DNA of 64,000 nt from Singulisphaera sp. GP187 (GTDB taxonomy: Bacteria; Planctomycetota; Phycisphaerae; Phycisphaerales; SM1A02), in NCBI GenBank assembly GCA_945868805.1, contig CAMBMO010000001.1:1-64000 (forward strand), given 5' to 3'. The position numbers and the translations under genes are program-made. The notes beneath the pieces were generated by a model. The model was not told the origin of the DNA and did not search any database. It worked only from the letters and a program-made list of their open reading frames with translations. Below are positions 1 through 64,000 of this stretch, in pieces; positions within the stretch are counted from its first letter, which is position 1; each line of letters opens with the position of its first letter.

Positions 1-870
1 GATTGCCTGAATCTCGTGCTCGACAAGTGCATCGACCGTGGCGGAAAGGCTATTGAATCCCTGTGTCTCCCATCCTTGTGCTCGCGCAAAGTCGGCACTC
101 GGGGTACCGATGATGATGCCGACTTCTTTTCCGACCAGATCGCCCGGTCCTGAGATTTCATCGCGCATCCGAATCGCCGTCATGACCGAGGTGACACTTG
201 ACGTGATGTACGCCACGATCGCGACACCGCAGACAATCCACATCGCAGCCATAAGCCTTGCGACTGTTCCTGTCGCCGCCTTGTACGAGCACCTGCCCGT
301 CATGGCCACCGAGACGACGTGATAGAAGGATTCGACGAGCCCTGAGGGCCAATGCTTCGAAAACAGCGGGTCGAGCCTTCGCAGAGTCATCGTCACCACG
401 AGCGTGGCTACAACGATCATAATGAATGCATACCCAGCGATTTTTAGATTCCCGGTGGTGTGAAGTTCGCCAAACTACCGCCCGAGCGATGTGGTGCGAT
501 TCTCATTGACCATTATCCGGAGCCCGCCGAGATGATAAGGTTGGCAGAATTCCACGCCTTTAAGGCGCGCGCCGGTCACTGTCAGGTCCCCGACGGCGAG
601 GTCGATCGACGATTCCGAGGCCGCTTTGAGGATGTCCTGAGCCGACGAATACTCCCGATAAGTGAAATGAGTTTCGGTGAGCTCTGCCATCTCTTCCCAC
701 ATGTCGATGGCAAACCCAGTGTAAATAGTTGGCGATATCTTTTCGACGAAGGGGGGTTGAATCAGAATTCCGACGACCAACTCGCGAGTAGGGGCCACGG
801 GGGCGGGTGGGGTGCTCTGTCCGTTGCCGAGGAGAACCGAAACGGCAAGGAGAACTGGAAGCATGGTCAT
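1..870 (-). pseudogene. Glutamate-receptor-like ligand-gated channel, interrupted by an in-frame TAG; continues past left edge
   Basis: Reading leftwards from 870 gives a signal peptide, then the first half of a family-3 solute-binding domain (key phrase ELVVGILIQPPFVEK). A TAG at 475-477 stops it, but the same frame continues without a shift. It runs on through a membrane helix (about 400-450), a re-entrant pore loop (about 270-330), a second helix ending YITSSVTSVMT (178-210) and the second half of the binding domain (GPGDLVGKEVGIIIGTPSAD). This order is that of prokaryotic glutamate-receptor-type channels (GluR0 family). The pore loop reads AMTGRCSYK rather than the potassium signature TVGYG, so K+ selectivity is not expected. 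TAG is an ordinary stop elsewhere here (for example 24772-24774), so the gene is inactive, newly mutated or affected by a base error. The start at 870 was chosen because the signal peptide begins there. Confidence 0.75.
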
Positions 871-1149
871 TGCACGATTGATGATAATTGGGAGTGAGGG
901 ATTGGGTGGAAAGTGGACTGGACCTCCCCAGATTTGGTGGACACGAAAACCGGCGAGTTTGATCTCGCCAGAAAGAGCGTGTCTCATGGTCTCAATACGC
1001 CAATACGCCCCCGAAGTCATTCTTCGATTCGAGCGCATTCGTGCGCGCGTTGCAATGACGCGACTCGCGATAACCTCGCGATACCGGGAAGTCCCACTGC
1101 GTGGATGGGATGTGCAGAGTCTGGTCGAAGGGTGTCGTATCCTGTTCTG

Positions 1150-1512
1150 ATGGCTACTACATTTGCAGTTGTCGAAGCAGCAGAGTCATTCACCCACGTG
1201 AAGATCATCGGCGCTCTCGATCTGGCCTCCACCCGCGAAATCGAACTTCGGTTTACTGCATCAACCGCTGGTCGTCACAAATCCGTCATCATTGATATGT
1301 CGCAGGTGCCGTTCATCGCTTCGGTGGGGATAGGACTGCTGATTCAGGTTTCGCGCACACTCGCGACTGATCGCCAGAGCCTGGTGCTGCTCGCTCCGAG
1401 CGAGATGATTGAGCACACAATCCGAATTGCTCGGCTCGACACAGTGATTCGTATGGTCAAGACGATCGAAGAAGCGCGTGAACTTCTGAAGCTCGCGCCA
1501 CATGTCGCGTAG
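1150..1512 (+). CDS. STAS-domain protein, anti-sigma-factor-antagonist type
   Basis: A 120-residue single-domain STAS protein of the SpoIIAA/RsbV family, which bind partner kinases or anti-sigma factors in the cytoplasm. The beta-strand VKIIGALDL, the strand SVIIDMSQV and the loop FIASVGIGLL are all in the expected places. In SpoIIAA the loop reads DSSG and the second serine is phosphorylated. Here the equivalent stretch is ASVG, so valine replaces that phospho-acceptor, while the first serine is kept. The open frame extends upstream, but homology starts at the ATG at 1150. It lies 15 bp before copA on the same strand and may be co-transcribed with it; no functional link is evident. No partner kinase or phosphatase is next to it. 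Confidence 0.8.
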   Translation: MATTFAVVEAAESFTHVKIIGALDLASTREIELRFTASTAGRHKSVIIDMSQVPFIASVGIGLLIQVSRTLATDRQSLVLLAPSEMIEHTIRIARLDTVIRMVKTIEEARELLKLAPHVA

Positions 1513-1527
1513 CGCCCTCGGAGCCCG

Positions 1528-3744
1528 ATGCCAATCAACGAAGGCACGCTCGACCGAATGACGATGACCGTCGGTGGAATGCACTGCGCAGGTTGCAGCA
1601 GTTCCGCGCAGGCGCGAATTCTTAAAGTCGTCGGAGTCGAATCGGCCACGGTCGATTTTGCCAGTGGGAGAGCCGTCGTGCTCGGACGTCAATTCGATGC
1701 AAGCACGGTGCTCGAGGCGGTCCGAAGTGGCGGCTTCGAGCCAGCGATGAGCGGATCTCCAACTGAGCGAGTTGACCCGCTTGCGGCGTTGATCGAATTG
1801 CAACGAACTGCGGACCAAGCGCAGCTCGCGCGGGCACGAGAGTGGTTTCGACGGATGTCGATCGCTGGGGCGATCTGGATCGTTCTTGAACCGCTCCATT
1901 GGATGACGGCGCACCTCCACCAGAACAGTTGGGGCCCATTGATGCTCTTTTTCGGCGCGACGGTCGCGCTGATTTTCGCCGGTGGAGGTTTCTATTCCAG
2001 TGCCTGGCGTGCAGCACGTCATGGAACGAGCAATATGGACACGCTGGTGGCACTTGGCGTCACCGCCGCATATCTCATGAGTGTGGGTGTTTTTGTCGCG
2101 CAACAGTTTGCAGACACAATGCAGTCGACGCCACTGTATTTCGCCGAGGCAACGGCGTTGCTCGCGATCATCAGTGCGGGTCACTGGCTCGAAGCGCGCG
2201 CTACGCGAGTCGCATCGCTCTCGATTCGCGATCTTCTGGAATTGCAGCCGGAGTTTGCAGAACGAATGAACACGTTGGGAGGATTCGAGTCAGTTGCGAT
2301 CGCGCACATTTGTCTCGGCGACAAGATTCAAGTTCGTCCAGGTGGGCTGATACCTGTGGACGGTCGTGTGATCGAGGGATGCTCGTCCGTTGACGAGAGC
2401 TCACTCAGTGGGGAAGTCATGCCAGTCATGCGCCGAGTCGGCGATCTCGTCTCGTCTGGAACGCACTCGCTTGATGGTCGCTTGGTGATCGAGACAGGTG
2501 CAAGCGGTGGAGCGTCCGCTCTGGGACGGATCGCGCAGCTTGTCTATGACGCGAGGATGACACAGGCCCCGATTCAGCGGTACGCAGATCGAATATGTCA
2601 GTTCTTTGTTCCAGCGGTCTTGCTCGTGTCGCTCGCCACATTCGTCGGATGGTGGATCGTGGGGGATCTCGCAACCGCGGTCGTCACCGCCGTCACTGTG
2701 CTCGTGATCTCTTGTCCATGCGCTCTCGGGATAGCAACTCCGCTTGCGGTCATGGTCGGGGCAGGTGAAGCGAGCCGTCGAGGAATCCTCGTTCGAAACG
2801 CGACCGCTCTGCAGAAGATCTCGCAATCTCGAACGGTCGTTTTCGACAAGACTGGAACGATCACGATGGGCAAGCCAACGCTTGCGTCGATTGAGGTGGT
2901 CGATGGTCGGTCGAGCGAAGATCAGTTGATCGCATTAGCCGCCGCTGCGGAATCTGCGAGTGAACATCCGATCGCTCATGCGATTCTTCAAGTCGCGAGC
3001 GACCGTCGACTTCTGATCGCTCCCTGCGAGGACTTTTTGGCGGAGCCCGGGGTCGGGGTTTCAGCCACGGTTGATGGGCGGTATATCGCCGTTGTTCGCG
3101 ATGAGCGGGCCACAGCAAGGATCGAGGTCGATCACGTGGTCGCAGCGAGAATCACTCTTGTCGATCGGGTTCGTCCAGAGTCCGCGCAGGCCATCGCGAC
3201 TCTTCACGGCATGGGTTACAAGGTGGCCATGCTCACTGGCGATCGCTATCAAGCGGCGATCGATGTTGCCAAGGAGATTGGCCTGAACGAATCGGAAGTC
3301 GTTGCCGACGCGACTCCAGAGTCCAAAGTGTCGGCGATCGAGCGATTCGGAGGTGAAACTGTCTTGATGGTTGGAGACGGAATTAACGATGCAGGTGCGA
3401 TCGCGCGCGCGGGAGTCGGGATCGCGATGGGGAGCGCGACCGCGCTGACGACATCGAGCGCAGATGTGGTCCTCATGCGAAACGATCCTCGCGGAATCGG
3501 AGAATTGATCGCGATTTCACGAATGACCTTTCGAGTGGTGAAACAAAACCTCGGTCTTGCATTCGTCTACAACGCTCTCGCTATTCCTCTGGCCGCCTTG
3601 GGAATGCTTGGGTCGAACGGTCCCATGATTGCGGCAGCTGCGATGGGACTCTCGGACCTCTGCGTTGTCGGGAATTCGCTTCGACTGCGAGCGAAACTTG
3701 CTCGGGAGCGAGCGCGACGCGCTTCGGGTACACCATCCACATGA
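1528..3744 (+). CDS. copA: Copper-translocating P1B-type ATPase
   Basis: Integral-membrane pump exporting Cu(I) from the cytoplasm using ATP. The 738 residues carry one N-terminal heavy-metal-associated domain with the metal motif CAGC at residues 20-23. The membrane metal site [12 protein letters not shown], the phosphorylated aspartate in DKTGTIT (Asp440), the nucleotide-domain HP motif in SEHPIAHA and the hinge VGDGIND are all intact. The late helices contain YNALAIPLA and [16 protein letters not shown], matching the copper class rather than the zinc/cadmium class. Length is normal for CopA. It sits just after the STAS gene and overlaps the following TPR lipoprotein gene by ATGA, so the two are probably translated in a coupled way. 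No CopZ chaperone or CueR regulator is visible beside it. Confidence 0.95.
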
Positions 3745-4604
3745 TCAAACAGGCCAACATGATCCAACAGTTCAACTCTCAACCGTGCATGTGGGTCGTC
3801 ACGTTATGCGGTTTGGCATTGACGGGTTGCGTGGCCCAGCAACAAACGATGTCGAATCTGCCTTGTGCTCAGGAGATTCACGCCGATGTTGTGGCGGCGG
3901 TCAAGAGTTTGACGGCGCAGGCGCAGAAGAGCCCGATGGCGGTGGAGCCACAGCTCTGCCTCTCATATGCGTACATCGCCCAGAAGAAATACGCCGCCGC
4001 CGTTGAGTCCGCCAGTCGAGCACTTGTGCTTTCTCCAGATAACGCACTCGCACTTCGAATGCGCGCCTTTGCTCGATACCGCATGGGTGCGTACCCCGCT
4101 GCGATGAAAGATGCGTCGGATTCATTGAAGTTTGATTCGTCGGGTGAGGCGTATGAGATTCTGGGGAAGTGTCGTCTTCGCACGGGGGATGCCGTAGGGG
4201 CAGCGGAGGATTTTCGAGTTTGGGCCAATCTGGATCAGTCAATTGAAGCACGCTGTTGGATGGGATCGGCGCAGTGGACCAGTGGCGATCAGGCGGGTGC
4301 GATCAAGACCTGGCTTACCGCTGAATTGGTCGCGCCGAAGGATCCGGAGCCGTTCATCTGGAAGTGCGGATTCCTTTATCGAGCAGGTGACAAGGATGGC
4401 GCACTCGCCGCAGCTCATCGCGCTGTGGAACTCGCGCCCGCCTCTCCGCAGGCACTCGGGACACTCGCTCGAGTTCAATCGTGGAATGGTGACAGTGCGG
4501 CCGCGACTGCGACCGTTGCGGAACTCGCCAAGACGAATGCTTCCGCCGCGGCCAAGTTGGCGATTGAGTTGAAGGGGACAGTCCCTACCGCAAAGGGGAC
4601 GTGA
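3741..4604 (+). CDS. TPR-repeat lipoprotein
   Basis: A 287-residue exported protein. A hydrophobic segment ends in the lipobox LTGC at about residue 30, after which several 34-residue tetratricopeptide repeats follow (for example [19 protein letters not shown], and [20 protein letters not shown]). TPR proteins are scaffolds for protein-protein contacts; the partner here is unknown. The ATG at 3741 overlaps the copA stop by four bases, which supports that start, although ATGs at 3759 and 3789 would also keep the signal peptide. Coupling to copA suggests it is made together with the copper pump, but nothing in the sequence shows metal binding. Confidence 0.75.
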
Positions 4605-4652
4605 TCCGGGAGCTTCGTGAGCGCGTCGGAGGCGAATGCGATCTCGAAGACT

Positions 4653-5108
4653 TCAGGTCTTTCTGCGAAAGTAGTAAGAGGTCGTCACGCCGATATCGAC
4701 TTGATTCTGAGTGACGGCGACGAGTTCCCATTTCGTCAGCCCCATCCACTGAACCAGCATCATGTCGTTGACCGGCACCCGATCGGGGAAACTCACATCG
4801 GGAGCGGTGGAATTGATCGATTCGGTGATGTTGGAAAACTTTCCAGCTGCATTCTTGTCGAGGCTCGCCGTCTGCGCGTCCGTGGGGGTATTGAGCCAGA
4901 TCGTTGTACCGAGCCCTCCAACTGTGAAGACGAGGCGCGCGTATTCGTACGCAGGATTCGTTGTGTCCATCGCTGGCAAAGGGCCGCGGGTCGCGGCGAC
5001 AGCCGAGTGAGTGAAAGAGACTCCTTCCGATCGGACCAAGGCGGTGACCGCGATGACGAGCGAGAGGAATCCGAGTGCGACGATCCACTTGTTCGGTTGT
5101 GTCTTCAT
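4653..5108 (-). CDS. Hypothetical protein with N-terminal membrane anchor
   Basis: Not recognised. The 151-residue product starts MKTQPNKWIVALGFLSL and has one hydrophobic helix at residues 6-25, then a soluble domain with the phrases ARLVFTVGGLGTTIWLNTP and VNDMMLVQWMGLTKWELVAV. It is probably anchored in the membrane with the soluble part outside. A longer frame opens at 5216 but would overlap the divergent MFS gene, so the ATG at 5108 is preferred. That leaves a 25-bp gap between two divergent start codons. Codon use matches the neighbouring genes. Confidence 0.6.
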   Translation of the reverse strand: MKTQPNKWIVALGFLSLVIAVTALVRSEGVSFTHSAVAATRGPLPAMDTTNPAYEYARLVFTVGGLGTTIWLNTPTDAQTASLDKNAAGKFSNITESINSTAPDVSFPDRVPVNDMMLVQWMGLTKWELVAVTQNQVDIGVTTSYYFRRKT

Positions 5109-5133
5109 GCCATCAAGGTACCTTCTGTCCCCC

Positions 5134-6447
5134 ATGACTCCATTGAGTGGTGCCGTTGCCGGTCGAAATGTCAAGTTTGCGATTCTCGTCTCGGCACTCG
5201 GATATTTTGTGGACATCTTCGACTTGCTCCTCTTCGCGATCGTTCGCGTTGAGAGCCTGAAATCGTTGGGTGTGCCAGTCGATCAGCTCAAACAGACCGG
5301 TCTCTGGTTGGATAACTACTTGCAAGTGACTGGGCTCGTTGTTGGCGGGGTGGTCTGGGGCGTCATTGCGGATCGACGTGGAAGACTTTCGGTGCTCTTT
5401 GGAAGCATTCTTGTCTATTCAGTCGCGAACATCTTGAACGCGTTTATCGCCGACGTGCCACGCGAAGGATTTGGTGCGCTCATGCACTCGGTGGGGCTTG
5501 GAAGTGCGCTCAATCAGTATGGGGTGCTTCGATTCGTCGCCGGGTTCGGACTGGCTGGCGAGTTGGGTGCCGCAATCACACTCGTGAGCGAACTCGTGAG
5601 CAAGGAACGGCGCGGGCTCGCAACGACATTCGTCGCAACCGTGGGAATTCTCGGAGCCGTTGTTGCATATTTCATCACTCAGTATGTCGGGTGGCGAACC
5701 GCATTCCTGATCGGGGGCATACTCGGACTTGCGCTCTTGGTGCTTCGAGTGGGAGTCGCAGAAAGCGGGATGTTTGAGACCGTTCACAGGAGGCATGCGC
5801 CCGCTCGCGGAGCATTCTGGTTGCTTGTCTATCCATGGAAACGCGGCCGCCGCTATCTCGGAGTCGTCCTCTGCGCGATTCCAATCTGGTTCTGCGTGGG
5901 AATTCTTGTGAAGTACTGCGACGCAATCGGTGCCAGCATGGGGATGCCCGAAGGGGCACGTCCGAGTCCCGGGCTCGCGATCATGTGGTGCTATGTCGGA
6001 CTTGCACTCGGCGATCTCGGGAGCGGGCTTCTCAGTCAGGCGATAGGTTCGAGGCGCAAAGCGCTCTGGACTTTTCACGCGCTGACCGCGCTCTCTATGG
6101 CGCTGTACTTCACCGTGGGTTCGTCGTCACTCGTTGCGTTCTATGGGTGCGTGGCGTTCGTTGGATTCGCAAGCGGCTACTGGGCGGTCTTTGTGACAAC
6201 CGCGGCAGAACAATTTGGCACGAATCTTCGAGCGACCGCGACGACATCGGCGCCGAATTTCGTTCGATGGTCAGCGGCGGGATCGGCGTTTCTCTGGACG
6301 CAGTGCGAAGTCGTGCTCGGTGGTGGACCATCCACTCCATGGGTTGCCGCACTCGTCGTTGGGGCGATTCTCTTGCCGATCGCTGTGGTGTCGGTCTTCC
6401 TCTTGCCCGAGACCTATGGACGCGATCTGAACTTCGTCGAAGATTAA
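5134..6447 (+). CDS. Major facilitator superfamily transporter
   Basis: A 437-residue inner-membrane carrier with about twelve hydrophobic helices. The MFS loop motif appears as GVIADRRGRL (residues about 73-82), and a second-half loop reads AIGSRRKALW. The N-terminus has FDLLLFAIVRVESL, with an acidic residue in the first helix, a pattern seen in metabolite/proton symporters of the sugar-porter and MHS groups. Substrate cannot be told from sequence. The ATG at 5134 is where the first helix becomes appropriate; the frame upstream lacks membrane character. Its position just before the unknown gene and fumarylacetoacetase suggests, but does not prove, import of an aromatic or organic acid. Confidence 0.85.
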   Translation: MTPLSGAVAGRNVKFAILVSALGYFVDIFDLLLFAIVRVESLKSLGVPVDQLKQTGLWLDNYLQVTGLVVGGVVWGVIADRRGRLSVLFGSILVYSVANILNAFIADVPREGFGALMHSVGLGSALNQYGVLRFVAGFGLAGELGAAITLVSELVSKERRGLATTFVATVGILGAVVAYFITQYVGWRTAFLIGGILGLALLVLRVGVAESGMFETVHRRHAPARGAFWLLVYPWKRGRRYLGVVLCAIPIWFCVGILVKYCDAIGASMGMPEGARPSPGLAIMWCYVGLALGDLGSGLLSQAIGSRRKALWTFHALTALSMALYFTVGSSSLVAFYGCVAFVGFASGYWAVFVTTAAEQFGTNLRATATTSAPNFVRWSAAGSAFLWTQCEVVLGGGPSTPWVAALVVGAILLPIAVVSVFLLPETYGRDLNFVED

Positions 6448-6475
6448 TTCCTCTGAAAGCCGTATCTTTAGCGGG

Positions 6476-7408
6476 ATGCACAGCATCCATGGACTGGTTT
6501 CTTCGGTGATCGACTATGCGGGGCTCTATCCGCCAGCGCAGCTTGATCCGAAAACAACACTTCAAAATTACGCGCGATTGCATGGTTCGCCCCGTGACTG
6601 GATGCTCGGACGATTGGTCTGGCCAGCAACGAAGTTGGAGGACTTGTCGACACTCGCAGTCGGGCTCGCTCCCGAGGCGGTTGCTCCGGAGACTCTCGGC
6701 GCATGGGCGATCAGTTGCGTTGTCGCGCCCGCAGGAAGTCCGCAGTTCATCGAGGATGTTGATCTGATTCAGCAGTTCAACGAAGTCCACGAACGCGAAG
6801 GAGAGGCTGCGATGCGGATTGATTCGATCGAAATGGTTGCCAATGACGCGGCATCAATCGAAGTCGGGTTGAGCCAACTGCCGGATGACATTTTCCCGTA
6901 CTTCGAAGTTGCGGTTGACCGAGACCCCCGTGGAATGATTGCTGCGTTGGTTGGCGAGGAGGCCGGAGCGAAATTTCGAACTGGTGGAACCACACCACAA
7001 GCGCATCCAGCTCCAGAAGATCTCGCACGTGGGATCCACGCATGCGCATCCGCAGGTGTTGCATTCAAGGCGACGGCGGGATTGCACCGGGCGCTTTGCC
7101 ACTTCAATCTGGCGGCGGGTGCTCGGCAGTTCGGGTTTCTTAATGTCTTCATCGGCGCCGCGATGACGTACGCGCGGAAGTTGGATGTCGAAGGGCTGAC
7201 GAGGTTCTTGACCGTGGAGTCGGTCGACGAGATCGACTTCAGCGAAAAGGCACTTATGTGGAAGGGGGTGCGCATTTCATCTGAAGAGATTGTCGAGGCC
7301 CGAGCCAGATTCGTGCACTCTTTTGGATCGTGCTCGTTCGATGAGCCATGGGATGATTTGGTCGCGATGGAAGTCATTCGCGCCGTTGCGAGCGGAGGTG
7401 CAGCGTGA
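6476..7408 (+). CDS. Conserved unknown protein coupled to fumarylacetoacetase
   Basis: A 310-residue soluble protein with no signal peptide or membrane helix. The N-terminus has SSVIDYAGLYPPAQL and the centre has the phrases VAFKATAGLHRAL (about 197-209) and FGFLNVFIGAA (about 220-230). The Lys-Ala-Thr-Ala-Gly-Leu-His stretch looks like an active-site segment, possibly of a TIM-barrel enzyme, but I cannot assign a family. Its stop overlaps the GTG start of fumarylacetoacetase by four bases (GTGA), so the two are translated together. This cluster lacks a glutathione-type maleylacetoacetate isomerase, the step between homogentisate dioxygenase and fumarylacetoacetase, which makes this protein a candidate for that or an accessory step. 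That is inference only. Confidence 0.7.
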   Translation: MHSIHGLVSSVIDYAGLYPPAQLDPKTTLQNYARLHGSPRDWMLGRLVWPATKLEDLSTLAVGLAPEAVAPETLGAWAISCVVAPAGSPQFIEDVDLIQQFNEVHEREGEAAMRIDSIEMVANDAASIEVGLSQLPDDIFPYFEVAVDRDPRGMIAALVGEEAGAKFRTGGTTPQAHPAPEDLARGIHACASAGVAFKATAGLHRALCHFNLAAGARQFGFLNVFIGAAMTYARKLDVEGLTRFLTVESVDEIDFSEKALMWKGVRISSEEIVEARARFVHSFGSCSFDEPWDDLVAMEVIRAVASGGAA

Positions 7409-8700
7409 GCATGGATGGAGGAATGTCTTGGGTTGAAGGAGCCAACGAACCCGCGGGGGATTTTCCACTCGCAAACTTGCCCATGGGTGTTGTCGCTGGG
7501 GAAGGTCGTGGAGTTCGCATCGGTATTCGTATTGGCGCATTCATTGTTGATTGCAGGGCGCTCGCAGAATCTGGAATGCTCGCGCGACTGGATCGGACGA
7601 TTTCCGATTCGCTTTGCGGAAGTTCGCTCAATCAGTTCATGGCACTTGGGCGCACAGCATGGCAAGCGGCTCGCGGTGAGTTCATGCGCCTGCTCTCGGC
7701 CGAATGCAGTGAGTTGAGCGACCATCCACTGCGCAAGTCGATCATGCTTCCAGAGTGGGGGATGAGTGTTCAGGTGCCCTGCGAGATTGGCGATTACACG
7801 GATTTTTACGCCTCAATCCATCATGCAACGAATGTCGGAAGCATGTTCCGCCCCGATAATCCACTGCTTCCCAATTGGAAGCACATTCCGATCGGTTACC
7901 ACGGTCGTTCGAGTTCGATCGTCGCGACTGGGACGCCGATTGTTCGACCTCGTGGTCAAACAGTCGCGCAGGATGAAGGGCCACCAGCCTTTGGTCCAAC
8001 CAAGCTTCTCGATTACGAGATGGAAGTTGGTGCGTTGATCGGTACTGGCAATAGGATCGGTCAATCCGTGCCAGTTGATCAAGCCCTTGACCGCGTCTTT
8101 GGTCTGGTGCTTCTGAACGACTGGAGTGCGCGTGATGTTCAGAAGTGGGAGTACCAACCGCTTGGTCCGTTCGTTGCGAAAAACTTTGCCTCGACCCTTT
8201 CTGGTTGGGTCGTATCGATAGACGCGTTGAAGCCTTATCGCGTCCCGCTTCCGCCTCGGCTTTCGACCGATCCGCAACCGCTTCCATATCTACAAGGGAT
8301 GGATGACACGCTCTTCGATGTGAATCTAGAGGTGCTTGTATCGAGCGCGGCGATGCGTGCTGCGGCCATGCCAGCGACCCGCATCAGTATTGGCAATTAC
8401 CGAGATATGTATTGGTCCATCGCGCAACTGATCGCTCATCACACGAGTGGGGGATGCAATCTTCGCACGGGCGATCTGCTCGCCAGTGGCACCGTCTCTG
8501 GTCCCACCGAAGAGTCGCGTGGTTGCCTGCTTGAACGAACATGGCGTGGAACGAAGCCGATCAGACTTGGCGATGGCACCGAGCGAAAGTTTCTGCATGA
8601 CGGCGACGAAGTGATGATGCGTGCTTGGTGCGAGCGACCTGGTTTGCCACGAATCGGTTTCGGCGAGTGTCGTGGCGTGATCATGCCAACCACGTCGTGA
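7405..8700 (+). CDS. fahA: Fumarylacetoacetase (FAH)
   Basis: Hydrolyses 4-fumarylacetoacetate to fumarate and acetoacetate, the last step of tyrosine/homogentisate breakdown in the cytosol. The 431 residues match the full FAH fold: an SH3-like N-terminal domain, then DYTDFYASIHHATNVG with the catalytic His and metal-binding Asp region, YHGRSSSIVATG, the metal ligands in DYEMEVGALIG and NDWSARDVQKWEYQPLGPF, and GNYRDMYWSIAQLIAHHTS near the end. Length is typical. The GTG at 7405 overlaps the previous stop; an ATG two codons later (7411) is an alternative. It is convergent with the DUF192/homogentisate dioxygenase pair, so the pathway genes are spread over several transcripts. Confidence 0.97.
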   Translation: MSMDGGMSWVEGANEPAGDFPLANLPMGVVAGEGRGVRIGIRIGAFIVDCRALAESGMLARLDRTISDSLCGSSLNQFMALGRTAWQAARGEFMRLLSAECSELSDHPLRKSIMLPEWGMSVQVPCEIGDYTDFYASIHHATNVGSMFRPDNPLLPNWKHIPIGYHGRSSSIVATGTPIVRPRGQTVAQDEGPPAFGPTKLLDYEMEVGALIGTGNRIGQSVPVDQALDRVFGLVLLNDWSARDVQKWEYQPLGPFVAKNFASTLSGWVVSIDALKPYRVPLPPRLSTDPQPLPYLQGMDDTLFDVNLEVLVSSAAMRAAAMPATRISIGNYRDMYWSIAQLIAHHTSGGCNLRTGDLLASGTVSGPTEESRGCLLERTWRGTKPIRLGDGTERKFLHDGDEVMMRAWCERPGLPRIGFGECRGVIMPTTS

Positions 8701-8721
8701 TCGGTCGACCAATCGCCGGCG

Positions 8722-9297
8722 TTACCGCGGTCTCAGATAACCAAGAAGTTTTCTTCGGTCGATCGGAATCTGCACGCCAGGTTTGATCTTCAGAGCGTCA
8801 TTCGTTCCGGCAGGGGTCTCGATGACGAACTGGACGCCGGGGCCACTTGGATATCGCTTGAGTCGGGTCGTGTACTCGAACTCTGATTCCGATTCACCAC
8901 GAGGCGCCTCTTTCTTCATCGTGTACACCGAGATGACAGTTCCATCGGGAGAGAGATAGGCGATATCCATATCGACCAAGCAGTTGATCATCCAGAAATT
9001 GCGATCGTTCCCAGATGGGAAAATGAAAAGCATCCCAGTCTTCTCGGGGATTTCGCTTCGCTTGGAGAGTCCATACTGGATCTCAGCTTCGGTCGAAGCA
9101 ACTTCGAGATCGAAATCTTGGCCCTGAATGTTGATGCGCTCAATCGGCAATCCGCTCTTCGCCTTGGTCGGTGGAGCTTTGATCGCGGACTTTGTTGTCA
9201 CGTCATCTCCGCCACGGCTCGCAGCATAAGCGAGTCCACCCATGGCGATGATGACAAGAGCGAGAAGTCCGAGTCGAACGGCAGTAGATCGAGCCAT
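8722..9297 (-). CDS. DUF192 family exported protein
   Basis: The 191-residue product begins with an N-terminal signal/anchor helix (MARSTAVRLGLLALVII) and carries a DUF192 domain at about residues 60-190: QYGLSKRSEIPEKTGMLFIF, then RNFWMINCLVDMDIAYLSPDG and a C-terminal VIETPAGTNDALKIKPG. The domain is widespread and of unknown function, usually outside the cytoplasmic membrane. The start at 9297 is supported by an AAGGA sequence upstream and lies 10 bases after the homogentisate dioxygenase stop. The two genes are therefore likely one operon. Nothing ties DUF192 to aromatic catabolism beyond position. Confidence 0.85.
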   Translation of the reverse strand: MARSTAVRLGLLALVIIAMGGLAYAASRGGDDVTTKSAIKAPPTKAKSGLPIERINIQGQDFDLEVASTEAEIQYGLSKRSEIPEKTGMLFIFPSGNDRNFWMINCLVDMDIAYLSPDGTVISVYTMKKEAPRGESESEFEYTTRLKRYPSGPGVQFVIETPAGTNDALKIKPGVQIPIDRRKLLGYLRPR

Positions 9298-9307
9298 TGA
9301 GGGTTCC

Positions 9308-10552
9308 TTACCAGGTGTTGACCTTTGTTTGATCAGGTTTGCCGACGGGCGGAACAGTCTGAACACTCTCTTCCCAGCTCAGCGGATACTTCAAGTCGTC
9401 GAGATCAAGCGCCGCACGCGTCGGGAAGAGAGGTCGAAATGTATCGCACATGACTGCGAGTTCGTCGGTCTTTGTCGCACCGATCGACGCCTCAATCGTT
9501 CCCGGATGCGGACCATGCGCAATTCCTTGTGGATGCAGTGTGAGCGAAGCACTTTCGATTCCGCGCCTCGCCTTGTAGTTGCCTTGGACGTAGTAGAGCA
9601 CTTCGTCCGAATCGAGATTGGAGTGGTTGTACGGAACCACGATCGCCTGCGGGTGGAAGTCCAGCAGACGAGGGCAGAACGAACAGATGACGAAGTTGCG
9701 CGCTTCAAATGTCTGGTGGGTCGGAGGTGGCATGTGATGCTTGCCCACGATTGGGCTGAAGTCGTCGATGTTGAAGATGTATGGGTAGTAGCAACCGTCC
9801 CATCCCACGACATCGAGCGGGTGATAGGTGTACATGTACGAATGAACCATCCCGCGAGTCTTGATTCGAACTTCGAACTCGCCGCGTCGATCGTGGGTCA
9901 GCGGTAACTGGGGCAATCGCAAATCGCGCTCGCAGTAGGGGGCGTGCTCGAGGAACTGCGATGTCTGCTTCGAGAGATAGCGCGGTGGTGGAAGGATGTG
10001 TGATCCATTGACGGATTCGATCAGCAAGAATCTCGCTTTGGGCTCACCTGTCGGAGTCGGATCAAACGACATCTGGTAGATGATCCCCTTAGGGATGATG
10101 ATGTAGTCCTTCGCCTTAAATTTTAAAGTTCCAAAGGTTGTGGAAACCGTTCCAGATCCATGATGGATGAAAATGCACTCGTCACCCGTGCCGCTCTTGA
10201 ACCAGTAGTTCATGGGTTCCGCTGGGACGCAGACGGACATCTCGACATCCTCATTGCCGAAGAGCACGACACGCCCGGTCACTGGATCACCCTTGGCAGG
10301 CATCGGCGCACTCCGCACATGTCGCATGCGCATCACGTCTCGTTCGACATATTCGGCCTTCGCTGCATAGATTGGCTTCCAGCCAGTCACTTGGGTCGGA
10401 GGGTGAATGTGGTAAAGAGTGGACGTTGGGCCGGAGAATCCCTCCGTACCGAAGACCTCTTCGCTATAGAGCGCGCCGTCTGGCCTGCGGAATTGGATGT
10501 GACGCTTTGGCGGGATTTCTCCCAATTTTGTATAGAAAGCCATCGGTGCCAT
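9308..10552 (-). CDS. hmgA: Homogentisate 1,2-dioxygenase
   Basis: Fe(II) ring-cleaving enzyme that turns homogentisate into 4-maleylacetoacetate. The N-terminal part has GFSGPTSTLYHIHPPTQV. The iron-site region is in the second cupin, PYNHSNLDSDEVLYYVQGNY, with His and Glu ligands, followed by LHPQGIAHGPHPG with the last His ligand. About 414 residues, close to the shorter bacterial form. Two ATGs are possible, 10552 and 10543; the longer open frame to 10612 reads through non-conserved sequence. The start lies 26 bp from the divergent GTG of the pseudouridine synthase gene. It is probably co-transcribed with the downstream DUF192 gene. Confidence 0.95.
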   Translation of the reverse strand: MAPMAFYTKLGEIPPKRHIQFRRPDGALYSEEVFGTEGFSGPTSTLYHIHPPTQVTGWKPIYAAKAEYVERDVMRMRHVRSAPMPAKGDPVTGRVVLFGNEDVEMSVCVPAEPMNYWFKSGTGDECIFIHHGSGTVSTTFGTLKFKAKDYIIIPKGIIYQMSFDPTPTGEPKARFLLIESVNGSHILPPPRYLSKQTSQFLEHAPYCERDLRLPQLPLTHDRRGEFEVRIKTRGMVHSYMYTYHPLDVVGWDGCYYPYIFNIDDFSPIVGKHHMPPPTHQTFEARNFVICSFCPRLLDFHPQAIVVPYNHSNLDSDEVLYYVQGNYKARRGIESASLTLHPQGIAHGPHPGTIEASIGATKTDELAVMCDTFRPLFPTRAALDLDDLKYPLSWEESVQTVPPVGKPDQTKVNTW

Positions 10553-10578
10553 ATTGTACGGCGATATCGAGAGACCTT

Positions 10579-11301
10579 GTGGACGACCCCGACACGCAAT
10601 CCAACCGCCCATTCAATACGCAACCGAGCATCCTGCACGACGAACCGGAGTGGTTCGTGTTGAACAAGCCGATTTGTTGGCACTGCGTGCTGGCTCGTGT
10701 GACCGATGGCAATCCGACGATTCAGGACTGGCTTGGAGAGTCCGATCCTCGTCAACGGGAACTTCCAGAGTGCGGTCTTGTTCATCGGTTGGATCACTCC
10801 ACGAGTGGATGCATCCTTGTAGCCAAGAACGTGCAGATGCACGAAACCTTGCGCGAGAATTTCTCGGTGGGATTTGGTGGCTGGGCGATTGAGAAGCGGT
10901 ACCTCGCGTTGGTTGGGAGCGGGTTGGATTTACGAGGTGAATTTGCGCTCTACTTTGCCGGTCGGCACAAGGGATCTGCGAAAGTCTCGGTGCACGCTTA
11001 CGGAGATCGCGCTGAGCGTGGCGAATGTCGCTGGACAGTCGTGCGAAAGGCGAGTGCGATGGCGAAAGCGGGTGATCCCCTGAGTTTCGATCTCGTCGAA
11101 GTCGAAGTCATCGGTCCCGGTCGTCGCCATCAGATTCGGGCAGGATTGAGTTCGCTCGGTCATCCACTCGCGGGCGACTCGCTCTATAAAGGAATAGCGC
11201 TCGGCGAGGATTGGAATGGCGGTTGTGCGGCGCTCCACTCGTGGAGGCTTGGAATCACTGGAATCCGTGTCGAAAGTCCGATTCCTGCGTGGGCCGAGTG
11301 A
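10579..11301 (+). CDS. RluA-family RNA pseudouridine synthase
   Basis: Isomerises specific uridines of rRNA or tRNA to pseudouridine. The 240-residue catalytic domain has the family hallmark HRLDHSTSGCILVAKN, where the Asp of HRLD is the nucleophile, then EKRYLALVGSG and the late motif GRRHQIRAGLSSLGHPLAGDSLY. There is no N-terminal S4 RNA-binding domain, as in RluA and TruC rather than RluC/RluD. The only start that avoids running into the divergent hmgA gene is the GTG at 10579. Which RNA site it modifies cannot be read from the sequence. Its 3' end faces the 776-residue gene on the other strand. Confidence 0.88.
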   Translation: MDDPDTQSNRPFNTQPSILHDEPEWFVLNKPICWHCVLARVTDGNPTIQDWLGESDPRQRELPECGLVHRLDHSTSGCILVAKNVQMHETLRENFSVGFGGWAIEKRYLALVGSGLDLRGEFALYFAGRHKGSAKVSVHAYGDRAERGECRWTVVRKASAMAKAGDPLSFDLVEVEVIGPGRRHQIRAGLSSLGHPLAGDSLYKGIALGEDWNGGCAALHSWRLGITGIRVESPIPAWAE

Positions 11302-11323
11302 CTGGCCAGAGTTTGTACGAGGA

Positions 11324-13654
11324 TCAATAGCCGCCGGTTGTGGCCGGATCAGCGTCTTCAGAATCCGTTTCGATTTCAAAGATTTCGGGAATCACGATTG
11401 GCGCACGAGGATCGATCCACGCTGGAAGTGCGAATGCAATCTGTATCTCTTCATCAGGGATCGAAACGAGGAGGAGGTTGTGTGGCGGCGTGGACGGATC
11501 GCCGTCGTTCCAGAACGGAAGGATGAACCGTCCGCCCCTGCGAAGCTCATCCATCGTCAGCACGCCTGAACCCTTAAAGATTCCATCGTCATTCGAGCAC
11601 GCGAATGCACCATTCACAACGATTTCAATTGACTTCTCTCGAGCCGCCTTGACCGCCTGTTCCTGATCAATCAGTGATGTTTCATTTGGAGCGACTTGTG
11701 CGAACGCATGTTCGTGAAATGTCTGATCAACCACGACTGCCAGGATTGTCTGAGGATCAGACCACTCGCAGTTGCATTCGTTCCACTCGATGCCTTCGAG
11801 TTGTACTGTGACACCTGGAAACTCGATCGCTTCCATCCAAGCAACAACCCGATCTCGCATCGGCATGGCGATGCCACGGCTTCGGGCAACATCGAGGTAG
11901 CGACTGCCAATGGGTGAAAGTTCCGAGTACGCAGACGCGGCGAGATCCTGTAGCTGTCCGTAGATCATCCGATCTTCGGCAAGTGCTACCGTCTCCCACA
12001 ACGCGGCAGTGTCGATCAGAAAGTTTGGCCAGAGAATCGCGATGGACGGGCTGTCGAAGCAGAGGCGAAACTCATCAGCGAATTCAGTCCAGTTGCCGGA
12101 CGCATTCGCCTCCAGAGCGCTCAGTGCGAGTTGCTCGACAACGCGACTCTGGAATCGCTCGCTGATCGCGAATACTTTCTGTTTCTGGAGATCGGATTCG
12201 GGTTGAGCAGTCAGGAAAAGCTCCGCGGCGGCAGCGATTGATCCCAAGTCAAGCAGCCGTTGGAAATCTGAAACGACCTGCGTACAGAGTTCCTCTCGGG
12301 AGAGGGCGTCTTCGACGAGCCTAGTCTCTTCGGCGGCAACTTGAACGCGCATCTCGATCCGTCCGACGAGATCTTGAAAGGCGACGAGCACCGATGGAAG
12401 ATCGCTCTCAGGAATCTCGCCATCGATGACTTCATCGGAAAACTGGACCAGTTCATCGGCTGTTTCGATATCGGCCAGTCGAGCCGAACGATCCGCGATC
12501 CACTCCAGCGCGGTATCGCGCGCGCTGAGAATCGCGACATAGCTATCGGCAAGATTGGCGCCTTCAGCTGCGAGCTGGCGAGCGCGATCGAATCGGGAGT
12601 CGCTCGGAATCGCCATGTTTGAAAGTTGATCGCTCGCCTGCTGCATCGACTGCGTCTCGGTGGATTCCATGTCTGCCGCTTGGATTTCACCGACCCCTGC
12701 CACGAGTGATCCTTCCAACTTATCGCGATTGGCAAGCAACTCGGCGATCGCCTGCGACTCTTCCGCGATCTGTTGCGATAGCTGTGGAAGTTGTGGTGGA
12801 GCCCGATCGATTGGGAGTGGCAACGCGAGTGCTTCGACCTGGGTCGAGAGAGCAGCGAGCGTCGCACTTGATTGAATCTTTTCGCGCAACAATTCGAGCC
12901 GGTTGACTGCTTCTGCCTGACTCGAGGTCAATTGCGCGAGGTCGGTTTGAAGTCGTTCGGCGAGCGATTCCAACAGCTCGTCGGTGAATCCTCCGCTCGA
13001 TGGATGTGGAGGGTCCGATTCCTCCAATGCGTCGACGACAGCCTGAAGACCAGCGATTGTTCGAACTTCGACTCCTATCGCGCCGTCGACAGCGCTTGTG
13101 CGCTCCGCAAACCATTTGCGATTCGCCAATCGATTGTCGGCTTCCACACAGAGGTCCCACGCTTGCAACTGCGCGTCACGGACATTGTCCAGGCTGATCT
13201 GCCGGATTGCGACGCGATCCCACCACGGAGCAATGACGATCTCCTTGATTCGAGCGGCAAGTTGGGAAGACTCGGTTGATTCGCCCGAGTCCTCGGGGTT
13301 TCCCTTCGATTCTTCGGCGCGATCTCGTGCGGCCATCATGTCGGCCTTGAGTGTCGCGAGCGCTTCTCGATCGACGGAGTATGCCCAACCGAGCCAGCCG
13401 AGAGTTGCGATGACGAGTGCGCCGATCGCCATCACGATGAGGCGCGTCTGCTTTCGACGTGTCGGCGGATTCGCCGGGACCGCCTTGGTCGTCGAGTTCA
13501 CTTGAGAGTGATCGGTGTGAGCGACGGTGGGTCCAGAATCGAATTCGGCAGACGGTTCGCTCTCGTCGGGAAATTCTTGAAAGTCGGCCTCATCGATCAG
13601 CCCCTCGAATGGGTCAGGCTCGTTTGTCTGGTCGGGATTCTTTGGATCACTCAT
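11324..13654 (-). CDS. Large unknown protein with acidic N-terminus, one membrane helix and long helical domain
   Basis: Not recognised. The 776 residues start with an acidic, Glu/Asp/Pro-rich cytoplasmic segment of about 65 residues (DPFEGLIDEADFQEFPDE). A basic stretch RRKQTR and one membrane helix (about 72-92, LIVMAIGALVIATLGWLGWA) follow. Next comes a long, mostly alpha-helical, Gln/Glu/Ala-rich region to about 580 that may form coiled coils, then a C-terminal beta-rich domain with a Cys-x-Cys in WNECNCEW. The bulk should lie outside the cytoplasmic membrane. It starts 30 bp after the 4-hydroxyphenylpyruvate dioxygenase stop on the same strand, so it may share that transcript. Similar designs occur in planctomycete cell-envelope proteins, but no function is implied. 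Confidence 0.7.
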   Translation of the reverse strand: MSDPKNPDQTNEPDPFEGLIDEADFQEFPDESEPSAEFDSGPTVAHTDHSQVNSTTKAVPANPPTRRKQTRLIVMAIGALVIATLGWLGWAYSVDREALATLKADMMAARDRAEESKGNPEDSGESTESSQLAARIKEIVIAPWWDRVAIRQISLDNVRDAQLQAWDLCVEADNRLANRKWFAERTSAVDGAIGVEVRTIAGLQAVVDALEESDPPHPSSGGFTDELLESLAERLQTDLAQLTSSQAEAVNRLELLREKIQSSATLAALSTQVEALALPLPIDRAPPQLPQLSQQIAEESQAIAELLANRDKLEGSLVAGVGEIQAADMESTETQSMQQASDQLSNMAIPSDSRFDRARQLAAEGANLADSYVAILSARDTALEWIADRSARLADIETADELVQFSDEVIDGEIPESDLPSVLVAFQDLVGRIEMRVQVAAEETRLVEDALSREELCTQVVSDFQRLLDLGSIAAAAELFLTAQPESDLQKQKVFAISERFQSRVVEQLALSALEANASGNWTEFADEFRLCFDSPSIAILWPNFLIDTAALWETVALAEDRMIYGQLQDLAASAYSELSPIGSRYLDVARSRGIAMPMRDRVVAWMEAIEFPGVTVQLEGIEWNECNCEWSDPQTILAVVVDQTFHEHAFAQVAPNETSLIDQEQAVKAAREKSIEIVVNGAFACSNDDGIFKGSGVLTMDELRRGGRFILPFWNDGDPSTPPHNLLLVSIPDEEIQIAFALPAWIDPRAPIVIPEIFEIETDSEDADPATTGGY

Positions 13655-13684
13655 GTCGATTGGTTCCCAAGTAGTTCTGACTCG

Positions 13685-14890
13685 TCAAAGATTTCCGCGT
13701 CGACCTTGTTCGTCTTCAAGTGCTTCAAAGAGCGCTTTGAAATTTCCCTTCCCGAAGGACTGGCTACCGCGCCTACAGATGATTTCGAAAAACAATGTTG
13801 GGCGATCTTGAAGTGGCTTTGTAAACAGCTGCAAGAGGTAGCCCTCGTCGTCGGAGTCGACCAATATCCCCAAGTCGCGCACTCGTTCGTGATCTTCCTT
13901 CACAGCGCTATGTCCGTGACTGGTGAGCATTGCGTTGACGCGCTTCCATACCGTCTCGTAATAGGCCTCTGGGATTTCTAGGAAATCGACGCCGCGATTG
14001 CGCAGTTCAGCGACGCTGGTCAACTCATCGTCTGTGCGAAGGGCGAGATGCTGGATACCCGGAGTCAGGTTGTGCCAATCGAGGTACTCCTGGATCTGGC
14101 TCTTCCGTTTGCCCTCTGCGGGTTCATTGATCGGCATCTTGATGAGTTGATTTCCTGAAGCCATCACCTTGCTCATCAGCGCAGAGAAGTCGGTCCCAAT
14201 GTCCTTGTCATCGAAATGCTTGAACATCTTGAAACCCATGACATCCTCGTACCACTTCACCCACTCGTTCATCTTGCCCAGTTCAACATTCCCCACGCAG
14301 TGATCCACGAACTTCAGTCCGCAGGGGTGCTTGAGGTTGAAGGCGTTCAGCCCATATCCCTCGACTTTTCGAAAACCAGGAGCGAGGATCGAACCCTGTT
14401 TGATCTTGGGGAGGTCGTACGAACCAGTCCGACTGACGAAGGAATGGACGACCCTGCCATAGGTCTGAATCCCCGCCATCGTGACCGTGCCCCCAGCATC
14501 ACGAGTTGTCCGTGGTTCGTATGCGCAATGACCACCGTTCTTGATTGCGCATTCCCACGCACGCTCCGCATCGAAGACCGTGAAGGCGATGTCCTTGATG
14601 CCATCTCCATGCAGTTTCATTTCGCTCGCGGCGGGATGTGCGGCCGAGAGTGGCGTCTCCAGGATGAGCCTGATGTTCCCTTGGGTCAGGAGGTACTGGG
14701 CAGACTCTCGATTTCCAGTCGTCAAATCTGAGATTTGGTCGACCTGAAACCCAAATGCATACGCGTAAAAGTGCGCCGATTGCTTGGCATTGCCGACGAA
14801 AAATCGAACGTGATCGACATCGATCAATGTCAGTGGATCAGTCATCGATGCGACTGCCGAAGGACTACTGCCGGTGCCGAGTGTTGCCAT
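13685..14890 (-). CDS. hpd: 4-hydroxyphenylpyruvate dioxygenase
   Basis: Non-heme Fe(II) enzyme converting 4-hydroxyphenylpyruvate to homogentisate, the step before homogentisate dioxygenase. Two vicinal-oxygen-chelate domains are visible. The first starts DVDHVRFFVGNAKQSAHFY. The second holds all three iron ligands: His in KFVDHCVGNV, His in TPGIQHLALRTDD and Glu in RPTLFFEIICRRG. The C-terminal gating-helix region FGKGNFKALFEALE is intact. At 401 residues the length is normal. The ATG at 14890 gives a 15-residue leader before MTDPLTLIDVDHV; the internal ATG at 14845 is an alternative. Only 26 bp separate it from the small divergent gene at 14917, so the two must share a promoter region. Confidence 0.96.
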   Translation of the reverse strand: MATLGTGSSPSAVASMTDPLTLIDVDHVRFFVGNAKQSAHFYAYAFGFQVDQISDLTTGNRESAQYLLTQGNIRLILETPLSAAHPAASEMKLHGDGIKDIAFTVFDAERAWECAIKNGGHCAYEPRTTRDAGGTVTMAGIQTYGRVVHSFVSRTGSYDLPKIKQGSILAPGFRKVEGYGLNAFNLKHPCGLKFVDHCVGNVELGKMNEWVKWYEDVMGFKMFKHFDDKDIGTDFSALMSKVMASGNQLIKMPINEPAEGKRKSQIQEYLDWHNLTPGIQHLALRTDDELTSVAELRNRGVDFLEIPEAYYETVWKRVNAMLTSHGHSAVKEDHERVRDLGILVDSDDEGYLLQLFTKPLQDRPTLFFEIICRRGSQSFGKGNFKALFEALEDEQGRRGNL

Positions 14891-14916
14891 GAGATGATGG
14901 TATCGTCCGACCCCTT

Positions 14917-15087
14917 ATGAGTGAACAAGAGTCATCGTCCAGTGGCGGTCGCAAGCTTGGGAAAAACGTGGGGTTGTGGGTGACGATTGGACTCCTCGTC
15001 GTCGCAGTCTTCATCGTGGTGATGTGCACCGCAGGCGATGCGGAGTTCCTTGAAAGTCCCGCAGATTTTCCTGCGCCAAATAATTAG
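14917..15087 (+). CDS. Small single-pass membrane protein, 56 residues
   Basis: Not recognised. A Ser/Gly-rich head (MSEQESSSSGGRKLGKN) is followed by one membrane helix VGLWVTIGLLVVAVFIVVMC at residues 18-37 and a short acidic tail ending PADFPAPNN. The ATG at 14917, the TAG at 15085-15087 and codon use like the neighbours support a real gene. It lies 32 bp before the GroES-like gene in the same direction. The Lys-Leu-Gly-Lys before the helix suggests that the N-terminus stays inside. Confidence 0.6.
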   Translation: MSEQESSSSGGRKLGKNVGLWVTIGLLVVAVFIVVMCTAGDAEFLESPADFPAPNN

Positions 15088-15119
15088 GTTGTGAGCCGAG
15101 AAGGATCTAGTATTTCCAG

Positions 15120-15455
15120 ATGAACAATCGAAGCAATCCACAGGCGAAACGCCTTGAAACGGTGGAACCCGTTGGCAAGCGAGTGCTCATCCGAAAGGAT
15201 GAAGACAAAAAGATCACAAAGGTTGGGATTCATCTTCCGGACAAGATGGAGATTCCGACCTTGACTGGTCGTGTCGTCGCAGTGAGCGCGCAAGTCGCCC
15301 GCGATGACGATTATTCGGTCTCGCAGTACGACCGTGTGCTGTTCTCGCCGAAGAATGTCATCCCCGTCGACTTCGAAGGGGACAACCGATTGTTCGTCGT
15401 ACCGATCGAAGATGTCGTGGCGATCTTTCGCACCGCAGGTGTTGCAGATTCGTGA
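15120..15455 (+). CDS. Divergent GroES-like co-chaperonin
   Basis: A 111-residue cpn10-fold protein. VEPVGKRVLIRKDEDKK matches the first GroES strand, KVGIHLPDKMEIPTLTGRVVAVS covers the mobile-loop and second-strand region, and the end FVVPIEDVVAIFR matches the last GroES strand. GroES caps the GroEL ring during protein folding in the cytoplasm. This copy has an N-terminal extension of about 16 residues and a loop with Asp-Lys in place of the usual pattern. No GroEL gene is next to it, so it may be a second, specialised copy. It overlaps aroA by GTGA. Confidence 0.75.
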   Translation: MNNRSNPQAKRLETVEPVGKRVLIRKDEDKKITKVGIHLPDKMEIPTLTGRVVAVSAQVARDDDYSVSQYDRVLFSPKNVIPVDFEGDNRLFVVPIEDVVAIFRTAGVADS

Positions 15456-16783
15456 GTGCTTCCAGTTCGAGCGCATCCGCACCCGCAATCGCGATTACTC
15501 CGGTTCGCCGGCCGTTCAATGTGACGGTCGAACCACCGGGATCGAAGAGCGAGACGAATCGATTTCTGATGCTGGGCGCGCTTTCTCCGGGTGTTTCCAA
15601 GTTGGACTGCCCACTTCGCGCGACCGATACCGATTTGTTCGTGGACGCGCTCCGCGCCATCGGAGTTCCAATTGAAATGGGAGAGAATTGCGCGCATATT
15701 CACGGCGCAGTCGGTCGAATCGCAGGTGGCGCATCAGTTCAATTGGGAGATGGCGGTACTCCGACGCGATTCATGATGGCGATCGCGACGCTTGCGCGTA
15801 AGCCCGTCGTCATTGACGGCAGTGTTCGGATGCGTGAGCGACCGATCGCTGAAGGGGTCGAGATGTTGCGTGCGATCGGTGCAAAGATCGACTATCTGGA
15901 ATGTGACGGCGCACTCCCGATCCGAGTCGGTGGCGGCCGACTTCCACGTGGTGGAGCGCTTGAAGTTGGACGGACTGCTTCAAGCCAATTCGTTTCTGCA
16001 CTCTTGCTCCTCGCGCCTCGCCTGGAGCGCGGTATCGATTTGTTCGTGAATTCGGAGTCTTTGACGAGTCCCTCGTATGTCGAACTCACACTGCACGCGA
16101 TGACAAAATGGGGCGTTCGATTCGAAGTTTTTCGAGACGCGACTGGTCGAATCACGCGCATTACTGTGCCCCACGCTGAACTGGTGCCGTCGCAGGTCGC
16201 GATCGAACCTGACGCGAGTAGCGCGGTGTATTTTCTCGGAGCGGCGGCGCTCGTGCGCGATGCCCGTGTGACCATTTGCGGATTGCCACGTCTCTCATCC
16301 CAGCCGGATGCGGCATGTCTCTCTGCCTTCGTGTCGATGGGGGCGCACGAGTGGTCAGGTCCGCGTGGCATGGGAATCGAAGGAACTTCGACGCTCGACG
16401 GGCTTGACATCGATGCATCGCGTTGGCCAGATGGCGCCTTGTGTGTTGCTGCAGTCGCATCGCTGGCGAAAGGCAAGTCTCGTATTCGCGGGCTCGAGAC
16501 ACTCAAGATGAAGGAATCGAATCGGGTGCACGTGCTCACGGAAGAGTTGACTCGAATGGGCTGCCGTGTCGAGACGACTGCGAGTTCGATCACGATCGAT
16601 CCAGATCCCTCGTCTGCTCGTCCGATATTGATCGACCCTCGGGGCGATCATCGAGTCGCGATGAGTTTCGCGATCCTCGGCTTGTCTCGGCCGGGCATCT
16701 CGATCGGCGAGCCCCAGTGCGTTGCAAAGAGCTATCCAAATTTCTGGCGCGACTTGGCAATGCTTTCCGAGCCTGCGCATTAG
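15452..16783 (+). CDS. aroA: 3-phosphoshikimate 1-carboxyvinyltransferase (EPSP synthase)
   Basis: Joins shikimate 3-phosphate and phosphoenolpyruvate in the shikimate pathway. The 443 residues have the substrate loop PGSKSETNRFLMLGAL, the PEP-site loop GDGGTPTRFMMA, RMRERPI, DASSAVYFLGAAAL and the end KESNRV...GDHRVAMSFAILGL. All are expected positions for the two-domain fold. The usual KS(L/M)TNR loop reads KSETNR; Lys and Arg are both kept. The GTG start at 15452 overlaps the GroES-like stop, indicating translational coupling. The cytosolic enzyme makes precursors of the aromatic amino acids that the neighbouring genes degrade. Confidence 0.96.
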   Translation: MSASSSSASAPAIAITPVRRPFNVTVEPPGSKSETNRFLMLGALSPGVSKLDCPLRATDTDLFVDALRAIGVPIEMGENCAHIHGAVGRIAGGASVQLGDGGTPTRFMMAIATLARKPVVIDGSVRMRERPIAEGVEMLRAIGAKIDYLECDGALPIRVGGGRLPRGGALEVGRTASSQFVSALLLLAPRLERGIDLFVNSESLTSPSYVELTLHAMTKWGVRFEVFRDATGRITRITVPHAELVPSQVAIEPDASSAVYFLGAAALVRDARVTICGLPRLSSQPDAACLSAFVSMGAHEWSGPRGMGIEGTSTLDGLDIDASRWPDGALCVAAVASLAKGKSRIRGLETLKMKESNRVHVLTEELTRMGCRVETTASSITIDPDPSSARPILIDPRGDHRVAMSFAILGLSRPGISIGEPQCVAKSYPNFWRDLAMLSEPAH

Positions 16784-16804
16784 ATAGAATCGATCCAGCG
16801 CGAT

Positions 16805-18649
16805 ATGGGTCCATTTCTCTTATTTGCTCGACGTTTGCTCTTCGAGCCTGGTCAACTTTCACTCGCGCTTTTTTTCGCGACAATTTCAGCGGCGGGACTT
16901 GGTGCCGGTCTGCTTGGACTCGGTCCCACCCTTGGATTGATTTTGGGTGATAACGGGACCTCGTTGCCAGAACTCGCGCGGCGATTCAATGAATCGAAGC
17001 CCTTTATTGGAGTCCCTGAGATATTGATTGGTTGGCTTCCATTGGGTCGGTTTGAGGGAGTTTTGGTCGTTCTTGGCGGGTTGACTCTGCTCACGATCGT
17101 CGGTGCGACAGCAAATTTTCTCCATCAATACATCTCGCTTCATCTCTGTGCCAAGGTCATCGCTCGCATTCGGCTCGACGCGTTCCGTCATGCCATCCGA
17201 ATGCCATTGAGCGAGGTTGTGCGAGTCGGTCCCGCGGAGTTTTCAAGTCGGGTGATTCGCGACTGCGCAGAACTGCAGTCCGGTCTGCTCGCGCTTATGG
17301 GTCGCACCATGGCGCAATTGACGAAGGGCACAGCATCCCTTCTCGTCGCAATTTATGTCGATTGGCGAATCGTTGTGGTCGTCGCGATCGCTGGTCCCGT
17401 CCTCTATGTGATTCTCCGAAAGACTGGCAAGCGCATACGACGCGGCACGAAGGGTGCGCTTCGACATCAGGCCACGCTCCTACGTGTGACGAGCGAAAGC
17501 CTGCAGGGACTGCGCGCGATCAAGACCTCGACAGCGGAAACAAGCATGCTGGGACGCTTCAAGCACGCGAACGCGCTCGTCATCCGCGAGCAACTTCGTG
17601 CTCGCACGGCGCGCAGTCTGGCGAGTCCTCTGATCGAAACGTTGACGATCTTGGTCGTGGTCGGACTGGCGACGCTCGCCGTTCGAGAAATCATGCGAGG
17701 AACGCTGACGTTTGCTGAGTTTCTACTTTCGCTCGGATCGCTCGCTGTCGCTGCGAGTTCCATGAGACCATTGACTGGCCTCGTGGCGGAAATGCAGGCC
17801 GCGAGTGCGCCTGCGGAGCGTTTGCGCGAATTGCTCTCGATCGAGGCCGAGCCGCAGACGAGTCACGACCGTCCGAATCTGCTGAGACATCAACATTGGA
17901 TTCGTTTCGAGGGAGTGACATTTCGATATCCCAACGCAGATTCGCTGGCACTCAGCAAGATTGATCTTGAGATTCGTCACGGCGAGCACATCGCCGTTGT
18001 CGGACCCAACGGCTGCGGAAAGACGACGCTTCTTTCAATGCTGCCGCGGTTGCTCGAACCACAAGAGGGTCGGGTCTTGGTGGATGGAACGGATATCCGA
18101 TCTGTCAACATTCGCAGCCTTCGTCGTCAGATCGGTGTCGTGACTCAGGAGGCCGTGTTGATTCAGGGAACAATTTCCCAAAACATCGCACTTGGCATTC
18201 CGTGCGCAACCGAATCGCAGATCAAGGAGGCTGCGCGACGGGCACATGCGGATGGATTCATTCAGATGATTCCTGGGGGATATGAGGCAGAAGTAGCGGA
18301 GCAAGGAGCGAGCCTTTCGGGTGGTCAGCGACAGCGAATCGCAATCGCGCGCGCCGTCTTGCGCGATCCAGCCATCCTGATTCTCGACGAGGCGACGAGT
18401 CAAGTCGATGCGGAGAGTGAGGCGCAGATCTCGCAAGCGATTGCAGAATTTGGTCGTCAGCGCACTGTCATTGCGGTGGCGCATCGACTCTCGACGATGC
18501 TTGCTGCAGATCGAATCGTGGTCATGAATCGCGGAAGCATCGTGGATTCAGGGACTCACGCCGAATTGATTGGTCGCTGCGATGTCTATTCGCGACTTGT
18601 GACGGCGCAATTGCAGACGAACGAGTCTGCCACCACTTCGCGCACATAG
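16805..18649 (+). CDS. ABC exporter, fused membrane and ATPase domains (MsbA/MDR-like)
   Basis: A 614-residue half-transporter that would work as a dimer. The first 340 residues contain about six membrane helices. The ATPase domain has Walker A GPNGCGKTT (about 399-407), the Q-loop in RRQIGVVTQEAVLIQG, the signature LSGGQRQRIAIARA (about 504) and Walker B AILILDEATSQVD. Members export lipids, drugs or peptides; the substrate is not readable here. It follows aroA by 21 bp and converges on the Pro-rich membrane protein gene. All catalytic motifs are intact. Confidence 0.93.
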   Translation: MGPFLLFARRLLFEPGQLSLALFFATISAAGLGAGLLGLGPTLGLILGDNGTSLPELARRFNESKPFIGVPEILIGWLPLGRFEGVLVVLGGLTLLTIVGATANFLHQYISLHLCAKVIARIRLDAFRHAIRMPLSEVVRVGPAEFSSRVIRDCAELQSGLLALMGRTMAQLTKGTASLLVAIYVDWRIVVVVAIAGPVLYVILRKTGKRIRRGTKGALRHQATLLRVTSESLQGLRAIKTSTAETSMLGRFKHANALVIREQLRARTARSLASPLIETLTILVVVGLATLAVREIMRGTLTFAEFLLSLGSLAVAASSMRPLTGLVAEMQAASAPAERLRELLSIEAEPQTSHDRPNLLRHQHWIRFEGVTFRYPNADSLALSKIDLEIRHGEHIAVVGPNGCGKTTLLSMLPRLLEPQEGRVLVDGTDIRSVNIRSLRRQIGVVTQEAVLIQGTISQNIALGIPCATESQIKEAARRAHADGFIQMIPGGYEAEVAEQGASLSGGQRQRIAIARAVLRDPAILILDEATSQVDAESEAQISQAIAEFGRQRTVIAVAHRLSTMLAADRIVVMNRGSIVDSGTHAELIGRCDVYSRLVTAQLQTNESATTSRT

Positions 18650-18659
18650 ATCGAGAACA

Positions 18660-19505
18660 TTACGGAGTTGCTGGTGGAACCGTCGCGGGCGCGACCGCGG
18701 TCGGTGGTGAAACAGCAGGCGCTGGAACGGGCGCTGGAACGACAGTAGGAAGCGGCGGTGTCGCAGGTTGGGATGGTGGAGTTGGACTTACTGGGATAAC
18801 CGATGGGATAGGTGCGACGATTGTTGGCTCGGGTGCAGGGATCGCAATTACCACCGGACCGCGAGTCGCCGCCCAGATGGCATAGAGCAATGCCAACGTG
18901 CAGATGGCTGCGACGACTGCGAGCCAGAACTGCAGTGCTTTCTCCAAGCGATCTGCCTGCGTTACTCGACGCTGGGTTGCTTGTGCGAGATTTTCCAGAG
19001 CACGTGAGTGTCTGTCGCTTGTCAGTGCGAACGTGGAGATAGCACTCGCCGTTTCTCGCAAGCTTTCCGCGACGCGAAGGCTGACTTCGTGATTGAGGTC
19101 GAGCTGCTGCTGTACGAGTCCAAGGACCTGGGTCTGGCGATCGGATCCTTCAGACAACTGCACAAGATTTCGCTCGATGGCTTGATCGCGATGGCGCGCT
19201 CTCGCTGCGCCCTCGATCAGCGTTTCAAGCACTTGCCCTTGTTGACGAGCCAATTGTGGCAAAGCATTCAGGGTCGTCGTGAGTGTTCCCAGAAGCGTAT
19301 TGAGTTGCTGGTGGGACTGCGCCTGAGTCGTCAGTTGATCGCGAAACTGCATCAGCAAGGTTTCGCCATCGATGGGGCGATGACTGGTTCCTTGATAGCG
19401 CTCAACCGATCGTGGTTCGATGGTTCTTTCGACGACAATCTCGGTCGGCGCAACGTGTTCTTGCTTGCTCCCAAAGATTCTTCGAATGAAAGACCAGATT
19501 GCCAT
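18660..19505 (-). CDS. Unknown membrane protein with helical domain and Pro/Ala-rich tail
   Basis: Not recognised. The 281-residue product starts MAIWSFIRRIFGSKQEHV. It then has a long Gln/Leu/Arg-rich helical region (about 60-190, for example QLTTQAQSHQQLNTLLGTL) likely to form coiled coils. One membrane helix LQFWLAVVAAICTLALLYAIW lies at about 200-220, and the tail after it is dominated by Pro, Ala and Val. The tail is low complexity and could span the envelope. The longer frame to 19562 would overlap the divergent solute-binding gene, so 19505 was chosen, leaving 23 bp between start codons. Confidence 0.6.
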   Translation of the reverse strand: MAIWSFIRRIFGSKQEHVAPTEIVVERTIEPRSVERYQGTSHRPIDGETLLMQFRDQLTTQAQSHQQLNTLLGTLTTTLNALPQLARQQGQVLETLIEGAARARHRDQAIERNLVQLSEGSDRQTQVLGLVQQQLDLNHEVSLRVAESLRETASAISTFALTSDRHSRALENLAQATQRRVTQADRLEKALQFWLAVVAAICTLALLYAIWAATRGPVVIAIPAPEPTIVAPIPSVIPVSPTPPSQPATPPLPTVVPAPVPAPAVSPPTAVAPATVPPATP

Positions 19506-19528
19506 GGGTTGGGCTAATTTAGCGACCC

Positions 19529-20440
19529 GTGCGATATCGTGATTTTCCAAATTTCTCAGCACTTGCGTGGTCGGTCTTGTGCGGTATTCCCATCGCTTTC
19601 ACAGGCTGTGATGAAGTGTCCCAGCCTTCACAAACGAATTCGCCCAGAATCCGAGTGGTTTCCCTCTCACCTGGGATCACTGCGACCATCGTTGCGCTTG
19701 GGGCAGGGGAGCGCGTCGTCGGAAGAACGCAGTGGTGTCAACTGCCGACGGAGGTTCCGATTGTTGGATCACTGCTTGATCTGAACGCCGAGATGCTCGT
19801 CCGTGTCGATCCGACCATCCTGCTGATTCAACCCGCAAAGCAAGGAGATGTTCCGACTCTCGATCAGCTGGTGAGTCGCCATGGATGGCGGATGGAGCAC
19901 TTTCGAATTGACTCGATCGAAGATGTGAATTCGATGCTTGCTCGACTGCCTGAATTCGTTGCAGATCCTCAGATCGTCGGAGATGCCGAACACTTGGAGT
20001 CGAGGTCCCGCGAACTTCGGCTCGAACTCGCACGCGCGATGGAGAAAGTGCCAGGAGCGGACGCGGCTGGTCGTGTCTTGGTGCTCCTCGTCACACCTGA
20101 AGGCGCGGACATGCTGGGATTCGGGACGGATACGTATCTCTCGGACGTTCTTGAGCGGATCGGCTGTGTCAATGCGTTGGCGAGGAGCGGGTATCCGGCG
20201 CTCGGAGCGGAAGATCTCGCTCGAATCGCACCGAACACTGTGATCTTGATCGGAAAGCGTTCTGCTGAACTCGTAGAGCGAATTGTCCAGCTTGCGCCGG
20301 AAGCGATGGTTGTGCCGGTCGACTCTCCAGAGTTGTTGCAACCCGGTGGCGGGATGATCCCTGGCATCGTCAAATTTCGAGAGGCAATTTCAAATGCCGT
20401 GAATCGGCGGACCCGAGTGTCTGACGGTGGCGTTCGATGA
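19529..20440 (+). CDS. ABC transporter periplasmic binding lipoprotein, BtuF/FhuD type
   Basis: A 303-residue solute-binding protein of the class III (helical-backbone) fold used for cobalamin, heme and siderophores. The lipobox AFTGC (Cys27) is followed by IRVVSLSPGITATIVALGAGERVVGRT, the usual first lobe. The phrase AGRVLVLLVTPEGADMLGFGTDTYLSDVLERIG marks the second lobe. Vitamin B12 binders often show LAPHxTE; here it is LSPGITA, so the ligand stays open. GTG at 19529 is the only reasonable start. It overlaps the permease gene by ATGA. No TonB-dependent receptor and no cobalamin riboswitch are next to it. Confidence 0.85.
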   Translation: MRYRDFPNFSALAWSVLCGIPIAFTGCDEVSQPSQTNSPRIRVVSLSPGITATIVALGAGERVVGRTQWCQLPTEVPIVGSLLDLNAEMLVRVDPTILLIQPAKQGDVPTLDQLVSRHGWRMEHFRIDSIEDVNSMLARLPEFVADPQIVGDAEHLESRSRELRLELARAMEKVPGADAAGRVLVLLVTPEGADMLGFGTDTYLSDVLERIGCVNALARSGYPALGAEDLARIAPNTVILIGKRSAELVERIVQLAPEAMVVPVDSPELLQPGGGMIPGIVKFREAISNAVNRRTRVSDGGVR

Positions 20441-21462
20441 GCCGGCGGCAGGTCATTGGAATCGTCGTACTCGCCGTGCTGCTTTTGGTCGGTGGCATCG
20501 TTCGAATGTTGATCGGACGCGATCCAAATGACGGTGGATTTGAATTTCAATCTCCTGACACAAGTATTGCCTGGCTCAGATTTGGGGCGGTGAAATCGGC
20601 GCTCGTTGCAGGTGCGTGCCTTGGGCTGAGCGGATTGCTCCTCCAAGCACTTCTGCGAAACCCTCTTGCCTCGCCATTCATACTCGGACTCTCAGCGGGT
20701 GCCGGGCTCGGATCAACGATCGCAACTTGGGCAATCACAGCATCGAGTGCCGGAGCAATCGGATGGTTGTCCGTGGCGATCCGGAGCGCGGACGGGGTCC
20801 TTCCTGGAACAGTCGGATCGCTCGCTGTATTGATTGTCGTATACGCACTTGGTCGTCGTGGTGGTCGATTAGATCCACTGACGCTTGTTCTGTCTGGAAC
20901 GGTGGTCGCGACTATCTGCGGAGCGCTGACACTGCTGGTCCAGTCGCTCATGCCACCCGCAAGTCGAGGCGAGTCGTGGATGTGGTTCATGGGGCAGGTC
21001 CCAGAGTTGCCCCGAGCAGATTCGCTCTGGATTGCAGTCGTACTTCTCATTCTCTCGTTCGTTGCAGGAATTCGAAACGGGGTCGCACTCGATGTCGCAA
21101 GTACGAGTGATGAAGAAGCGGAGAGCCTGGGAGTTTCGTTGAAACGTCTTCGAGTGGGACTCTTCGTTCTTGCCGGCGCCCTCGCTGCTGCAAGCGTGGC
21201 ACTCTGCGGTCCGATCGCATTCGTTGGTTTCGTCGCACCCCACTTGAGTCGTCTGCTCCTTGGCGCGCGACACCGTGCCCTCGTGCCTGCGAGCATGATC
21301 GCGGGAGCCGCAATCTTAGTTTGGTCGGATGCAGTCAGGCAGTCGATCGATGTCGGTTCGGGTCGCCTGCCGATCGGAGTTCTGACTGCGTTGATAGGTG
21401 GTCCTGTTTTCTTGCTCGTCATGAGATCGCGGCGCATGCGTTCAGGAGAGTGGACATGCTGA
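20437..21462 (+). CDS. ABC transporter permease, FecCD/BtuC family
   Basis: A 341-residue inner-membrane permease with about ten helices. Family marks include ACLGLSGLLLQALLRNPLASPFILGLSAGAGLG in the N-terminal third, the ATPase-contacting loop ESLGVSLKRLR, and GPIAFVGFVAPHLSRLLLGARHR near the end. It would pair with the binding protein before it and the ATPase after it to import an iron chelate, heme or cobalamin. Overlaps of four bases upstream and seven downstream show a tight operon. Confidence 0.92.
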   Translation: MSRRQVIGIVVLAVLLLVGGIVRMLIGRDPNDGGFEFQSPDTSIAWLRFGAVKSALVAGACLGLSGLLLQALLRNPLASPFILGLSAGAGLGSTIATWAITASSAGAIGWLSVAIRSADGVLPGTVGSLAVLIVVYALGRRGGRLDPLTLVLSGTVVATICGALTLLVQSLMPPASRGESWMWFMGQVPELPRADSLWIAVVLLILSFVAGIRNGVALDVASTSDEEAESLGVSLKRLRVGLFVLAGALAAASVALCGPIAFVGFVAPHLSRLLLGARHRALVPASMIAGAAILVWSDAVRQSIDVGSGRLPIGVLTALIGGPVFLLVMRSRRMRSGEWTC

Positions 21463-22205
21463 CTATTGAGTCGATTTCATTCTCGTACGGGAAGCGGTCC
21501 GCCCTGAGCGCAATATCTGCGGAGGCCGGTGCGGGTCGCGTGGTGGCGCTCGTTGGGCGAAATGGAAGTGGCAAGAGCACTCTGCTTCGACTGATCGCAG
21601 GACTCGCGAATCCCAATGGAGGTGCGATCACCTGGCGAAACACGGCGCTCTGTCGCCTTGATGCCATCCTTCGTGCGCGCCAAGTCGCGTATGTCGCACA
21701 GCGGCCTGGGTTGGCGATCGACTTGACAGTCTCGCAGGTGATCGAACTTGGTCGGTTCGCTGCACAGCGTCGCGACGATGGGGCACTTCGCCTTTCGCGG
21801 GCGATCAAGACTCTTGGGCTCGAGTCGCTCAGTGAACGGTCGTTCCATCAGTTGTCCGCTGGAGAGCAGCAACGGTGCGTTGTCGCACGAGCACTTGTCC
21901 AGAGTGATGCAAGTGGTCTGCTCGCACTCGATGAACCTTTCTCGAATCTCGACCCTGGGGAAACGATGCGGGTGGTCGATGCACTCCGTGAGCGAGCGCG
22001 GGAGGGAGCGCTCGTTGTGATTGCGATGCACGACCTTTCACTCGTCGACCGAGTCGCAGATTGCGTCTGGTGGCTCGAACGCGGAACTATGGTCGGGATG
22101 GGTGCGCCCGAAGAAATCCTGACGCCAACGCGATTGCGTGAGGTATTCGGTTGTGAATTCACTCGTGGTGCTCAGGGACTGACACTCGGTGGTCGGGTAG
22201 CCTGA
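21456..22205 (+). CDS. ABC transporter ATPase, BtuD/FecE type
   Basis: The 249-residue ATPase of the uptake system. Walker A is GRNGSGKST (about 29-37), the Q-loop is in VAYVAQRPGLAIDLTV, and Walker B GLLALDEPFSNLDPGE is intact. The signature is degenerate, LSAGEQQRC instead of LSGGE, a change also seen in other FecE/BtuD ATPases. The switch His lies in VVIAMHDLSLVD. The ATG at 21456 overlaps the permease stop; the longer open frame upstream is inside the permease gene and is ignored. Confidence 0.92.
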   Translation: MLTIESISFSYGKRSALSAISAEAGAGRVVALVGRNGSGKSTLLRLIAGLANPNGGAITWRNTALCRLDAILRARQVAYVAQRPGLAIDLTVSQVIELGRFAAQRRDDGALRLSRAIKTLGLESLSERSFHQLSAGEQQRCVVARALVQSDASGLLALDEPFSNLDPGETMRVVDALRERAREGALVVIAMHDLSLVDRVADCVWWLERGTMVGMGAPEEILTPTRLREVFGCEFTRGAQGLTLGGRVA

Positions 22206-22215
22206 GGGTCATCCC

Positions 22216-22854
22216 ATGTGGCAGAGCATCACCATTTTCGTCGTCATTCTGGTGGTTCAAGCAATTGCCGCCGCTGCTGCGAAGAAGAAGGAAGCCGAAA
22301 AGAAAGCAGCTCAAGAAAATTTGCGACTTGGGCGCACGGCAGAGTCCGTCCAAAAAGTCACGCCCCCCAAGCGTATGGAGGCAAGGATGGTCGTCACGGA
22401 AGCGCCGAAGAACGATCGATTTCAGGCTGCTCAGGCCAGAGCTCAGCGCCACTCCGAGGCGCATTCACCGCTTGGATCGCCCAAACCGATCGAAGTTCAG
22501 GCTAAGAAGTTCACATCGGTTGTCGGTTCGATTCACGACGTTCCTAAGGTGGAAGAGATCGATCGGGATTCGAATCGACGACGACCAGTCCAGATCCAAA
22601 AGCCGATCCACATGCCTTCATTCCACGTCTCAGAAGGTGAGGCGTCAGCATCCCAGCTTGCGAAAACGGTGAGCGCGATTCGCGCAGGGATGTTGCAAGG
22701 TGGGTCGCGCCCAATAGCGCCACGCCCCAAAGCTGAGCCAGCTCATGTTCGAGTGAGTGGTTCATTCAGGCTTGGGTCTTTGCGAAGCGCCCAAAAGTTG
22801 AGGGAGGCGATTCTGCTCTCGGAAATCCTTGGTCCCCCAGTCGCGTTGCGGTGA
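22216..22854 (+). CDS. Unknown small membrane-anchored basic protein
   Basis: Not recognised. The first 22 residues (MWQSITIFVVILVVQAIAAA) form one membrane helix. The following 190 residues are rich in Lys, Arg, Ala and Gln with little predicted order, including AKKKEAEKKAAQEN directly after the helix and RRRPVQIQKPIHMP later. The tail would be cytoplasmic. It starts 10 bp after the ABC ATPase stop, so it may be on that transcript, and it ends 83 bp before accB. Similar anchored disordered proteins occur in planctomycetes without known roles. Confidence 0.6.
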   Translation: MWQSITIFVVILVVQAIAAAAAKKKEAEKKAAQENLRLGRTAESVQKVTPPKRMEARMVVTEAPKNDRFQAAQARAQRHSEAHSPLGSPKPIEVQAKKFTSVVGSIHDVPKVEEIDRDSNRRRPVQIQKPIHMPSFHVSEGEASASQLAKTVSAIRAGMLQGGSRPIAPRPKAEPAHVRVSGSFRLGSLRSAQKLREAILLSEILGPPVALR

Positions 22855-22868
22855 GATTGGACGAATTG

Positions 22869-22916
22869 CGTGGCGATTGGTGTCGATTGAGTGGCGATCT
22901 GTACCGATTTGCGATT
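22869..22916 (+). repeat. CGATT repeats at about 10-bp spacing upstream of accB
   Basis: Five short copies of CGATT or CGATC begin at 22874, 22884, 22895, 22905 and 22912. The first four are 10, 11 and 10 bases apart, close to one helical turn. They lie in the 83-bp gap between the basic membrane protein and accB. This could be an operator for the accBC unit, but CGAT is common in this genome, so chance is possible. Confidence 0.3.
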
Positions 22917-22937
22917 AGTCGCTAGGATCAACAGACC

Positions 22938-23399
22938 ATGATGGACATTCGAAAGCTGAAAGAACTCGTGAAGCTGATGGTCGAGAACGATCTCACCGAG
23001 CTTGACCTTCGTGACAAGGACGAGCAGGCCAGCCTGCGACGTCAGACCGTGTTTGCGCCGCCTCAGGTCACTCAAAGCTCCACTCCGGCAGTTTCGACCC
23101 AGGCCCGACCTAGCGCCAATGCAAGTGCGCCGGGCAAGGGGTCCGTCGATGACGGCGACCTCGTGGCAATCGAGAGCCCAATGGTTGGAACTTTCTACTC
23201 GGCGTCGGGTCCAGACAAACCCGCACTCGTTTCGGTCGGTACATCAGTCGATTCCAACACTGTTGTATGCCTCCTTGAAGCAATGAAGATCTTCAACGAA
23301 ATCAAGGCAGACTGCTCTGGAACGATCGTGAAGATCCTGGTGAAGAACGGCCAGGCTGTCGAGTACGGCCAAAAGATGTTCTTGGTCCGGCCATCCTGA
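22938..23399 (+). CDS. accB: Biotin carboxyl carrier protein of acetyl-CoA carboxylase
   Basis: Carries the carboxybiotin between biotin carboxylase and carboxyltransferase in the first step of fatty acid synthesis. The 153 residues have an N-terminal helix region (MDIRKLKELVKLMVENDLTE), a Pro/Ala/Ser-rich linker (about 38-70) and a C-terminal biotinyl domain. The domain has SPMVGTFY and the biotinylation motif EAMKI, with the acceptor Lys at 117, and ends GQKMFLVRPS. It is followed 28 bp later by accC, the usual operon. The two carboxyltransferase genes are not in the window. Confidence 0.96.
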   Translation: MMDIRKLKELVKLMVENDLTELDLRDKDEQASLRRQTVFAPPQVTQSSTPAVSTQARPSANASAPGKGSVDDGDLVAIESPMVGTFYSASGPDKPALVSVGTSVDSNTVVCLLEAMKIFNEIKADCSGTIVKILVKNGQAVEYGQKMFLVRPS

Positions 23400-23427
23400 T
23401 CCTTCGTCCGCTCAAGAGAAACGAGTT

Positions 23428-24774
23428 ATGTTCAAACGAGTTTTGATCGCCAATCGAGGGGAGATCGCGCTCCGCATCATTCGTGCTTGTCGTGAGCTTG
23501 GCATCGAGACAATTTGCGTCTATTCAAGTGCTGATGCAGGAGGACCGTGGCTCGAGCAGGCAAATCAGTCAATCTGTATCGGGCCAGGGCCAAGCAAGGA
23601 TTCCTATCTGCGCATCGAGCGCATCATCGCAGCTGCTGAGGTATCGCACGCGGATGCAATTCACCCTGGGTATGGGTTTCTCTCGGAGAACGCCCACTTC
23701 GCCGAAGTTTGCCGCGACAGCGGATTCGAATTCATCGGGCCGAGTCCAGAAGCGATGGCACTGCTCGGCGACAAGATCAATTGCAAGCGGCTCGCCAAGC
23801 AAGCAGGGACTCCGATTTTCCCCGGGACTGACGGAGGAATTGAAGACATCGACGAGGCAGTGAAGGTCGCAGGTGAGATCGGTTACCCGGTGATTGTGAA
23901 GGCGTCTGGCGGAGGTGGCGGGCGCGGGATGCGCATCGCAACCGACGAGAAAACACTGCGGGTCGGCATCGAACAAGCCCGTCAGGAAGCTCAGGCGGCA
24001 TTTGGTAATCCGGTGGTCTATGTCGAGAAATACCTCGAGTTCGCACGGCATTTCGAGGTGCAGGTCATCGGTGACAAGCATGGCAATGCAGTGCACTTGT
24101 ATGAACGCGATTGTTCGAGTCAGCGACGGCATCAGAAGTTGATCGAGGAAGCGCCAGCGCCTGGAGTCGATCCCGTCAAGCGCGAGAAAGTATGCGCGTC
24201 AGCGGCTGAGTTGATTCGACGTGCGAATTACGCAGGGGCGGCGACGTGCGAGTTCTTGATGGACCCACAACAGAATTTTTATATGCTTGAAGTCAACACT
24301 CGAGTGCAGGTAGAGCATCCGATTTCGGAAGCGATCACGGGAGTGGACATCGTGCAGACGGGAATTCGTGTCGCCGCCGGTGAGGCACTGCCCTTCAAGC
24401 AACAAGACATCAAAATCACGGGACACGCGATGGAGTTCCGGATCAATGCGGAGGATCCTGCGCGCAATTTTATGCCGCAGGCTGGTTTGATCGAGACTTG
24501 GTGTCCGCCTGGTGGGCCGGGGATCCGCCTCGACAGCCATGTGCGAGTTGGATATCGAGTTCCGACGAACTACGACTCGATGATCGGGAAACTCATCGTT
24601 CATGCGCCGGATCGCGAGAGTTGCATTCGCAGATCGCTGGGCGCGCTCGGTGAATTTAAAGTCGGTCCGATTCAGACGACGATTCCGCTGTATCTGCGAC
24701 TTCTTAAGGAGCCCATGTTCACGCAGGCAAAGCACGACATCAAGTATGTCGAGCGTTTGCTTTTGTCACCGTAG
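23428..24774 (+). CDS. accC: Biotin carboxylase subunit of acetyl-CoA carboxylase
   Basis: ATP-grasp enzyme that carboxylates biotin on AccB using bicarbonate. It starts FKRVLIANRGEIALRIIRACRELG and has HPGYGFLSENA, the glycine-rich ATP loop KASGGGGGRGMR, the lid/active region EVQVIGDKHGN, and the metal and catalytic motifs FLMDPQQNFYMLEVNTRVQVEHP. The C-terminal part has GHAMEFRINAEDP. Length (448) is standard. The TAG stop at 24772-24774 lies 28 bases before a tRNA-Gly gene. Confidence 0.97.
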   Translation: MFKRVLIANRGEIALRIIRACRELGIETICVYSSADAGGPWLEQANQSICIGPGPSKDSYLRIERIIAAAEVSHADAIHPGYGFLSENAHFAEVCRDSGFEFIGPSPEAMALLGDKINCKRLAKQAGTPIFPGTDGGIEDIDEAVKVAGEIGYPVIVKASGGGGGRGMRIATDEKTLRVGIEQARQEAQAAFGNPVVYVEKYLEFARHFEVQVIGDKHGNAVHLYERDCSSQRRHQKLIEEAPAPGVDPVKREKVCASAAELIRRANYAGAATCEFLMDPQQNFYMLEVNTRVQVEHPISEAITGVDIVQTGIRVAAGEALPFKQQDIKITGHAMEFRINAEDPARNFMPQAGLIETWCPPGGPGIRLDSHVRVGYRVPTNYDSMIGKLIVHAPDRESCIRRSLGALGEFKVGPIQTTIPLYLRLLKEPMFTQAKHDIKYVERLLLSP

Positions 24775-24802
24775 GGGAAATTGCAGTACTATTCGCTGAC
24801 TC

Positions 24803-24874
24803 GCGGGCGTAGCTCAGTGGTAGAGCGTCGGCCTTCCATGCCGAATGTCGAGGGTTCGAATCCCTTCGCCCGCT
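24803..24874 (+). tRNA. tRNA-Gly (anticodon TCC)
   Basis: A complete 72-nt cloverleaf. The acceptor GCGGGCG pairs with CGCCCGC, the D-arm is GCTC/GAGC, the anticodon stem TCGGC/GCCGA has loop CTTCCAT, and the T-arm has TTCGAAT. The discriminator is T and CCA is not encoded. It reads glycine GGA codons. The last 20 bases recur 156 bp downstream. Confidence 0.96.
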
Positions 24875-24881
24875 TCAGTAC

Positions 24882-24914
24882 AAAAAGGCGACACGCAACG
24901 TGTCGCTTTTTTTC
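24882..24914 (+). terminator. Rho-independent terminator after tRNA-Gly
   Basis: Eight-base perfect stem GCGACACG/CGTGTCGC with a CAA loop (24888-24906), followed by seven T. The stem is also preceded by A-rich sequence, so it could work on the other strand as well. It closes the accBC/tRNA-Gly unit. Confidence 0.85.
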
Positions 24915-25011
24915 TTCCGCGGTCGTGTCGCGGGCTGCGCCCGCGCCCGTGCGCCCCGCAATCCAAGCATTGCAGGGCCCCCAAGGTCTTCTGACTCGGT
25001 GCGGCCTCCTC

Positions 25012-25031
25012 TCGAATCCCTTCGCCCGCTT
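25012..25031 (+). repeat. 20-bp exact copy of the tRNA-Gly 3' end
   Basis: TCGAATCCCTTCGCCCGCTT here is identical to 24856-24875, which covers the T-loop, T-stem and acceptor strand of the tRNA plus one base. The bases just outside both copies differ. Such duplications arise when an element integrates at a tRNA 3' end. The 136 bp between the copies hold only the terminator and GC-rich sequence, with no integrase. Confidence 0.7.
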
Positions 25032-25122
25032 TCAATCAGGTGCCAACTGGCGGGCACAATCTGCCCGCAAAGTGGGTTGCATGCAACAGAGGGCGAGTTG
25101 TCTTGCGACAAACGCTTCGCCG

Positions 25123-25707
25123 CTACTTGATAATCTTGATTGCGCCGATGAGTAGCAGTGGAGTCATCTTTCCGCTTGCTGCATTGACGATTCCTTGAAT
25201 CATGTGGGCGAGGGAAGCGACGACCACGATCGCATAGAGGCACCAGCCAATGAAGATGATCATGAGCGCCCCCGAAAAGAGCGTCGCACAGAAATAGAGG
25301 ATCAGGTAGACAAGCTGTTGGTTCGCGTGAAATCTCGCGAATGGACTTGTCTTGGCATCGGTGACCAATGGGATGAAAAAAAGGAACGGCAAGATGTACC
25401 CGATGATCGCCATCGCCTTGTTCGCCTGCACATCGGTAGGGCTCGAAAATGTGGCGGTCGATCCCATGGGCGGTGGGGCCACGACTTCGTGCATTCCCAA
25501 TTCGTCTGGTGGCGCAGGTGCAGCCTTGGGGAGATCAGCCGCGAGTTGCGGGACCGACTCGATGGTCATCCACGAGGCGCTCGTGTCCTTACGAATCAGG
25601 TCCGATCCGGTGAGTTCGCCCGACCGCACCAGTGCGCGCACGTCGTTGCCGGCCATCGGTCCAGCCTCGGGACCACCCTTCGCTCGCACAAAGTATTGAT
25701 TTGCCAC
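25123..25707 (-). CDS. GYF_2 (DUF4339)-DUF4870 type membrane protein
   Basis: A 194-residue protein. The N-terminal domain (1-60) has NQYFVRAKGGPEAGPMAGND and the LIRKDTSASWMTIESVPQL end typical of GYF_2 domains. After a Pro-rich linker with APPPMGS, the second half has three or four membrane helices with the DUF4870-type phrase FARFHANQQLVYLILYFC. Function is unknown; it is likely an envelope protein. The GTG start at 25707 is chosen because an AGGAG ribosome site lies nine bases upstream and homology begins there, although the frame is open to 25848. Confidence 0.75.
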   Translation of the reverse strand: MANQYFVRAKGGPEAGPMAGNDVRALVRSGELTGSDLIRKDTSASWMTIESVPQLAADLPKAAPAPPDELGMHEVVAPPPMGSTATFSSPTDVQANKAMAIIGYILPFLFFIPLVTDAKTSPFARFHANQQLVYLILYFCATLFSGALMIIFIGWCLYAIVVVASLAHMIQGIVNAASGKMTPLLLIGAIKIIK

Positions 25708-25777
25708 CGTGAAGTACTCCTCGTGATGAGAGTTGGGGACTGTCCGGACCCGCCACTCCAAAGAGCATAACGCCTTG

Positions 25778-26224
25778 CTAGTACATCGGCACGCTCGGGT
25801 CGATGTCGGTCGACCAGAGGTGGATGCCACCCGCGAGACTGCGCACATCGTCGAAACCAGCTTGGCGCAGAGCCTCTGTCACCTTTAAGCTTCGCATCCC
25901 ATGATGGCAGTGCACGACGATCGGCGTTGCCTCGTACGCCCTGAGTGCAGGGATATGTTGCGAAATTGACTGCATCGGCGCATGGATCGAGTCGGCGATC
26001 TTGGCGAGTTCGCGCTCGGCGTCGGTCCTGCAGTCGATGAGAATGATTCGCTCACCAGCCTCACGGCGACGGCGAAACTCCCTTGGCGTGATCTCCCAAT
26101 CGGCGTTGAATGGATAGTCCTTCGGAAGTCCAGAAAGGGGTTGAGCGGAAGAATCGTTTTTGGGAAAGTTGTTCAATTGCGATTCTCTGCTTCGATGGTA
26201 TCGGGAGCGAAGGTGTGTGCACAT
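25778..26224 (-). CDS. Rhodanese-domain sulfurtransferase
   Basis: A single rhodanese domain of about 148 residues. EITPREFRRRREAGERIILIDCRTDAERE is the first half. The active-site loop is VVHCHHGMRS, where Cys carries the persulfide and the CX4R loop has the length typical of sulfur transfer rather than phosphatase activity. The end SLAGGIHLWSTDIDPSVPMY is typical of small cytoplasmic rhodaneses of the GlpE group. Acceptor unknown. The ATG at 26224 is favoured because it lies 34 bp after the previous gene on the strand. Confidence 0.87.
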   Translation of the reverse strand: MCTHLRSRYHRSRESQLNNFPKNDSSAQPLSGLPKDYPFNADWEITPREFRRRREAGERIILIDCRTDAERELAKIADSIHAPMQSISQHIPALRAYEATPIVVHCHHGMRSLKVTEALRQAGFDDVRSLAGGIHLWSTDIDPSVPMY

Positions 26225-26258
26225 GGGGGAGCCACCGGTGGCCGAGGTGTATGACCAA

Positions 26259-27185
26259 CTAGTCACGATGCTTCGAATGACACTCGGTACAGCTCGCACC
26301 GAGGCGCGCGAACACTCTCGACGCTTTGTCGTACTCGTTGCGTCGGAGCAATTCTTCAAGTTCTGAAGCTGTCGCGCTCGACCGCGCGATCCACTCACGC
26401 AATTCCGCGCGTGCGACCTCATTCATCCTAATGCTCGCTGACGGACCCGCGATCAATCGGAGTTGGTCCGCGATCGCCCCAGCATCCGCCAATGGCGCCA
26501 GATCTGGATGGTCGGGAGGAGCAACCCATCCATTTTTCTGCGCCAACTTCAGTCGGTCGAAAATCGCGTCCATCTCAATCATCGCATCCACGAACGAATC
26601 AGGTTTGGAGATCTTTGGAAACTCGTCACTCGCGGCGTCGATATCGTGCGCGCTCATCGGCTGTGCTGATGCGGTGCAGGTCCAGAGCCCTTTGTAGCCG
26701 GGCGAGGTCCCCGCAACCAACATCCGCGCTGCTGCCTGCTCATTCGTCATCCACCCGAGCGATACCGCAACGACCCCTGCGACGCATGCGCTTCGGTGCT
26801 TTCCGTGGTGGCAGTGCAGGTAAATCGGTTTGGGCAGATCGCGAACAGCGCGCACGAGTTGCGCCTTTCTGTCGTCGGCAACGCCGTCGTACCCGATCGG
26901 GAAATGCACGTAAAGCATGGCATGGTTGTCAGCTCGCACGAGATCAGGCTTCGCACCGTCAACCGAAATGATGGTCTTTATTCCGAGAGTTGAAAGCGAA
27001 ACAAATCCCGGTTCGCCTCTCGGCGCGCTTCCAGAATAGAAACTCTCGTGGAATTCCACCACATTCGAGATTCCCGGATAGTCGCGTGGCAGTGGAGCAC
27101 TTGATGGAGCACGCTGGATCCCGAGGCACATCAAAATGGTTAGTGCGAACAGATGCTTGGGACCAATCACGACTGGATCGTACAA
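26259..27185 (-). CDS. Dual-specificity-type phosphatase fused to a cytochrome c'-like C-terminal domain
   Basis: The 308-residue product starts with a signal or anchor segment (HLFALTILMCLGI). Residues 35-170 form a cysteine phosphatase domain with STLGIKTIISVDG, a likely general-acid region YDGVADD, and the P-loop YLHCHHGKHRSACVAG (Cys-X5-Arg). The last 130 residues are helical and end in RLGASCTECHSKHRD, a CxxCH heme c site in the C-terminal position used by cytochrome c'. Both halves would lie in the periplasm, where c-type heme is attached. The linked rhodanese gene downstream has a nearly identical HCHHG loop. Substrate and the role of heme are unknown. Confidence 0.8.
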   Translation of the reverse strand: MYDPVVIGPKHLFALTILMCLGIQRAPSSAPLPRDYPGISNVVEFHESFYSGSAPRGEPGFVSLSTLGIKTIISVDGAKPDLVRADNHAMLYVHFPIGYDGVADDRKAQLVRAVRDLPKPIYLHCHHGKHRSACVAGVVAVSLGWMTNEQAAARMLVAGTSPGYKGLWTCTASAQPMSAHDIDAASDEFPKISKPDSFVDAMIEMDAIFDRLKLAQKNGWVAPPDHPDLAPLADAGAIADQLRLIAGPSASIRMNEVARAELREWIARSSATASELEELLRRNEYDKASRVFARLGASCTECHSKHRD

Positions 27186-27225
27186 GTCGCGAGTGTCCCC
27201 ATCGTAAAATTTCAGTCGCTACGGC

Positions 27226-27714
27226 CTAGCGCTGAATCGGCGGTGCGATTGGATTGCTCCAGGTCGGCTGTCGAAGAGTGCGCCCAGGGCACTCTCCGCA
27301 CGCCATCTTGACGGGTGTCATGACAAAGAGCACGGCAGGCCAAATCGGTTCGATGAATCCGTCCAAGACGATTGACGATGCGCTCGACTCGCCCTGGAGT
27401 GCACTCGCAACCGTTGGATACTCCCCACCATCGCGAGCGGTTCCCGTTGCAATCGTCAGTTCTTCGCAGTAGGTGGGCTGCACTTCAACCTGCCCTTGAG
27501 GAACAAGCACTTGAACAATGTCCCAGTTGCCACGATCGAGGCCGAAAAGAGAGGGCTGTTCGTTGGCAGAGATGCTGGATCGACTGCTTGCCGAGAGAGC
27601 GCCAATCGTGTCGGAATCCGCTCCAAGGAGTCCGTTTTCTTGATTCAGATGTCCAGTGCATCCGACAAGCAGGACGAGCAGGCAGGTCGCGCAGGCTGGT
27701 TGCAAGTTACTCAT
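27226..27714 (-). CDS. Unknown lipoprotein
   Basis: Not recognised. The 162 residues begin MSNLQPACATCLLVLLVGCTG, with a lipobox VGC at residues 17-19, then a Ser-rich stretch and a C-terminal domain with DIVQVLVPQGQVEVQPTYCE and two further cysteines in KMACGECPG. The start at 27714 lies eight bases inside the recX gene, so the two are probably translated together. The frame is open upstream to 27846 but homologous features begin at the signal peptide. Confidence 0.65.
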   Translation of the reverse strand: MSNLQPACATCLLVLLVGCTGHLNQENGLLGADSDTIGALSASSRSSISANEQPSLFGLDRGNWDIVQVLVPQGQVEVQPTYCEELTIATGTARDGGEYPTVASALQGESSASSIVLDGFIEPIWPAVLFVMTPVKMACGECPGRTLRQPTWSNPIAPPIQR

Positions 27715-28396
27715 CGAAGTCAATCCCTTCTTGGCGTAGAGCCGAACGAATCGTATCTGCGTCCATTCCGCGATGAAGAAGCGCTCCTGCGACTGTGAGT
27801 GGATGCTTTTTGCCGCGATTCGCGAGCGCCTCTCGTGCCATCGCAATCGCTAGGTGCTTCGCTTGAGGAGTTCCGGCAACCCGGCGTCCTTCGCGAGAAG
27901 CACGGACTTGGTCGATCCCCTCAGATTCCAAGAGCTGAGAGAGTGAATCGACCGAGAGACCACGCCGACTTCTCGAAACACTCGATGCTCGAATGGTGGC
28001 GTGTGTGTCGTCATTGAGCCAGCCATCCGACTTCAGCTCTGCGATCGTCTTGGCGACAAGATCGGCGTCGTATCCCTTTCGGTCGAGTCGCTGCGCAAGC
28101 GTTGCACCGTTTTGCGTGCTTTTGGCGAGCAAACTCATCGAGTATTCCCTGGCTTCACGATGGGCCACGAATTGTCGAACCCGTTTCGCGACGGCGGGAG
28201 TCCAATTCATCCCATCGCGAATGCGAAGTTCAGTCAACGATTCGCGGGGCAGTCGCGCGACGGATCGAGCGACTCCTTCGAGAAATAACTTCGCCCAACG
28301 CGGGTCCTTGTTGTCGCTCTCGATGCGGTCGAGTCGTCGAGATTCGGTCCCGTTCGACTTGAACGCGCGGGGACTTGTTGTGCTCGGCCGACTCAT
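27707..28396 (-). CDS. recX: RecX-family regulator of RecA
   Basis: Three-helix-repeat protein that binds RecA filaments. The 229 residues have SMSLLAKSTQNGATLAQRLDRKGYDADLVAKTIAELKSDGWLNDD, the hallmark of the first RecX repeats, and GMDADTIRSALRQEG at the C-terminus for the last repeat. The first 80 residues form a Lys/Arg-rich extension. RecX often sits beside recA, but here it is between a TPR gene (ATGA overlap upstream) and a lipoprotein gene. LexA is found in this window, but recA is not. Confidence 0.85.
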   Translation of the reverse strand: MSRPSTTSPRAFKSNGTESRRLDRIESDNKDPRWAKLFLEGVARSVARLPRESLTELRIRDGMNWTPAVAKRVRQFVAHREAREYSMSLLAKSTQNGATLAQRLDRKGYDADLVAKTIAELKSDGWLNDDTHATIRASSVSRSRRGLSVDSLSQLLESEGIDQVRASREGRRVAGTPQAKHLAIAMAREALANRGKKHPLTVAGALLHRGMDADTIRSALRQEGIDFDE

Positions 28397-28707
28397 GTCA
28401 ATTGGTCCAGGAATGAATGAATTTCAGAGATCGCGTGGGCGTCGCCGGATGCCTTGGCTCGTCCGAGGCCGATGCGAAGTGTTTCAATCGCATCGTTCAG
28501 TCGGCCGGCTTGCTCGAGCGCACGGGCCTTGTGGTAGTACGCATAGCAGTAATCGATGTCCGATTCGATCGTCTTGTCAAACCAGAGGACTGCGGTATCG
28601 AGATTTCCTGCCTTTAAGTATTCCTGAGCCATGCCATACCGACAGAAGGCATCTGTTGGATTCTCTTCGAGCATCTTTTGAAGAAGTTCGATCCTCCCTT
28701 GGCTCAT
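28393..28707 (-). CDS. Small TPR protein
   Basis: A 104-residue protein with two to three tetratricopeptide repeats: AFCRYGMAQEYLKAGNLDTAVLWFDKTIE and AYYHKARALEQAGRLNDAIETLRIGL. No signal peptide, so probably cytoplasmic. The frame is open to 28821, but the ATG at 28707 begins the repeat region and avoids the divergent gene at 28745. It overlaps recX by four bases, so the two proteins are made together. Confidence 0.8.
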   Translation of the reverse strand: MSQGRIELLQKMLEENPTDAFCRYGMAQEYLKAGNLDTAVLWFDKTIESDIDYCYAYYHKARALEQAGRLNDAIETLRIGLGRAKASGDAHAISEIHSFLDQLT

Positions 28708-28744
28708 AATTCGAAGAGTACCACTCTGCGCTAATATTTTTCGG

Positions 28745-30265
28745 ATGCGTGCGAATCCGAAGCGACCCACCTTGATTATCGCGTTGCTCCCGCTTTGGGG
28801 AATGACGGGTTGTCTTACCACCTACACGCCGACCGCCAAAGCCGATACTCGTCCGCGCGAAGTCCATGTCAGCCACTCTGTCGGCGGAACGCACTGGCGG
28901 ACAATTGTCGAGCAGGGGACTTGGTATCAGGGATTTGGGCCATACCTGCTCGCGATCAATCAAAGCAACGGCGTAGTCATCGACAAGCTGACCTGCTTTC
29001 CGATTGGCACATCTGGGGCGCTCGTCGATCTTGTCGATTATCAAGGCGATTTGATCGCGGTCATCGATCGCACTGCGGTGATCCGAATCGATCGAACAAA
29101 TCCAGGAGCTCTCATGGTGGTAGAGACGATCGGCGAGAAGGCACTGGGACTTCGGCCGGAGAGCATCTCGGTGGTCGATGGAGAACTGTATGTCAGCGGA
29201 CTCGGCGGGGTTGTTCGGCTGGACACAGGCGAACGATTTCTTGCGGGGAGCAAAGTCTGCGGCAGAGTCGCGGGAAGTTCGGTTGGACGAGTTGCGACAC
29301 GTGATGGAGAGATCGTCCGGCTCTCTGACGAGGCTGTCTATGGGAAGGCAACAGACTTGCAAAATGTCGCCGCAACCGGGCGATCGACGGGACCAATTGC
29401 CTTTGTTGATCAAGGGGCCGATGATGCCCGTGTCGGGCTTCTCGATGCCGAACTCAAGGAGATTGCGGTAACGACGGTGGCGGGGGAAGTCACGCGCCTG
29501 CGAGACCTTGTGGGTCGACTTTGGGCCATCACGCCGAGCAGAATCGTCACATGGAAGATTGGTCTTGACGGCCTCTCGGACGAGCGAATCATTCGCGTTC
29601 GTGGCGCAATTGATGTGGACGCAGTCGACGCAAACACATTCGCGGTCGCTGGCACATTCGGGCGAGCCTTTTACAGGCTGGACGCCGATGCGGATGGGGC
29701 AGCAGACGAGTTCTTCGGCGCGACTCGAGAAGCAGGGCGGTTGGAGCGAGTTCTCTCTGACGGTCGGCGCATCGTCGCGGGGAGCGAAGAAGGCAATTGG
29801 TTGTATGTTGGAGGTGGTACGTGCGAACCGAGCAAGAATCCGATTCAAACATTCAACCCGCCGAACTCGGTTGTCTCTGGCGATTTTGGAAAGGCGTCGA
29901 TCGAAGGGGCTGACAGTGACGCGTTCACGATCGAGAGTGGAGCACGGGTCATCGTCGACGACAATGGAACGCGACAGATTCTTCAGATGCCGCAGGGAGC
30001 GCATGCGAGGACGCTGGCACTCGTCGGTGACGAGTTGTGGATTGGCCACGACGATGGAATTGATGTCTGGAGGTCCGATGGCGCAAAGATGATTCGCATC
30101 GGGCGATTGCGACTGCAAGGTCCAGTGACAAACATTTACGCTCGCCGAACGAGCGACGGCGCGAGTTGGGTCAGTTTGTTTGGCGGAATGGGTGTTGCGA
30201 TGTGGCGTTCGGTCGACGAGCCGTCGCTAGCCGAAGAGTCTTCGTCATCGGCGAAGGCTGATTGA
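28745..30265 (+). CDS. Unknown lipoprotein, beta-propeller-like
   Basis: A 506-residue exported protein with lipobox MTGC at residues 20-23. The rest consists of regularly spaced strands of the type GDLIAVIDRTAVIRIDR, DGELYVSGLGGVVRLD and GDELWIGHDDGIDVWR, which suggest a six- or seven-bladed propeller. No enzyme motif is recognised. It is divergent from the TPR/recX unit and its last 21 bases overlap the convergent nth gene. Confidence 0.65.
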   Translation: MRANPKRPTLIIALLPLWGMTGCLTTYTPTAKADTRPREVHVSHSVGGTHWRTIVEQGTWYQGFGPYLLAINQSNGVVIDKLTCFPIGTSGALVDLVDYQGDLIAVIDRTAVIRIDRTNPGALMVVETIGEKALGLRPESISVVDGELYVSGLGGVVRLDTGERFLAGSKVCGRVAGSSVGRVATRDGEIVRLSDEAVYGKATDLQNVAATGRSTGPIAFVDQGADDARVGLLDAELKEIAVTTVAGEVTRLRDLVGRLWAITPSRIVTWKIGLDGLSDERIIRVRGAIDVDAVDANTFAVAGTFGRAFYRLDADADGAADEFFGATREAGRLERVLSDGRRIVAGSEEGNWLYVGGGTCEPSKNPIQTFNPPNSVVSGDFGKASIEGADSDAFTIESGARVIVDDNGTRQILQMPQGAHARTLALVGDELWIGHDDGIDVWRSDGAKMIRIGRLRLQGPVTNIYARRTSDGASWVSLFGGMGVAMWRSVDEPSLAEESSSSAKAD

Positions 30266-30940
30266 TCGTTTGCGCTTCACCGCAGCTTTCCCTTCAGAAC
30301 AATATTCGCGACAAATCCTGTCTTCTTGGCACGAGTTTCCGCGCGCCTTGCATACAGCGCGACCGTGCGAGATCAAGAGGTGGGAAAGCACGCACCAGTC
30401 GCGTTGACGAAAGAGCGCCATCAAATCCCCCTCGATCGCGACCGGATCCGTTGCCTTCGAGAACGAAAATCGCATCGAGAGTCGTGAGACATGCGTGTCG
30501 ACGACGACTCCATCGTTGATGCCGAACGCATTGCCAAGGACAACATTTGCAGTCTTACGAGCGACTCCCCTCAACTGAATCAGTTCGTCCATCGTTGACG
30601 GCACTCGACCGCCGAACTGTCGTTGGATTGTCTTCATCGATTCGACGACCGCCTTTGCTTTGTTGCGATAAAAATTGATCGTTCGGACAAATGGTTCGAT
30701 GTCGCTCGGCTCGCACTGCGCGAACGCCGCGGGGGTTGGGAAAGCTCGGAAGAGCGCAGGGGTCGCCTTATTCACACCGACATCGGTCGCCTGCGCCGAC
30801 AGGATTGTCGCGATGAGGAGTTCATGAGGCTTCGACCAATCGAGCGCACAATGAGCGTCTGGATAGCGGCGAGTGAGTGCGTCAAAGACCTTTTGCGCTC
30901 GGATTCGTTGGAGTGCTGTCTTACGAGGGAGAGGATCCAT
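30245..30940 (-). CDS. nth: Endonuclease III, DNA glycosylase/AP lyase
   Basis: Removes oxidised pyrimidines and nicks abasic DNA. The helix-hairpin-helix LRGVARKTANVVLG contains the catalytic Lys, and VVVDTHVSRLS the catalytic Asp. ATILSAQATDVGVNKATPALF is the N-terminal signature. The 4Fe-4S loop has four cysteines but the spacing is C-X6-C-X5-C-X3-C, whereas E. coli Nth has C-X6-C-X2-C-X5-C. The hairpin also reads GVA instead of GVG. A basic tail KRKRSISLRR follows. Length is 231 residues. It is convergent with the propeller lipoprotein. Confidence 0.93.
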   Translation of the reverse strand: MDPLPRKTALQRIRAQKVFDALTRRYPDAHCALDWSKPHELLIATILSAQATDVGVNKATPALFRAFPTPAAFAQCEPSDIEPFVRTINFYRNKAKAVVESMKTIQRQFGGRVPSTMDELIQLRGVARKTANVVLGNAFGINDGVVVDTHVSRLSMRFSFSKATDPVAIEGDLMALFRQRDWCVLSHLLISHGRAVCKARGNSCQEDRICREYCSEGKAAVKRKRSISLRR

Positions 30941-30962
30941 GACAAAACGATAACCTCACTCG

Positions 30963-31748
30963 GTGCTCCCGCAAATTGCAGGTCAATTGCCGACGCTCGC
31001 AGCGACGATCGCACCACTCGCGGGCGAAGTCTTGGAGGCACTCAAGGTTGTCGCTGCCATCGGGTACAGAGCGGTGCAATTGTCAGCAACTCAGGTCGGG
31101 ACTCGACCGAAGGATCTTGACATCAGTGGACGCAAGGACCTGACTGTGCAACTACGCCGATTTGGATTGTCCTGTGCTGGATTGGATCTCTGGATCCCGT
31201 CGTCGCATTTCATCGACCCCGCATTCGTCGATCGCGCCATCGACGCGGTTTCGCAATCGATCACACTCGCGGCCGCGCTTGGGAGGTGTTCGGTGAGTCT
31301 GGCATTGCCAGCGCGAACTGATCGGACGCAAGGCAACCTCAACGATGTTCGAGCAGCGGTCGAAGCGTGTGCACAACGCGAGGGCGTCCAAGTCGCCGAC
31401 CACGGCGTCGATGCCGCGACTGGTGTTTGGACTCCTTCGTCATCTGGGTTCCTCGGGGTCGGGATTGATCCCGCTGTGTTGCTCGGAGCGAATCAAGATG
31501 TGTGCGCGAGCGTGACAAAAATTGGGGCGCGTATTGTGTGCGCTCGTGTCGTGGATCTGCTTCGCACCGGCATGCGAGGACCGCCTGGGGAACCGCATGA
31601 CGCCCGCCTCGATCTCGTGGCGTATATGGCGACGCTCGCGAGCATTTCGCTCTACACATCACCGGTGGTTGATGCACGACAGTGGAGTGATGCACGCGCA
31701 GGTCTGCGCATCACACTCCAACGATGGTCGGGAGGATCTTCAGGATGA
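30963..31748 (+). CDS. Sugar phosphate isomerase/epimerase-like TIM-barrel protein
   Basis: A 261-residue protein resembling the xylose-isomerase-like/AP endonuclease 2 superfamily. It has AIGYRAVQLSATQVG, FGLSCAGLDLWIPSSHFIDP and FLGVGIDPAVLLGANQD, typical of barrel strands carrying metal or substrate residues. Some expected metal-binding Glu/His residues are not obvious, so activity is uncertain. It starts with GTG at 30963, 22 bp from the divergent nth start, and overlaps acpS by four bases. Confidence 0.6.
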   Translation: MLPQIAGQLPTLAATIAPLAGEVLEALKVVAAIGYRAVQLSATQVGTRPKDLDISGRKDLTVQLRRFGLSCAGLDLWIPSSHFIDPAFVDRAIDAVSQSITLAAALGRCSVSLALPARTDRTQGNLNDVRAAVEACAQREGVQVADHGVDAATGVWTPSSSGFLGVGIDPAVLLGANQDVCASVTKIGARIVCARVVDLLRTGMRGPPGEPHDARLDLVAYMATLASISLYTSPVVDARQWSDARAGLRITLQRWSGGSSG

Positions 31749-32143
31749 AAGCCCTTGCACATGGAATCGATCTTGTCGAGATTGCGCGTATTCAACGATT
31801 GCTCGACGAGCATGGCGATCGTTTTCTCGAGAGGGTCTACTGTCGATCCGAGCAGGAATACGCAATGTCGGGAGGTGTTCGATGCGCGGAACGATTGGCC
31901 GCGCGTTTCGCGGCGAAGGAGGCGGTCCTCAAAGCGCTCGGAACAGGGCTTCGTTCAGGGATGAGCTGGACAGAGATCGAGGTACGGATACAGCCACTCG
32001 GTGCACCCACGATCGCTTTGCACGGGAGAGTTGCGGAAGTGTCTGTGGCGCTGGGAATTCGTCACTGGTTGATTTCTCTCTCCCATTCAGGTGGTTTTGC
32101 AATCGCAAGCGTCATCGGGACTTCCGAGTCCGAGCCAGAGTGA
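31745..32143 (+). CDS. acpS: Holo-[acyl-carrier-protein] synthase
   Basis: Transfers 4'-phosphopantetheine from CoA to acyl carrier protein. At 132 residues it matches the AcpS family: the Mg-binding start AHGIDLVEIARIQRLL and the second motif AARFAAKEAVLKALGTG are intact, and HWLISLSHSGGFAIASV closes the fold. It forms trimers in the cytoplasm. The ATG at 31745 overlaps the previous stop (ATGA), preferred over the ATG at 31724. Confidence 0.95.
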   Translation: MKALAHGIDLVEIARIQRLLDEHGDRFLERVYCRSEQEYAMSGGVRCAERLAARFAAKEAVLKALGTGLRSGMSWTEIEVRIQPLGAPTIALHGRVAEVSVALGIRHWLISLSHSGGFAIASVIGTSESEPE

Positions 32144-32156
32144 TACGCTTCCCGCG

Positions 32157-32813
32157 ATGATGAAGGGCGCAAGAACACTGTACGAAGCGCGACGTGCCAA
32201 GGACGGCGTTGGTGCATCGCCGATCACATCCCCGCCACGTCCACTTCGGCTTCCAATCGGCTTCGTCGTGGTCGTCGTAGGAATTGCTTTGGCGATCGTT
32301 TTCGCTGTGTATAACTTGGGGTTTTACCGAGGCAAGCAAGCTGCTGAGAGAAGCGCTTTCGAAGGGGCAGTCGGACTCGCGCAAACAATCGATCCGCTCG
32401 TCAGCGACAGGAGCGGCGTGATGCCCTCCCCGGAGATTCAGTCCTCGCCCAATGGCACAGCAAGTCTTGCGGGCAGTCGTGGTGGGAATCAGCTTGGCCC
32501 GCCGCCCATCGGTGATCCACGCAAGGCGGGGCTCAATTATTTCACGATCGCGGGCGAGATATCCAATGACCGTGCTCTAGAAATGGTTTCGTTTTGCAGG
32601 GGTTTGGGGCTTGATGTTGTGGCGATATCAGGTCATAATGCTCGGTCCCAAGTGATTGTCCTCCCCGGGTTCGGGTGGGATGAAAAGGATGGGGCGCCAG
32701 TGAAGTCACTGGACGCAAACATTCGTGCGGTCGGCGCAAAGTGGAAGGCGCTTGGTCGTGGTAACGGTGACTTCCGCGATTGCTATCCAAAACTTTTCAA
32801 AGGTCAGTCATGA
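32157..32813 (+). CDS. Membrane-anchored unknown protein with SPOR-like C-terminus
   Basis: A 218-residue protein. A cytoplasmic N-terminus rich in Arg and Pro leads to one membrane helix (about 36-58, GFVVVVVGIALAIVFAVYNL). A Gly/Ser-rich linker follows, then a compact C-terminal domain from about 140 with NYFTIAGEISNDRALEMVSFCRGLGLDVVAI, which has the beta-alpha pattern of SPOR or related peptidoglycan-binding domains. Assignment is weak. It overlaps the small basic protein gene by four bases and is 13 bp after acpS. Confidence 0.55.
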   Translation: MMKGARTLYEARRAKDGVGASPITSPPRPLRLPIGFVVVVVGIALAIVFAVYNLGFYRGKQAAERSAFEGAVGLAQTIDPLVSDRSGVMPSPEIQSSPNGTASLAGSRGGNQLGPPPIGDPRKAGLNYFTIAGEISNDRALEMVSFCRGLGLDVVAISGHNARSQVIVLPGFGWDEKDGAPVKSLDANIRAVGAKWKALGRGNGDFRDCYPKLFKGQS

Positions 32814-33106
32814 GCATTCATCCGAGTCTGAAACAAAAATCCGGCGCACTCAACCAACATCGAAACGTTTTGACACGCGCCGAACGTATCGAGAAGTTGA
32901 CTGAACTCGACCTTTTCAATCCGTCCAAGAACACTGCTTTGTCTCTGCCAAAGGTCCGCTCGATCAAGGCGGCTGTGGCGAAGAAGCCCAAGAAGGAAGC
33001 CGTTGCCGGTGCTGCTGGTGCCGAAGGCGCCGCTCCTGCCGCGGGCGCGAAGGCCGGTGCCGCTGCGAAGGTTGCCGCTCCAGCTGCCGGTGCCAAGAAA
33101 AAGTGA
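32810..33106 (+). CDS. PVC-superphylum small basic protein with Ala/Lys-rich tail
   Basis: The first 60 residues, MSIHPSLKQKSGALNQHRNV then LTRAERIEKLTELDLF and SLPKVRSIKA, match the small basic protein family that is a signature of the Planctomycetes-Verrucomicrobia-Chlamydiae group (I believe TIGR04137). Its role is not settled; the basic charge suggests RNA or DNA binding. The last 38 residues are almost only Ala, Gly, Lys and Pro, resembling histone H1 tails. The ATG at 32810 overlaps the upstream stop. Confidence 0.8.
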   Translation: MSIHPSLKQKSGALNQHRNVLTRAERIEKLTELDLFNPSKNTALSLPKVRSIKAAVAKKPKKEAVAGAAGAEGAAPAAGAKAGAAAKVAAPAAGAKKK

Positions 33107-33107
33107 C

Positions 33108-34292
33108 ATGACATCCGCCCACCAGTCGGGGGGACAGACCGGTGTGGAGCTCGATCTTGAGAGGCTGTTCACCGCTCGCGTTCGTTCCATCGATGCATCG
33201 GGTATCCGTCGCGCATTCGATCTGGGCGCATCCATCAAAGACCCAATCAATCTTTCGATCGGGCAGCCAGATTTTCCGGTCGATCCGCGCATCAAGCGCG
33301 CTGCGGTCAAGGCGATCGAAGAGGATCGAAATGGATATTCGCTGACTCAGGGACTTCCCGAATTGCGATCGGCGATTTGGTCGCACTTGAAAAAAGATAT
33401 CGGGTGGATTCCAAGCGACGAGAATGATTTGATGGTGACAGTCGGAACAACGGGGGGACTTGTCCTCGCTGTCATGGCATTGATCGAGGCAGGTGACGAA
33501 GTGATCCTGCCCGACCCTTTTTTCGTGGCGTATCCGCAATTTGTAAAAATGGCTGGAGGAAAGTCGGTGTTTTGCGATACGTACCCCGACTTCCGAATGA
33601 CAGCTTCGCGGATCGCGCCATTGATCACACCCAAGACCAAGATGGTCATCATCGACAGCCCGAGCAATCCGTGTGGAGTCGTTCTCTCTTCGGCGGAACT
33701 TCAGGAAATCGTTGAGCTCTGCCGAGAACGTGGCATCTTGCTCGTGTCCGATGAGATCTACGACGCATTCACGTTCCCAGAAGCGCTGGATGGGGGTCGA
33801 TGTCCCAGTCCAGCGCGATACACGTCGTCGCTCCTGCTCGTCCGAGGATTCGGGAAGAGCTACGGCTGCACTGGTTGGCGATTGGGATATGCGGCTGGTC
33901 CGAAACCGCTCATACAGCAGATGGCAAAGCTCCAACAGTATCTCTTCGTTTGCGCACCTACCCCATTTCAGGCAGCAGCAATCGAATGCTTTCATGTCGA
34001 CCTCTCGCCAATCATCGAGCGCTATGTGGCACGACGGGATATGGTCATTCAGGCATTGTCTGGTGTCACCAATGTCACCTCATCTCAGGGCGCTTTTTAT
34101 TGCTTCATTGAGATACCCCAGCGACTCGGGCTTACGGGAACTCAATTCGCGGAACGAGCGATCGCTGAACGATTGATTGTTGTGCCTGGGGGAGTATTCA
34201 GCACACGTGACACGCACATCCGGATCAGCTTCGCTGCGTCCGAACAAAAACTCGCCGAAGGACTTGAAGTCATTCGGCGAATGATGAAGTGA
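33108..34292 (+). CDS. Class I/II PLP-dependent aminotransferase
   Basis: A 394-residue fold-type I aminotransferase. SIGQPDFPVDPRIKRAA and YSLTQGLPELRSAIW are early family motifs, and IDSPSNPCGVVLSSAEL holds the Asn/Pro loop. The PLP lysine is in VRGFGKSYGCTGWRLGYAAGP, and the carboxylate-binding Arg is in THIRISFAASEQ. Similar enzymes include aspartate/tyrosine aminotransferases. A tyrosine transaminase would feed the 4-hydroxyphenylpyruvate pathway encoded nearby, but substrate cannot be told. The ATG at 33108 follows the previous stop by one base. Confidence 0.92.
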   Translation: MTSAHQSGGQTGVELDLERLFTARVRSIDASGIRRAFDLGASIKDPINLSIGQPDFPVDPRIKRAAVKAIEEDRNGYSLTQGLPELRSAIWSHLKKDIGWIPSDENDLMVTVGTTGGLVLAVMALIEAGDEVILPDPFFVAYPQFVKMAGGKSVFCDTYPDFRMTASRIAPLITPKTKMVIIDSPSNPCGVVLSSAELQEIVELCRERGILLVSDEIYDAFTFPEALDGGRCPSPARYTSSLLLVRGFGKSYGCTGWRLGYAAGPKPLIQQMAKLQQYLFVCAPTPFQAAAIECFHVDLSPIIERYVARRDMVIQALSGVTNVTSSQGAFYCFIEIPQRLGLTGTQFAERAIAERLIVVPGGVFSTRDTHIRISFAASEQKLAEGLEVIRRMMK

Positions 34293-34363
34293 GATAGAAC
34301 GCTACCGAACGCTCGACCGGTTCGAATCGCTCGAACCCCAATCGATAGGCGTCGCCCGCTTGC

Positions 34364-34573
34364 TTACTTACTCTTCTTGCCACCCGGGGTGATGCCGGCA
34401 GGGGCATCGGTCGCGGATGTGATTCCGATTCCGGTTGATGGACTATCCGGAATTGGTTGCTTCAATTCTGGCTTTGACGCATTTGCGCCCGGATCATTGG
34501 AGCTGGTGGATTCACCACAGCCGACGACAAACACAAGAGCAGAACCGATGAGTATGGAAGGAATTGTCTTCAT
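34364..34573 (-). CDS. Small lipoprotein
   Basis: A 69-residue product with signal MKTIPSILIGSALVFVVGCG, lipobox VVGC and a Ser/Pro/Gly-rich tail ending GGKKSK. No fold is recognised. It is convergent with the aminotransferase and lies downstream of the terminator at 34655-34690, so it needs its own promoter in the short space before 34573. Confidence 0.65.
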   Translation of the reverse strand: MKTIPSILIGSALVFVVGCGESTSSNDPGANASKPELKQPIPDSPSTGIGITSATDAPAGITPGGKKSK

Positions 34574-34654
34574 GACTGAAATTTATGGTGGTTGGGGTCG
34601 TAAGTCAAGAAATGTGCGGTCGCGACTTTGTACGCGAAGTCGAGGGTGAAAAGA

Positions 34655-34690
34655 AAAACCCCGCCGACGTACGAAACGATGTCGGCGGGG
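34655..34690 (-). terminator. Rho-independent terminator of the pyrF operon
   Basis: Ten-base perfect stem CCCCGCCGAC/GTCGGCGGGG (34659-34668 and 34681-34690) with a 12-base loop. On the minus strand it is followed by GTTTTTCTTTTC. It would end transcripts coming from the thioesterase gene 180 bp upstream. Confidence 0.85.
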
Positions 34691-34870
34691 CGGAGGGGAG
34701 AAAGATGCTCTTGGCCCGTCTGATGCACATTCAAACGGGCAATACTCTTTTCGGAAAGAACGCCAATTGTTCCCCAAAAAATGAAGCTTCTTGTTGAGCG
34801 ATCGTCCGTGGCAAGCCCCACCGTGTGCAGGTGGAGCTTGGAATATGCGATCGTGGTTGTCTGCAGCTGA
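34691..34870 (-). other. Structured 3' region before terminator, candidate small RNA
   Basis: No convincing gene is in these 180 bases. On the minus strand two hairpins can be drawn, CCACC/GGTGG around 34819-34834 and GCCCGT/ACGGGC around 34712-34738, upstream of the strong terminator. The region could be a long 3' untranslated region or a separate small RNA. It does not match SRP RNA, tmRNA or RNase P motifs that I can recognise. Confidence 0.3.
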
Positions 34871-35365
34871 TCAGGGCGCAAGTGGTTGCAGGAGCTGCAG
34901 TTCGATCTCCGGCGCCTGCACGGGCTTGCGGGTGTTGAGGTCGATGTAAGCCCATCGGCTGGAGGCACGACAGACTTCGGCTTCGCGCCCTCGATGCCAG
35001 ATCACAGTCTCACGTTGGATGGTGGTCCGACCGCGTCGAGAAATCCAGGTTGCGCATCCGAGTGAATCTGCCTCGAAAACTTCGCAGAGGTAGTCGATCT
35101 CGTGTCGTAAAACAAACCACATTCGTTGCCTTGCCAGAAGTGTCGCTCGAGAGAGACCAATCGAGACGCCATGGAGCTCTTCGATTCGATCGATCCAGCG
35201 GACATACTCGACGTTGCTGACATGCGCAATGATCGATCCGAGAGCGTGAGAGCCGACGGTCAAGGTCAGCGTGAACGGCACAGCGTTCGGAGGTCTGATC
35301 ACACTCGGGAGAGTCAACTGGACAATTTCGAATTCTTCGGCGGGGATCGGAGTCGAATGTGTCAT
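34871..35365 (-). CDS. Acyl-CoA thioesterase, hotdog fold (4HBT)
   Basis: A 164-residue hotdog protein. AHVSNVEYVRWIDRIEELHG is the active-site helix of the YbgC/4HBT type, where His-Val-x-Asn replaces the commoner HVNN, and RHEIDYLCEVFEADSLGCATWI covers the central strands. Such enzymes cleave acyl-CoA thioesters in the cytoplasm. The ATG at 35365 overlaps the DUF971 stop by four bases. Confidence 0.85.
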   Translation of the reverse strand: MTHSTPIPAEEFEIVQLTLPSVIRPPNAVPFTLTLTVGSHALGSIIAHVSNVEYVRWIDRIEELHGVSIGLSRATLLARQRMWFVLRHEIDYLCEVFEADSLGCATWISRRGRTTIQRETVIWHRGREAEVCRASSRWAYIDLNTRKPVQAPEIELQLLQPLAP

Positions 35366-35751
35366 TGCGGATTCTTGTCGGCAGAATTCGGCGCCTGCAG
35401 GGTCGGATCGATCTCGCGAAGATATTTCCATGAGAAGAGTCCTGTTTCGTGTCCGTCGCTAAATCGAATTCGTACGGCGTAGTTTCCGACGAGTTCTGCT
35501 GTGAGCGCCTCGAGTGGCTGAGAGTTGCGAGCGGAGGGAAGCACGGTCAACGGGTTCAAAGCCAACGACTCGCGAACTGCCCGAGCGTCTGCAGAGGGCG
35601 ACATTCTGCGCAGGTATGCAACGGGGAAAAACGAGGTCTTGCCGCCACGCCAGCGAACTTCAAGGCCTTCGCGCCGGCGCAATTCGAGGTGTTCAGGGGA
35701 GTCTTCCATCGACATGAATGAGTGTAGATCGCAGTGAGCGCGAATCTGCAT
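35362..35751 (-). CDS. DUF971 domain protein
   Basis: A 129-residue protein with the DUF971 (gamma-butyrobetaine-hydroxylase-like N-terminal) domain: LEVRWRGGKTSFFPVAYLR and AVRIRFSDGHETGLFSWKYLRE are classical. These small domains are often linked to iron-sulfur proteins such as Mrp, but the metal-binding cysteines are not evident in this copy. Starts at 35751, 35715 or 35709 are all possible; the last two fit homologues better. Overlaps the thioesterase gene by ATGA. Confidence 0.8.
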   Translation of the reverse strand: MQIRAHCDLHSFMSMEDSPEHLELRRREGLEVRWRGGKTSFFPVAYLRRMSPSADARAVRESLALNPLTVLPSARNSQPLEALTAELVGNYAVRIRFSDGHETGLFSWKYLREIDPTLQAPNSADKNPQ

Positions 35752-35760
35752 TGGTCGCAG

Positions 35761-37347
35761 TTATTGGATTGGGAGAGCCGCAAGCGACTCGGAAGATTCG
35801 ATGATTTCCCGGTACTGGTTCTCGAAAAACGCGTTGAACCGCCTGCGCATGATCGTTCGGGGTTGCTCCGGATCTTTCCACAGTCCGTCCTGCGCGAATC
35901 CACCCTTGAGCCAACCCTTCCGGATTGTGGGGAGATCTTTCGGCGAGTTCAAGTCGAGAGTCGTTCCATTAGGTCCTTCGATTGTCGGAAGCCGATCAAA
36001 GAGTTCGAGCCAGTGTTTGAGAGTTGGGTCGGAAACATCTTCGGAACCGACGATCCCATCATGGTGTGGATAGTCAGGATGGGAATGAATCGCCAGCCAC
36101 GCCCGACGCAAGAGGTCCGTGTTGCTGATCGCGAGCGGAACGAAAATGGTCGCGACGAAGTCCCGAAAATTCGAGTCGCTGACGAGGGGAGATTGATCGT
36201 CGAAAGGATTCATCTGATCGATAAAGCAGGTCTCGCAGCATTCGTACGCAGCTCGCCTGGCCGGCATTCGCCGAAGTGAATATTCGATAGGTCGGAAGTA
36301 ACCGCAAAGTTTTCCTTCACCATGCGGAAGCTGCCAGAGCGTCTGCCCCTCCATTGAGAGACAAAAGAGAACAAAGCTCCTCGCCAGTTCTGGGTTGGGC
36401 GCCCCTCGGAGTATTGCGACTGGGTCCGCATCCACGACACTTTCACCCTTTGGAGTGGAAAACTCAATCCGCTTGAGGGATGGAATGCCGGTCGCGGTTG
36501 CGGCATCTGCCATTGCTTGAACCTGATACCGGCCGTAAAAGTCGATCGAGATTCCTGTCCAAGACTCTCCCTTTGCGACCAATGCGGGAACGAGTGAACT
36601 TGATCCGACGATTTGGTTCGTATTCGCCGCTGCTCGGCGGAGGATCTGCCAGCCACGCTTCCATCCAAGGCGCTGAAGAATGGTCTCAAACGCGGTTGCG
36701 ACTGATCCGCTTTGCGCGGGATTTGCGAGAGCGACCTTTTCGAACAAGGAGGGGGCCGCCAAGTCTGCCCAAACCTTGGGCGTCGAGAGTGATCGCTCGG
36801 ATAACTCGCCGACATTGGAAATGATTCCGAACGTACTCAGTGCCGCCCCAAACCAGTGGTGTTGTGGGTCGTAGAGCGGACGACCGTCGATTGCGTTTTC
36901 CCCATAGATCTCGTCGAGTTGTGCTTGGGTCATCCAGTCGCATCGGTCGAGAATGGTCGTCGACCGTTGCGTCGCGCCCGTGCCGATCGTGATCGGTCGA
37001 CACATTGCGTCGAATTCATACGATCCACCGCCAAGCAAGATGTCCGCATCGCCTCCGACTGGTTGGCCATTTCGTAGCGCGGACTCATACTGTGCGACGA
37101 GTAACTGGCGAATCTCTGAACTTCCTCCAGGAGTACTCCAGGCGACCTCGACCTGTTCGCCGTGTTTCTCTTGATGCCATCTGGAAAATGCCGCAGAAAA
37201 TTCCGACCGAATCTGCTCGTTGTGTGGCGTCACGATGATCAGCGACTTGTCGGTTGAAGGAGCGCGGGTGCCTCGGTACGCAATGACCGGGGTCAGTGTC
37301 AACACGGCGATTGCGCCGAGCGAGAAATAGAGAGGGGCACGACTCAT
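35761..37347 (-). CDS. Extracellular solute-binding protein, iron-type (family 1/6), with anchor
   Basis: A 528-residue protein with an N-terminal helix MSRAPLYFSLGAIAVLTLTP and then the phrase SLIIVTPHNEQIRSEFSAAFSRWH, typical of AfuA/FbpA-type binding proteins for iron or organic anions. WFGAALSTFGIISN and VALANPAQSGSVATAFE are also family-like. The C-terminal 180 residues, including RRAAYECCETCF with three close cysteines, are longer than usual for the family. No permease or ATPase gene adjoins it, which is unusual. It overlaps the pyrF stop by four bases. Confidence 0.75.
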   Translation of the reverse strand: MSRAPLYFSLGAIAVLTLTPVIAYRGTRAPSTDKSLIIVTPHNEQIRSEFSAAFSRWHQEKHGEQVEVAWSTPGGSSEIRQLLVAQYESALRNGQPVGGDADILLGGGSYEFDAMCRPITIGTGATQRSTTILDRCDWMTQAQLDEIYGENAIDGRPLYDPQHHWFGAALSTFGIISNVGELSERSLSTPKVWADLAAPSLFEKVALANPAQSGSVATAFETILQRLGWKRGWQILRRAAANTNQIVGSSSLVPALVAKGESWTGISIDFYGRYQVQAMADAATATGIPSLKRIEFSTPKGESVVDADPVAILRGAPNPELARSFVLFCLSMEGQTLWQLPHGEGKLCGYFRPIEYSLRRMPARRAAYECCETCFIDQMNPFDDQSPLVSDSNFRDFVATIFVPLAISNTDLLRRAWLAIHSHPDYPHHDGIVGSEDVSDPTLKHWLELFDRLPTIEGPNGTTLDLNSPKDLPTIRKGWLKGGFAQDGLWKDPEQPRTIMRRRFNAFFENQYREIIESSESLAALPIQ

Positions 37348-38252
37348 CGTGAAACGGTGGTTGAGATCGACGAGCCGGAAATACCGCGGCGAATCTCACT
37401 CGCGAACGATTCGGCCGCACGCTGGATCGGTGAGACCCAATCGGAGTCATTGGCTCCGAAAGCGAAGATCACACTTCTGCTCGCGGTCACGATCGCCCCG
37501 CGACTCGCCCCGCGACTCGCCCCGCAATCGTCCTGATTGAAGCACGGTTTCACATCCTCGACCGATCCGCCTTGTGCGCCAAAGCCGGGGACGAGAAAAA
37601 TCTGCTGTGGCATGATGGCTCGTAGTGACGCGGCCTCTTTCGACTTTGTCGCACCAACGACGGCGCCGAGGGCGCTATAGCCACTGCTTCCAACCGATGC
37701 CTTACCCGCCTCAGCGATAATGGTTGCGACTCGTTCGGCGATGGTCAGTCCGCCTTCGGTCCGGATTGTTTGCAATGCATCTGAGCCTGGATTCGAGGTT
37801 CGTACAAGCGCGAACGCTCCCCCGCGAGACAGGAACGGTTCGAGGGTCTCTGCCCCCAAGTACGCATTGACGGTCGACCAATTCGCGCCGTACTGCTTGT
37901 ACATGGCGGCGGAATAATGTTCGGCAGAGATGCCGATGTCGCCACGCTTTGAATCGAGAATGGTCACGATCCCCGCTGCCTTTGCGGCAGACATCGCCTC
38001 CTGAAGCACTCGCATCCCGTCCGGACCAAATCGCTCATAGCACGCCGACTGGATCTTGAGGCATGGGACGATTCCCTTCAGTGCCTCGATGACCCTCACG
38101 CTGAACGCGGAGAGTGCTGCGATGTCCCCGCGCCCGCGCAGTGCCATAGGAAGCTTATCGATGACTGGATCGAGCCCGACACACACCGGTGAACCGACCT
38201 CGTCAATGACTCGAAGCAAGGTGTCGGCGGGGTGGTTCGATTGCTCGGTCAC
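37344..38252 (-). CDS. pyrF: Orotidine 5'-phosphate decarboxylase, type 2
   Basis: Makes UMP in pyrimidine synthesis. The 302 residues are type 2 length. CVGLDPVIDKLP, the catalytic Lys/Asp motif TILDSKRGDIG, ALVRTSNPGSD and VPGFGAQGGS are all present, followed by the phosphate-binding end. Near residue 248 there is a tandem repeat GASRGASRGA made by two direct 12-base copies (about 37494-37520). It heads a four-gene minus-strand unit running to the terminator at 34655. Confidence 0.95.
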   Translation of the reverse strand: MTEQSNHPADTLLRVIDEVGSPVCVGLDPVIDKLPMALRGRGDIAALSAFSVRVIEALKGIVPCLKIQSACYERFGPDGMRVLQEAMSAAKAAGIVTILDSKRGDIGISAEHYSAAMYKQYGANWSTVNAYLGAETLEPFLSRGGAFALVRTSNPGSDALQTIRTEGGLTIAERVATIIAEAGKASVGSSGYSALGAVVGATKSKEAASLRAIMPQQIFLVPGFGAQGGSVEDVKPCFNQDDCGASRGASRGAIVTASRSVIFAFGANDSDWVSPIQRAAESFASEIRRGISGSSISTTVSR

Positions 38253-38289
38253 TGGTGAGATAGTAACGCTTGGACGATACGCTCATGCG

Positions 38290-39606
38290 ATGACGTTGCG
38301 CGCAGTGGTTCTCTCGATCGGTGACGAGTTGACGCTTGGGCAAATCGCGGAGCGCAACGCAGGATGGATCGCACAAGAGTTCCTTCGCCACGGCGCACTT
38401 GTTTTCGAACATCGGACAGTTCGCGATGATCGATCGCACATCGCGGCGGGGATCGTGGAGCTTGCTCGAAAGGCCGAGATCGTCATGGTCACCGGCGGAC
38501 TGGGTCCAACCGAAGACGATCTCACGCGCGAAGCGCTCGCAGACGCGCTTGGTGGCGTCGAATTGGTCAAGGACGACGCGGCCGTCTTAGCACTCAGATC
38601 GCGCTTTGAAGACCGTGGGCGACCGATGCCTCCATCGAACGCGAAACAGGCACTTCGGCCAGTGAACGCGACGTGCATCGCGAATCCCAATGGAAGTGCG
38701 CCGGGGCTCATGGTTCGGTTGGGCGGTGCGCTGGTTGTGTGCCTTCCGGGACCGCCAAACGAGATGAAATCAATGGTCGTGGCAACGATCCTGCCATTGC
38801 TCGATGCGATGGTGGAAGCCTCTGGGGGAAAGGCTCTCGCAACCTGCGCCATCCACAGCTGTGGGCTTCCCGAGAGTATTGCGGCGGAGCGTATTCGGGA
38901 GTTGATGGATCGATCTGCGAATCCCGTTGCGGGCACGACGGCGAGTGGTGCGGTCGTCACAGCGCGAATTCGCGCCGTCGATGCTGCCGCGATCGATGGT
39001 TCGTTCGATCGCGCCGTGCGAGAAGTCGAACGCGCCTGGGCTCCATATGTCTTTGGTCGCGATGGGATAACTCTGGCCGAGTCGCTGGGAGAGATCTTGC
39101 GACGATCCAACGACCGCGTGGCTGTTGCAGAGAGCTGTACTGGTGGCGGGATCGGCTCATATTTCACGAGCGCGGCCGGATCAAGCGAATGGTTCGCGGG
39201 AGGATGGATCACCTACTCAAACGAACTCAAGACGCAGATGTTGGGCATTGCGCCGGAGTTGATCGGGGAGCACGGAGCTGTGAGCGAGCAGGTTGCATGT
39301 GCGATGGCACTCGGAGCAGCGGTGCGCGCCCAGACGCGCTTCGCGGTCAGCGTGACGGGAATCGCAGGTCCTGGCGGTGGAACGACCGACAAGCCGGTGG
39401 GGAGCGTTTGGATCGCGGTAGCCGATCTGAGTGAGCAAGATGCGCGCAAGCGCGTCCGTTCGCGCTCCTTTCAATTCGCTGGGGATCGCGAAACAGTTCG
39501 CGAGCGCACCAGTCGCGTCGCAGCTCAACTGGTTCGGTTGGTCGCAATTGGGGAGCCCGATGTCCCCGTCTTCTGGGAAGTTCCTCGAGGCAAGGGCGGG
39601 TCTTAA
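38290..39606 (+). CDS. cinA: CinA-like protein, nicotinamide mononucleotide amidase domain
   Basis: A 438-residue two-domain protein. The N-terminal MoCF-like half has SIGDELTLGQIAERNAGWIA and VTGGLGPTEDDLTREALAD. The C-terminal PncC half has VAESCTGGGIGSYFTSAAGSS, with the Ser used for NMN deamidation, and SVTGIAGPGGGTTDKPVGSVW. Full-length members recycle NMN in pyridine nucleotide salvage. The frame extends to 38056, but homology starts at the ATG at 38290. The TAATG junction couples it to folK. Confidence 0.94.
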   Translation: MTLRAVVLSIGDELTLGQIAERNAGWIAQEFLRHGALVFEHRTVRDDRSHIAAGIVELARKAEIVMVTGGLGPTEDDLTREALADALGGVELVKDDAAVLALRSRFEDRGRPMPPSNAKQALRPVNATCIANPNGSAPGLMVRLGGALVVCLPGPPNEMKSMVVATILPLLDAMVEASGGKALATCAIHSCGLPESIAAERIRELMDRSANPVAGTTASGAVVTARIRAVDAAAIDGSFDRAVREVERAWAPYVFGRDGITLAESLGEILRRSNDRVAVAESCTGGGIGSYFTSAAGSSEWFAGGWITYSNELKTQMLGIAPELIGEHGAVSEQVACAMALGAAVRAQTRFAVSVTGIAGPGGGTTDKPVGSVWIAVADLSEQDARKRVRSRSFQFAGDRETVRERTSRVAAQLVRLVAIGEPDVPVFWEVPRGKGGS

Positions 39607-40121
39607 TGAGCGAGCGAGCGTTCGTCGGAATTGGATCCAATCTCGGCGACCGAGCTTCGATGATTGATCAGGCAATTCGCGCGCTCGATCGATCCCCAGC
39701 GATCGCGGTCGTTCAGTGCAGTTCGCTCTGGGAAACCGATCCAGTCGGGCCCCCACAACCGAAGTATCTCAATGGGGCGGTCGAATTGGCGACGACGCTC
39801 AATCCACACGCCTTGCTCGATGCTCTCCTGGAGATCGAGCGATCACTCGGGCGATCGCGCACCGAAAATGAACGCAATGCTCCTCGAACGATTGATCTCG
39901 ACATCCTCCTTTTCGGCGAGAGAGTGGTGTCGGAGTTCCATCTTGAAATCCCCCATCCAAGACTCGCACTGAGACCATTTGCGCTCGTTCCATTGATCGA
40001 AATCGATGCGAGTCTGATTTATCCTCAGGGGGGTGATCTGCTACTATCTCTCCTCTCTGTGGCAGGAGGAAACGATGGCGTTGTCATGTGGCGCGCCCGT
40101 AAACCATCCTCCGTTACATAG
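39606..40121 (+). CDS. folK: 2-amino-4-hydroxy-6-hydroxymethyldihydropteridine pyrophosphokinase
   Basis: Pyrophosphorylates the pterin in folate synthesis. The 171 residues hold AFVGIGSNLGDRASMIDQAI, SSLWETDPVGPPQPKYLNGAVEL, the catalytic loop ERSLGRSRTENERNAPRTIDLDILLFGE and IPHPRLALRPFALVPL. A C-terminal 20 residues beyond the fold are not conserved. Start overlaps the cinA stop (TAATG). Confidence 0.95.
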   Translation: MSERAFVGIGSNLGDRASMIDQAIRALDRSPAIAVVQCSSLWETDPVGPPQPKYLNGAVELATTLNPHALLDALLEIERSLGRSRTENERNAPRTIDLDILLFGERVVSEFHLEIPHPRLALRPFALVPLIEIDASLIYPQGGDLLLSLLSVAGGNDGVVMWRARKPSSVT

Positions 40122-40135
40122 GTATTGGAAACGAC

Positions 40136-41494
40136 ATGATGACACTTCGATTGCTCGCCGCGTCTTCGACCTTCTTGATCAGTTCACTTGCATTCGCACA
40201 AGCTGCGGCGCCAGTCGCGCCAGTCGCGCCAGCAACGCCACCGGCTGGTAGTGGCGCACCCGCCAATGACGCCCCCGTGGATCTGGACAGCGCGCCGATC
40301 GACGAGGCACAAATGGCTGCGATGTTTCCGAAGTCGCCGATGAATGCCGAGTCGTTCGATGCGAGTGCGACGACTCCAGAGGCGATTGCCAAGGGATCAG
40401 CGCTCCTCGAATCGATCGCCACCGCCTATCGCACGGCTCCTGCGTTTTCCGATACGGTTTCTTGGAGCGTAAAGATTCCTGGTGGCGAACAGAAAGACTC
40501 AATGACTCTCAAGTTTGGCGCAGGGCAGGACATGCAGATCAAGGCTGGAACGAGTGAGCTGACATGCGTCGGGGGCAAGGTCTATTTCGCGGACGAAGGC
40601 GTCATGGACAAGTTTGTTGAAGTTCCGCTCAATGGAACACTCGCCAACACGCTGAAGACCGAGTTCGAAGGAATCGACTTTCCATGCCCGCATCTCACTT
40701 TGCGTGGTGCTGAGGCGGGCACGGCGATCCAGGCGTTCAGTTTCGGTGGTGGATCATTCGAAAGGGTTGCTGGGTATCAAGAGAAGGGCGGTGTTTCACA
40801 GGTTTTGCTCGCTGGTGGCGACAGCGATCTGATGATCTGCGCCGATCCCCGAACGAGATTGTTGTCGGCGATGACCCTCGTCATGAGTCCTCCTGGCGCG
40901 CCTGCCGGCATTCGATTCACAGTCAATTTCACAATGGATCCCAAAGTCACTCCGACGATGGAAGTCCCAATTGCATTCACTGCGGGCGAGCGAAAGGCAG
41001 TCGATTCGTTAGCGCAAATGGCACCAACGCGACCTGAGTCGATCGCAATCGGCAGTGAGGCTCCCGGGTTTTCACTGCAAGATCTCTCCGGCAAGACTTT
41101 CTCGCTCGCCGATATGCGTGGAAAGGTTGTCGTCGTTGATTTCTGGGCAACCTGGTGCGGACCCTGCCGAAAGGGTCTTCCGCTGGTCAATGACTTCGCG
41201 AAGTGGGTTGAGGAGTCCAAGCAACCTGTCGTGGTCCTCGGTATCAATGTCTGGGAGCGCGGCGACAACATGGTTGAGAAGTCGAAGGAGTATTGGACGA
41301 AGCAGGGATTCGTCTTTCCAACACTCCTCGACCATGAAGGAAATGTCGTCAAGCTGTACGGATTCAGTGGAATCCCAGCGGTTGTCGTCATTGGAACGGA
41401 CGGCAAAGTCGTAACCGTTCATGAGGGTTTCGATCCGAAGTTGACGGATGTACTGAAGGAAGAAGTTGTCAAAGCGCTCGGCACGAAAGGATGA
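40136..41494 (+). CDS. TlpA-type thiol-disulfide oxidoreductase with LolA-like N-terminal domain
   Basis: A secreted 452-residue protein. The signal peptide is MMTLRLLAASSTFLISSLAFA, then an Ala/Pro/Val-rich linker. A DUF2092/LolA-like beta domain spans about 80-290 (ALLESIATAYRTAPAFSDTV). The C-terminal thioredoxin domain has WATWCGPCRKG with the redox CxxC near 341-344 and GFSGIPAVVVIGTDG with the cis-Pro. Probably acts in periplasmic disulfide reduction. Followed 49 bp later by polA. Confidence 0.88.
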   Translation: MMTLRLLAASSTFLISSLAFAQAAAPVAPVAPATPPAGSGAPANDAPVDLDSAPIDEAQMAAMFPKSPMNAESFDASATTPEAIAKGSALLESIATAYRTAPAFSDTVSWSVKIPGGEQKDSMTLKFGAGQDMQIKAGTSELTCVGGKVYFADEGVMDKFVEVPLNGTLANTLKTEFEGIDFPCPHLTLRGAEAGTAIQAFSFGGGSFERVAGYQEKGGVSQVLLAGGDSDLMICADPRTRLLSAMTLVMSPPGAPAGIRFTVNFTMDPKVTPTMEVPIAFTAGERKAVDSLAQMAPTRPESIAIGSEAPGFSLQDLSGKTFSLADMRGKVVVVDFWATWCGPCRKGLPLVNDFAKWVEESKQPVVVLGINVWERGDNMVEKSKEYWTKQGFVFPTLLDHEGNVVKLYGFSGIPAVVVIGTDGKVVTVHEGFDPKLTDVLKEEVVKALGTKG

Positions 41495-41543
41495 TTCGGA
41501 AAGGGATGATCCGAGTCTCCAAACTTCTATTTCATAAGGTGTA

Positions 41544-44495
41544 ATGGCGCTGCGCGTGCCCGTCGTCGATGACATGTTTTATGTTGTTGACGGGCACGCG
41601 CAGTTTTTTCGCGCCTACTACGCAATTCGCGGCGGGATGACCAGCCCAACAACGAACGAGTCCACGCAGATGGTGTATGGGTTTGTTGGGATGTTGATGC
41701 GACTCTTGCGAGAACATCGACCAGGATCGCTGGCGCTCGTCATCGATGCGGCGGGGGATCAGCAGACATTTCGGTCGCAGATTTACTCGCAGTACAAGGC
41801 GAATCGTCTTCCAGCGCCGCTGGATTTTCATGGGCAGGTGGAGCGGTGCCTCGAATTCACACGATTGCTTGGCATTCCTATCTTTGCGATCGAACAAGTG
41901 GAAGCCGATGATGTCATCGCGACCATCGTCCGTCGAGTGCGTCGTGAAAGACCCACGATGGGAATGCGCATCGTCTCGCGCGACAAGGATCTCTCTCAGC
42001 TCGTCGACGATCGTACGAGTCTCTTCGATCCGCAGACCGGACTTGACCTCGGTCCAGAGCAACTCTTCGAAACGAAAGGTATTCGAGCCGATCAGGTCGC
42101 GGACATGCTCGCGCTCATGGGGGACTCATCAGACAACATTCCTGGTGTCGCGGGGATCGGTCCAAAGACTGCAGCCCAGCTGATCACAACCTACGGATCG
42201 CTCGATGGAGTTCTCTCCCATCTTGATGAGCTCACGCCGAAGAAGCGCGATTCAATCGTCGCTGCGACTGCAACGCTCTCGCTCGCGCGAAAATTGGTGG
42301 CGTTGAAAGATGATTGCGAGATCGACTTCTCCTATGAGGCGGCTCGGGTCGATCTGACACGTGCGAATGTTCCGGCGATTCTGACGCTTTTGGCATTGCT
42401 CGGATTCGGAAGGCTTCGCGGAGAAGTCGAGTCGGTGCTCACAGGCAAGAGCGCCACGATTGCAGTGGCCATCCCGAAGCCGGTCGCGACCAGACCGATC
42501 ACACCGTCGTCGACGTCCACTGTTCAATCGCTTTCGAGAGAAGCTGCAGATGCTCCATTGTTTGCATCTGTGATTCTTGGCGAATTCGCGAGCGAACAGC
42601 AGAATCTCACCAGTGCGGGATGGATCGCTCAGTCGCATCCGGTGCACAGTGCCAACTACACGGTGGCACGAACCCTGCGTGAGATACGGGATGCAATCGA
42701 TTCGGCCCGAGCCGTCGCTCCGAGTGGAGGGCGAGTCGCATTCGATACGGAGACGGATTCGCTGAACACCGTGGTTGCTCAACTCTGTGGTGTCAGTCTC
42801 TCTTGGGGCGAGGGTCAGGGTGTGTATATCCCAGTGAGGTCCCCAGATCCTGCGACGCACTGCTCCACGACCGTCGCACTGGAAGTCCTTCGTCCATTTT
42901 TTGCGGAGCCTCTCGTGGGGCTGGTGGCTCACAACGCGAAGTTCGACCTGCAAGTTTTGCGGCGCCATGATGTTCCGGTCAAGGGGCTTGCCGGAGACTC
43001 GATGGTTGCCTCCTATCTGTTGGATTCTTCGCGTGTCAGTCACTCTCTCGATTCACTTTCGCAGTCGCAGCTTGATTACACATGCGTCCCTATCAAAGAC
43101 CTCATTGGAAGTGGCGATTTCCAGCGGACATTTGACCAGGTGCCGATGTCACTGGCGGCTCCGTATGCCGCAGAAGATGCGGATATTGCTGGTCGCTTGG
43201 ATCGATTGCTGACCGAGCGGATCGAACGCGAAGGGCTTGCGAAGTTGTATCGGGAGATCGAAGTGCCCTTGGTTGAGGTGCTGGCAGAATTGGAATTCAA
43301 CGGCATTCTCGTTGATGTAAACGAACTGGAGACGCAGTGCCGTCGATTGACAGCTTTGACGGAGGACTTTCGAAATTCCATCATCACCCTTTCGCCACAT
43401 CCATTCAATCCTGATAGTCCGCGACAACTCGCGGCAGTGCTCTTCAATTCACAGACAGCGACCCCCCCCGGTTTGGGGCTGAAGGCGACGAAGAAAGTTC
43501 AAGGTGGACCGAGTACCGGTATCGAAGTGTTGGAGCGTTTGGCGTCTGACCCCACAGTCGAGAGCGAACTTCCGAGCCAAATGATTGAGTATCGGCGACT
43601 CAAGAAGCTCGTCGGAACCTACCTCGTGGCACTGCGAGATGCAGTCCAACCGACGACCGGGCGGATTCACGCCTCATTCCATCAGACTGGAACGGCGACT
43701 GGGCGTTTGTCTTCAAGCGATCCCAACATGCAGAACATTCCGATCCGATCTGAGATTGGGAGGGAGATTCGCAAGGCATTTGTTGCGCCGTCTGGGTACG
43801 CCTTGCTCGCATGCGATTATTCGCAGATCGAACTTCGCGTTCTTGCCCACATGGCGAACGATCCTTCGATGATCGCGGCGTTTCAGGCTGACATCGACAT
43901 CCATACCGCAGTTGCCGCCGAGGTGAATGGAATCGACCCCACTCTTGTTACTGCGCAGCAACGCGGTGGCGCGAAAATGGTCAACTTTGGAATCATCTAT
44001 GGAATCACACCGTGGGGACTGGCGCGGCGCCTCGGGCCGGGAACGACGACGGCTCGTGCGAAGGAAATCATCGATAGCTACCGGAAGCGCTTCGCTCGCA
44101 TTGATGCCTTCTTGATCGAGTGCGTGGATCAAGCGAATCAGAACGGTTTCGTCACGACGATGATGGGGCGACGACGTGCGGTTCCGCAGGTGCGCTCTTC
44201 CAATTCAGCTGAACGCGCACTCGGCGAACGCATCGCAATCAACACCGTTGTGCAAGGAACTGCCGCAGACTTGATCAAGATCGCAATGATCCAGATCCAC
44301 CGAGAACTCGCGACCGCGTTTCCCGGTTCCCGAATGCTGCTTCAAATCCACGATGAGTTGGTCTTCGAAGTTCCACAATCCGCCCTCGAATTGGCGAGAT
44401 CTTGGATCGTTCAACGCATGGAATCAGCAGTGAAACTGCGTGTTCCGCTTCGTGTCGAATCAGCGAGTGGTATCAACTGGTTCGATGCGAGCTAG
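41544..44495 (+). CDS. polA: DNA polymerase I
   Basis: Repair and Okazaki-fragment polymerase of 983 residues with all three domains. The N-terminal 5'-3' exonuclease has VVDGHAQFFRAYYAI and MGDSSDNIPGVAGIGPKTA. The 3'-5' exonuclease has the DEDD start VAFDTETDSLN and AHNAKFDLQVL. The polymerase has LSSSDPNMQNIPIRSE, ACDYSQIELRVLAHM (motif A), the O-helix GAKMVNFGIIYGI and LLQIHDELVFEVP (motif C). The ATG at 41544 or at 41574 (MFYVVDGHAQ) may be used; both lie at the hairpin described at 41550-41609. Proofreading residues look intact. Confidence 0.97.
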   Translation: MALRVPVVDDMFYVVDGHAQFFRAYYAIRGGMTSPTTNESTQMVYGFVGMLMRLLREHRPGSLALVIDAAGDQQTFRSQIYSQYKANRLPAPLDFHGQVERCLEFTRLLGIPIFAIEQVEADDVIATIVRRVRRERPTMGMRIVSRDKDLSQLVDDRTSLFDPQTGLDLGPEQLFETKGIRADQVADMLALMGDSSDNIPGVAGIGPKTAAQLITTYGSLDGVLSHLDELTPKKRDSIVAATATLSLARKLVALKDDCEIDFSYEAARVDLTRANVPAILTLLALLGFGRLRGEVESVLTGKSATIAVAIPKPVATRPITPSSTSTVQSLSREAADAPLFASVILGEFASEQQNLTSAGWIAQSHPVHSANYTVARTLREIRDAIDSARAVAPSGGRVAFDTETDSLNTVVAQLCGVSLSWGEGQGVYIPVRSPDPATHCSTTVALEVLRPFFAEPLVGLVAHNAKFDLQVLRRHDVPVKGLAGDSMVASYLLDSSRVSHSLDSLSQSQLDYTCVPIKDLIGSGDFQRTFDQVPMSLAAPYAAEDADIAGRLDRLLTERIEREGLAKLYREIEVPLVEVLAELEFNGILVDVNELETQCRRLTALTEDFRNSIITLSPHPFNPDSPRQLAAVLFNSQTATPPGLGLKATKKVQGGPSTGIEVLERLASDPTVESELPSQMIEYRRLKKLVGTYLVALRDAVQPTTGRIHASFHQTGTATGRLSSSDPNMQNIPIRSEIGREIRKAFVAPSGYALLACDYSQIELRVLAHMANDPSMIAAFQADIDIHTAVAAEVNGIDPTLVTAQQRGGAKMVNFGIIYGITPWGLARRLGPGTTTARAKEIIDSYRKRFARIDAFLIECVDQANQNGFVTTMMGRRRAVPQVRSSNSAERALGERIAINTVVQGTAADLIKIAMIQIHRELATAFPGSRMLLQIHDELVFEVPQSALELARSWIVQRMESAVKLRVPLRVESASGINWFDAS
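41550..41609 (+). promoter_or_regulatory. Terminator-like hairpin over the polA start
   Basis: CTGCGCGTGCCCGTC (41550-41564) is perfectly complementary to GACGGGCACGCGCAG (41589-41603). The loop is 24 bases and TTTTTTC follows at once. The 3' arm encodes the conserved DGHAQ of DNA polymerase I. If translation starts at 41574, the start codon sits in the loop. It has the form of an intrinsic terminator or attenuator. Confidence 0.65.
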
Positions 44496-44620
44496 GGGGC
44501 GTTCTCCGAGGGATGGATCCCATCAGCCATGCGTTGATTCGCAGAATCGGTTGACGAACTCGATGGCTTCGATACCATCATCAACGTCGGAATGGTCAGT
44601 TTGTTCCGCGAGTCTGGTTT

Positions 44621-44694
44621 GGGGCGGTAGCTCAATTGGTTAGAGTACCGGCTTGTCACGCCGGTGGTTGCGGGTTCGATTCCCGTCCGCCTCG
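44621..44694 (+). tRNA. tRNA-Asp (anticodon GTC)
   Basis: 74-nt cloverleaf. The acceptor GGGGCGG pairs with CCGCCTC (one G-T pair), the anticodon stem CCGGC/GCCGG has loop TTGTCAC, and the T-arm GCGGG/CCCGT has loop TTCGATT. Discriminator G, no encoded CCA. Confidence 0.95.
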
Positions 44695-44705
44695 TTTCTC
44701 AAAGG

Positions 44706-44738
44706 ACCCCGCATGTTTTAGCATGTCGGGTGTTTTGT
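44706..44738 (+). terminator. Terminator after tRNA-Asp
   Basis: The stem ACCCCGCATG/CATGTCGGGT has one mismatch and a TTTTAG loop (44706-44731). A GTTTTGTTG run follows. It separates the tRNA from the convergent redoxin gene. Confidence 0.65.
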
Positions 44739-44767
44739 TGGGTGGACTTGATTTGGGGACAAGACAC

Positions 44768-45394
44768 TCAGTGTGATTGACTCTCCGCGCGCCACTTGAT
44801 GTTGCATCCCATCGACGGCAGTTGCCTGGCCTCGGGGGATTTTCCAGCGAGCAGTGCGTCGATGGCATTGCGAACATCAGATCCTGTCACTTGCAAACCA
44901 TTCTTCGGACGACTTTCGTCGAGTTGACCGCGGTAGGCGAGACGGTGTCCTGAATCGAAAATGAAAAAATCTGGAGTGCAGGCGGCGCCGAATGAGCGTG
45001 CAACATTCTGGGTCGAGTCGTGCAGGTAGGGGAATTGCCATCCTTGTTGATGCGCCATTTCGGACATCCGAGGCGGCGCATCAGCTGGGTAGCTTTCGGC
45101 ATCGTTGGAGCAAATCCCTACGATTCCAGCTTCGCGGGCAGAATAATCGTGCGCGAGTCTCCCCAATTCTTCCTGGATGTGCACGACGAAGGGACAGTGA
45201 TTACAGATAAACATCACCAGGAGCGGTCGGCCCGTGAAGTCGGCGTCTTTGACGATCCGGCCGGAAATTATGTCGGTCAATTCGAAGGTCGGGCACGGAG
45301 TTCCTAAAGGAGCCATGGTTGATGGTGTCAATGCCAATTGATTCTCCAATGATGTGCGACTAGCGCGACGATCCGGTAACGACGATGATGTCAT
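44768..45394 (-). CDS. Thioredoxin-fold redoxin (AhpC/TSA-like, CNHCP motif)
   Basis: A 208-residue redoxin. LGTPCPTFELTDIISGR leads into VMFICNHCPFVVHIQEELGRLA, where CNHC is the redox site used by the PRX-like2 group. GICSNDAESYPADAPPRMSEMA and AACTPDFFIFDSGHRLAYRG are also characteristic. Likely a cytoplasmic peroxide or disulfide reductase. Starts at 45394 or at 45316 (MAPLG) are possible; the second matches homologues better, while the first leaves eight bases before the divergent gene. Confidence 0.82.
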   Translation of the reverse strand: MTSSSLPDRRASRTSLENQLALTPSTMAPLGTPCPTFELTDIISGRIVKDADFTGRPLLVMFICNHCPFVVHIQEELGRLAHDYSAREAGIVGICSNDAESYPADAPPRMSEMAHQQGWQFPYLHDSTQNVARSFGAACTPDFFIFDSGHRLAYRGQLDESRPKNGLQVTGSDVRNAIDALLAGKSPEARQLPSMGCNIKWRAESQSH

Positions 45395-45402
45395 GATATT
45401 CG

Positions 45403-45693
45403 ATGAGCGCGAACAGACCTGACGACATTCAGCCTGAGGAAGATCCCTCACGAGAAGATCCGTCCGAAGAGGACATGGATCGATTTTCGAGGCCGACGGT
45501 AAGGCGTTGCCAGGATTGCGGATGCGAGGTCTTCGAAGATGCAGATGTGTGTCCTGGCTGTCACGCGTTCGTTTGGGATGGTGCTGCAACTGAGCGTCCC
45601 GGGAAGCCTCGGATCGCCCGCTTCACTTTCGTCCTCTTCGCGATCGTCCTCATTCTGACGCTGACTGGGATCCTGGCAGTGATTGTTCGGTGA
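45403..45693 (+). CDS. Zinc-ribbon membrane protein
   Basis: A 96-residue protein. An acidic N-terminus precedes a zinc ribbon CQDCGCEVFEDADVCPGC with two CxxC knuckles (about 36-53) and one membrane helix FTFVLFAIVLILTLTGILAV at about 73-92. Small proteins of this kind are common in planctomycetes and of unknown role. The 3' end overlaps the convergent gene by 44 bases. Confidence 0.7.
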   Translation: MSANRPDDIQPEEDPSREDPSEEDMDRFSRPTVRRCQDCGCEVFEDADVCPGCHAFVWDGAATERPGKPRIARFTFVLFAIVLILTLTGILAVIVR

Positions 45694-46552
45694 CTTGGGT
45701 TCGAGTCAACGCTGGAGTGAATCGCACAAGCACCGCGATGGGTGGTGCCTTACCGTGTGAGAGCTGGAGAAGGCTAGAGACAACAGACTGCACAAGGTCT
45801 TCGAGATGAGTTCGTGCCATGCGCTCCGCCGCAAGTAGACACTCTGGTCGCTGAGCAATCTCGAAGGCTCTTGGCTTGAGTTCTGCCCGCGCCTTCGCGA
45901 CAAGCGCGTGCTTGCCAGACCATGGGTTGATCGTTTGAATTCCGCTGCCGAGCGAGAGGGTTTCGACGAGCTGTTCATCGATTGCGACGAATTCCTCGTC
46001 GACTTGCGGTGATGGTAACGAGCAACCAACGGCGATCCCGCGCTCACCCGAGTCTCGATCGACCGTGAAGCTCCATTGGAAATTCTCGACGGTGATCCCG
46101 TCGAGCGGGATGAAGTATTGAACACCAACATCCCTCGCCATCGCTTGTCCCAAGATCGTCCCAAGCGCAGAGGTTTCGACGATTTGCGACATCACATCGA
46201 CTCGAAGTGACCCGACGACTAGCTTTCCTTGCGAATCGAAGCGCCGAATCCCGGCGAGGATCGCGCTCCGAATTTCAACCTTTGGCTTGAGAATTCCTCC
46301 GAGCCAGTCGAACGCGCCTCGCAGAGCATCTCCGCCAGCCTGTATCAAGTCCGACGGAAGGCGAATGATTTCACCAACGACATGAGCGACCCCCAGTATT
46401 GCAATGCTCAAGACGATGACAGAGCCGAGGATGATGAGCCCCAGGGTCGCTTGACCTTGCCGATAGAGAGTTCCAGCAACCAAGAGAAGCGAAAGCGCCG
46501 CGATGATTCCGACCACCGCCGCCAATCCGAATTTTCTCGGCCAAATCGTCAT
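45650..46552 (-). CDS. Unknown two-helix membrane protein
   Basis: Not securely recognised. Two membrane helices lie in the first 60 residues (LAAVVGIIAALSLLLVAG and ATLGLIILGSVIVLSIAILG). A large extracytoplasmic or cytoplasmic domain follows with KVEIRSAILAGIRRFDSQGKL and AAERMARTHLEDLVQSVVSS. The end shows weak likeness to DUF4230, which I do not consider proven. 300 residues. Overlaps the zinc-ribbon gene by 44 bases at the 3' ends; the start is 29 bp from tRNA-Lys. Confidence 0.6.
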   Translation of the reverse strand: MTIWPRKFGLAAVVGIIAALSLLLVAGTLYRQGQATLGLIILGSVIVLSIAILGVAHVVGEIIRLPSDLIQAGGDALRGAFDWLGGILKPKVEIRSAILAGIRRFDSQGKLVVGSLRVDVMSQIVETSALGTILGQAMARDVGVQYFIPLDGITVENFQWSFTVDRDSGERGIAVGCSLPSPQVDEEFVAIDEQLVETLSLGSGIQTINPWSGKHALVAKARAELKPRAFEIAQRPECLLAAERMARTHLEDLVQSVVSSLLQLSHGKAPPIAVLVRFTPALTRTQVTEQSLPGSQSASE

Positions 46553-46580
46553 GCTGGCACTGCGCCCTGGAAGGGAGAAA

Positions 46581-46653
<73 letters not shown>

Positions 46654-46706
46654 GCGTTGCGGTGGGGAAGTATAGCGATCCTCCGTTGAGAGAGCCCGAG
46701 TGGTGG

Positions 46707-49700
46707 TCATTTCTTCCCACAGCACTGCTTGTACTTCTTTCCCGATTTGCATGGGCACGGTTCGTTGCGACCGATCGCTCCTGGGATTTCAGGTGCGCTC
46801 GAACTTCGTGGAGCTGTCAGCAGAGATGTTCCCGACGCAGCAAGAGCGGACGCCGATCTTCCTGCGGGTGCTCCCGCGCGCTCCGCGATGGCGATGTCGC
46901 GTTCTTGCGCCTGAGTCGGTACGACCGCGGCGATGGGACCTGGAGAGTTTGGTTTCGCCGGAGTCGCAGGAAGGGCGCCGGCGTCTGCGACCGAAGGCGC
47001 GATCTGAGGAGTCGGAGGTCGCATTGCCTGTGGGGACAACTTTCCCTTGAAGACGAGATCGGTGACTCGTTCGCGGACATTTGAGAGCATCTCGCCAAAG
47101 AGTCGCGAAGACTCTTTCTTGAATTCGATTCGGGGATCCTTCTGGCTGAACGATCGGAATGAAATCGAGTCGCGCATCTGATCCATGCTGTGAAGATGGT
47201 CTTTCCATGCCTGATCGAGAATCTGCAAGAGCACAAAGCGCTCGAACTGTTCAAGTTCCTCTCGCAAGAGTCGAGTGAGCCGTTGAATCAGGAATGCTTC
47301 TGGATCGCTGGTCATCTCTGCACGTTCGGCGTCGGTCAATCGAATAAAAACGGTCTGCTGAAGCCATTGATCGACCGCGGCCGCCAATCCATCGGAAGCT
47401 CCCATCGAAGTCCCAGCTGCGCTTTGAAGCGTTGCCAAGATTCTCGAGACGCGCTCACGAATTCGAGATCCATCCCATGTCTTTGCCTCCTCGACCAAGA
47501 GCCGTCTTAGTTCGGCAGGATCGGCAGATGGAAGGCCTTGGGGATTCCAATTCAATTCATATCTTCCGCGTGCCCATCCGCAAAACTGAGTGAGCGCGGC
47601 CTCTGGAAATGCTTGGATATTGACATTCACAAACTCGATTGCGAAATCGATCGGGTATTCGATTTCGCGATCGAGATATGCGCTCCTCACCGCCTGTTGA
47701 AGCTTGCTCGTGGCTTCATTGGGGTCGATCACTCCAACGAGCAAGTCTTCTGCGACCGGTTTTCCGAGCATTCGTCCCAACCAGTGAATCAGATCCCTCG
47801 CGCCATAGCCGGGTTTCAAGAGAGGCTCGAGTGGACTGAGATCAATTGCCCTGAATCGCTTGAGTGCGGCGATTTCGATTCGTTTCACGACCCCGCTACG
47901 ACCTTCGCTCTCGATGACTTCATCGGTGATAGTCGCGCCGTAAGTCTTCGATGCCCACTCGATCACTCCAGGACGATCCCATTCCGATGGATCTGAATCT
48001 TCGGGGATGTACTCGCCGATCGTCACAGTGATTTGAGACGATGCCTCCTCTGGCGCGTCGGTCGTAATTGTCTTGAGAACCGCATCCCGATCCTTCCCTT
48101 TGAATCTTTCAGCGTCGATGGTGATACCGAAAGCTTCCCAGACCCACTGAGAGATCGCGCCCGGAACATGCAAGGGCGAGAGGTAGGTGGCAACCGCGTC
48201 CGCAACCGCTTCGTCGAGGAAGGCGACAACAACATCCTTGATCCCACGCCCTTCAAGGATGGGTTGGCGACGACCATAGAAGTTGCGACGTTGGACTTCC
48301 ATGGGTTCGTCGTAATCGAGAATCGTCTTGCGTATTTGGAAATTGCGCTCTTCCACTTTGCGCTGGGCCTTCTCGACGGCGCGAGTGAGCATCGGGGCTT
48401 CGATCGCGTCGCCTTCCTTCATCCCGAAACGGCTCAACACATTGAGCGTCGTACGACCTGCAAACATCTTCATCAAGTCGTCATCAAGGGCGAGGTAGAA
48501 GCGTGTCTGACCATTGTCTCCTTGTCGACCCGATCGTCCTCGCAATTGGTTGTCGATTCGTCGACTCTCATGTCGCTCGGTGCCGACGATATGGAGTCCG
48601 CCGAGATCGTCAATGGTCGGGAAGAACTGCAATCGATGGATGCTCCATCCTGCGAAATCGAGTTCCGACTCCATCGCCTCGTTCGACATCGATTCGATCT
48701 TCTTCGGCGAGATGTCTCTGGCTTCCGAAACCCAGTGTCGAAGGAGAGATCGACGCACCGCACCCGCATCCATTGCCTCAAGTTCCTTCGCTGGTAATTC
48801 GAGCAATCGCCCAGCCAGATGCTTCTCAATCAGTCGAAGGCACGCGGCTTCGCCCAAACTGGCATCCGCCTCACGAGGTGCGAGATTGCGCTTTTTCCAA
48901 TGTTCGATCAGTGTTGCGGGTTCGATTGAAGTGAGCTTGATGTCCGTACCGCGTCCTGCCATGTTGGTCGCGATCATCACTGCGCCGAGCTGACCAGCAC
49001 CGGTGATAATTTCTGCTTCGCGTTCATGCTGCTTCGCGTTGAGCACCTCGTGTCGAATCGTGTGCTTCTCGGTCAGCATCCGACTGAGCATCTCGCTCTT
49101 CTCGACGCTCGTCGTTCCGACGAGAACCGGTGCACCCGTATCGTGGATGCGCTTGATCTCGTCGACGATGCAATCCCACTTGTCTTTCTGCGAGAGAAAA
49201 ACGAGATCTTGGCGATCAATACGCACGGTCGGAACATTGGTCGGTATCGATACGACGGAGAGTCCATAGATTTCGTGGAACTCGGTCGCTTCTGTATCCG
49301 CCGTACCCGTCATCCCGGACAAGCGCTTGTACAGTTTGAAATAGTTCTGGATTGTGATCGTCGCCATCGTCTGGGTTTCTTCCTTGATGCGAACGCCTTC
49401 CTTCGCTTCGACCGCCTGATGGAGACCGTCGGACCACTGCCTGCCGACCATTTTTCGTCCAGTGTTCTGGTCGACAATCACGACGCCGAGTTGGCCATCC
49501 TCGTCCGGGGCGACGACATAGTCGCGGTCGCGTTGATAGACGGTGTGTGCGCGAACGGACTGCTCGAGCAAGTGGGGGAGATCCATGTTCTCGCCGACAT
49601 AGAACGAGCCGATTTTCGCTTCCCTTTGCGCCTCCTCGACGCCCTCATGGGTGAGTGTCGCGCGTTTCTTGTCCATCTCAAGTTCGAAGTACTGCACGAA

Positions 49701-50870
49701 GCGTTCGCGTGCGTGTTCGAGAGTTGGAAGTTGCTTGCGCGCTTCCTCGAGTCGTTGCTTGATGGGCGGAATCGACGATTTTTCGCGCGCGTTTCGAATG
49801 TCGCCCTCGGCACCAGCCATGCTTGCGCGACAGCGCTGGACCTTGTCGTCGGCGCTCTGCCATTCAGATTGTCGAGCGACCAGGTGCAATGCGAGACGAT
49901 TCGAGAGGTCGTAACGTGGCTGCTGATTGTATGCGGGACCAGAAATGATCAGTGGCGTTCGTGCTTCATCGATCAGGGTCGAATCGACTTCGTCGACGAT
50001 GGCGAACTGTCGGGACCGTTGAACCTGATCGATGGCCCGGACTTTCATATTGTCACGCAAGTAATCGAATCCGAATTCGCTCGTCGTTCCGTAGACCACA
50101 TCGCACGAGTAGGCGATGATCTTCGCGCTCGGGGGTTGCATATGCATAGGATGGATCGCGCCGACGGTCAAACCCACCGCTTTGAAAAACGGGAATGTCC
50201 AATCACGATCGCGTTGAACGAGATAGTCGTTCACAGTCACGACATGCACTTGTTTCTCATCGCACGCGGCGAGATAGCACGCGAGCGGCCCGACGATGGT
50301 CTTCCCTTCGCCGGTCTTCATCTCTGCGATTCGTCCTTCGCTCAGCACAATTCCGCCAATGATCTGCACATCGAATGGGCGCGCCCGGAACGGAGGGCGG
50401 CTTTCAGGGAGGAGCTCTCGAACTCCGTTGTAGACACTGACCGGAATGTCAACGAGTTGCCAACCTGCTATATCGCCGTGGCATCCGCGGAGATCGCCCG
50501 AAGGTTCGCGTGGCGCGGTTGCAGACATGATCGCCTGGGTTTCGAGGTAGGCGCTTCGAGCGGGTTCGCTCAGAGACTGTGGATCGAAGCCGAGTGCCGG
50601 ATCGAAGACATTGCGGATGCCGACGGAGCGGTCCATTGCCTCGCGGGCGCATCCGAAGATCTCTGGGATCATGTCGTACGGTCGCTCCCCCTTGTGAACT
50701 CGCTCGCGGAAGACGAGGATCATCCCTCGAAGTTCGGCATCGGTCATTGCCGAATACTTGGACTCAAGTTCGCTGACCTTGTCGACAATTCGAAGGTAGC
50801 GACGCACCATGCGTTGGTTTTGGGTTCCGAATGTCTTACGGATGAAATAGTCGATGACTGGAATTGGCAT
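46707..50870 (-). CDS. secA: Preprotein translocase ATPase SecA, enlarged planctomycete form
   Basis: Motor of the Sec export pathway. Walker A is AEMKTGEGKT (184-191 region). VYGTTSEFGFDYLRDNMK, GMTGTADTEATEF, ATNMAGRGTDIKL and GTERHESRRIDNQLRGRSGRQGD are hallmarks. The C-terminus NEPCPCKSGKKYKQCCGKK is the zinc-binding CXCX8CC SecB site. At 1387 residues it is about 480 longer than E. coli SecA. Extra segments are seen at about 88-162, in the preprotein domain (a helical stretch near 330-400), in the second nucleotide domain and, largest, in the helical-wing region (about 250-300 extra residues before MDQMRDSISFRSF). All catalytic motifs are kept. The large open frame on the other strand is a shadow. 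Confidence 0.97.
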   Translation of the reverse strand: MPIPVIDYFIRKTFGTQNQRMVRRYLRIVDKVSELESKYSAMTDAELRGMILVFRERVHKGERPYDMIPEIFGCAREAMDRSVGIRNVFDPALGFDPQSLSEPARSAYLETQAIMSATAPREPSGDLRGCHGDIAGWQLVDIPVSVYNGVRELLPESRPPFRARPFDVQIIGGIVLSEGRIAEMKTGEGKTIVGPLACYLAACDEKQVHVVTVNDYLVQRDRDWTFPFFKAVGLTVGAIHPMHMQPPSAKIIAYSCDVVYGTTSEFGFDYLRDNMKVRAIDQVQRSRQFAIVDEVDSTLIDEARTPLIISGPAYNQQPRYDLSNRLALHLVARQSEWQSADDKVQRCRASMAGAEGDIRNAREKSSIPPIKQRLEEARKQLPTLEHARERFVQYFELEMDKKRATLTHEGVEEAQREAKIGSFYVGENMDLPHLLEQSVRAHTVYQRDRDYVVAPDEDGQLGVVIVDQNTGRKMVGRQWSDGLHQAVEAKEGVRIKEETQTMATITIQNYFKLYKRLSGMTGTADTEATEFHEIYGLSVVSIPTNVPTVRIDRQDLVFLSQKDKWDCIVDEIKRIHDTGAPVLVGTTSVEKSEMLSRMLTEKHTIRHEVLNAKQHEREAEIITGAGQLGAVMIATNMAGRGTDIKLTSIEPATLIEHWKKRNLAPREADASLGEAACLRLIEKHLAGRLLELPAKELEAMDAGAVRRSLLRHWVSEARDISPKKIESMSNEAMESELDFAGWSIHRLQFFPTIDDLGGLHIVGTERHESRRIDNQLRGRSGRQGDNGQTRFYLALDDDLMKMFAGRTTLNVLSRFGMKEGDAIEAPMLTRAVEKAQRKVEERNFQIRKTILDYDEPMEVQRRNFYGRRQPILEGRGIKDVVVAFLDEAVADAVATYLSPLHVPGAISQWVWEAFGITIDAERFKGKDRDAVLKTITTDAPEEASSQITVTIGEYIPEDSDPSEWDRPGVIEWASKTYGATITDEVIESEGRSGVVKRIEIAALKRFRAIDLSPLEPLLKPGYGARDLIHWLGRMLGKPVAEDLLVGVIDPNEATSKLQQAVRSAYLDREIEYPIDFAIEFVNVNIQAFPEAALTQFCGWARGRYELNWNPQGLPSADPAELRRLLVEEAKTWDGSRIRERVSRILATLQSAAGTSMGASDGLAAAVDQWLQQTVFIRLTDAERAEMTSDPEAFLIQRLTRLLREELEQFERFVLLQILDQAWKDHLHSMDQMRDSISFRSFSQKDPRIEFKKESSRLFGEMLSNVRERVTDLVFKGKLSPQAMRPPTPQIAPSVADAGALPATPAKPNSPGPIAAVVPTQAQERDIAIAERAGAPAGRSASALAASGTSLLTAPRSSSAPEIPGAIGRNEPCPCKSGKKYKQCCGKK

Positions 50871-50980
50871 TGTGAACTCTCTTGGAGAAGTGCGGATCGT
50901 TCCGCGGATGTCGAATCAATCTGTCGATGAAAGATGCACGCAGGGACACTCCGCTGGAGTGTCGGGGGCACGAGCGCCCG

Positions 50981-51274
50981 TCAGACCTGCAGATGCGGAG
51001 GAGGCGCGGCAGCGAGGCATGTCGCCGACGACGAAGCAACCCAACGCTCATCGGACGGATTGTCGATCAATCTCGATGGATATCGTGATGCGAAGCGCGT
51101 ACTTGCATGCGCGAAGGAAGGGCCAGTTCCATCACCAGCTTGATTGGGTACTCCTTGGGAGTCAACGACTGAGACACGAGCCACGGACAAGCCCAACGAT
51201 GTCGCGGTGAACGCCAATGGCGCACCGATCGCGGCGAGAGTCAGGAGCAGGGAGAAGAGCGTTGGGTGCAACAT
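50981..51274 (-). CDS. Possible small secreted protein
   Basis: A 97-residue frame in the 500-bp gap between secA and tRNA-Met. It begins MLHPTLFSLLLTLAAIGAPLAFT, a credible signal peptide, and continues with a Ser/Ala/Arg-rich 70 residues ending PPPHLQV. Codon use resembles the neighbours. No homology is recognised; the last 70 residues have no clear fold. Outside it, the gap (50871-50980 and 51275-51370) shows nothing notable. Confidence 0.4.
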   Translation of the reverse strand: MLHPTLFSLLLTLAAIGAPLAFTATSLGLSVARVSVVDSQGVPNQAGDGTGPSFAHASTRFASRYPSRLIDNPSDERWVASSSATCLAAAPPPHLQV

Positions 51275-51370
51275 CGGATGCAAGATGAGACATTGTGGCA
51301 CCGAATGTCGCTGTCGGCAAGTGAAATGGGTAGTCTTTTCGTCGAGTCTCCATTCAATGGCGATTCAATT

Positions 51371-51444
51371 GGGGTGGTAGCTCAGCGGTCCAGAGCCCCT
51401 GACTCATAATCGGTGAGACCCGGGTTCGAATCCCGGCCGCCCCA
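51371..51444 (+). tRNA. tRNA with CAT anticodon (elongator Met, possibly Ile2)
   Basis: 74-nt cloverleaf. The acceptor GGGGTGG pairs with CCGCCCC and the anticodon loop is CTCATAA. The anticodon stem CCTGA/TCGGT has a C-T mismatch at its first pair. The T-arm CCGGG/CCCGG has loop TTCGAAT. Discriminator A. Met and lysidine-modified Ile2 tRNAs both have CAT; the initiator features (three G-C pairs in the stem) are absent. Confidence 0.9.
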
Positions 51445-51476
51445 TTCGGGTGCACCTCGGTGCTACCCTTCGATTC

Positions 51477-53072
51477 GTGTCGGCGAGAAGCAGTCGTACT
51501 GGAATTTTCCGCAGTGCCGCCCTCAGCGCCGAAAGGGTCACAGTCGAGTTTCCAGGGGTTCGAGCTCTCGACTGCGTCTCGCTTGATTTTCACGGCGGTC
51601 GAATCCACGCCATCGTCGGGGAGAATGGTGCTGGAAAGAGCACACTGATGAGAGTGTTGTCAGGGGCGATGAGGCCGACAGCGGGGGCGATTTCACTGGA
51701 TGGGCGGGTGATGAGATTCGTTCAACCTGCTGACGCAATTCGCGCCGGAATCTCGATGGTGCATCAGGAACTCAATCTTGTTCGGACACTCGATATTGCC
51801 GAAAATGTGATGCTCGGCCGTGAGCCGACTCGAACAATTGGCCTTCGCGTGGACCGTGCGAAACAACGGACTCGCGCGCGAGAGCTTCTCGGAGTGCTGG
51901 GCAGTGAGTTAAACCCGGATACTCCAGCCAGCGACCTCTCGATCGCTCAGGCGCAGTTCGTAGAGATCGCGAAGTGCCTCGCCAGCGATGCGCGAGTCTT
52001 GATCTTCGACGAACCAACTGCTGTGCTCGGAGAGAGAGAGAGCAAGCGCCTCTTCTCAGTCCTTCGGCGACTTCGAGACGACGGACGCGCCATCATCTTT
52101 ATCTCACACCATCTCGACGAAGTCGTCGCGATCGCGGATGAGATTACGGTGCTACGGGATGGCAAAGTGGTCGATTCATTCGCCCGCGCCACTGACGGAA
52201 CCATTCGCTCGATTGATGGAGTCATTGCCGATGAAGGCATGGTGGCAAATGCGATGGTTGGTCGACCACTTGCGTCGATCTACCCAGAAAAGGGAGTTGC
52301 GATCGGTGATCAGGTGGTGATCGAGCTCGTCGATTTCGGGGCGCAAGGATGTTCCCACGGAATCAACCTGCAAGTGTTGCCGGGCGAAATCGTCGGGCTC
52401 GCCGGTCTGATCGGAAGCGGGAGAACAGAATCGGCGGAAGCCATTGTCGGATTGCGACCACGAACTGGATCTGTTCGAATCGGCGGGCGTGATGAACGCC
52501 TTTCAAGTGTGCGTGAAGCGATGGCGGCTGGAGTGGTCTACGTCAGCGAAGATCGCAAGGGGCGCGGGTTGCATGTGACCCTCTCATCGATGATCAACTT
52601 GACGTTGCCATCGCTTGACAGTTGCACCGAGTTTGGCGGACTTCGCGTGGACACCGGATCTGAAGTGGCGATCGGCGACCGCTGGATCAAAGCTTTCTCG
52701 ATTCGCTGCGCCCGTCCTCATGCGCCGATTTCATTCCTCTCTGGTGGTAATCAGCAGAAGATTTCCTTGGCACGATGGCTCGAAACCAAACCGCGCGTTC
52801 TCATCATCGATGAACCGACCCGTGGAGTCGATGTCGGTGCTCGAGCCGAGATCTATCGGATCATTGCAGAGCTTGCGCGCGAAGGGCTCGCATGCATCGT
52901 GATCAGTTCGGAACTATCGGAGGTCATTGGACTCGCTCATCGGGCCCTCGTGATGCGCGGTGGCGTGATCGCGGGCGAGCTCTCCCGCGAACGACTCGCG
53001 CGCGCCGACGCGCAAGAGTGCATCGTCCGAATAGCGTCTGGAGTTTTAGAGGAGGGATTGGTCCAAAGATGA
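51477..53072 (+). CDS. Sugar ABC transporter ATPase, ribose type, two ATPase domains
   Basis: A 531-residue double-ATPase protein of the RbsA/XylG/MglA family. The first domain has Walker A GENGAGKST, signature LSIAQAQFVEIAK and Walker B VLIFDEPTAVL. The second domain has a degenerate Walker A GLIGSGRTESAEAIVG, as usual for the family, with signature FLSGGNQQKISLARWL and Walker B VLIIDEPTRGVDVGARAE. Starts at 51477 (GTG) or 51450; the former is 33 bases after the tRNA. It overlaps the permease by ATGA. Confidence 0.92.
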   Translation: MSARSSRTGIFRSAALSAERVTVEFPGVRALDCVSLDFHGGRIHAIVGENGAGKSTLMRVLSGAMRPTAGAISLDGRVMRFVQPADAIRAGISMVHQELNLVRTLDIAENVMLGREPTRTIGLRVDRAKQRTRARELLGVLGSELNPDTPASDLSIAQAQFVEIAKCLASDARVLIFDEPTAVLGERESKRLFSVLRRLRDDGRAIIFISHHLDEVVAIADEITVLRDGKVVDSFARATDGTIRSIDGVIADEGMVANAMVGRPLASIYPEKGVAIGDQVVIELVDFGAQGCSHGINLQVLPGEIVGLAGLIGSGRTESAEAIVGLRPRTGSVRIGGRDERLSSVREAMAAGVVYVSEDRKGRGLHVTLSSMINLTLPSLDSCTEFGGLRVDTGSEVAIGDRWIKAFSIRCARPHAPISFLSGGNQQKISLARWLETKPRVLIIDEPTRGVDVGARAEIYRIIAELAREGLACIVISSELSEVIGLAHRALVMRGGVIAGELSRERLARADAQECIVRIASGVLEEGLVQR

Positions 53073-54091
53073 GCGCACACTCGAAGCAAGTCATGCAGGT
53101 CGTCCAGCGATCGATGGAACGTTGGGGAGTGGTCATTGCGTTCGTCGCGCTCTTCGCGTTTAGCACATTTCAGCAGGGTTCTGATTTTTTCAATGCCGAA
53201 AACTTCCGCGCTTTGCTCAACTCAAACGCGGCTGTCGGAATACTTGCGGTGGGGATGACGCTCGTCATCATCTCGGCGGGGATCGATCTGTCGGTTGGAA
53301 GCATGGTGGCGCTGGCAGCGGCAATTGGAACGACAGTGATGAATTCGCTTATTGGGAGTGGTTCTTCCGAAGTCACAGCTGTTCTGGTTGGAGGAGCTGT
53401 GACCGTGTTGGTCGGATTGGCCGCTGGATCTTTGAATGGGATCCTTGTGGTGTATGGCCGAATTGCACCATTTATCGCGACTCTCGGCGGACTCGCCGCG
53501 TTTCGATCAATAGCACTGGCGATCGCGGATGCAGGGGAGATTCGATCGCAGAGCGCGACACTGTTTAGTGCACTCGGACGCGGTGGGCTGCCACTCCCTG
53601 GCTTGGAGAATTCGGCTGGTCGGCCACTCACGCTTTCTTACAGCACCGTGATCTTTTTCGTTCTTGCGGCAATCGGGCAGTGGGTGCTCTCGCGTTCGCG
53701 ATTTGGCCGTCACCTCGTAGCTGTCGGGGCGAACGAAACCGCAGCTCGATACGCAGGCATTTCGGTGTCGTGGGTCAGGCTTCGCGTCTACGCGCTCATG
53801 GGCTTGCTCGCTGGCGTCGTTGCATTCATACAGAGTTCTCGAATGAATTCTGTTTCGACGGCACAACTTGGTCTAGGGAGTGAGCTCGATGCGATCGCAG
53901 CGGTCGTGATTGGTGGCACCAGCTTGCGTGGTGGCTTTGGTCGTGTCTGGGGAACGGTCGTCGGTGTCTTGATTTTGGGAATGATCACGAACATGTTGAC
54001 CATTTCTGGAGTCAGTCCCCATTGGCAGGGAGCAGTGAAGGGCGCGGTCATCGTGATTGCGGTGCTCGTGCAACGCAGTTCGCGTGAATGA
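53069..54091 (+). CDS. Sugar ABC transporter permease, ribose type
   Basis: A 340-residue RbsC-type permease with about ten helices. NAAVGILAVGMTLVIISAGIDLSVGSMVALAAA is the N-terminal family stretch. VAVGANETAARYAGISVSWVRLRVYALMGLLAG contains the ATPase-coupling loop and AAVVIGGTSLRGGFGRVWGTVVGVLILGM closes the family. The start overlaps the ATPase gene by four bases. Confidence 0.94.
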   Translation: MSAHSKQVMQVVQRSMERWGVVIAFVALFAFSTFQQGSDFFNAENFRALLNSNAAVGILAVGMTLVIISAGIDLSVGSMVALAAAIGTTVMNSLIGSGSSEVTAVLVGGAVTVLVGLAAGSLNGILVVYGRIAPFIATLGGLAAFRSIALAIADAGEIRSQSATLFSALGRGGLPLPGLENSAGRPLTLSYSTVIFFVLAAIGQWVLSRSRFGRHLVAVGANETAARYAGISVSWVRLRVYALMGLLAGVVAFIQSSRMNSVSTAQLGLGSELDAIAAVVIGGTSLRGGFGRVWGTVVGVLILGMITNMLTISGVSPHWQGAVKGAVIVIAVLVQRSSRE

Positions 54092-54169
54092 TGTTGTGGG
54101 CGAATCGAGTAAAGGAGATGCGCAAGAACTCCTTTGCACAATCGACTAGGGTGGAGTACTTTCTGAGTG

Positions 54170-55180
54170 ATGACCAGAATGAAATCCATTGTCTGCCTCT
54201 CGCTCGTCTCGGCAACGATTCTCCTCGGTTTCGATGCGCCGCCGCCTCCCAACTCGTCCGTACTTCCTGCCCAGAAGATTGTTCAACCTGTTCGTTACAA
54301 AGTCGGGGTGTCTATTCCGGCGGCAGATCATGGGTGGACCGCGGGTGTTGTCTGGTGGGCAAACGAATGCGCAAAATTGCATCCAGAAATCGACTGGACG
54401 ATTGCGACTGCTGAGACCCCCGAGAAACAGATCGCAGACATCGAAGCGCTTCTGGCGAAAAAGGTCGATGCGCTCGTGATTCTCGCGACCGAATCTGCGC
54501 CGATCACTCCCATTGCAGAGGAGGCGCATGATCGCGGAGTTCTGATCGTGAATGTCGATCGCGGATTCTTGAAGCCCGTCGCAGACATCTTCATCGAAGG
54601 GGACAACAAAGCCTTTGGTCGCAAGAGTGCGCAGTTCATGGTTCAAAAACTCGGTGGCGTTGGTCATGCCAAGGGAGAGATCATCATCCTGGAAGGGATT
54701 CCCTGCACGGTCAATAGTGACCGCGTGAATGCGGCGCTTGAGGTCTTCAAGAGTGAGCCCGGGATCAAGATTGTTGGACAGCAAGCCGCGAATTGGAGTC
54801 GACAGAAGGCACTCGAGGTCACGGAGACGCTCCTGACGAAGTCGCCAAATGTCACTGCGATCTGGGCATCCGATGACGACATGGCACTTGGGGCAGAGCA
54901 AGCACTGGCAGAGAAGGGGATTGAAGGCGTTTGGATCCTCGGAGGCGCCGGTATGAAAGACATCATCAAGCGGGTCATGGACAATGACCCAATCTTCCCT
55001 GCGGATGTCACATATCCACCATCGATGATTGCGATGGGGATGGAACTCGCTTCAAGCACACTGGTCGGTGGCAAACGCGTCGAGAAGCTGCGGTTCATGC
55101 CGCGCCATCTGATGATTGATGTCGAGCTGGTCTTACCAGCGAATGCGAAGAATTACTACTTCCCAGAGAGCATCTACTGA
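54170..55180 (+). CDS. Sugar ABC transporter periplasmic binding protein
   Basis: A 336-residue RbsB-type binding protein. The signal peptide has MKSIVCLSLVSATILLG, then YKVGVSIPAADHGWTAGVVWWANE, the first ligand-binding loop. IADIEALLAKKVDALVILATESAPITPIAEEAHDRG, AIWASDDDMALGAEQALAEKG and DVTYPPSMIAMGM are typical of the second lobe. The ligand is probably a pentose or related sugar. The operon order is ATPase, permease, binding protein; no kinase or regulator follows. Confidence 0.92.
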   Translation: MTRMKSIVCLSLVSATILLGFDAPPPPNSSVLPAQKIVQPVRYKVGVSIPAADHGWTAGVVWWANECAKLHPEIDWTIATAETPEKQIADIEALLAKKVDALVILATESAPITPIAEEAHDRGVLIVNVDRGFLKPVADIFIEGDNKAFGRKSAQFMVQKLGGVGHAKGEIIILEGIPCTVNSDRVNAALEVFKSEPGIKIVGQQAANWSRQKALEVTETLLTKSPNVTAIWASDDDMALGAEQALAEKGIEGVWILGGAGMKDIIKRVMDNDPIFPADVTYPPSMIAMGMELASSTLVGGKRVEKLRFMPRHLMIDVELVLPANAKNYYFPESIY

Positions 55181-55192
55181 CCAGAGAACGGT

Positions 55193-55810
55193 TCAGTAGC
55201 GCCGCAGCACCCCGATCACGACGCCTTGGATCGTGCATTCTGGCACAAAGATCGCTTCGAAGGCTGGATTGGCAGGCTGGAGCCGAATCATTCCGTTCTT
55301 CTCTTTAAAGAATGACTTTAAGGTCGTCTCGCCATTGGGAAGGAGCGCAACGACTCGTTCGCCATTGCGGGCAGTCGACCTGCGTTCGACGATGACATAA
55401 TCGCCGTCGAGGATGCCTTCCTCCCGCATGGACTCGCCTTCGACTTGCAATGCGAACATCTCTCCTCGACGAGCCGTCGTGCGACCAAAGATTTCTTCAA
55501 GTTGTAGTTTCTCGTCCTGCGCGCATCGCTCGATCGGCATTCCCGCTGCGATTCTGCCGAGAAGTGGAAACGAAAGTCCAGATCCCTCGTCAGGCGGAAT
55601 TGCGTCGTCGACTTCAGATAAAGAGCGTGCCTTGTTCGGGTTGCGCCGAAGCGCTCCCTTTTCGACGAGTGCTTCGACGTGTTCGAAGACTGTGACCTTG
55701 CTCACTTCGAGTTCGTCCGCAATCTCCTGGAGTGTCGGGGAGTATCCGTTGATCAACCTGAACTGGCGAACAAAGTTGAAGATTCTCATTTGCTTTGGTG
55801 TGAGATTCAT
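55193..55810 (-). CDS. lexA: LexA SOS repressor
   Basis: The 205-residue repressor begins MNLTPKQMRIFNFVRQF with a winged-helix DNA-binding domain to about 65 (SPTLQEIADELEVSKVTVFEHVEAL). The cleavage site is Ala89-Gly90 in GRIAAGMP. The peptidase dyad is Ser127 (EGESMREEG) and Lys165 (GETTLKSF). The frame is open to 56086, but homology begins at the ATG at 55810. The planctomycete LexA box is not known to me, and no obvious palindrome was found upstream. Converges on the sugar operon. Confidence 0.96.
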   Translation of the reverse strand: MNLTPKQMRIFNFVRQFRLINGYSPTLQEIADELEVSKVTVFEHVEALVEKGALRRNPNKARSLSEVDDAIPPDEGSGLSFPLLGRIAAGMPIERCAQDEKLQLEEIFGRTTARRGEMFALQVEGESMREEGILDGDYVIVERRSTARNGERVVALLPNGETTLKSFFKEKNGMIRLQPANPAFEAIFVPECTIQGVVIGVLRRY

Positions 55811-56348
55811 CGTGAAGTACCGACCTTTCTGTTTCGTGGACACACTGAGGTGCAATGGGGCGATAGATGTACGCAGCGGGTGATTGGGTGACGTGCGAAC
55901 ATCCGGTGCGAGAGCGACCCAATGCGATTGCTGGGGTCGTGATCGGACCGCATGTCGAGTGTGGCTCCTGAACCGAATGTCCGATGAACCGCGCACGGAT
56001 GCCAACCAAGCGTTCGAGCCAGTCGATTGGCTGCGCTCGAAATTGAATCCCCCGGGGTCGGCCCGCGTCCGAGTTGGATCTGTCAAAGGTGTTGCGCTGG
56101 GAAACGACGATCATTCGATCTTCTTCGTCGTTGACGATTTGGCGAACGAAGTCGCCACCGGGGCCAAGGCACACAAGCGGTTCACTGAGCACATTCGGGA
56201 ATTTCATGGTTTTCATATCTTCGGCAGAAGTAGTCGACCGGGGTGACATTTGTACGGTATATGTTAGCCTGACGGATGTTCGGGTTCCAGTTGCTTTTTC
56301 TGGATTCTCATTAGTATCTCTACGGAGAGACCTATTCCAGTGCATTCA
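55811..56348. other. 540-bp divergent region between lexA and aminotransferase
   Basis: No gene is firmly supported. A plus-strand frame of 89 codons (55977-56246, starting MSDEPRTDANQAFEPV) has neighbour-like codon use, but the minus strand reads equally well in another frame and overlaps lexA, so neither is accepted. The region must hold the promoters of lexA and of the aminotransferase. I could not place a LexA operator. Confidence 0.4.
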
Positions 56349-57533
56349 ATGACCCAAGCGACCCCGCCGATGTGCTCCGAGGATGTTCGGGGTGCGTTCA
56401 AACTCTCCGAAGGCATCATTTTTCTCAATCATGGTTCGTTCGGAGCGGTTCCAGAGGCCGTACGAGTTGCGGCAGAGGGTTGGCGGTCCAAACTTGAGTT
56501 GCGACCCATCGAAATGGTCGGTCGCCGCATGACCGATCTGCTCGGCGCTCTGAAGGCTGATGTTGGGACGTACTTGGGCGCAGACCCCAGCCGAATCGGG
56601 TTCGTCACCAATGCCACGAGCGGTATCGGGGCGGTGCTACGAAGCTTCGCATGGAAGGCGGGGGATCGAATCGTGCTTTCGAATCATGGATACAACGCCG
56701 TTCGACAGGCCGTGCATTTTTGCTGCGAACGGTACGGTTGCGAGGCGGTCATCGTGGACCTGCCGATCCCCCTCGAGAACGACACCGACATCAGCGATCG
56801 ATTTTTGCGTGCGGTCGATGATCGAACGCGTCTCGTCATCGTCGATCACATCACGAGCCCGACGGCGGTGATCTTGCCAGTCGCGAAAATCGCCGCAGGC
56901 TGTCGCGAGCGTGGCGTTCGATGTTTGATCGATGGCGCGCATGCGCCGGGCATGGTTGCGCTCGATATCGATGGCATCGATGCCGATTGGTACGCCGGAA
57001 ACTTGCACAAGTGGGTGTGTGCGCCGAAGGGATGCGCATTCCTCGTCGCGTCCGTCGGCACCGCACCTTGGACGCATCCCGAGACGACGAGTCACTTCCA
57101 CGGCCATGGATTCGCGAAAGAGTTCGACTGGCAGGGGACTCGAGACTTTGCGAATTGGCTTGCGATTCCCGAGGCGATCAAGTTTGTACAGAATGGGTAT
57201 CCCGGCGGGATCAGCGTTCACAATCACCGGCTTGCAGTCTTGGCGCAACAGCAACTCTGCACGGATTTTTCCACACAACCAGTTTCGCCATTGGACGGAT
57301 CGAAGATCGGGTCAATGGCAACCGTCGAACTTCCGGCGGAAATTGCACGGGCTTTTCCGAGTGCGAGTCTGTTTCAGGCGAGGCTCTATGAACACCATCA
57401 CATCGAGGTTCCGGTCATTGACTGGGGAGGCAAGTGGTACGTGCGGGTCTCGGCTCAGGCGTACAACGCGCCTGAGGACTATCTGGCACTTTCGGCAGCT
57501 GTTGCATCGGAAGTGTCCGCTGGCGGAATCTGA
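56349..57533 (+). CDS. Class V aminotransferase, isopenicillin N epimerase-like
   Basis: A 394-residue PLP fold-type I enzyme. FLNHGSFGAVPEAVRVAAEGWRS, DPSRIGFVTNATSGIGAVLRSF and LIDGAHAPGMVALDIDGIDADWYAGNLHKWVCAPKG, with the PLP Lys after His, match the CefD/NifS-like class V group. Activity could be a racemase/epimerase, a desulfurase or an ergothioneine-type lyase. No partner gene points to one. ATG at 56349 is preferred over GTG at 56340. The last 55 bases overlap the convergent gene. Confidence 0.88.
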   Translation: MTQATPPMCSEDVRGAFKLSEGIIFLNHGSFGAVPEAVRVAAEGWRSKLELRPIEMVGRRMTDLLGALKADVGTYLGADPSRIGFVTNATSGIGAVLRSFAWKAGDRIVLSNHGYNAVRQAVHFCCERYGCEAVIVDLPIPLENDTDISDRFLRAVDDRTRLVIVDHITSPTAVILPVAKIAAGCRERGVRCLIDGAHAPGMVALDIDGIDADWYAGNLHKWVCAPKGCAFLVASVGTAPWTHPETTSHFHGHGFAKEFDWQGTRDFANWLAIPEAIKFVQNGYPGGISVHNHRLAVLAQQQLCTDFSTQPVSPLDGSKIGSMATVELPAEIARAFPSASLFQARLYEHHHIEVPVIDWGGKWYVRVSAQAYNAPEDYLALSAAVASEVSAGGI

Positions 57534-58486
57534 ACGGTTTCTGCGGGCGGAGTCGCCTTCGCCGCTTGCGCCTGTTTGAACGGCACATACTCGGTGTTGA
57601 ACCACGTCCACCACCGTTTCATGTCCCATCCAAAGTCAACGGTCGACTGTCCGAAATCTCTCGATGTCATCGAGACCAGAGACTGATGCGCATCCGTTCG
57701 ATAGGTATAGACCATCGCATCTTGAACACGCATCAGCACGCCTGTCTGCAGTGACCCGAGGACGGGCTGAAATGCTCCAGCGTTATCACCAACCACTGGG
57801 ACGACATTCGCGATGTAGTTCGTCCTGGTTCCCATGGCGATCCATGCCAAATCCCCGTCGGTGGTCTTCTCGTCGCCCACGACTTGGGCAAAGATCAACG
57901 ATGGAATGACAGCGAATGCGTCGACTTTTCCAGCCAAGAGTCCCGCTTGGTTGACCACGATGTGGCGATCATCACGAAGTCCCAGTTCGATCATCGCGAT
58001 GACTTCGTCGCAGGCGGGGCGACTGATTCGCCTCGAAGCTTCATGTCGCATGGCAGGCTCGTCACTGCGTATCGCGATCTTTGCGAGCATCGCCTGCCCC
58101 AACCCTCCTTGTCCAGCAAGGTGATCCATGTACGCCAACTTCACGTCATCCTTGTCGCGCTTCATCGCATCCCAGAGGACTTGCCACGATGCAGGATCCT
58201 TCCACTGGCTCAGCAGTGCAAGATTCTGGACACGGGTCGTTCCGCGGTGAGTACCGAACTTCGTACGCACAAAATCGGCCGCGCTTCGTTCATAACTCTG
58301 CGCTGTTGCTCCCGCTGTGCCTGTCGGTTTCAGGATCGACAGATCGACGGCTGGCAAAACGCCACCGGTGGACGGGATAGGACGCAAAAGCGATGGCGCA
58401 ATGGGGGGAACCGGTGGAACTTGCCGCGCTGATTCCACATGCGCAGAAATCAACAGAATCCAAGCGAGTGGGATGGCGAGTCGCAT
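57479..58486 (-). CDS. Unknown secreted protein with HEAT-like helical repeats
   Basis: A 335-residue product with signal peptide MRLAIPLAWILLISAHVESA and a Pro-rich N-terminal region. The helical middle (ALLSQWKDPASWQVLWDAMK, PAMRHEASRRISRPACDEVIAMIE) recalls HEAT-type repeats. The phrase WDMKRWWTWFNTEYVPFKQ lies near the end, before a Pro/Ala tail. No enzyme motif. Its 3' end overlaps the class V aminotransferase gene by 55 bases. Confidence 0.6.
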   Translation of the reverse strand: MRLAIPLAWILLISAHVESARQVPPVPPIAPSLLRPIPSTGGVLPAVDLSILKPTGTAGATAQSYERSAADFVRTKFGTHRGTTRVQNLALLSQWKDPASWQVLWDAMKRDKDDVKLAYMDHLAGQGGLGQAMLAKIAIRSDEPAMRHEASRRISRPACDEVIAMIELGLRDDRHIVVNQAGLLAGKVDAFAVIPSLIFAQVVGDEKTTDGDLAWIAMGTRTNYIANVVPVVGDNAGAFQPVLGSLQTGVLMRVQDAMVYTYRTDAHQSLVSMTSRDFGQSTVDFGWDMKRWWTWFNTEYVPFKQAQAAKATPPAETVQIPPADTSDATAAESAR

Positions 58487-58505
58487 GATTCATAGGATAG
58501 CAACG

Positions 58506-58919
58506 ATGACAACTGGTCCACAAAATGTCGATGACTCAAGCGAACTCGATCCTCGAGAGATTTACGGGCGTATCGGGGAGGCGGCCTTCTGGCGCATCGC
58601 GAAGGCGTTCTATGCCCGGATCGACCGCGATCCGCTCCTGCGCCCGATGTTTCCAGCGTGTCTGGAGGAACCAGTTAGAAATCAGGCAGAGTTTTTGATT
58701 CAATACTTCGGAGGTCCAACGGCATACAGCCAGCGCAAGGGCCATCCCCGCCTTCGCATGAGGCACCAGGCATTTTCGATCGGGATGGCCGAGCGCAACG
58801 CATGGGTCTCTGCAATGGAAGGAGCGTTGGCCGACGCCGAGATTCCCGATCGCGAACGCTTCGTCATGCAACGCTACTTCGCAAACACAGCGACATTCTT
58901 GATGAATCGAGACGAGTAG
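58506..58919 (+). CDS. Truncated hemoglobin (group II-like)
   Basis: A 137-residue 2-on-2 globin. IGEAAFWRIAKAFYARIDRDPLLRPMFP covers helices A to C. FLIQYFGGPTAYSQRKGHPRLRMRHQAFSIG has the proximal region with the His of RHQAF. RNAWVSAMEGALADAEI fits helix G, including the Trp typical of group II. It would bind oxygen or nitric oxide with heme in the cytoplasm. The ATG at 58506 is preferred; it lies 19 bp from the divergent gene start. Confidence 0.9.
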   Translation: MTTGPQNVDDSSELDPREIYGRIGEAAFWRIAKAFYARIDRDPLLRPMFPACLEEPVRNQAEFLIQYFGGPTAYSQRKGHPRLRMRHQAFSIGMAERNAWVSAMEGALADAEIPDRERFVMQRYFANTATFLMNRDE

Positions 58920-58924
58920 GGTCG

Positions 58925-59914
58925 CTACTCGGGATCGATCGCACCAACCATCAGATCACGGCGAGCGATCGCGTTGAGCACTTTTTCAGCTTCCGCCCGC
59001 GTCTTCCAACTGCCGATGCGAACAGCAAAAAGCTCCTCTCCCTTGGAGGTGTGAATCGGGTCGATACGGGGGAGTGGCGACTTGGATCTCATGAGATCAT
59101 TCGCAAGATCTTTTGCTCGCTTTTCGGCAGCGCTTTGTGAGCTGTAGCTTCCCGCGCGAATCGTGAAGAGGCGATCGGCAACGGATCTCGTCGCGCAGGC
59201 GACTGGCACTGTTGGCTGATTTTTCGATTTGGATGCGACTGAGTTCTGATTTGGTCGTTTTGAGGTCGTCGTTTCTTCGATTCGTGTCGTTGCGGCAAGA
59301 GCTGGTGAGGAAGTTTTCGAAGTGAGGGTCCATGCAGGAGCCGGAACGATCTCTAGGTCTTCGACAATGTCACTTTCCATGCCGCGGGCCAAGTCGACTG
59401 GTCCGACAGCCGCTCGCGATACTTCAAGCGAACGCCGAGCGCAGTCCTGAGCGCGATTCGCGTCAGCACCTTGCAGTTTCAATGCGGCCTGGGAGTAATA
59501 CCCGGCGGCGTCAACTGGGCGATTCTGCGAGAGTCGGACATCCCCAAGGACAACCAAGGCTGCGCCAGCGATCGACCCATCGAGCGACTCGCCTGCTCGA
59601 AGCGCGAGCTTTTCTGCTCGATCAAATTGGCCAAGCTTGTAGGCACTCATCGCGCCAATGAGCGCCCCTTGAGAAGCGATCGCAGTGCTTTCATTTCGCA
59701 TGAGAGATTCGCCCTCCGCGAGCGCCGCCGCGTAACGACCCTCCTCGTAGCGTGAGACGGCAACTGAAAACTTTCCAGCGTTGGGCGGGGTTACGCACCC
59801 GAGTAAACACAGGCACCATGAAATACATGACAAGCACAGCCCACCACTCAACAGGAACGGAGTCAAATGAATCGAACTTCGGGCGCGATCCTCGCGCGGG
59901 TTGCATCCTTGCAC
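58925..59914 (-). CDS. Lipoprotein with TPR-like repeats and C-terminal SPOR domain
   Basis: The 329-residue product has a lipobox CLLGC, helical repeats from about 50 (AVSRYEEGRYAAALAEGESLM, GAMSAYKLGQFDRAEKLAL) and a Ser/Thr-rich linker. The C-terminal SPOR domain has RLFTIRAGSYSSQSAAEKRAKDL and FAVRIGSWKTRAEAEKVLNA. SPOR domains bind denuded peptidoglycan at division sites. An ATG at 59974 would overlap the start of the acyl-CoA ligase; the GTG at 59914 avoids this and still gives a signal peptide, so it was chosen. Confidence 0.78.
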   Translation of the reverse strand: MQGCNPREDRARSSIHLTPFLLSGGLCLSCISWCLCLLGCVTPPNAGKFSVAVSRYEEGRYAAALAEGESLMRNESTAIASQGALIGAMSAYKLGQFDRAEKLALRAGESLDGSIAGAALVVLGDVRLSQNRPVDAAGYYSQAALKLQGADANRAQDCARRSLEVSRAAVGPVDLARGMESDIVEDLEIVPAPAWTLTSKTSSPALAATTRIEETTTSKRPNQNSVASKSKNQPTVPVACATRSVADRLFTIRAGSYSSQSAAEKRAKDLANDLMRSKSPLPRIDPIHTSKGEELFAVRIGSWKTRAEAEKVLNAIARRDLMVGAIDPE

Positions 59915-59954
59915 GGCGGTATCGTAGGGGTTGTTCGCATCGGAACGCAAGTCG

Positions 59955-61427
59955 ATGAAACTCCTTCGCACCATTCAACGACAACTTCTCATGCGACCGA
60001 TGCGCATCGCGGTTGTGGATGATCAGCGGTCATGGAAGGCGTACGAACTGCTCGTCGTCGCATGGCATCTTGCGCGGCGTATCAAGGCGACCTCCCGCCA
60101 GCAAAGGATCGGCATCATGCTTCCAACCTCTGGGCTCTTTCCGCCGGCAGTGTTGGCGAGTTGGATGCTCGGGAGGACGATCGTCCCATTGAATTATTTG
60201 CTTTCGAAAGCGGATCTGAGCTTCGTCTGTGCAGATGCGGAGCTCGATGCATGCGTCACCGTAGGCCCGATGATCGACTTTGTCGGGGGATTGCCGGAGG
60301 GGGTCACACCAATCCGTATGGACCAAATGAAGTTTGGGGGGATCCCTCCAATCCGGATATCGAAGCGACTTGACCCGCAACATGTCGCCGTGATCTTGTA
60401 CACGTCAGGGACGAGCGGTCGTCCCAAAGGAGTGATGCTGACCGCGAAAAACCTGCTCTCAAACATCGAGCAGATCGTCGATCGAGCTCAGTTCGATCGG
60501 CGAGACTCGATCCTCGGGGTTCTGCCTCAGTTTCACACATTTGGACTGACCGTCCTCACACTGCTCCCTCTTGCGATCGGATGCCGTGCCATCTACACCG
60601 CTCGATTCGTCCCGCGAAAAATTATCGCGCTCGCACGCGAGTATCGCCCGACTGTCTTTGTCGCAATCCCCTCGATGTATGGCGCGATCAAGGCGGTCAA
60701 GGATGCGACCAGCGAAGACCTGCGTAGTTTGCGTTATTGCGTGAGTGGCGGAGAGCCACTTCCGCAGGCGGTCTCGGACGGATTCTGGGAACGATTCGGA
60801 ATTCGAATCAGCGAAGGTTATGGTTTGACCGAGACTTCTCCAGTATCCAACTGGTGTCTGCCATCCGAATGGAAGTGGCGCAGCGTCGGGAGACCGCTCC
60901 GAGAGATCAGCGAACGAATCGTGGATCACGATGGCAAGGATGTCGCGCAAGGAGTCGAAGGAGAGGTTCGAGTCCACGGGCCGAATGTGATGGCTGGGTA
61001 TTGGAAGCTGCCCGACGAGACCAGTGCAGTTTTCGACGAGCGCAAGTATTTCCGAACCGGGGACATGGGTCGACTGGACGGCGATGGGCATCTCTTTATC
61101 ACTGGGCGGATCAAAGAAATGATGATCATCGCGGGAGAAAACGTCTTTCCGAGGGAGATCGAGGAAGTTCTTGATCGCCATCCCACGGTCAAAGCGAGTG
61201 CCGTGATTGGAATCCCAGACGAATCTCGTGGGGAAATACCAGTTGCGTTTGTCGAATTGGCCGAGGGCGCGATATTTGACGAACTTGCGCTCCGGGCTTG
61301 GTGCCGAGAACATCTCGCGCAGTTCAAGATCCCTCGAGAAATTCGGCATCTCGACCCATTGCCTCGGAATCCCACGGGGAAAATCATGCGACGATCGCTG
61401 ACAACCTCTACACCAGCAAAGACGTAG
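59955..61427 (+). CDS. AMP-dependent acyl-CoA ligase
   Basis: A 490-residue ANL-superfamily adenylating enzyme. The P-loop AVILYTSGTSGRPKGVMLTAKNL, GYGLTETSPVSNW, YFRTGDMGRLDGDGHLFITGR and IKEMMIIAGENVFPREIEEVLDRHP are present, and the end NPTGKIMRRSL carries the catalytic Lys. It activates a carboxylate, probably a fatty or aromatic acid, as its CoA thioester. The start ATG at 59955 is preferred over an in-frame TTG at 59931. Divergent from the SPOR lipoprotein. Confidence 0.92.
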   Translation: MKLLRTIQRQLLMRPMRIAVVDDQRSWKAYELLVVAWHLARRIKATSRQQRIGIMLPTSGLFPPAVLASWMLGRTIVPLNYLLSKADLSFVCADAELDACVTVGPMIDFVGGLPEGVTPIRMDQMKFGGIPPIRISKRLDPQHVAVILYTSGTSGRPKGVMLTAKNLLSNIEQIVDRAQFDRRDSILGVLPQFHTFGLTVLTLLPLAIGCRAIYTARFVPRKIIALAREYRPTVFVAIPSMYGAIKAVKDATSEDLRSLRYCVSGGEPLPQAVSDGFWERFGIRISEGYGLTETSPVSNWCLPSEWKWRSVGRPLREISERIVDHDGKDVAQGVEGEVRVHGPNVMAGYWKLPDETSAVFDERKYFRTGDMGRLDGDGHLFITGRIKEMMIIAGENVFPREIEEVLDRHPTVKASAVIGIPDESRGEIPVAFVELAEGAIFDELALRAWCREHLAQFKIPREIRHLDPLPRNPTGKIMRRSLTTSTPAKT

Positions 61428-61553
61428 CAGGACGCGCGCATCCACCTTGTTCCGGGCAGGACTCGACGGTTTTGGGCGGATTCTGCCGTAAACACAGAGT
61501 GCGCCTAATCAAGGACTCGACCCCTTCAAACCATTGAGTTTTTCGGCGTCCTA

Positions 61554-63248
61554 TCAGGGACAAGCACCCCATCCCGACAGAAGGCTGGTCAAGTCCGCAC
61601 CTTCAACGATTCCGTTACCGTCGACATCGCCTCCGCCAGTGCTTCCCCATCCAGAGAGAAGCGTCGAAAGATCACTTCCATCAACCACTCCATCGTGATT
61701 TATGTCTGCAGGACAAAGCGGGCATGGAGTCCCAGTCGATGTGACTGTCAACGACCCTGCTCCAATCGATCCAGCGACGCTTGCGACTCTGACGAGGTAT
61801 TCGTTGCCACACGCAGCGGTGAAAGTGACTCGCGCGCTGGATGGATTCGCTGTGCAGAGTTCATTGTCGTCGTTGCAAACGATTGCAGTCGATGATCCAT
61901 CGCATGGGAACGGGTAGACCATGATCGCAGTATTGAACGAACCGACACCGCATGTGCTGACCGAAACAGATCCTCGAAGATGATGCAGTCGATACCAGAC
62001 ATCCACACCTACGGCGGTCGGAGTGGCGAAACAGCTGAGCGGAACGGGAGTACTTCCTGCGGTCGCTGCGACGAGCGTAAATGGCGTTGTGCCGATTCCT
62101 ACGGCAATTGCCTGCGAACATTCGTCGTTCGTCGGAATGGGTGGCGAACACTGCGAAACGGCAAGGTCGACGCACTGTTGATCCCACGATTTCTGGCAGC
62201 AGACTGGATCGATTTGGCAGACATTGGCACAGCAGAATGCATCTTGGCAGCCTGCGGTGGCGTGCTTGGCAAAGCAATCGCCCGCAGATCCGCATGGACT
62301 CGAACACTGGTCATCCCAAGTTGCCTGGATGTTGTAGCTCTGGAGAGCCCCACATGCGAAGGCGAACGGTTCGGGCGTTGGAAATGTCCCCCTGGCGAGT
62401 ACCAAGAAGGATGTGCCAGATGGAACGCACTGCCAAAGATCGATCGTTGCGCATCCAGTTGTTTGGACGACCATGATCGCTTGCGACAGATCGTCACATG
62501 GATCCGACAAAAGCGCAGCGAAGACGGGTACCTGACCGCTCTCTTGAGTTCCTCTCTCCGCCTGCAACGAGAGGTTGAGACGTGCCAACCCGTCGCCATT
62601 TCCATCGGGCAAAACCAACCGATAGGTGTCGAGATCTGGAGTTCCAGTCGTACCTCCGGGGAGGTATCGAAAGTCTCCACAGACGAACTTCGCATTCACA
62701 ACAGTGAGGAGTGATGGATTCGCGGCACCGTCGATGCATGGAGAATTTCCAGGACCAGTGGCATTGCAAGGTTCGTTTTCAGCAGTGGACTGTGCGGGAC
62801 ACACCGGTGTGCAGCTCGATTGACAAATCGCGAAGGCCGCGGAGACACATGTCTGATCCCACGCATTGGAGCAACAGAATGCGTAGACACTGCAGACGGC
62901 ATCGCAACACGCAGCATCAGAGCAGGATGGGGTTTCGTGGATGACGATGCAAGACCCTGCTGAGGGCGAGCCGCACGGAGTGGGTGGAGGAACTTCGCAG
63001 TTGACGACAGCGATGAAGACGCACTGCCCATCCCAGGCAGTCATGCAGCAAAACGGATCGATCGCACAGACAACAGCACAGCAGACTTGATCGATGCACC
63101 CCGGGGTCGGGTGGGAAACCGTGCAGAGACCCGTGGCTGCGATTGGGCAAGTCTGGGCGGTGGCGGTCCGCGGAGTCGAGACGATTGTTGCAAGTGCGCA
63201 GAGGGTCAGTATGAAGATGGAGGATCGATACATCAACATGGTCACCAT
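61554..63248 (-). CDS. Secreted cysteine-rich protein with three repeat modules and C-terminal dockerin-like tail
   Basis: A 564-residue secreted protein (signal MYRSSIFILTLCALATIVS). Three copies of a Cys-rich module follow the pattern H-x-T-x-x-C-x-D-x-x-CC-x-x-V-C-x-x-x-x-x-CC-x-x-x-WD-x-x-C. They occur at about 42-85, 97-143 and 328-377 (for example CIDQVCCAVVCAIDPFCC). Between and after them are beta-rich domains. The C-terminus has two calcium-loop repeats, DINHDGVVDGSDLSTLLSGW and DVDGNGIVEGADLTSLLSGW, ending GACP. This tail is common in Phycisphaerae secreted proteins, probably a sorting or attachment signal. Confidence 0.82.
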   Translation of the reverse strand: MVTMLMYRSSIFILTLCALATIVSTPRTATAQTCPIAATGLCTVSHPTPGCIDQVCCAVVCAIDPFCCMTAWDGQCVFIAVVNCEVPPPTPCGSPSAGSCIVIHETPSCSDAACCDAVCSVYAFCCSNAWDQTCVSAAFAICQSSCTPVCPAQSTAENEPCNATGPGNSPCIDGAANPSLLTVVNAKFVCGDFRYLPGGTTGTPDLDTYRLVLPDGNGDGLARLNLSLQAERGTQESGQVPVFAALLSDPCDDLSQAIMVVQTTGCATIDLWQCVPSGTSFLVLARGTFPTPEPFAFACGALQSYNIQATWDDQCSSPCGSAGDCFAKHATAGCQDAFCCANVCQIDPVCCQKSWDQQCVDLAVSQCSPPIPTNDECSQAIAVGIGTTPFTLVAATAGSTPVPLSCFATPTAVGVDVWYRLHHLRGSVSVSTCGVGSFNTAIMVYPFPCDGSSTAIVCNDDNELCTANPSSARVTFTAACGNEYLVRVASVAGSIGAGSLTVTSTGTPCPLCPADINHDGVVDGSDLSTLLSGWGSTGGGDVDGNGIVEGADLTSLLSGWGACP

Positions 63249-63299
63249 ACGGGATGGAGTGCGAGTTGCTTCAAACAATTCGACATTTGCACTAAAAGA

Positions 63300-63331
63300 A
63301 CACCCCCTCAGCCATGCGACTGAGGGGGTGT
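63300..63331 (-). terminator. Rho-independent terminator between the two dockerin-tailed genes
   Basis: Twelve-base perfect stem ACACCCCCTCAG/CTGAGGGGGTGT with an eight-base loop. On the minus strand TCTTTTAG follows. It lies 30 bases after the stop at 63361 and ends the rightmost transcript. Confidence 0.85.
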
Positions 63332-63360
63332 GTTTGATTGAAGCGAATCAATTCAGGACA

Positions 63361-64000
63361 TCAAGGGCATAAGCCCCAGCCACTGAGCAACATCGTGAGA
63401 TCGAAGCCATTGGTCGCTCCGTCTCCAGTGATGTCGCCACCTGGCGTGCCCCATGCCGAGAGCAAGTACGACATGTCTGCGCCGTCTCGATCACCGTCAT
63501 TGTCGTAATCACCATTGCAGATAGGTCCGCACGTTACAGGATTGGAGACGCTCACATTGAGCGTGCCCGTACCGAGTGGAGTTGTCGCCGAATAACCACC
63601 GAGAGCGATGATGTATTCGACCCCGCACTCGAGTTGGACGGTCATGATCGACGTGTATGCAGCACATCCAGCCCCATCGTCATTGCAACCAACGACGGTC
63701 GAAACGTCGCAGGTGGTCTGCGCCGAGAGTCGCGTGTCATGAGTCGCAAGATTGCAGGTCGAGAAGGTGTGCATTCCGCCGAGGGTCGGAGTGAATGTGT
63801 AGAAGATGCAGTTGTAATTGAAATCGGTTCCGAATGGACCCATGTCGCAGAGTCCCGCGAAATTGAGGTCAACTGTCGCACCAGCGCGATCGAACGCAGT
63901 GTCACCCATTGCCAATTCGACAGGGGTCGCGCAAGTGAGTCCTTCACCACCGCCACCACCGCCTCCAGCATCGGCGATCACCAGCGTGCCAGTGCCGAAG
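63361..64000 (-). CDS. Secreted glycine-rich protein with dockerin-like tail, 5' end outside the window
   Basis: The last 212 residues of a larger secreted protein; the frame stays open through the right edge. The visible part has a poly-Gly linker, a beta-rich PPC-like domain (GGMHTFSTCNLATHDTRLSA, CGVEYIIALGGYS), the phrase GTGTL both before and after it, and a C-terminal calcium-loop pair DYDNDGDRDGADMSYLLSAW and DITGDGATNGFDLTMLLSGW, ending GLCP. The tail is related to that of the neighbouring gene, so they belong to one family of exported proteins. Confidence 0.8.
   Translation of the reverse strand, partial: FGTGTLVIADAGGGGGGGEGLTCATPVELAMGDTAFDRAGATVDLNFAGLCDMGPFGTDFNYNCIFYTFTPTLGGMHTFSTCNLATHDTRLSAQTTCDVSTVVGCNDDGAGCAAYTSIMTVQLECGVEYIIALGGYSATTPLGTGTLNVSVSNPVTCGPICNGDYDNDGDRDGADMSYLLSAWGTPGGDITGDGATNGFDLTMLLSGWGLCP

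Follow-up and report, generated by a model that had tools for sequence, protein, structure and literature searches.

A planctomycete protein that joins an exported cysteine phosphatase fold to a class II cytochrome c domain

A minus-strand gene in the window (the whole 64,000-nucleotide stretch of Singulisphaera sp. GP187 DNA that was analysed) encodes an exported protein in which a phosphatase domain is joined to a heme c domain, and this pairing is well supported. An earlier note, made from the letters of the window, had proposed that one reading frame joins a cysteine phosphatase loop with a C-terminal heme c domain; Pfam, structural models and relatives confirmed this, and the frame (26259-27185) stands with its strand corrected to minus. 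Full-length relatives in many genomes rule out a chance frame or an assembly artefact. Each half has a known fold, and the pairing would be the new part. The best explanation of what the protein does, held tentatively and at somewhat less than an even chance, is a redox-coupled periplasmic cysteine phosphatase.

Counted from the TTG at 27185, which is residue 1 in the numbering used here, the frame encodes 308 amino acids. The true start is more likely the GTG at codon 6 (27170), since by eye three close relatives (L002, L003, L005) have GTG at the corresponding place. Pfam matches of the window protein are to Y_phosphatase2 (2.5e-5) and Cytochrom_C_2 (0.0035), both below the curated cut-offs. 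The C-terminal stretch around the heme motif reads CTECHSKHRD, and its CTECH was also recovered by a separate pattern search. In a rough scan, the N-terminus was hydrophobic and export-like in 116 of 122 rows, 64 of these with a lipobox-like pattern, suggesting that the protein is periplasmic or lipid-anchored.

Table 1. Coordinates of the fusion gene, its parts and its neighbours in the window, and of the triple fusions in related loci.
Feature	Coordinates	Strand	Evidence
Whole gene: exported DSP/PTP phosphatase and class II cytochrome c fusion	26259..27170	minus	likely GTG start
N-terminal export signal, hydrophobic stretch LFALTILMCLGI	27096..27170	minus	sequence (predicted)
DSP/PTP-fold phosphatase domain, residues 34-165	26691..27086	minus	AF2 model pLDDT 92.7 and structural matches
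Phosphatase loop HCHHGKHRS, residues 124-132; C125, G128, R131 invariant	26790..26816	minus	alignment
Four-helix class II cytochrome c domain, residues 188-308	26262..26624	minus	AF2 model, cb562 matches, Cytochrom_C_2
Met202, invariant, predicted sixth heme ligand	26580..26582	minus	135/135; b562 residue 7 by alignment range
CTECH heme c attachment motif, C299, C302, H303 (residues 299-303)	26277..26291	minus	135/135
Rhodanese-domain gene, just downstream of the fusion gene	25778..26224	minus	Rhodanese 2e-15; start by eye
Small lipoprotein-like gene, lipobox-like VLLVGC, upstream of the fusion gene	27226-27846	minus	
Glutathione peroxidase, phosphatase and heme c triple fusion	L011:793-2328; L009:1501-3033; L013:649-2355; L012:844-2331		

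The CxxCH motif is present in 30 of the 31 frames with E < 1e-20, the exception (L017) ending at a contig end, and the HCX5R motif in 29, the exceptions being one frame that ends at a contig end (L029) and one (L025) whose loop is CETGRDR, the leading His being lost. Among 80 loci found by the phosphatase-loop pattern, a choice that makes the CxxCH count the independent one, 78 have CxxCH and two (L098, L109) stop at contig ends; some of their contigs are shared with the set of 31 frames. Both motifs occur in all 72 listed family rows (53 distinct), which were drawn from high-scoring matches plus two plasmids. In an alignment of 135 proteins less than 95% identical to each other, 11 of the 283 positions are invariant: P55, H94, P96, Y99, C125, G128 and R131 in the phosphatase half, and M202, C299, C302 and H303 at the heme sites. 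H124 and R307 are each kept in 134 of the 135. The alignment combines 72 rows of alignment A2, selected by the loop pattern (the window protein excepted), with 63 from outside A2, picked by score or by coverage of both model ends, and in these 63 rows C125, R131, M202 and C299 are each found 63 times.

The conservation of CxxCH, which the earlier note had made decisive for its reading, holds in the complete fused homologues that were read, and three divergent relatives carry CxxCH in an adjoining gene. Several apparent members lacking the heme domain were discarded: three (G264, G196, G614) merely stop at contig ends, two (G245, G631) lie within 85 bases of one, and another (G249) only seemed partial and is complete, with CTACH. 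With hits that end at contig ends or proved complete on reading set aside, the three strongest true phosphatase-only hits in the phylum-wide sample (G061, G187, G198) are split pairs.

In the split pairs L188, L189 and L190, the gene with the heme motif adjoins the phosphatase gene on the same strand. The phosphatase frame of L188 ends at 4464 and its cytochrome gene can start at 4551; the gap is about 83 bases there and about 82 bases in L190, and would shrink with an earlier ATG as the start. The cytochrome gene of L189 has a GTG start that overlaps the phosphatase stop. L190 (3582-4535, minus) has a pair of phosphatase-like repeats, of which the second lacks the Cys loop, followed by the cytochrome gene; it lies near a contig end, has a tRNA-binding-like N-terminus (0.0022) and is possibly an assembly chimera. 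The cytochromes match Cytochrom_C_2 at 5.7e-5 (L188), 0.0012 (L189) and 0.033 (L190), all below the cut-off, and profile alignment places the helix-A Met in that of L188 only, the alignment not reaching the Met in L189 and L190. In a tree, one of the three split phosphatases groups within the fused clade (98/89) and the other two lie beyond it, on long branches; that the split state came first and the fusion later may be taken only as a lead. Five of the weaker phosphatase-only hits (L191-L195) are plain DSP paralogues (HCxHGxDRT), for which the same search (E <= 1e-3) found no heme partner nearby.

Modelled alone with AlphaFold2 (pLDDT 92.6, pTM 0.86), the heme domain is a four-helix bundle with CxxCH on the last helix. 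Among its structural matches are cytochrome cb562 variants, which superpose with an rmsd of about 2.1 Å across roughly 100 residues (Z 13-14), and the Kusta0087/0088 cytochrome of anammox bacteria (Z 13.2-13.8), at Z values close to those that helical bundles can attain by chance. The family call is therefore based on sequence profiles and CxxCH together with these second-look Z scores, since Foldseek gave no match to the heme domain below 0.001, its first rows being cytochromes c' at 0.04-0.06 (best 0.042). In a profile search of the PDB with the heme half, the first hits with a stretch that passes alone were cytochromes c' (4.3e-5). The PPR and solenoid rows that head that profile list had no stretch that passes alone and were put down to helical-repeat noise; the b562 tags fused to receptors in some structures have the same fold and add no information. 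Cytochromes c'/c556 and cb562 share with the heme half the four-helix bundle and the C-terminal CxxCH, and the predicted ligation is that of b562. The known class II c-type cytochromes are free-standing carriers or gas binders, and none met in the comparison is joined to a phosphatase. A cytochrome c assembly protein (PF01578) is also encoded in the window's genome.

When the domain is aligned with b562, model residues 9..120 cover residues 1..106 of the chain. Counting back from the end places C112, C115 and H116 (C299, C302 and H303) on b562 residues 98, 101 and 102, while M15 (M202) comes to lie on residue 7 if the first helix is ungapped, a placement made from alignment ranges only. We take b562 residues 7 and 102 to be the Met and His heme ligands, and 98 and 101 to be the engineered cysteines of cb562. 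Because the invariant M202 falls at the Met-ligand position of b562, the heme is predicted to be closed and six-coordinate, with His303 and Met202 as ligands. A heme of this kind would make electron transfer or redox control likelier than NO sensing; the earlier note had suggested either redox or NO sensing, and redox control fits, whereas NO sensing is weakened by the invariant M202. A gas sensor, in which the heme binds NO or CO at an open site and thereby switches the phosphatase, would agree with the grouping of the heme domain with cytochrome c' by Pfam and PDB profile, since that family is known for NO binding and its classical members bind NO at an open distal site; however, with Met in 135 of 135 sequences at the place of the b562 ligand, the distal site is probably occupied, and though NO could displace a weak Met, a gas sensor seems very unlikely.

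The 72 family rows were scanned one by one at E <= 0.01, a threshold that differs from Pfam's own cut-off, and matched Cytochrom_C_2 in 62 rows, PTP-SAK in 61, Tc-R-P in 58, BLH_phosphatase (PF04273, DUF442) in 29 and Y_phosphatase2 (PF03162, Siw14/PFA-DSP) in 16. The AlphaFold2 model of the protein, built from the family alignment without heme, has a pLDDT of 92.7 and a pTM of 0.77, the arrangement of the domains being uncertain. Structures that match the phosphatase half are TpbA (Z 16.8, rmsd 2.8, 154 aligned), SsoPTP (16.7), DUSP23 (16.5), Siw14 (15.9) and AtPFA-DSP1 (15.8), Z differences of less than 1 being ties; a DUF442 protein appears at Z 15.3, not first. The best PDB profile match is also TpbA (2m3v, 1.7e-8), and this periplasmic dual-specificity phosphatase (PA3885) is the closest solved relative of the phosphatase half. 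TpbA has the loop HCKHGNNR, Asp105 as the proposed general acid and a periplasmic domain that hydrolyses phosphotyrosine peptides (PMC4409338). TpbA differs from the family described here in being without a heme domain, and as against its Asp105 the presumed equivalent is D in 71 of the 135 aligned proteins.

Of the features of the DSP/PTP superfamily, the fold and the Cys and Arg of the HCX5R loop were found, and the general-acid Asp is absent as a conserved feature, the corresponding residue 100 being D in 71 of the 135 proteins, N in 39, S in 12 and another residue in 13. This Asp is not required of the superfamily, since AtPFA-DSP1 also lacks it. At the position that follows the loop Arg, 100 of the 135 proteins have S, 31 have G and four have A; in ordinary PTPs, a change of this Ser would slow turnover. 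Siw14 and AtPFA-DSP1 are eukaryotic and are not known to carry heme. They are inositol pyrophosphate phosphatases that resemble the present family in the Lys-His-Arg loop and in the proposed absence of a dedicated general acid (PMC9038691), and they differ from it in the other loop residues before Lys-His-Arg. Loop residues Lys154-His155-Arg156 of AtPFA-DSP1 coordinate phosphate, mutation of His155 or Asp191 costs more than 90% of the activity, and the proposed catalytic cycle uses no residue as general acid (PMC9038691). The equivalent of His155 is kept in 132 of the 135 proteins. The window protein scores 24.4 bits against the PF03162 cut-off of 27, and because that cut-off is missed, the phosphatase half is filed here under the DSP/PTP superfamily as a domain that would work like a PFA-DSP without being a member.

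A PTP fold may also serve other chemistry. Blh (DUF442-ETHE1) is likewise a PTP-fold domain fused to a redox enzyme, its partner being the ETHE1 dioxygenase, not a cytochrome, and its DUF442 domain has been identified as a sulfur transferase acting from thiosulfate to cyanide (PMC5823870). This precedent keeps alive the earlier note's alternative of a phosphatase fold with another reaction. The PTP-fold domain would then be a sulfur transferase or a thiol/persulfide oxidoreductase, with a persulfide on C125 and the cytochrome as electron acceptor, in the manner of sulfur oxidation in the periplasm. The BLH_phosphatase matches in the family rows point in this direction, as does the variable general-acid position, since sulfur transfer would presumably need no such residue; a direct cytochrome partner would be natural for an oxidation, and in the genus of the window a rhodanese gene follows the fusion gene. 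However, the family keeps the CX5R spacing of PTPs together with the Lys-His-Arg that coordinates phosphate in AtPFA-DSP1 (PMC9038691), phosphatases (TpbA, SsoPTP, DUSP23, Siw14) lead the structural and profile matches, if partly within the range of ties, and the rhodanese adjoins the phosphatase-heme gene in just six of 80 loci, all of the window's genus. Sulfur chemistry, the chief rival to the redox-coupled phosphatase, is judged unlikely.

The rhodanese gene is probably co-transcribed with the fusion gene, in the window's genus only; by eye, its loop CHHGMR resembles the phosphatase loop. The lipoprotein-like gene on the other side has no Pfam match at E <= 1 and co-occurs with RecX and TPR genes in six same-genus loci. 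A widely common neighbour was not found, at most six of 42 loci sharing one when overlapping frames are excluded, and some neighbours were common to 7-9 loci in a separate neighbourhood comparison. Most of the widely shared neighbour frames in that comparison were rejected because they look like shadow frames of the fusion gene itself. With no widely shared neighbour, the gene context is of little help in identifying the substrate. Elsewhere in the window (46707-50870, minus) is a very long SecA frame (1387 aa), which contains SecA domains as well as a SEC-C motif.

In one genus (g22), a glutathione peroxidase is encoded in frame ahead of the phosphatase in four of the five genomes read; GSHPx matches range from 9e-38 to 8.4e-41 in L009, L011 and L013, and BLAST joins L012 to them, whereas the fifth genome (L018) has no glutathione peroxidase in frame. 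This fusion is confined to that genus and is the only recurrent N-terminal extension that could be assigned. The contigs of three further loci (L068, L073, L092) equal those of L011, L012 and L013 in length. The genome of the window has a free-standing glutathione peroxidase. Other long N-terminal open frames were set aside, most of them looking like read-through in GC-rich DNA, and the extension of L014 has no Pfam match. A single case (L025:4986-6977, minus) has a Na/Ca exchanger (1.4e-58) in frame ahead of the phosphatase-heme unit.

The redox-coupled phosphatase that we tentatively prefer would have a Cys-dependent domain of the DSP/PTP fold, with an HCxxGKHR loop and, as in Siw14 and the PFA-DSPs, no dedicated general acid. 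Because of the latter, substrates with easy leaving groups (phosphoanhydrides, aryl phosphates) would probably be preferred. The heme would connect C125, or the oxidised form of this residue, electronically with the redox pool of the periplasm or with a peroxidase, and dephosphorylation would be on in one redox state only. The exchange of electrons with C125, the identity of the substrate and the on/off switching are points that we can only infer. Control or repair of the redox state of C125 by heme electrons would be the simplest coupling because the heme and the nucleophilic Cys are kept together, and coupling at C125 is suggested also by the location of the protein, where cysteines encounter oxidants, and by the peroxidase attached to it in one genus. 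The pairing suggests that an enzyme type usual in signalling may be controlled by, or may feed into, electron flow outside the membrane. A broader version, in which such proteins across the phylum are heme-gated cysteine phosphatases whose catalytic Cys is set reversibly by heme electrons, in some cases from the fused glutathione peroxidase, so that dephosphorylation reads the respiratory or peroxide state, is doubtful.

Domain fusions need not be allosteric, and the cytochrome might be an ordinary carrier whose tether to the exported phosphatase serves localisation or stability, unless it is the phosphatase domain that is an inactive anion-binding module; the drift at two catalytic positions, the general acid and the Ser after the loop Arg, would accord with such a lack of coupling. 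Against this, both sites are strictly conserved together, in fused or adjacent genes, in divergent genomes, and the invariant C125 and R131 speak against the inactive-domain version in particular. An uncoupled protein is rather improbable.

The earlier note had proposed looking for the same architecture in other planctomycetes, and at least 130 of 392 genomes in a phylum-wide sample have a match that spans both domains. At E <= 0.001, matches were found in 31 of 61 genomes (the window's own counted), in 167 of 301 genomes and 81 of 147 genera of an order-level sample, and in 188 of 392 genomes and 137 of 267 genera of the phylum-wide sample; the three samples overlap, and the tallies take in weaker phosphatase-only matches. 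Both domains are spanned by 131 of the 150 phylum-wide matches listed, in 130 genomes, which makes the number above a floor, and by all but three of the order-level matches listed. Public genome contigs contain at least 546 confirmed relatives, of which the best 80 were kept, and among informative record titles most name planctomycetes. The gene is also found in records titled Vicinamibacteraceae (L092), Limnohabitans (L050), Chitinophaga (L053) and Leptolyngbya (L076), titles that are probably wrong. Conservation across Planctomycetota is patchy. Within the same genus, the window's own genome aside, nine of 18 genomes have no match, indicating that the gene is dispensable. Two members are borne on plasmids, WP_148599161.1 of Aquisphaera giovannonii and WP_068422821.1 of Planctomyces sp. 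SH-PL62; both motifs are present in each, the first is labelled as a dual specificity protein phosphatase and the second as hypothetical, and neither product name mentions the heme domain.

Among the papers listed in searches of the open-licence PMC literature, judged by titles and abstract openings, no description of the phosphatase and heme c architecture was found. PTP-type enzymes are sensitive to oxidation of the catalytic Cys, but none is known to us that contains a heme electron carrier of its own. A single small protein is enough for a direct test of coupling. Coupled sites would form a direct physical bridge from electron transfer to dephosphorylation, in a phylum that is large and little studied; sulfur chemistry, if that is what the fold performs, would make the protein a cytochrome-linked sulfur or thiol enzyme of a new kind. 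In both cases, the fusion protein is encoded by about one third or more of the planctomycete genomes sampled.
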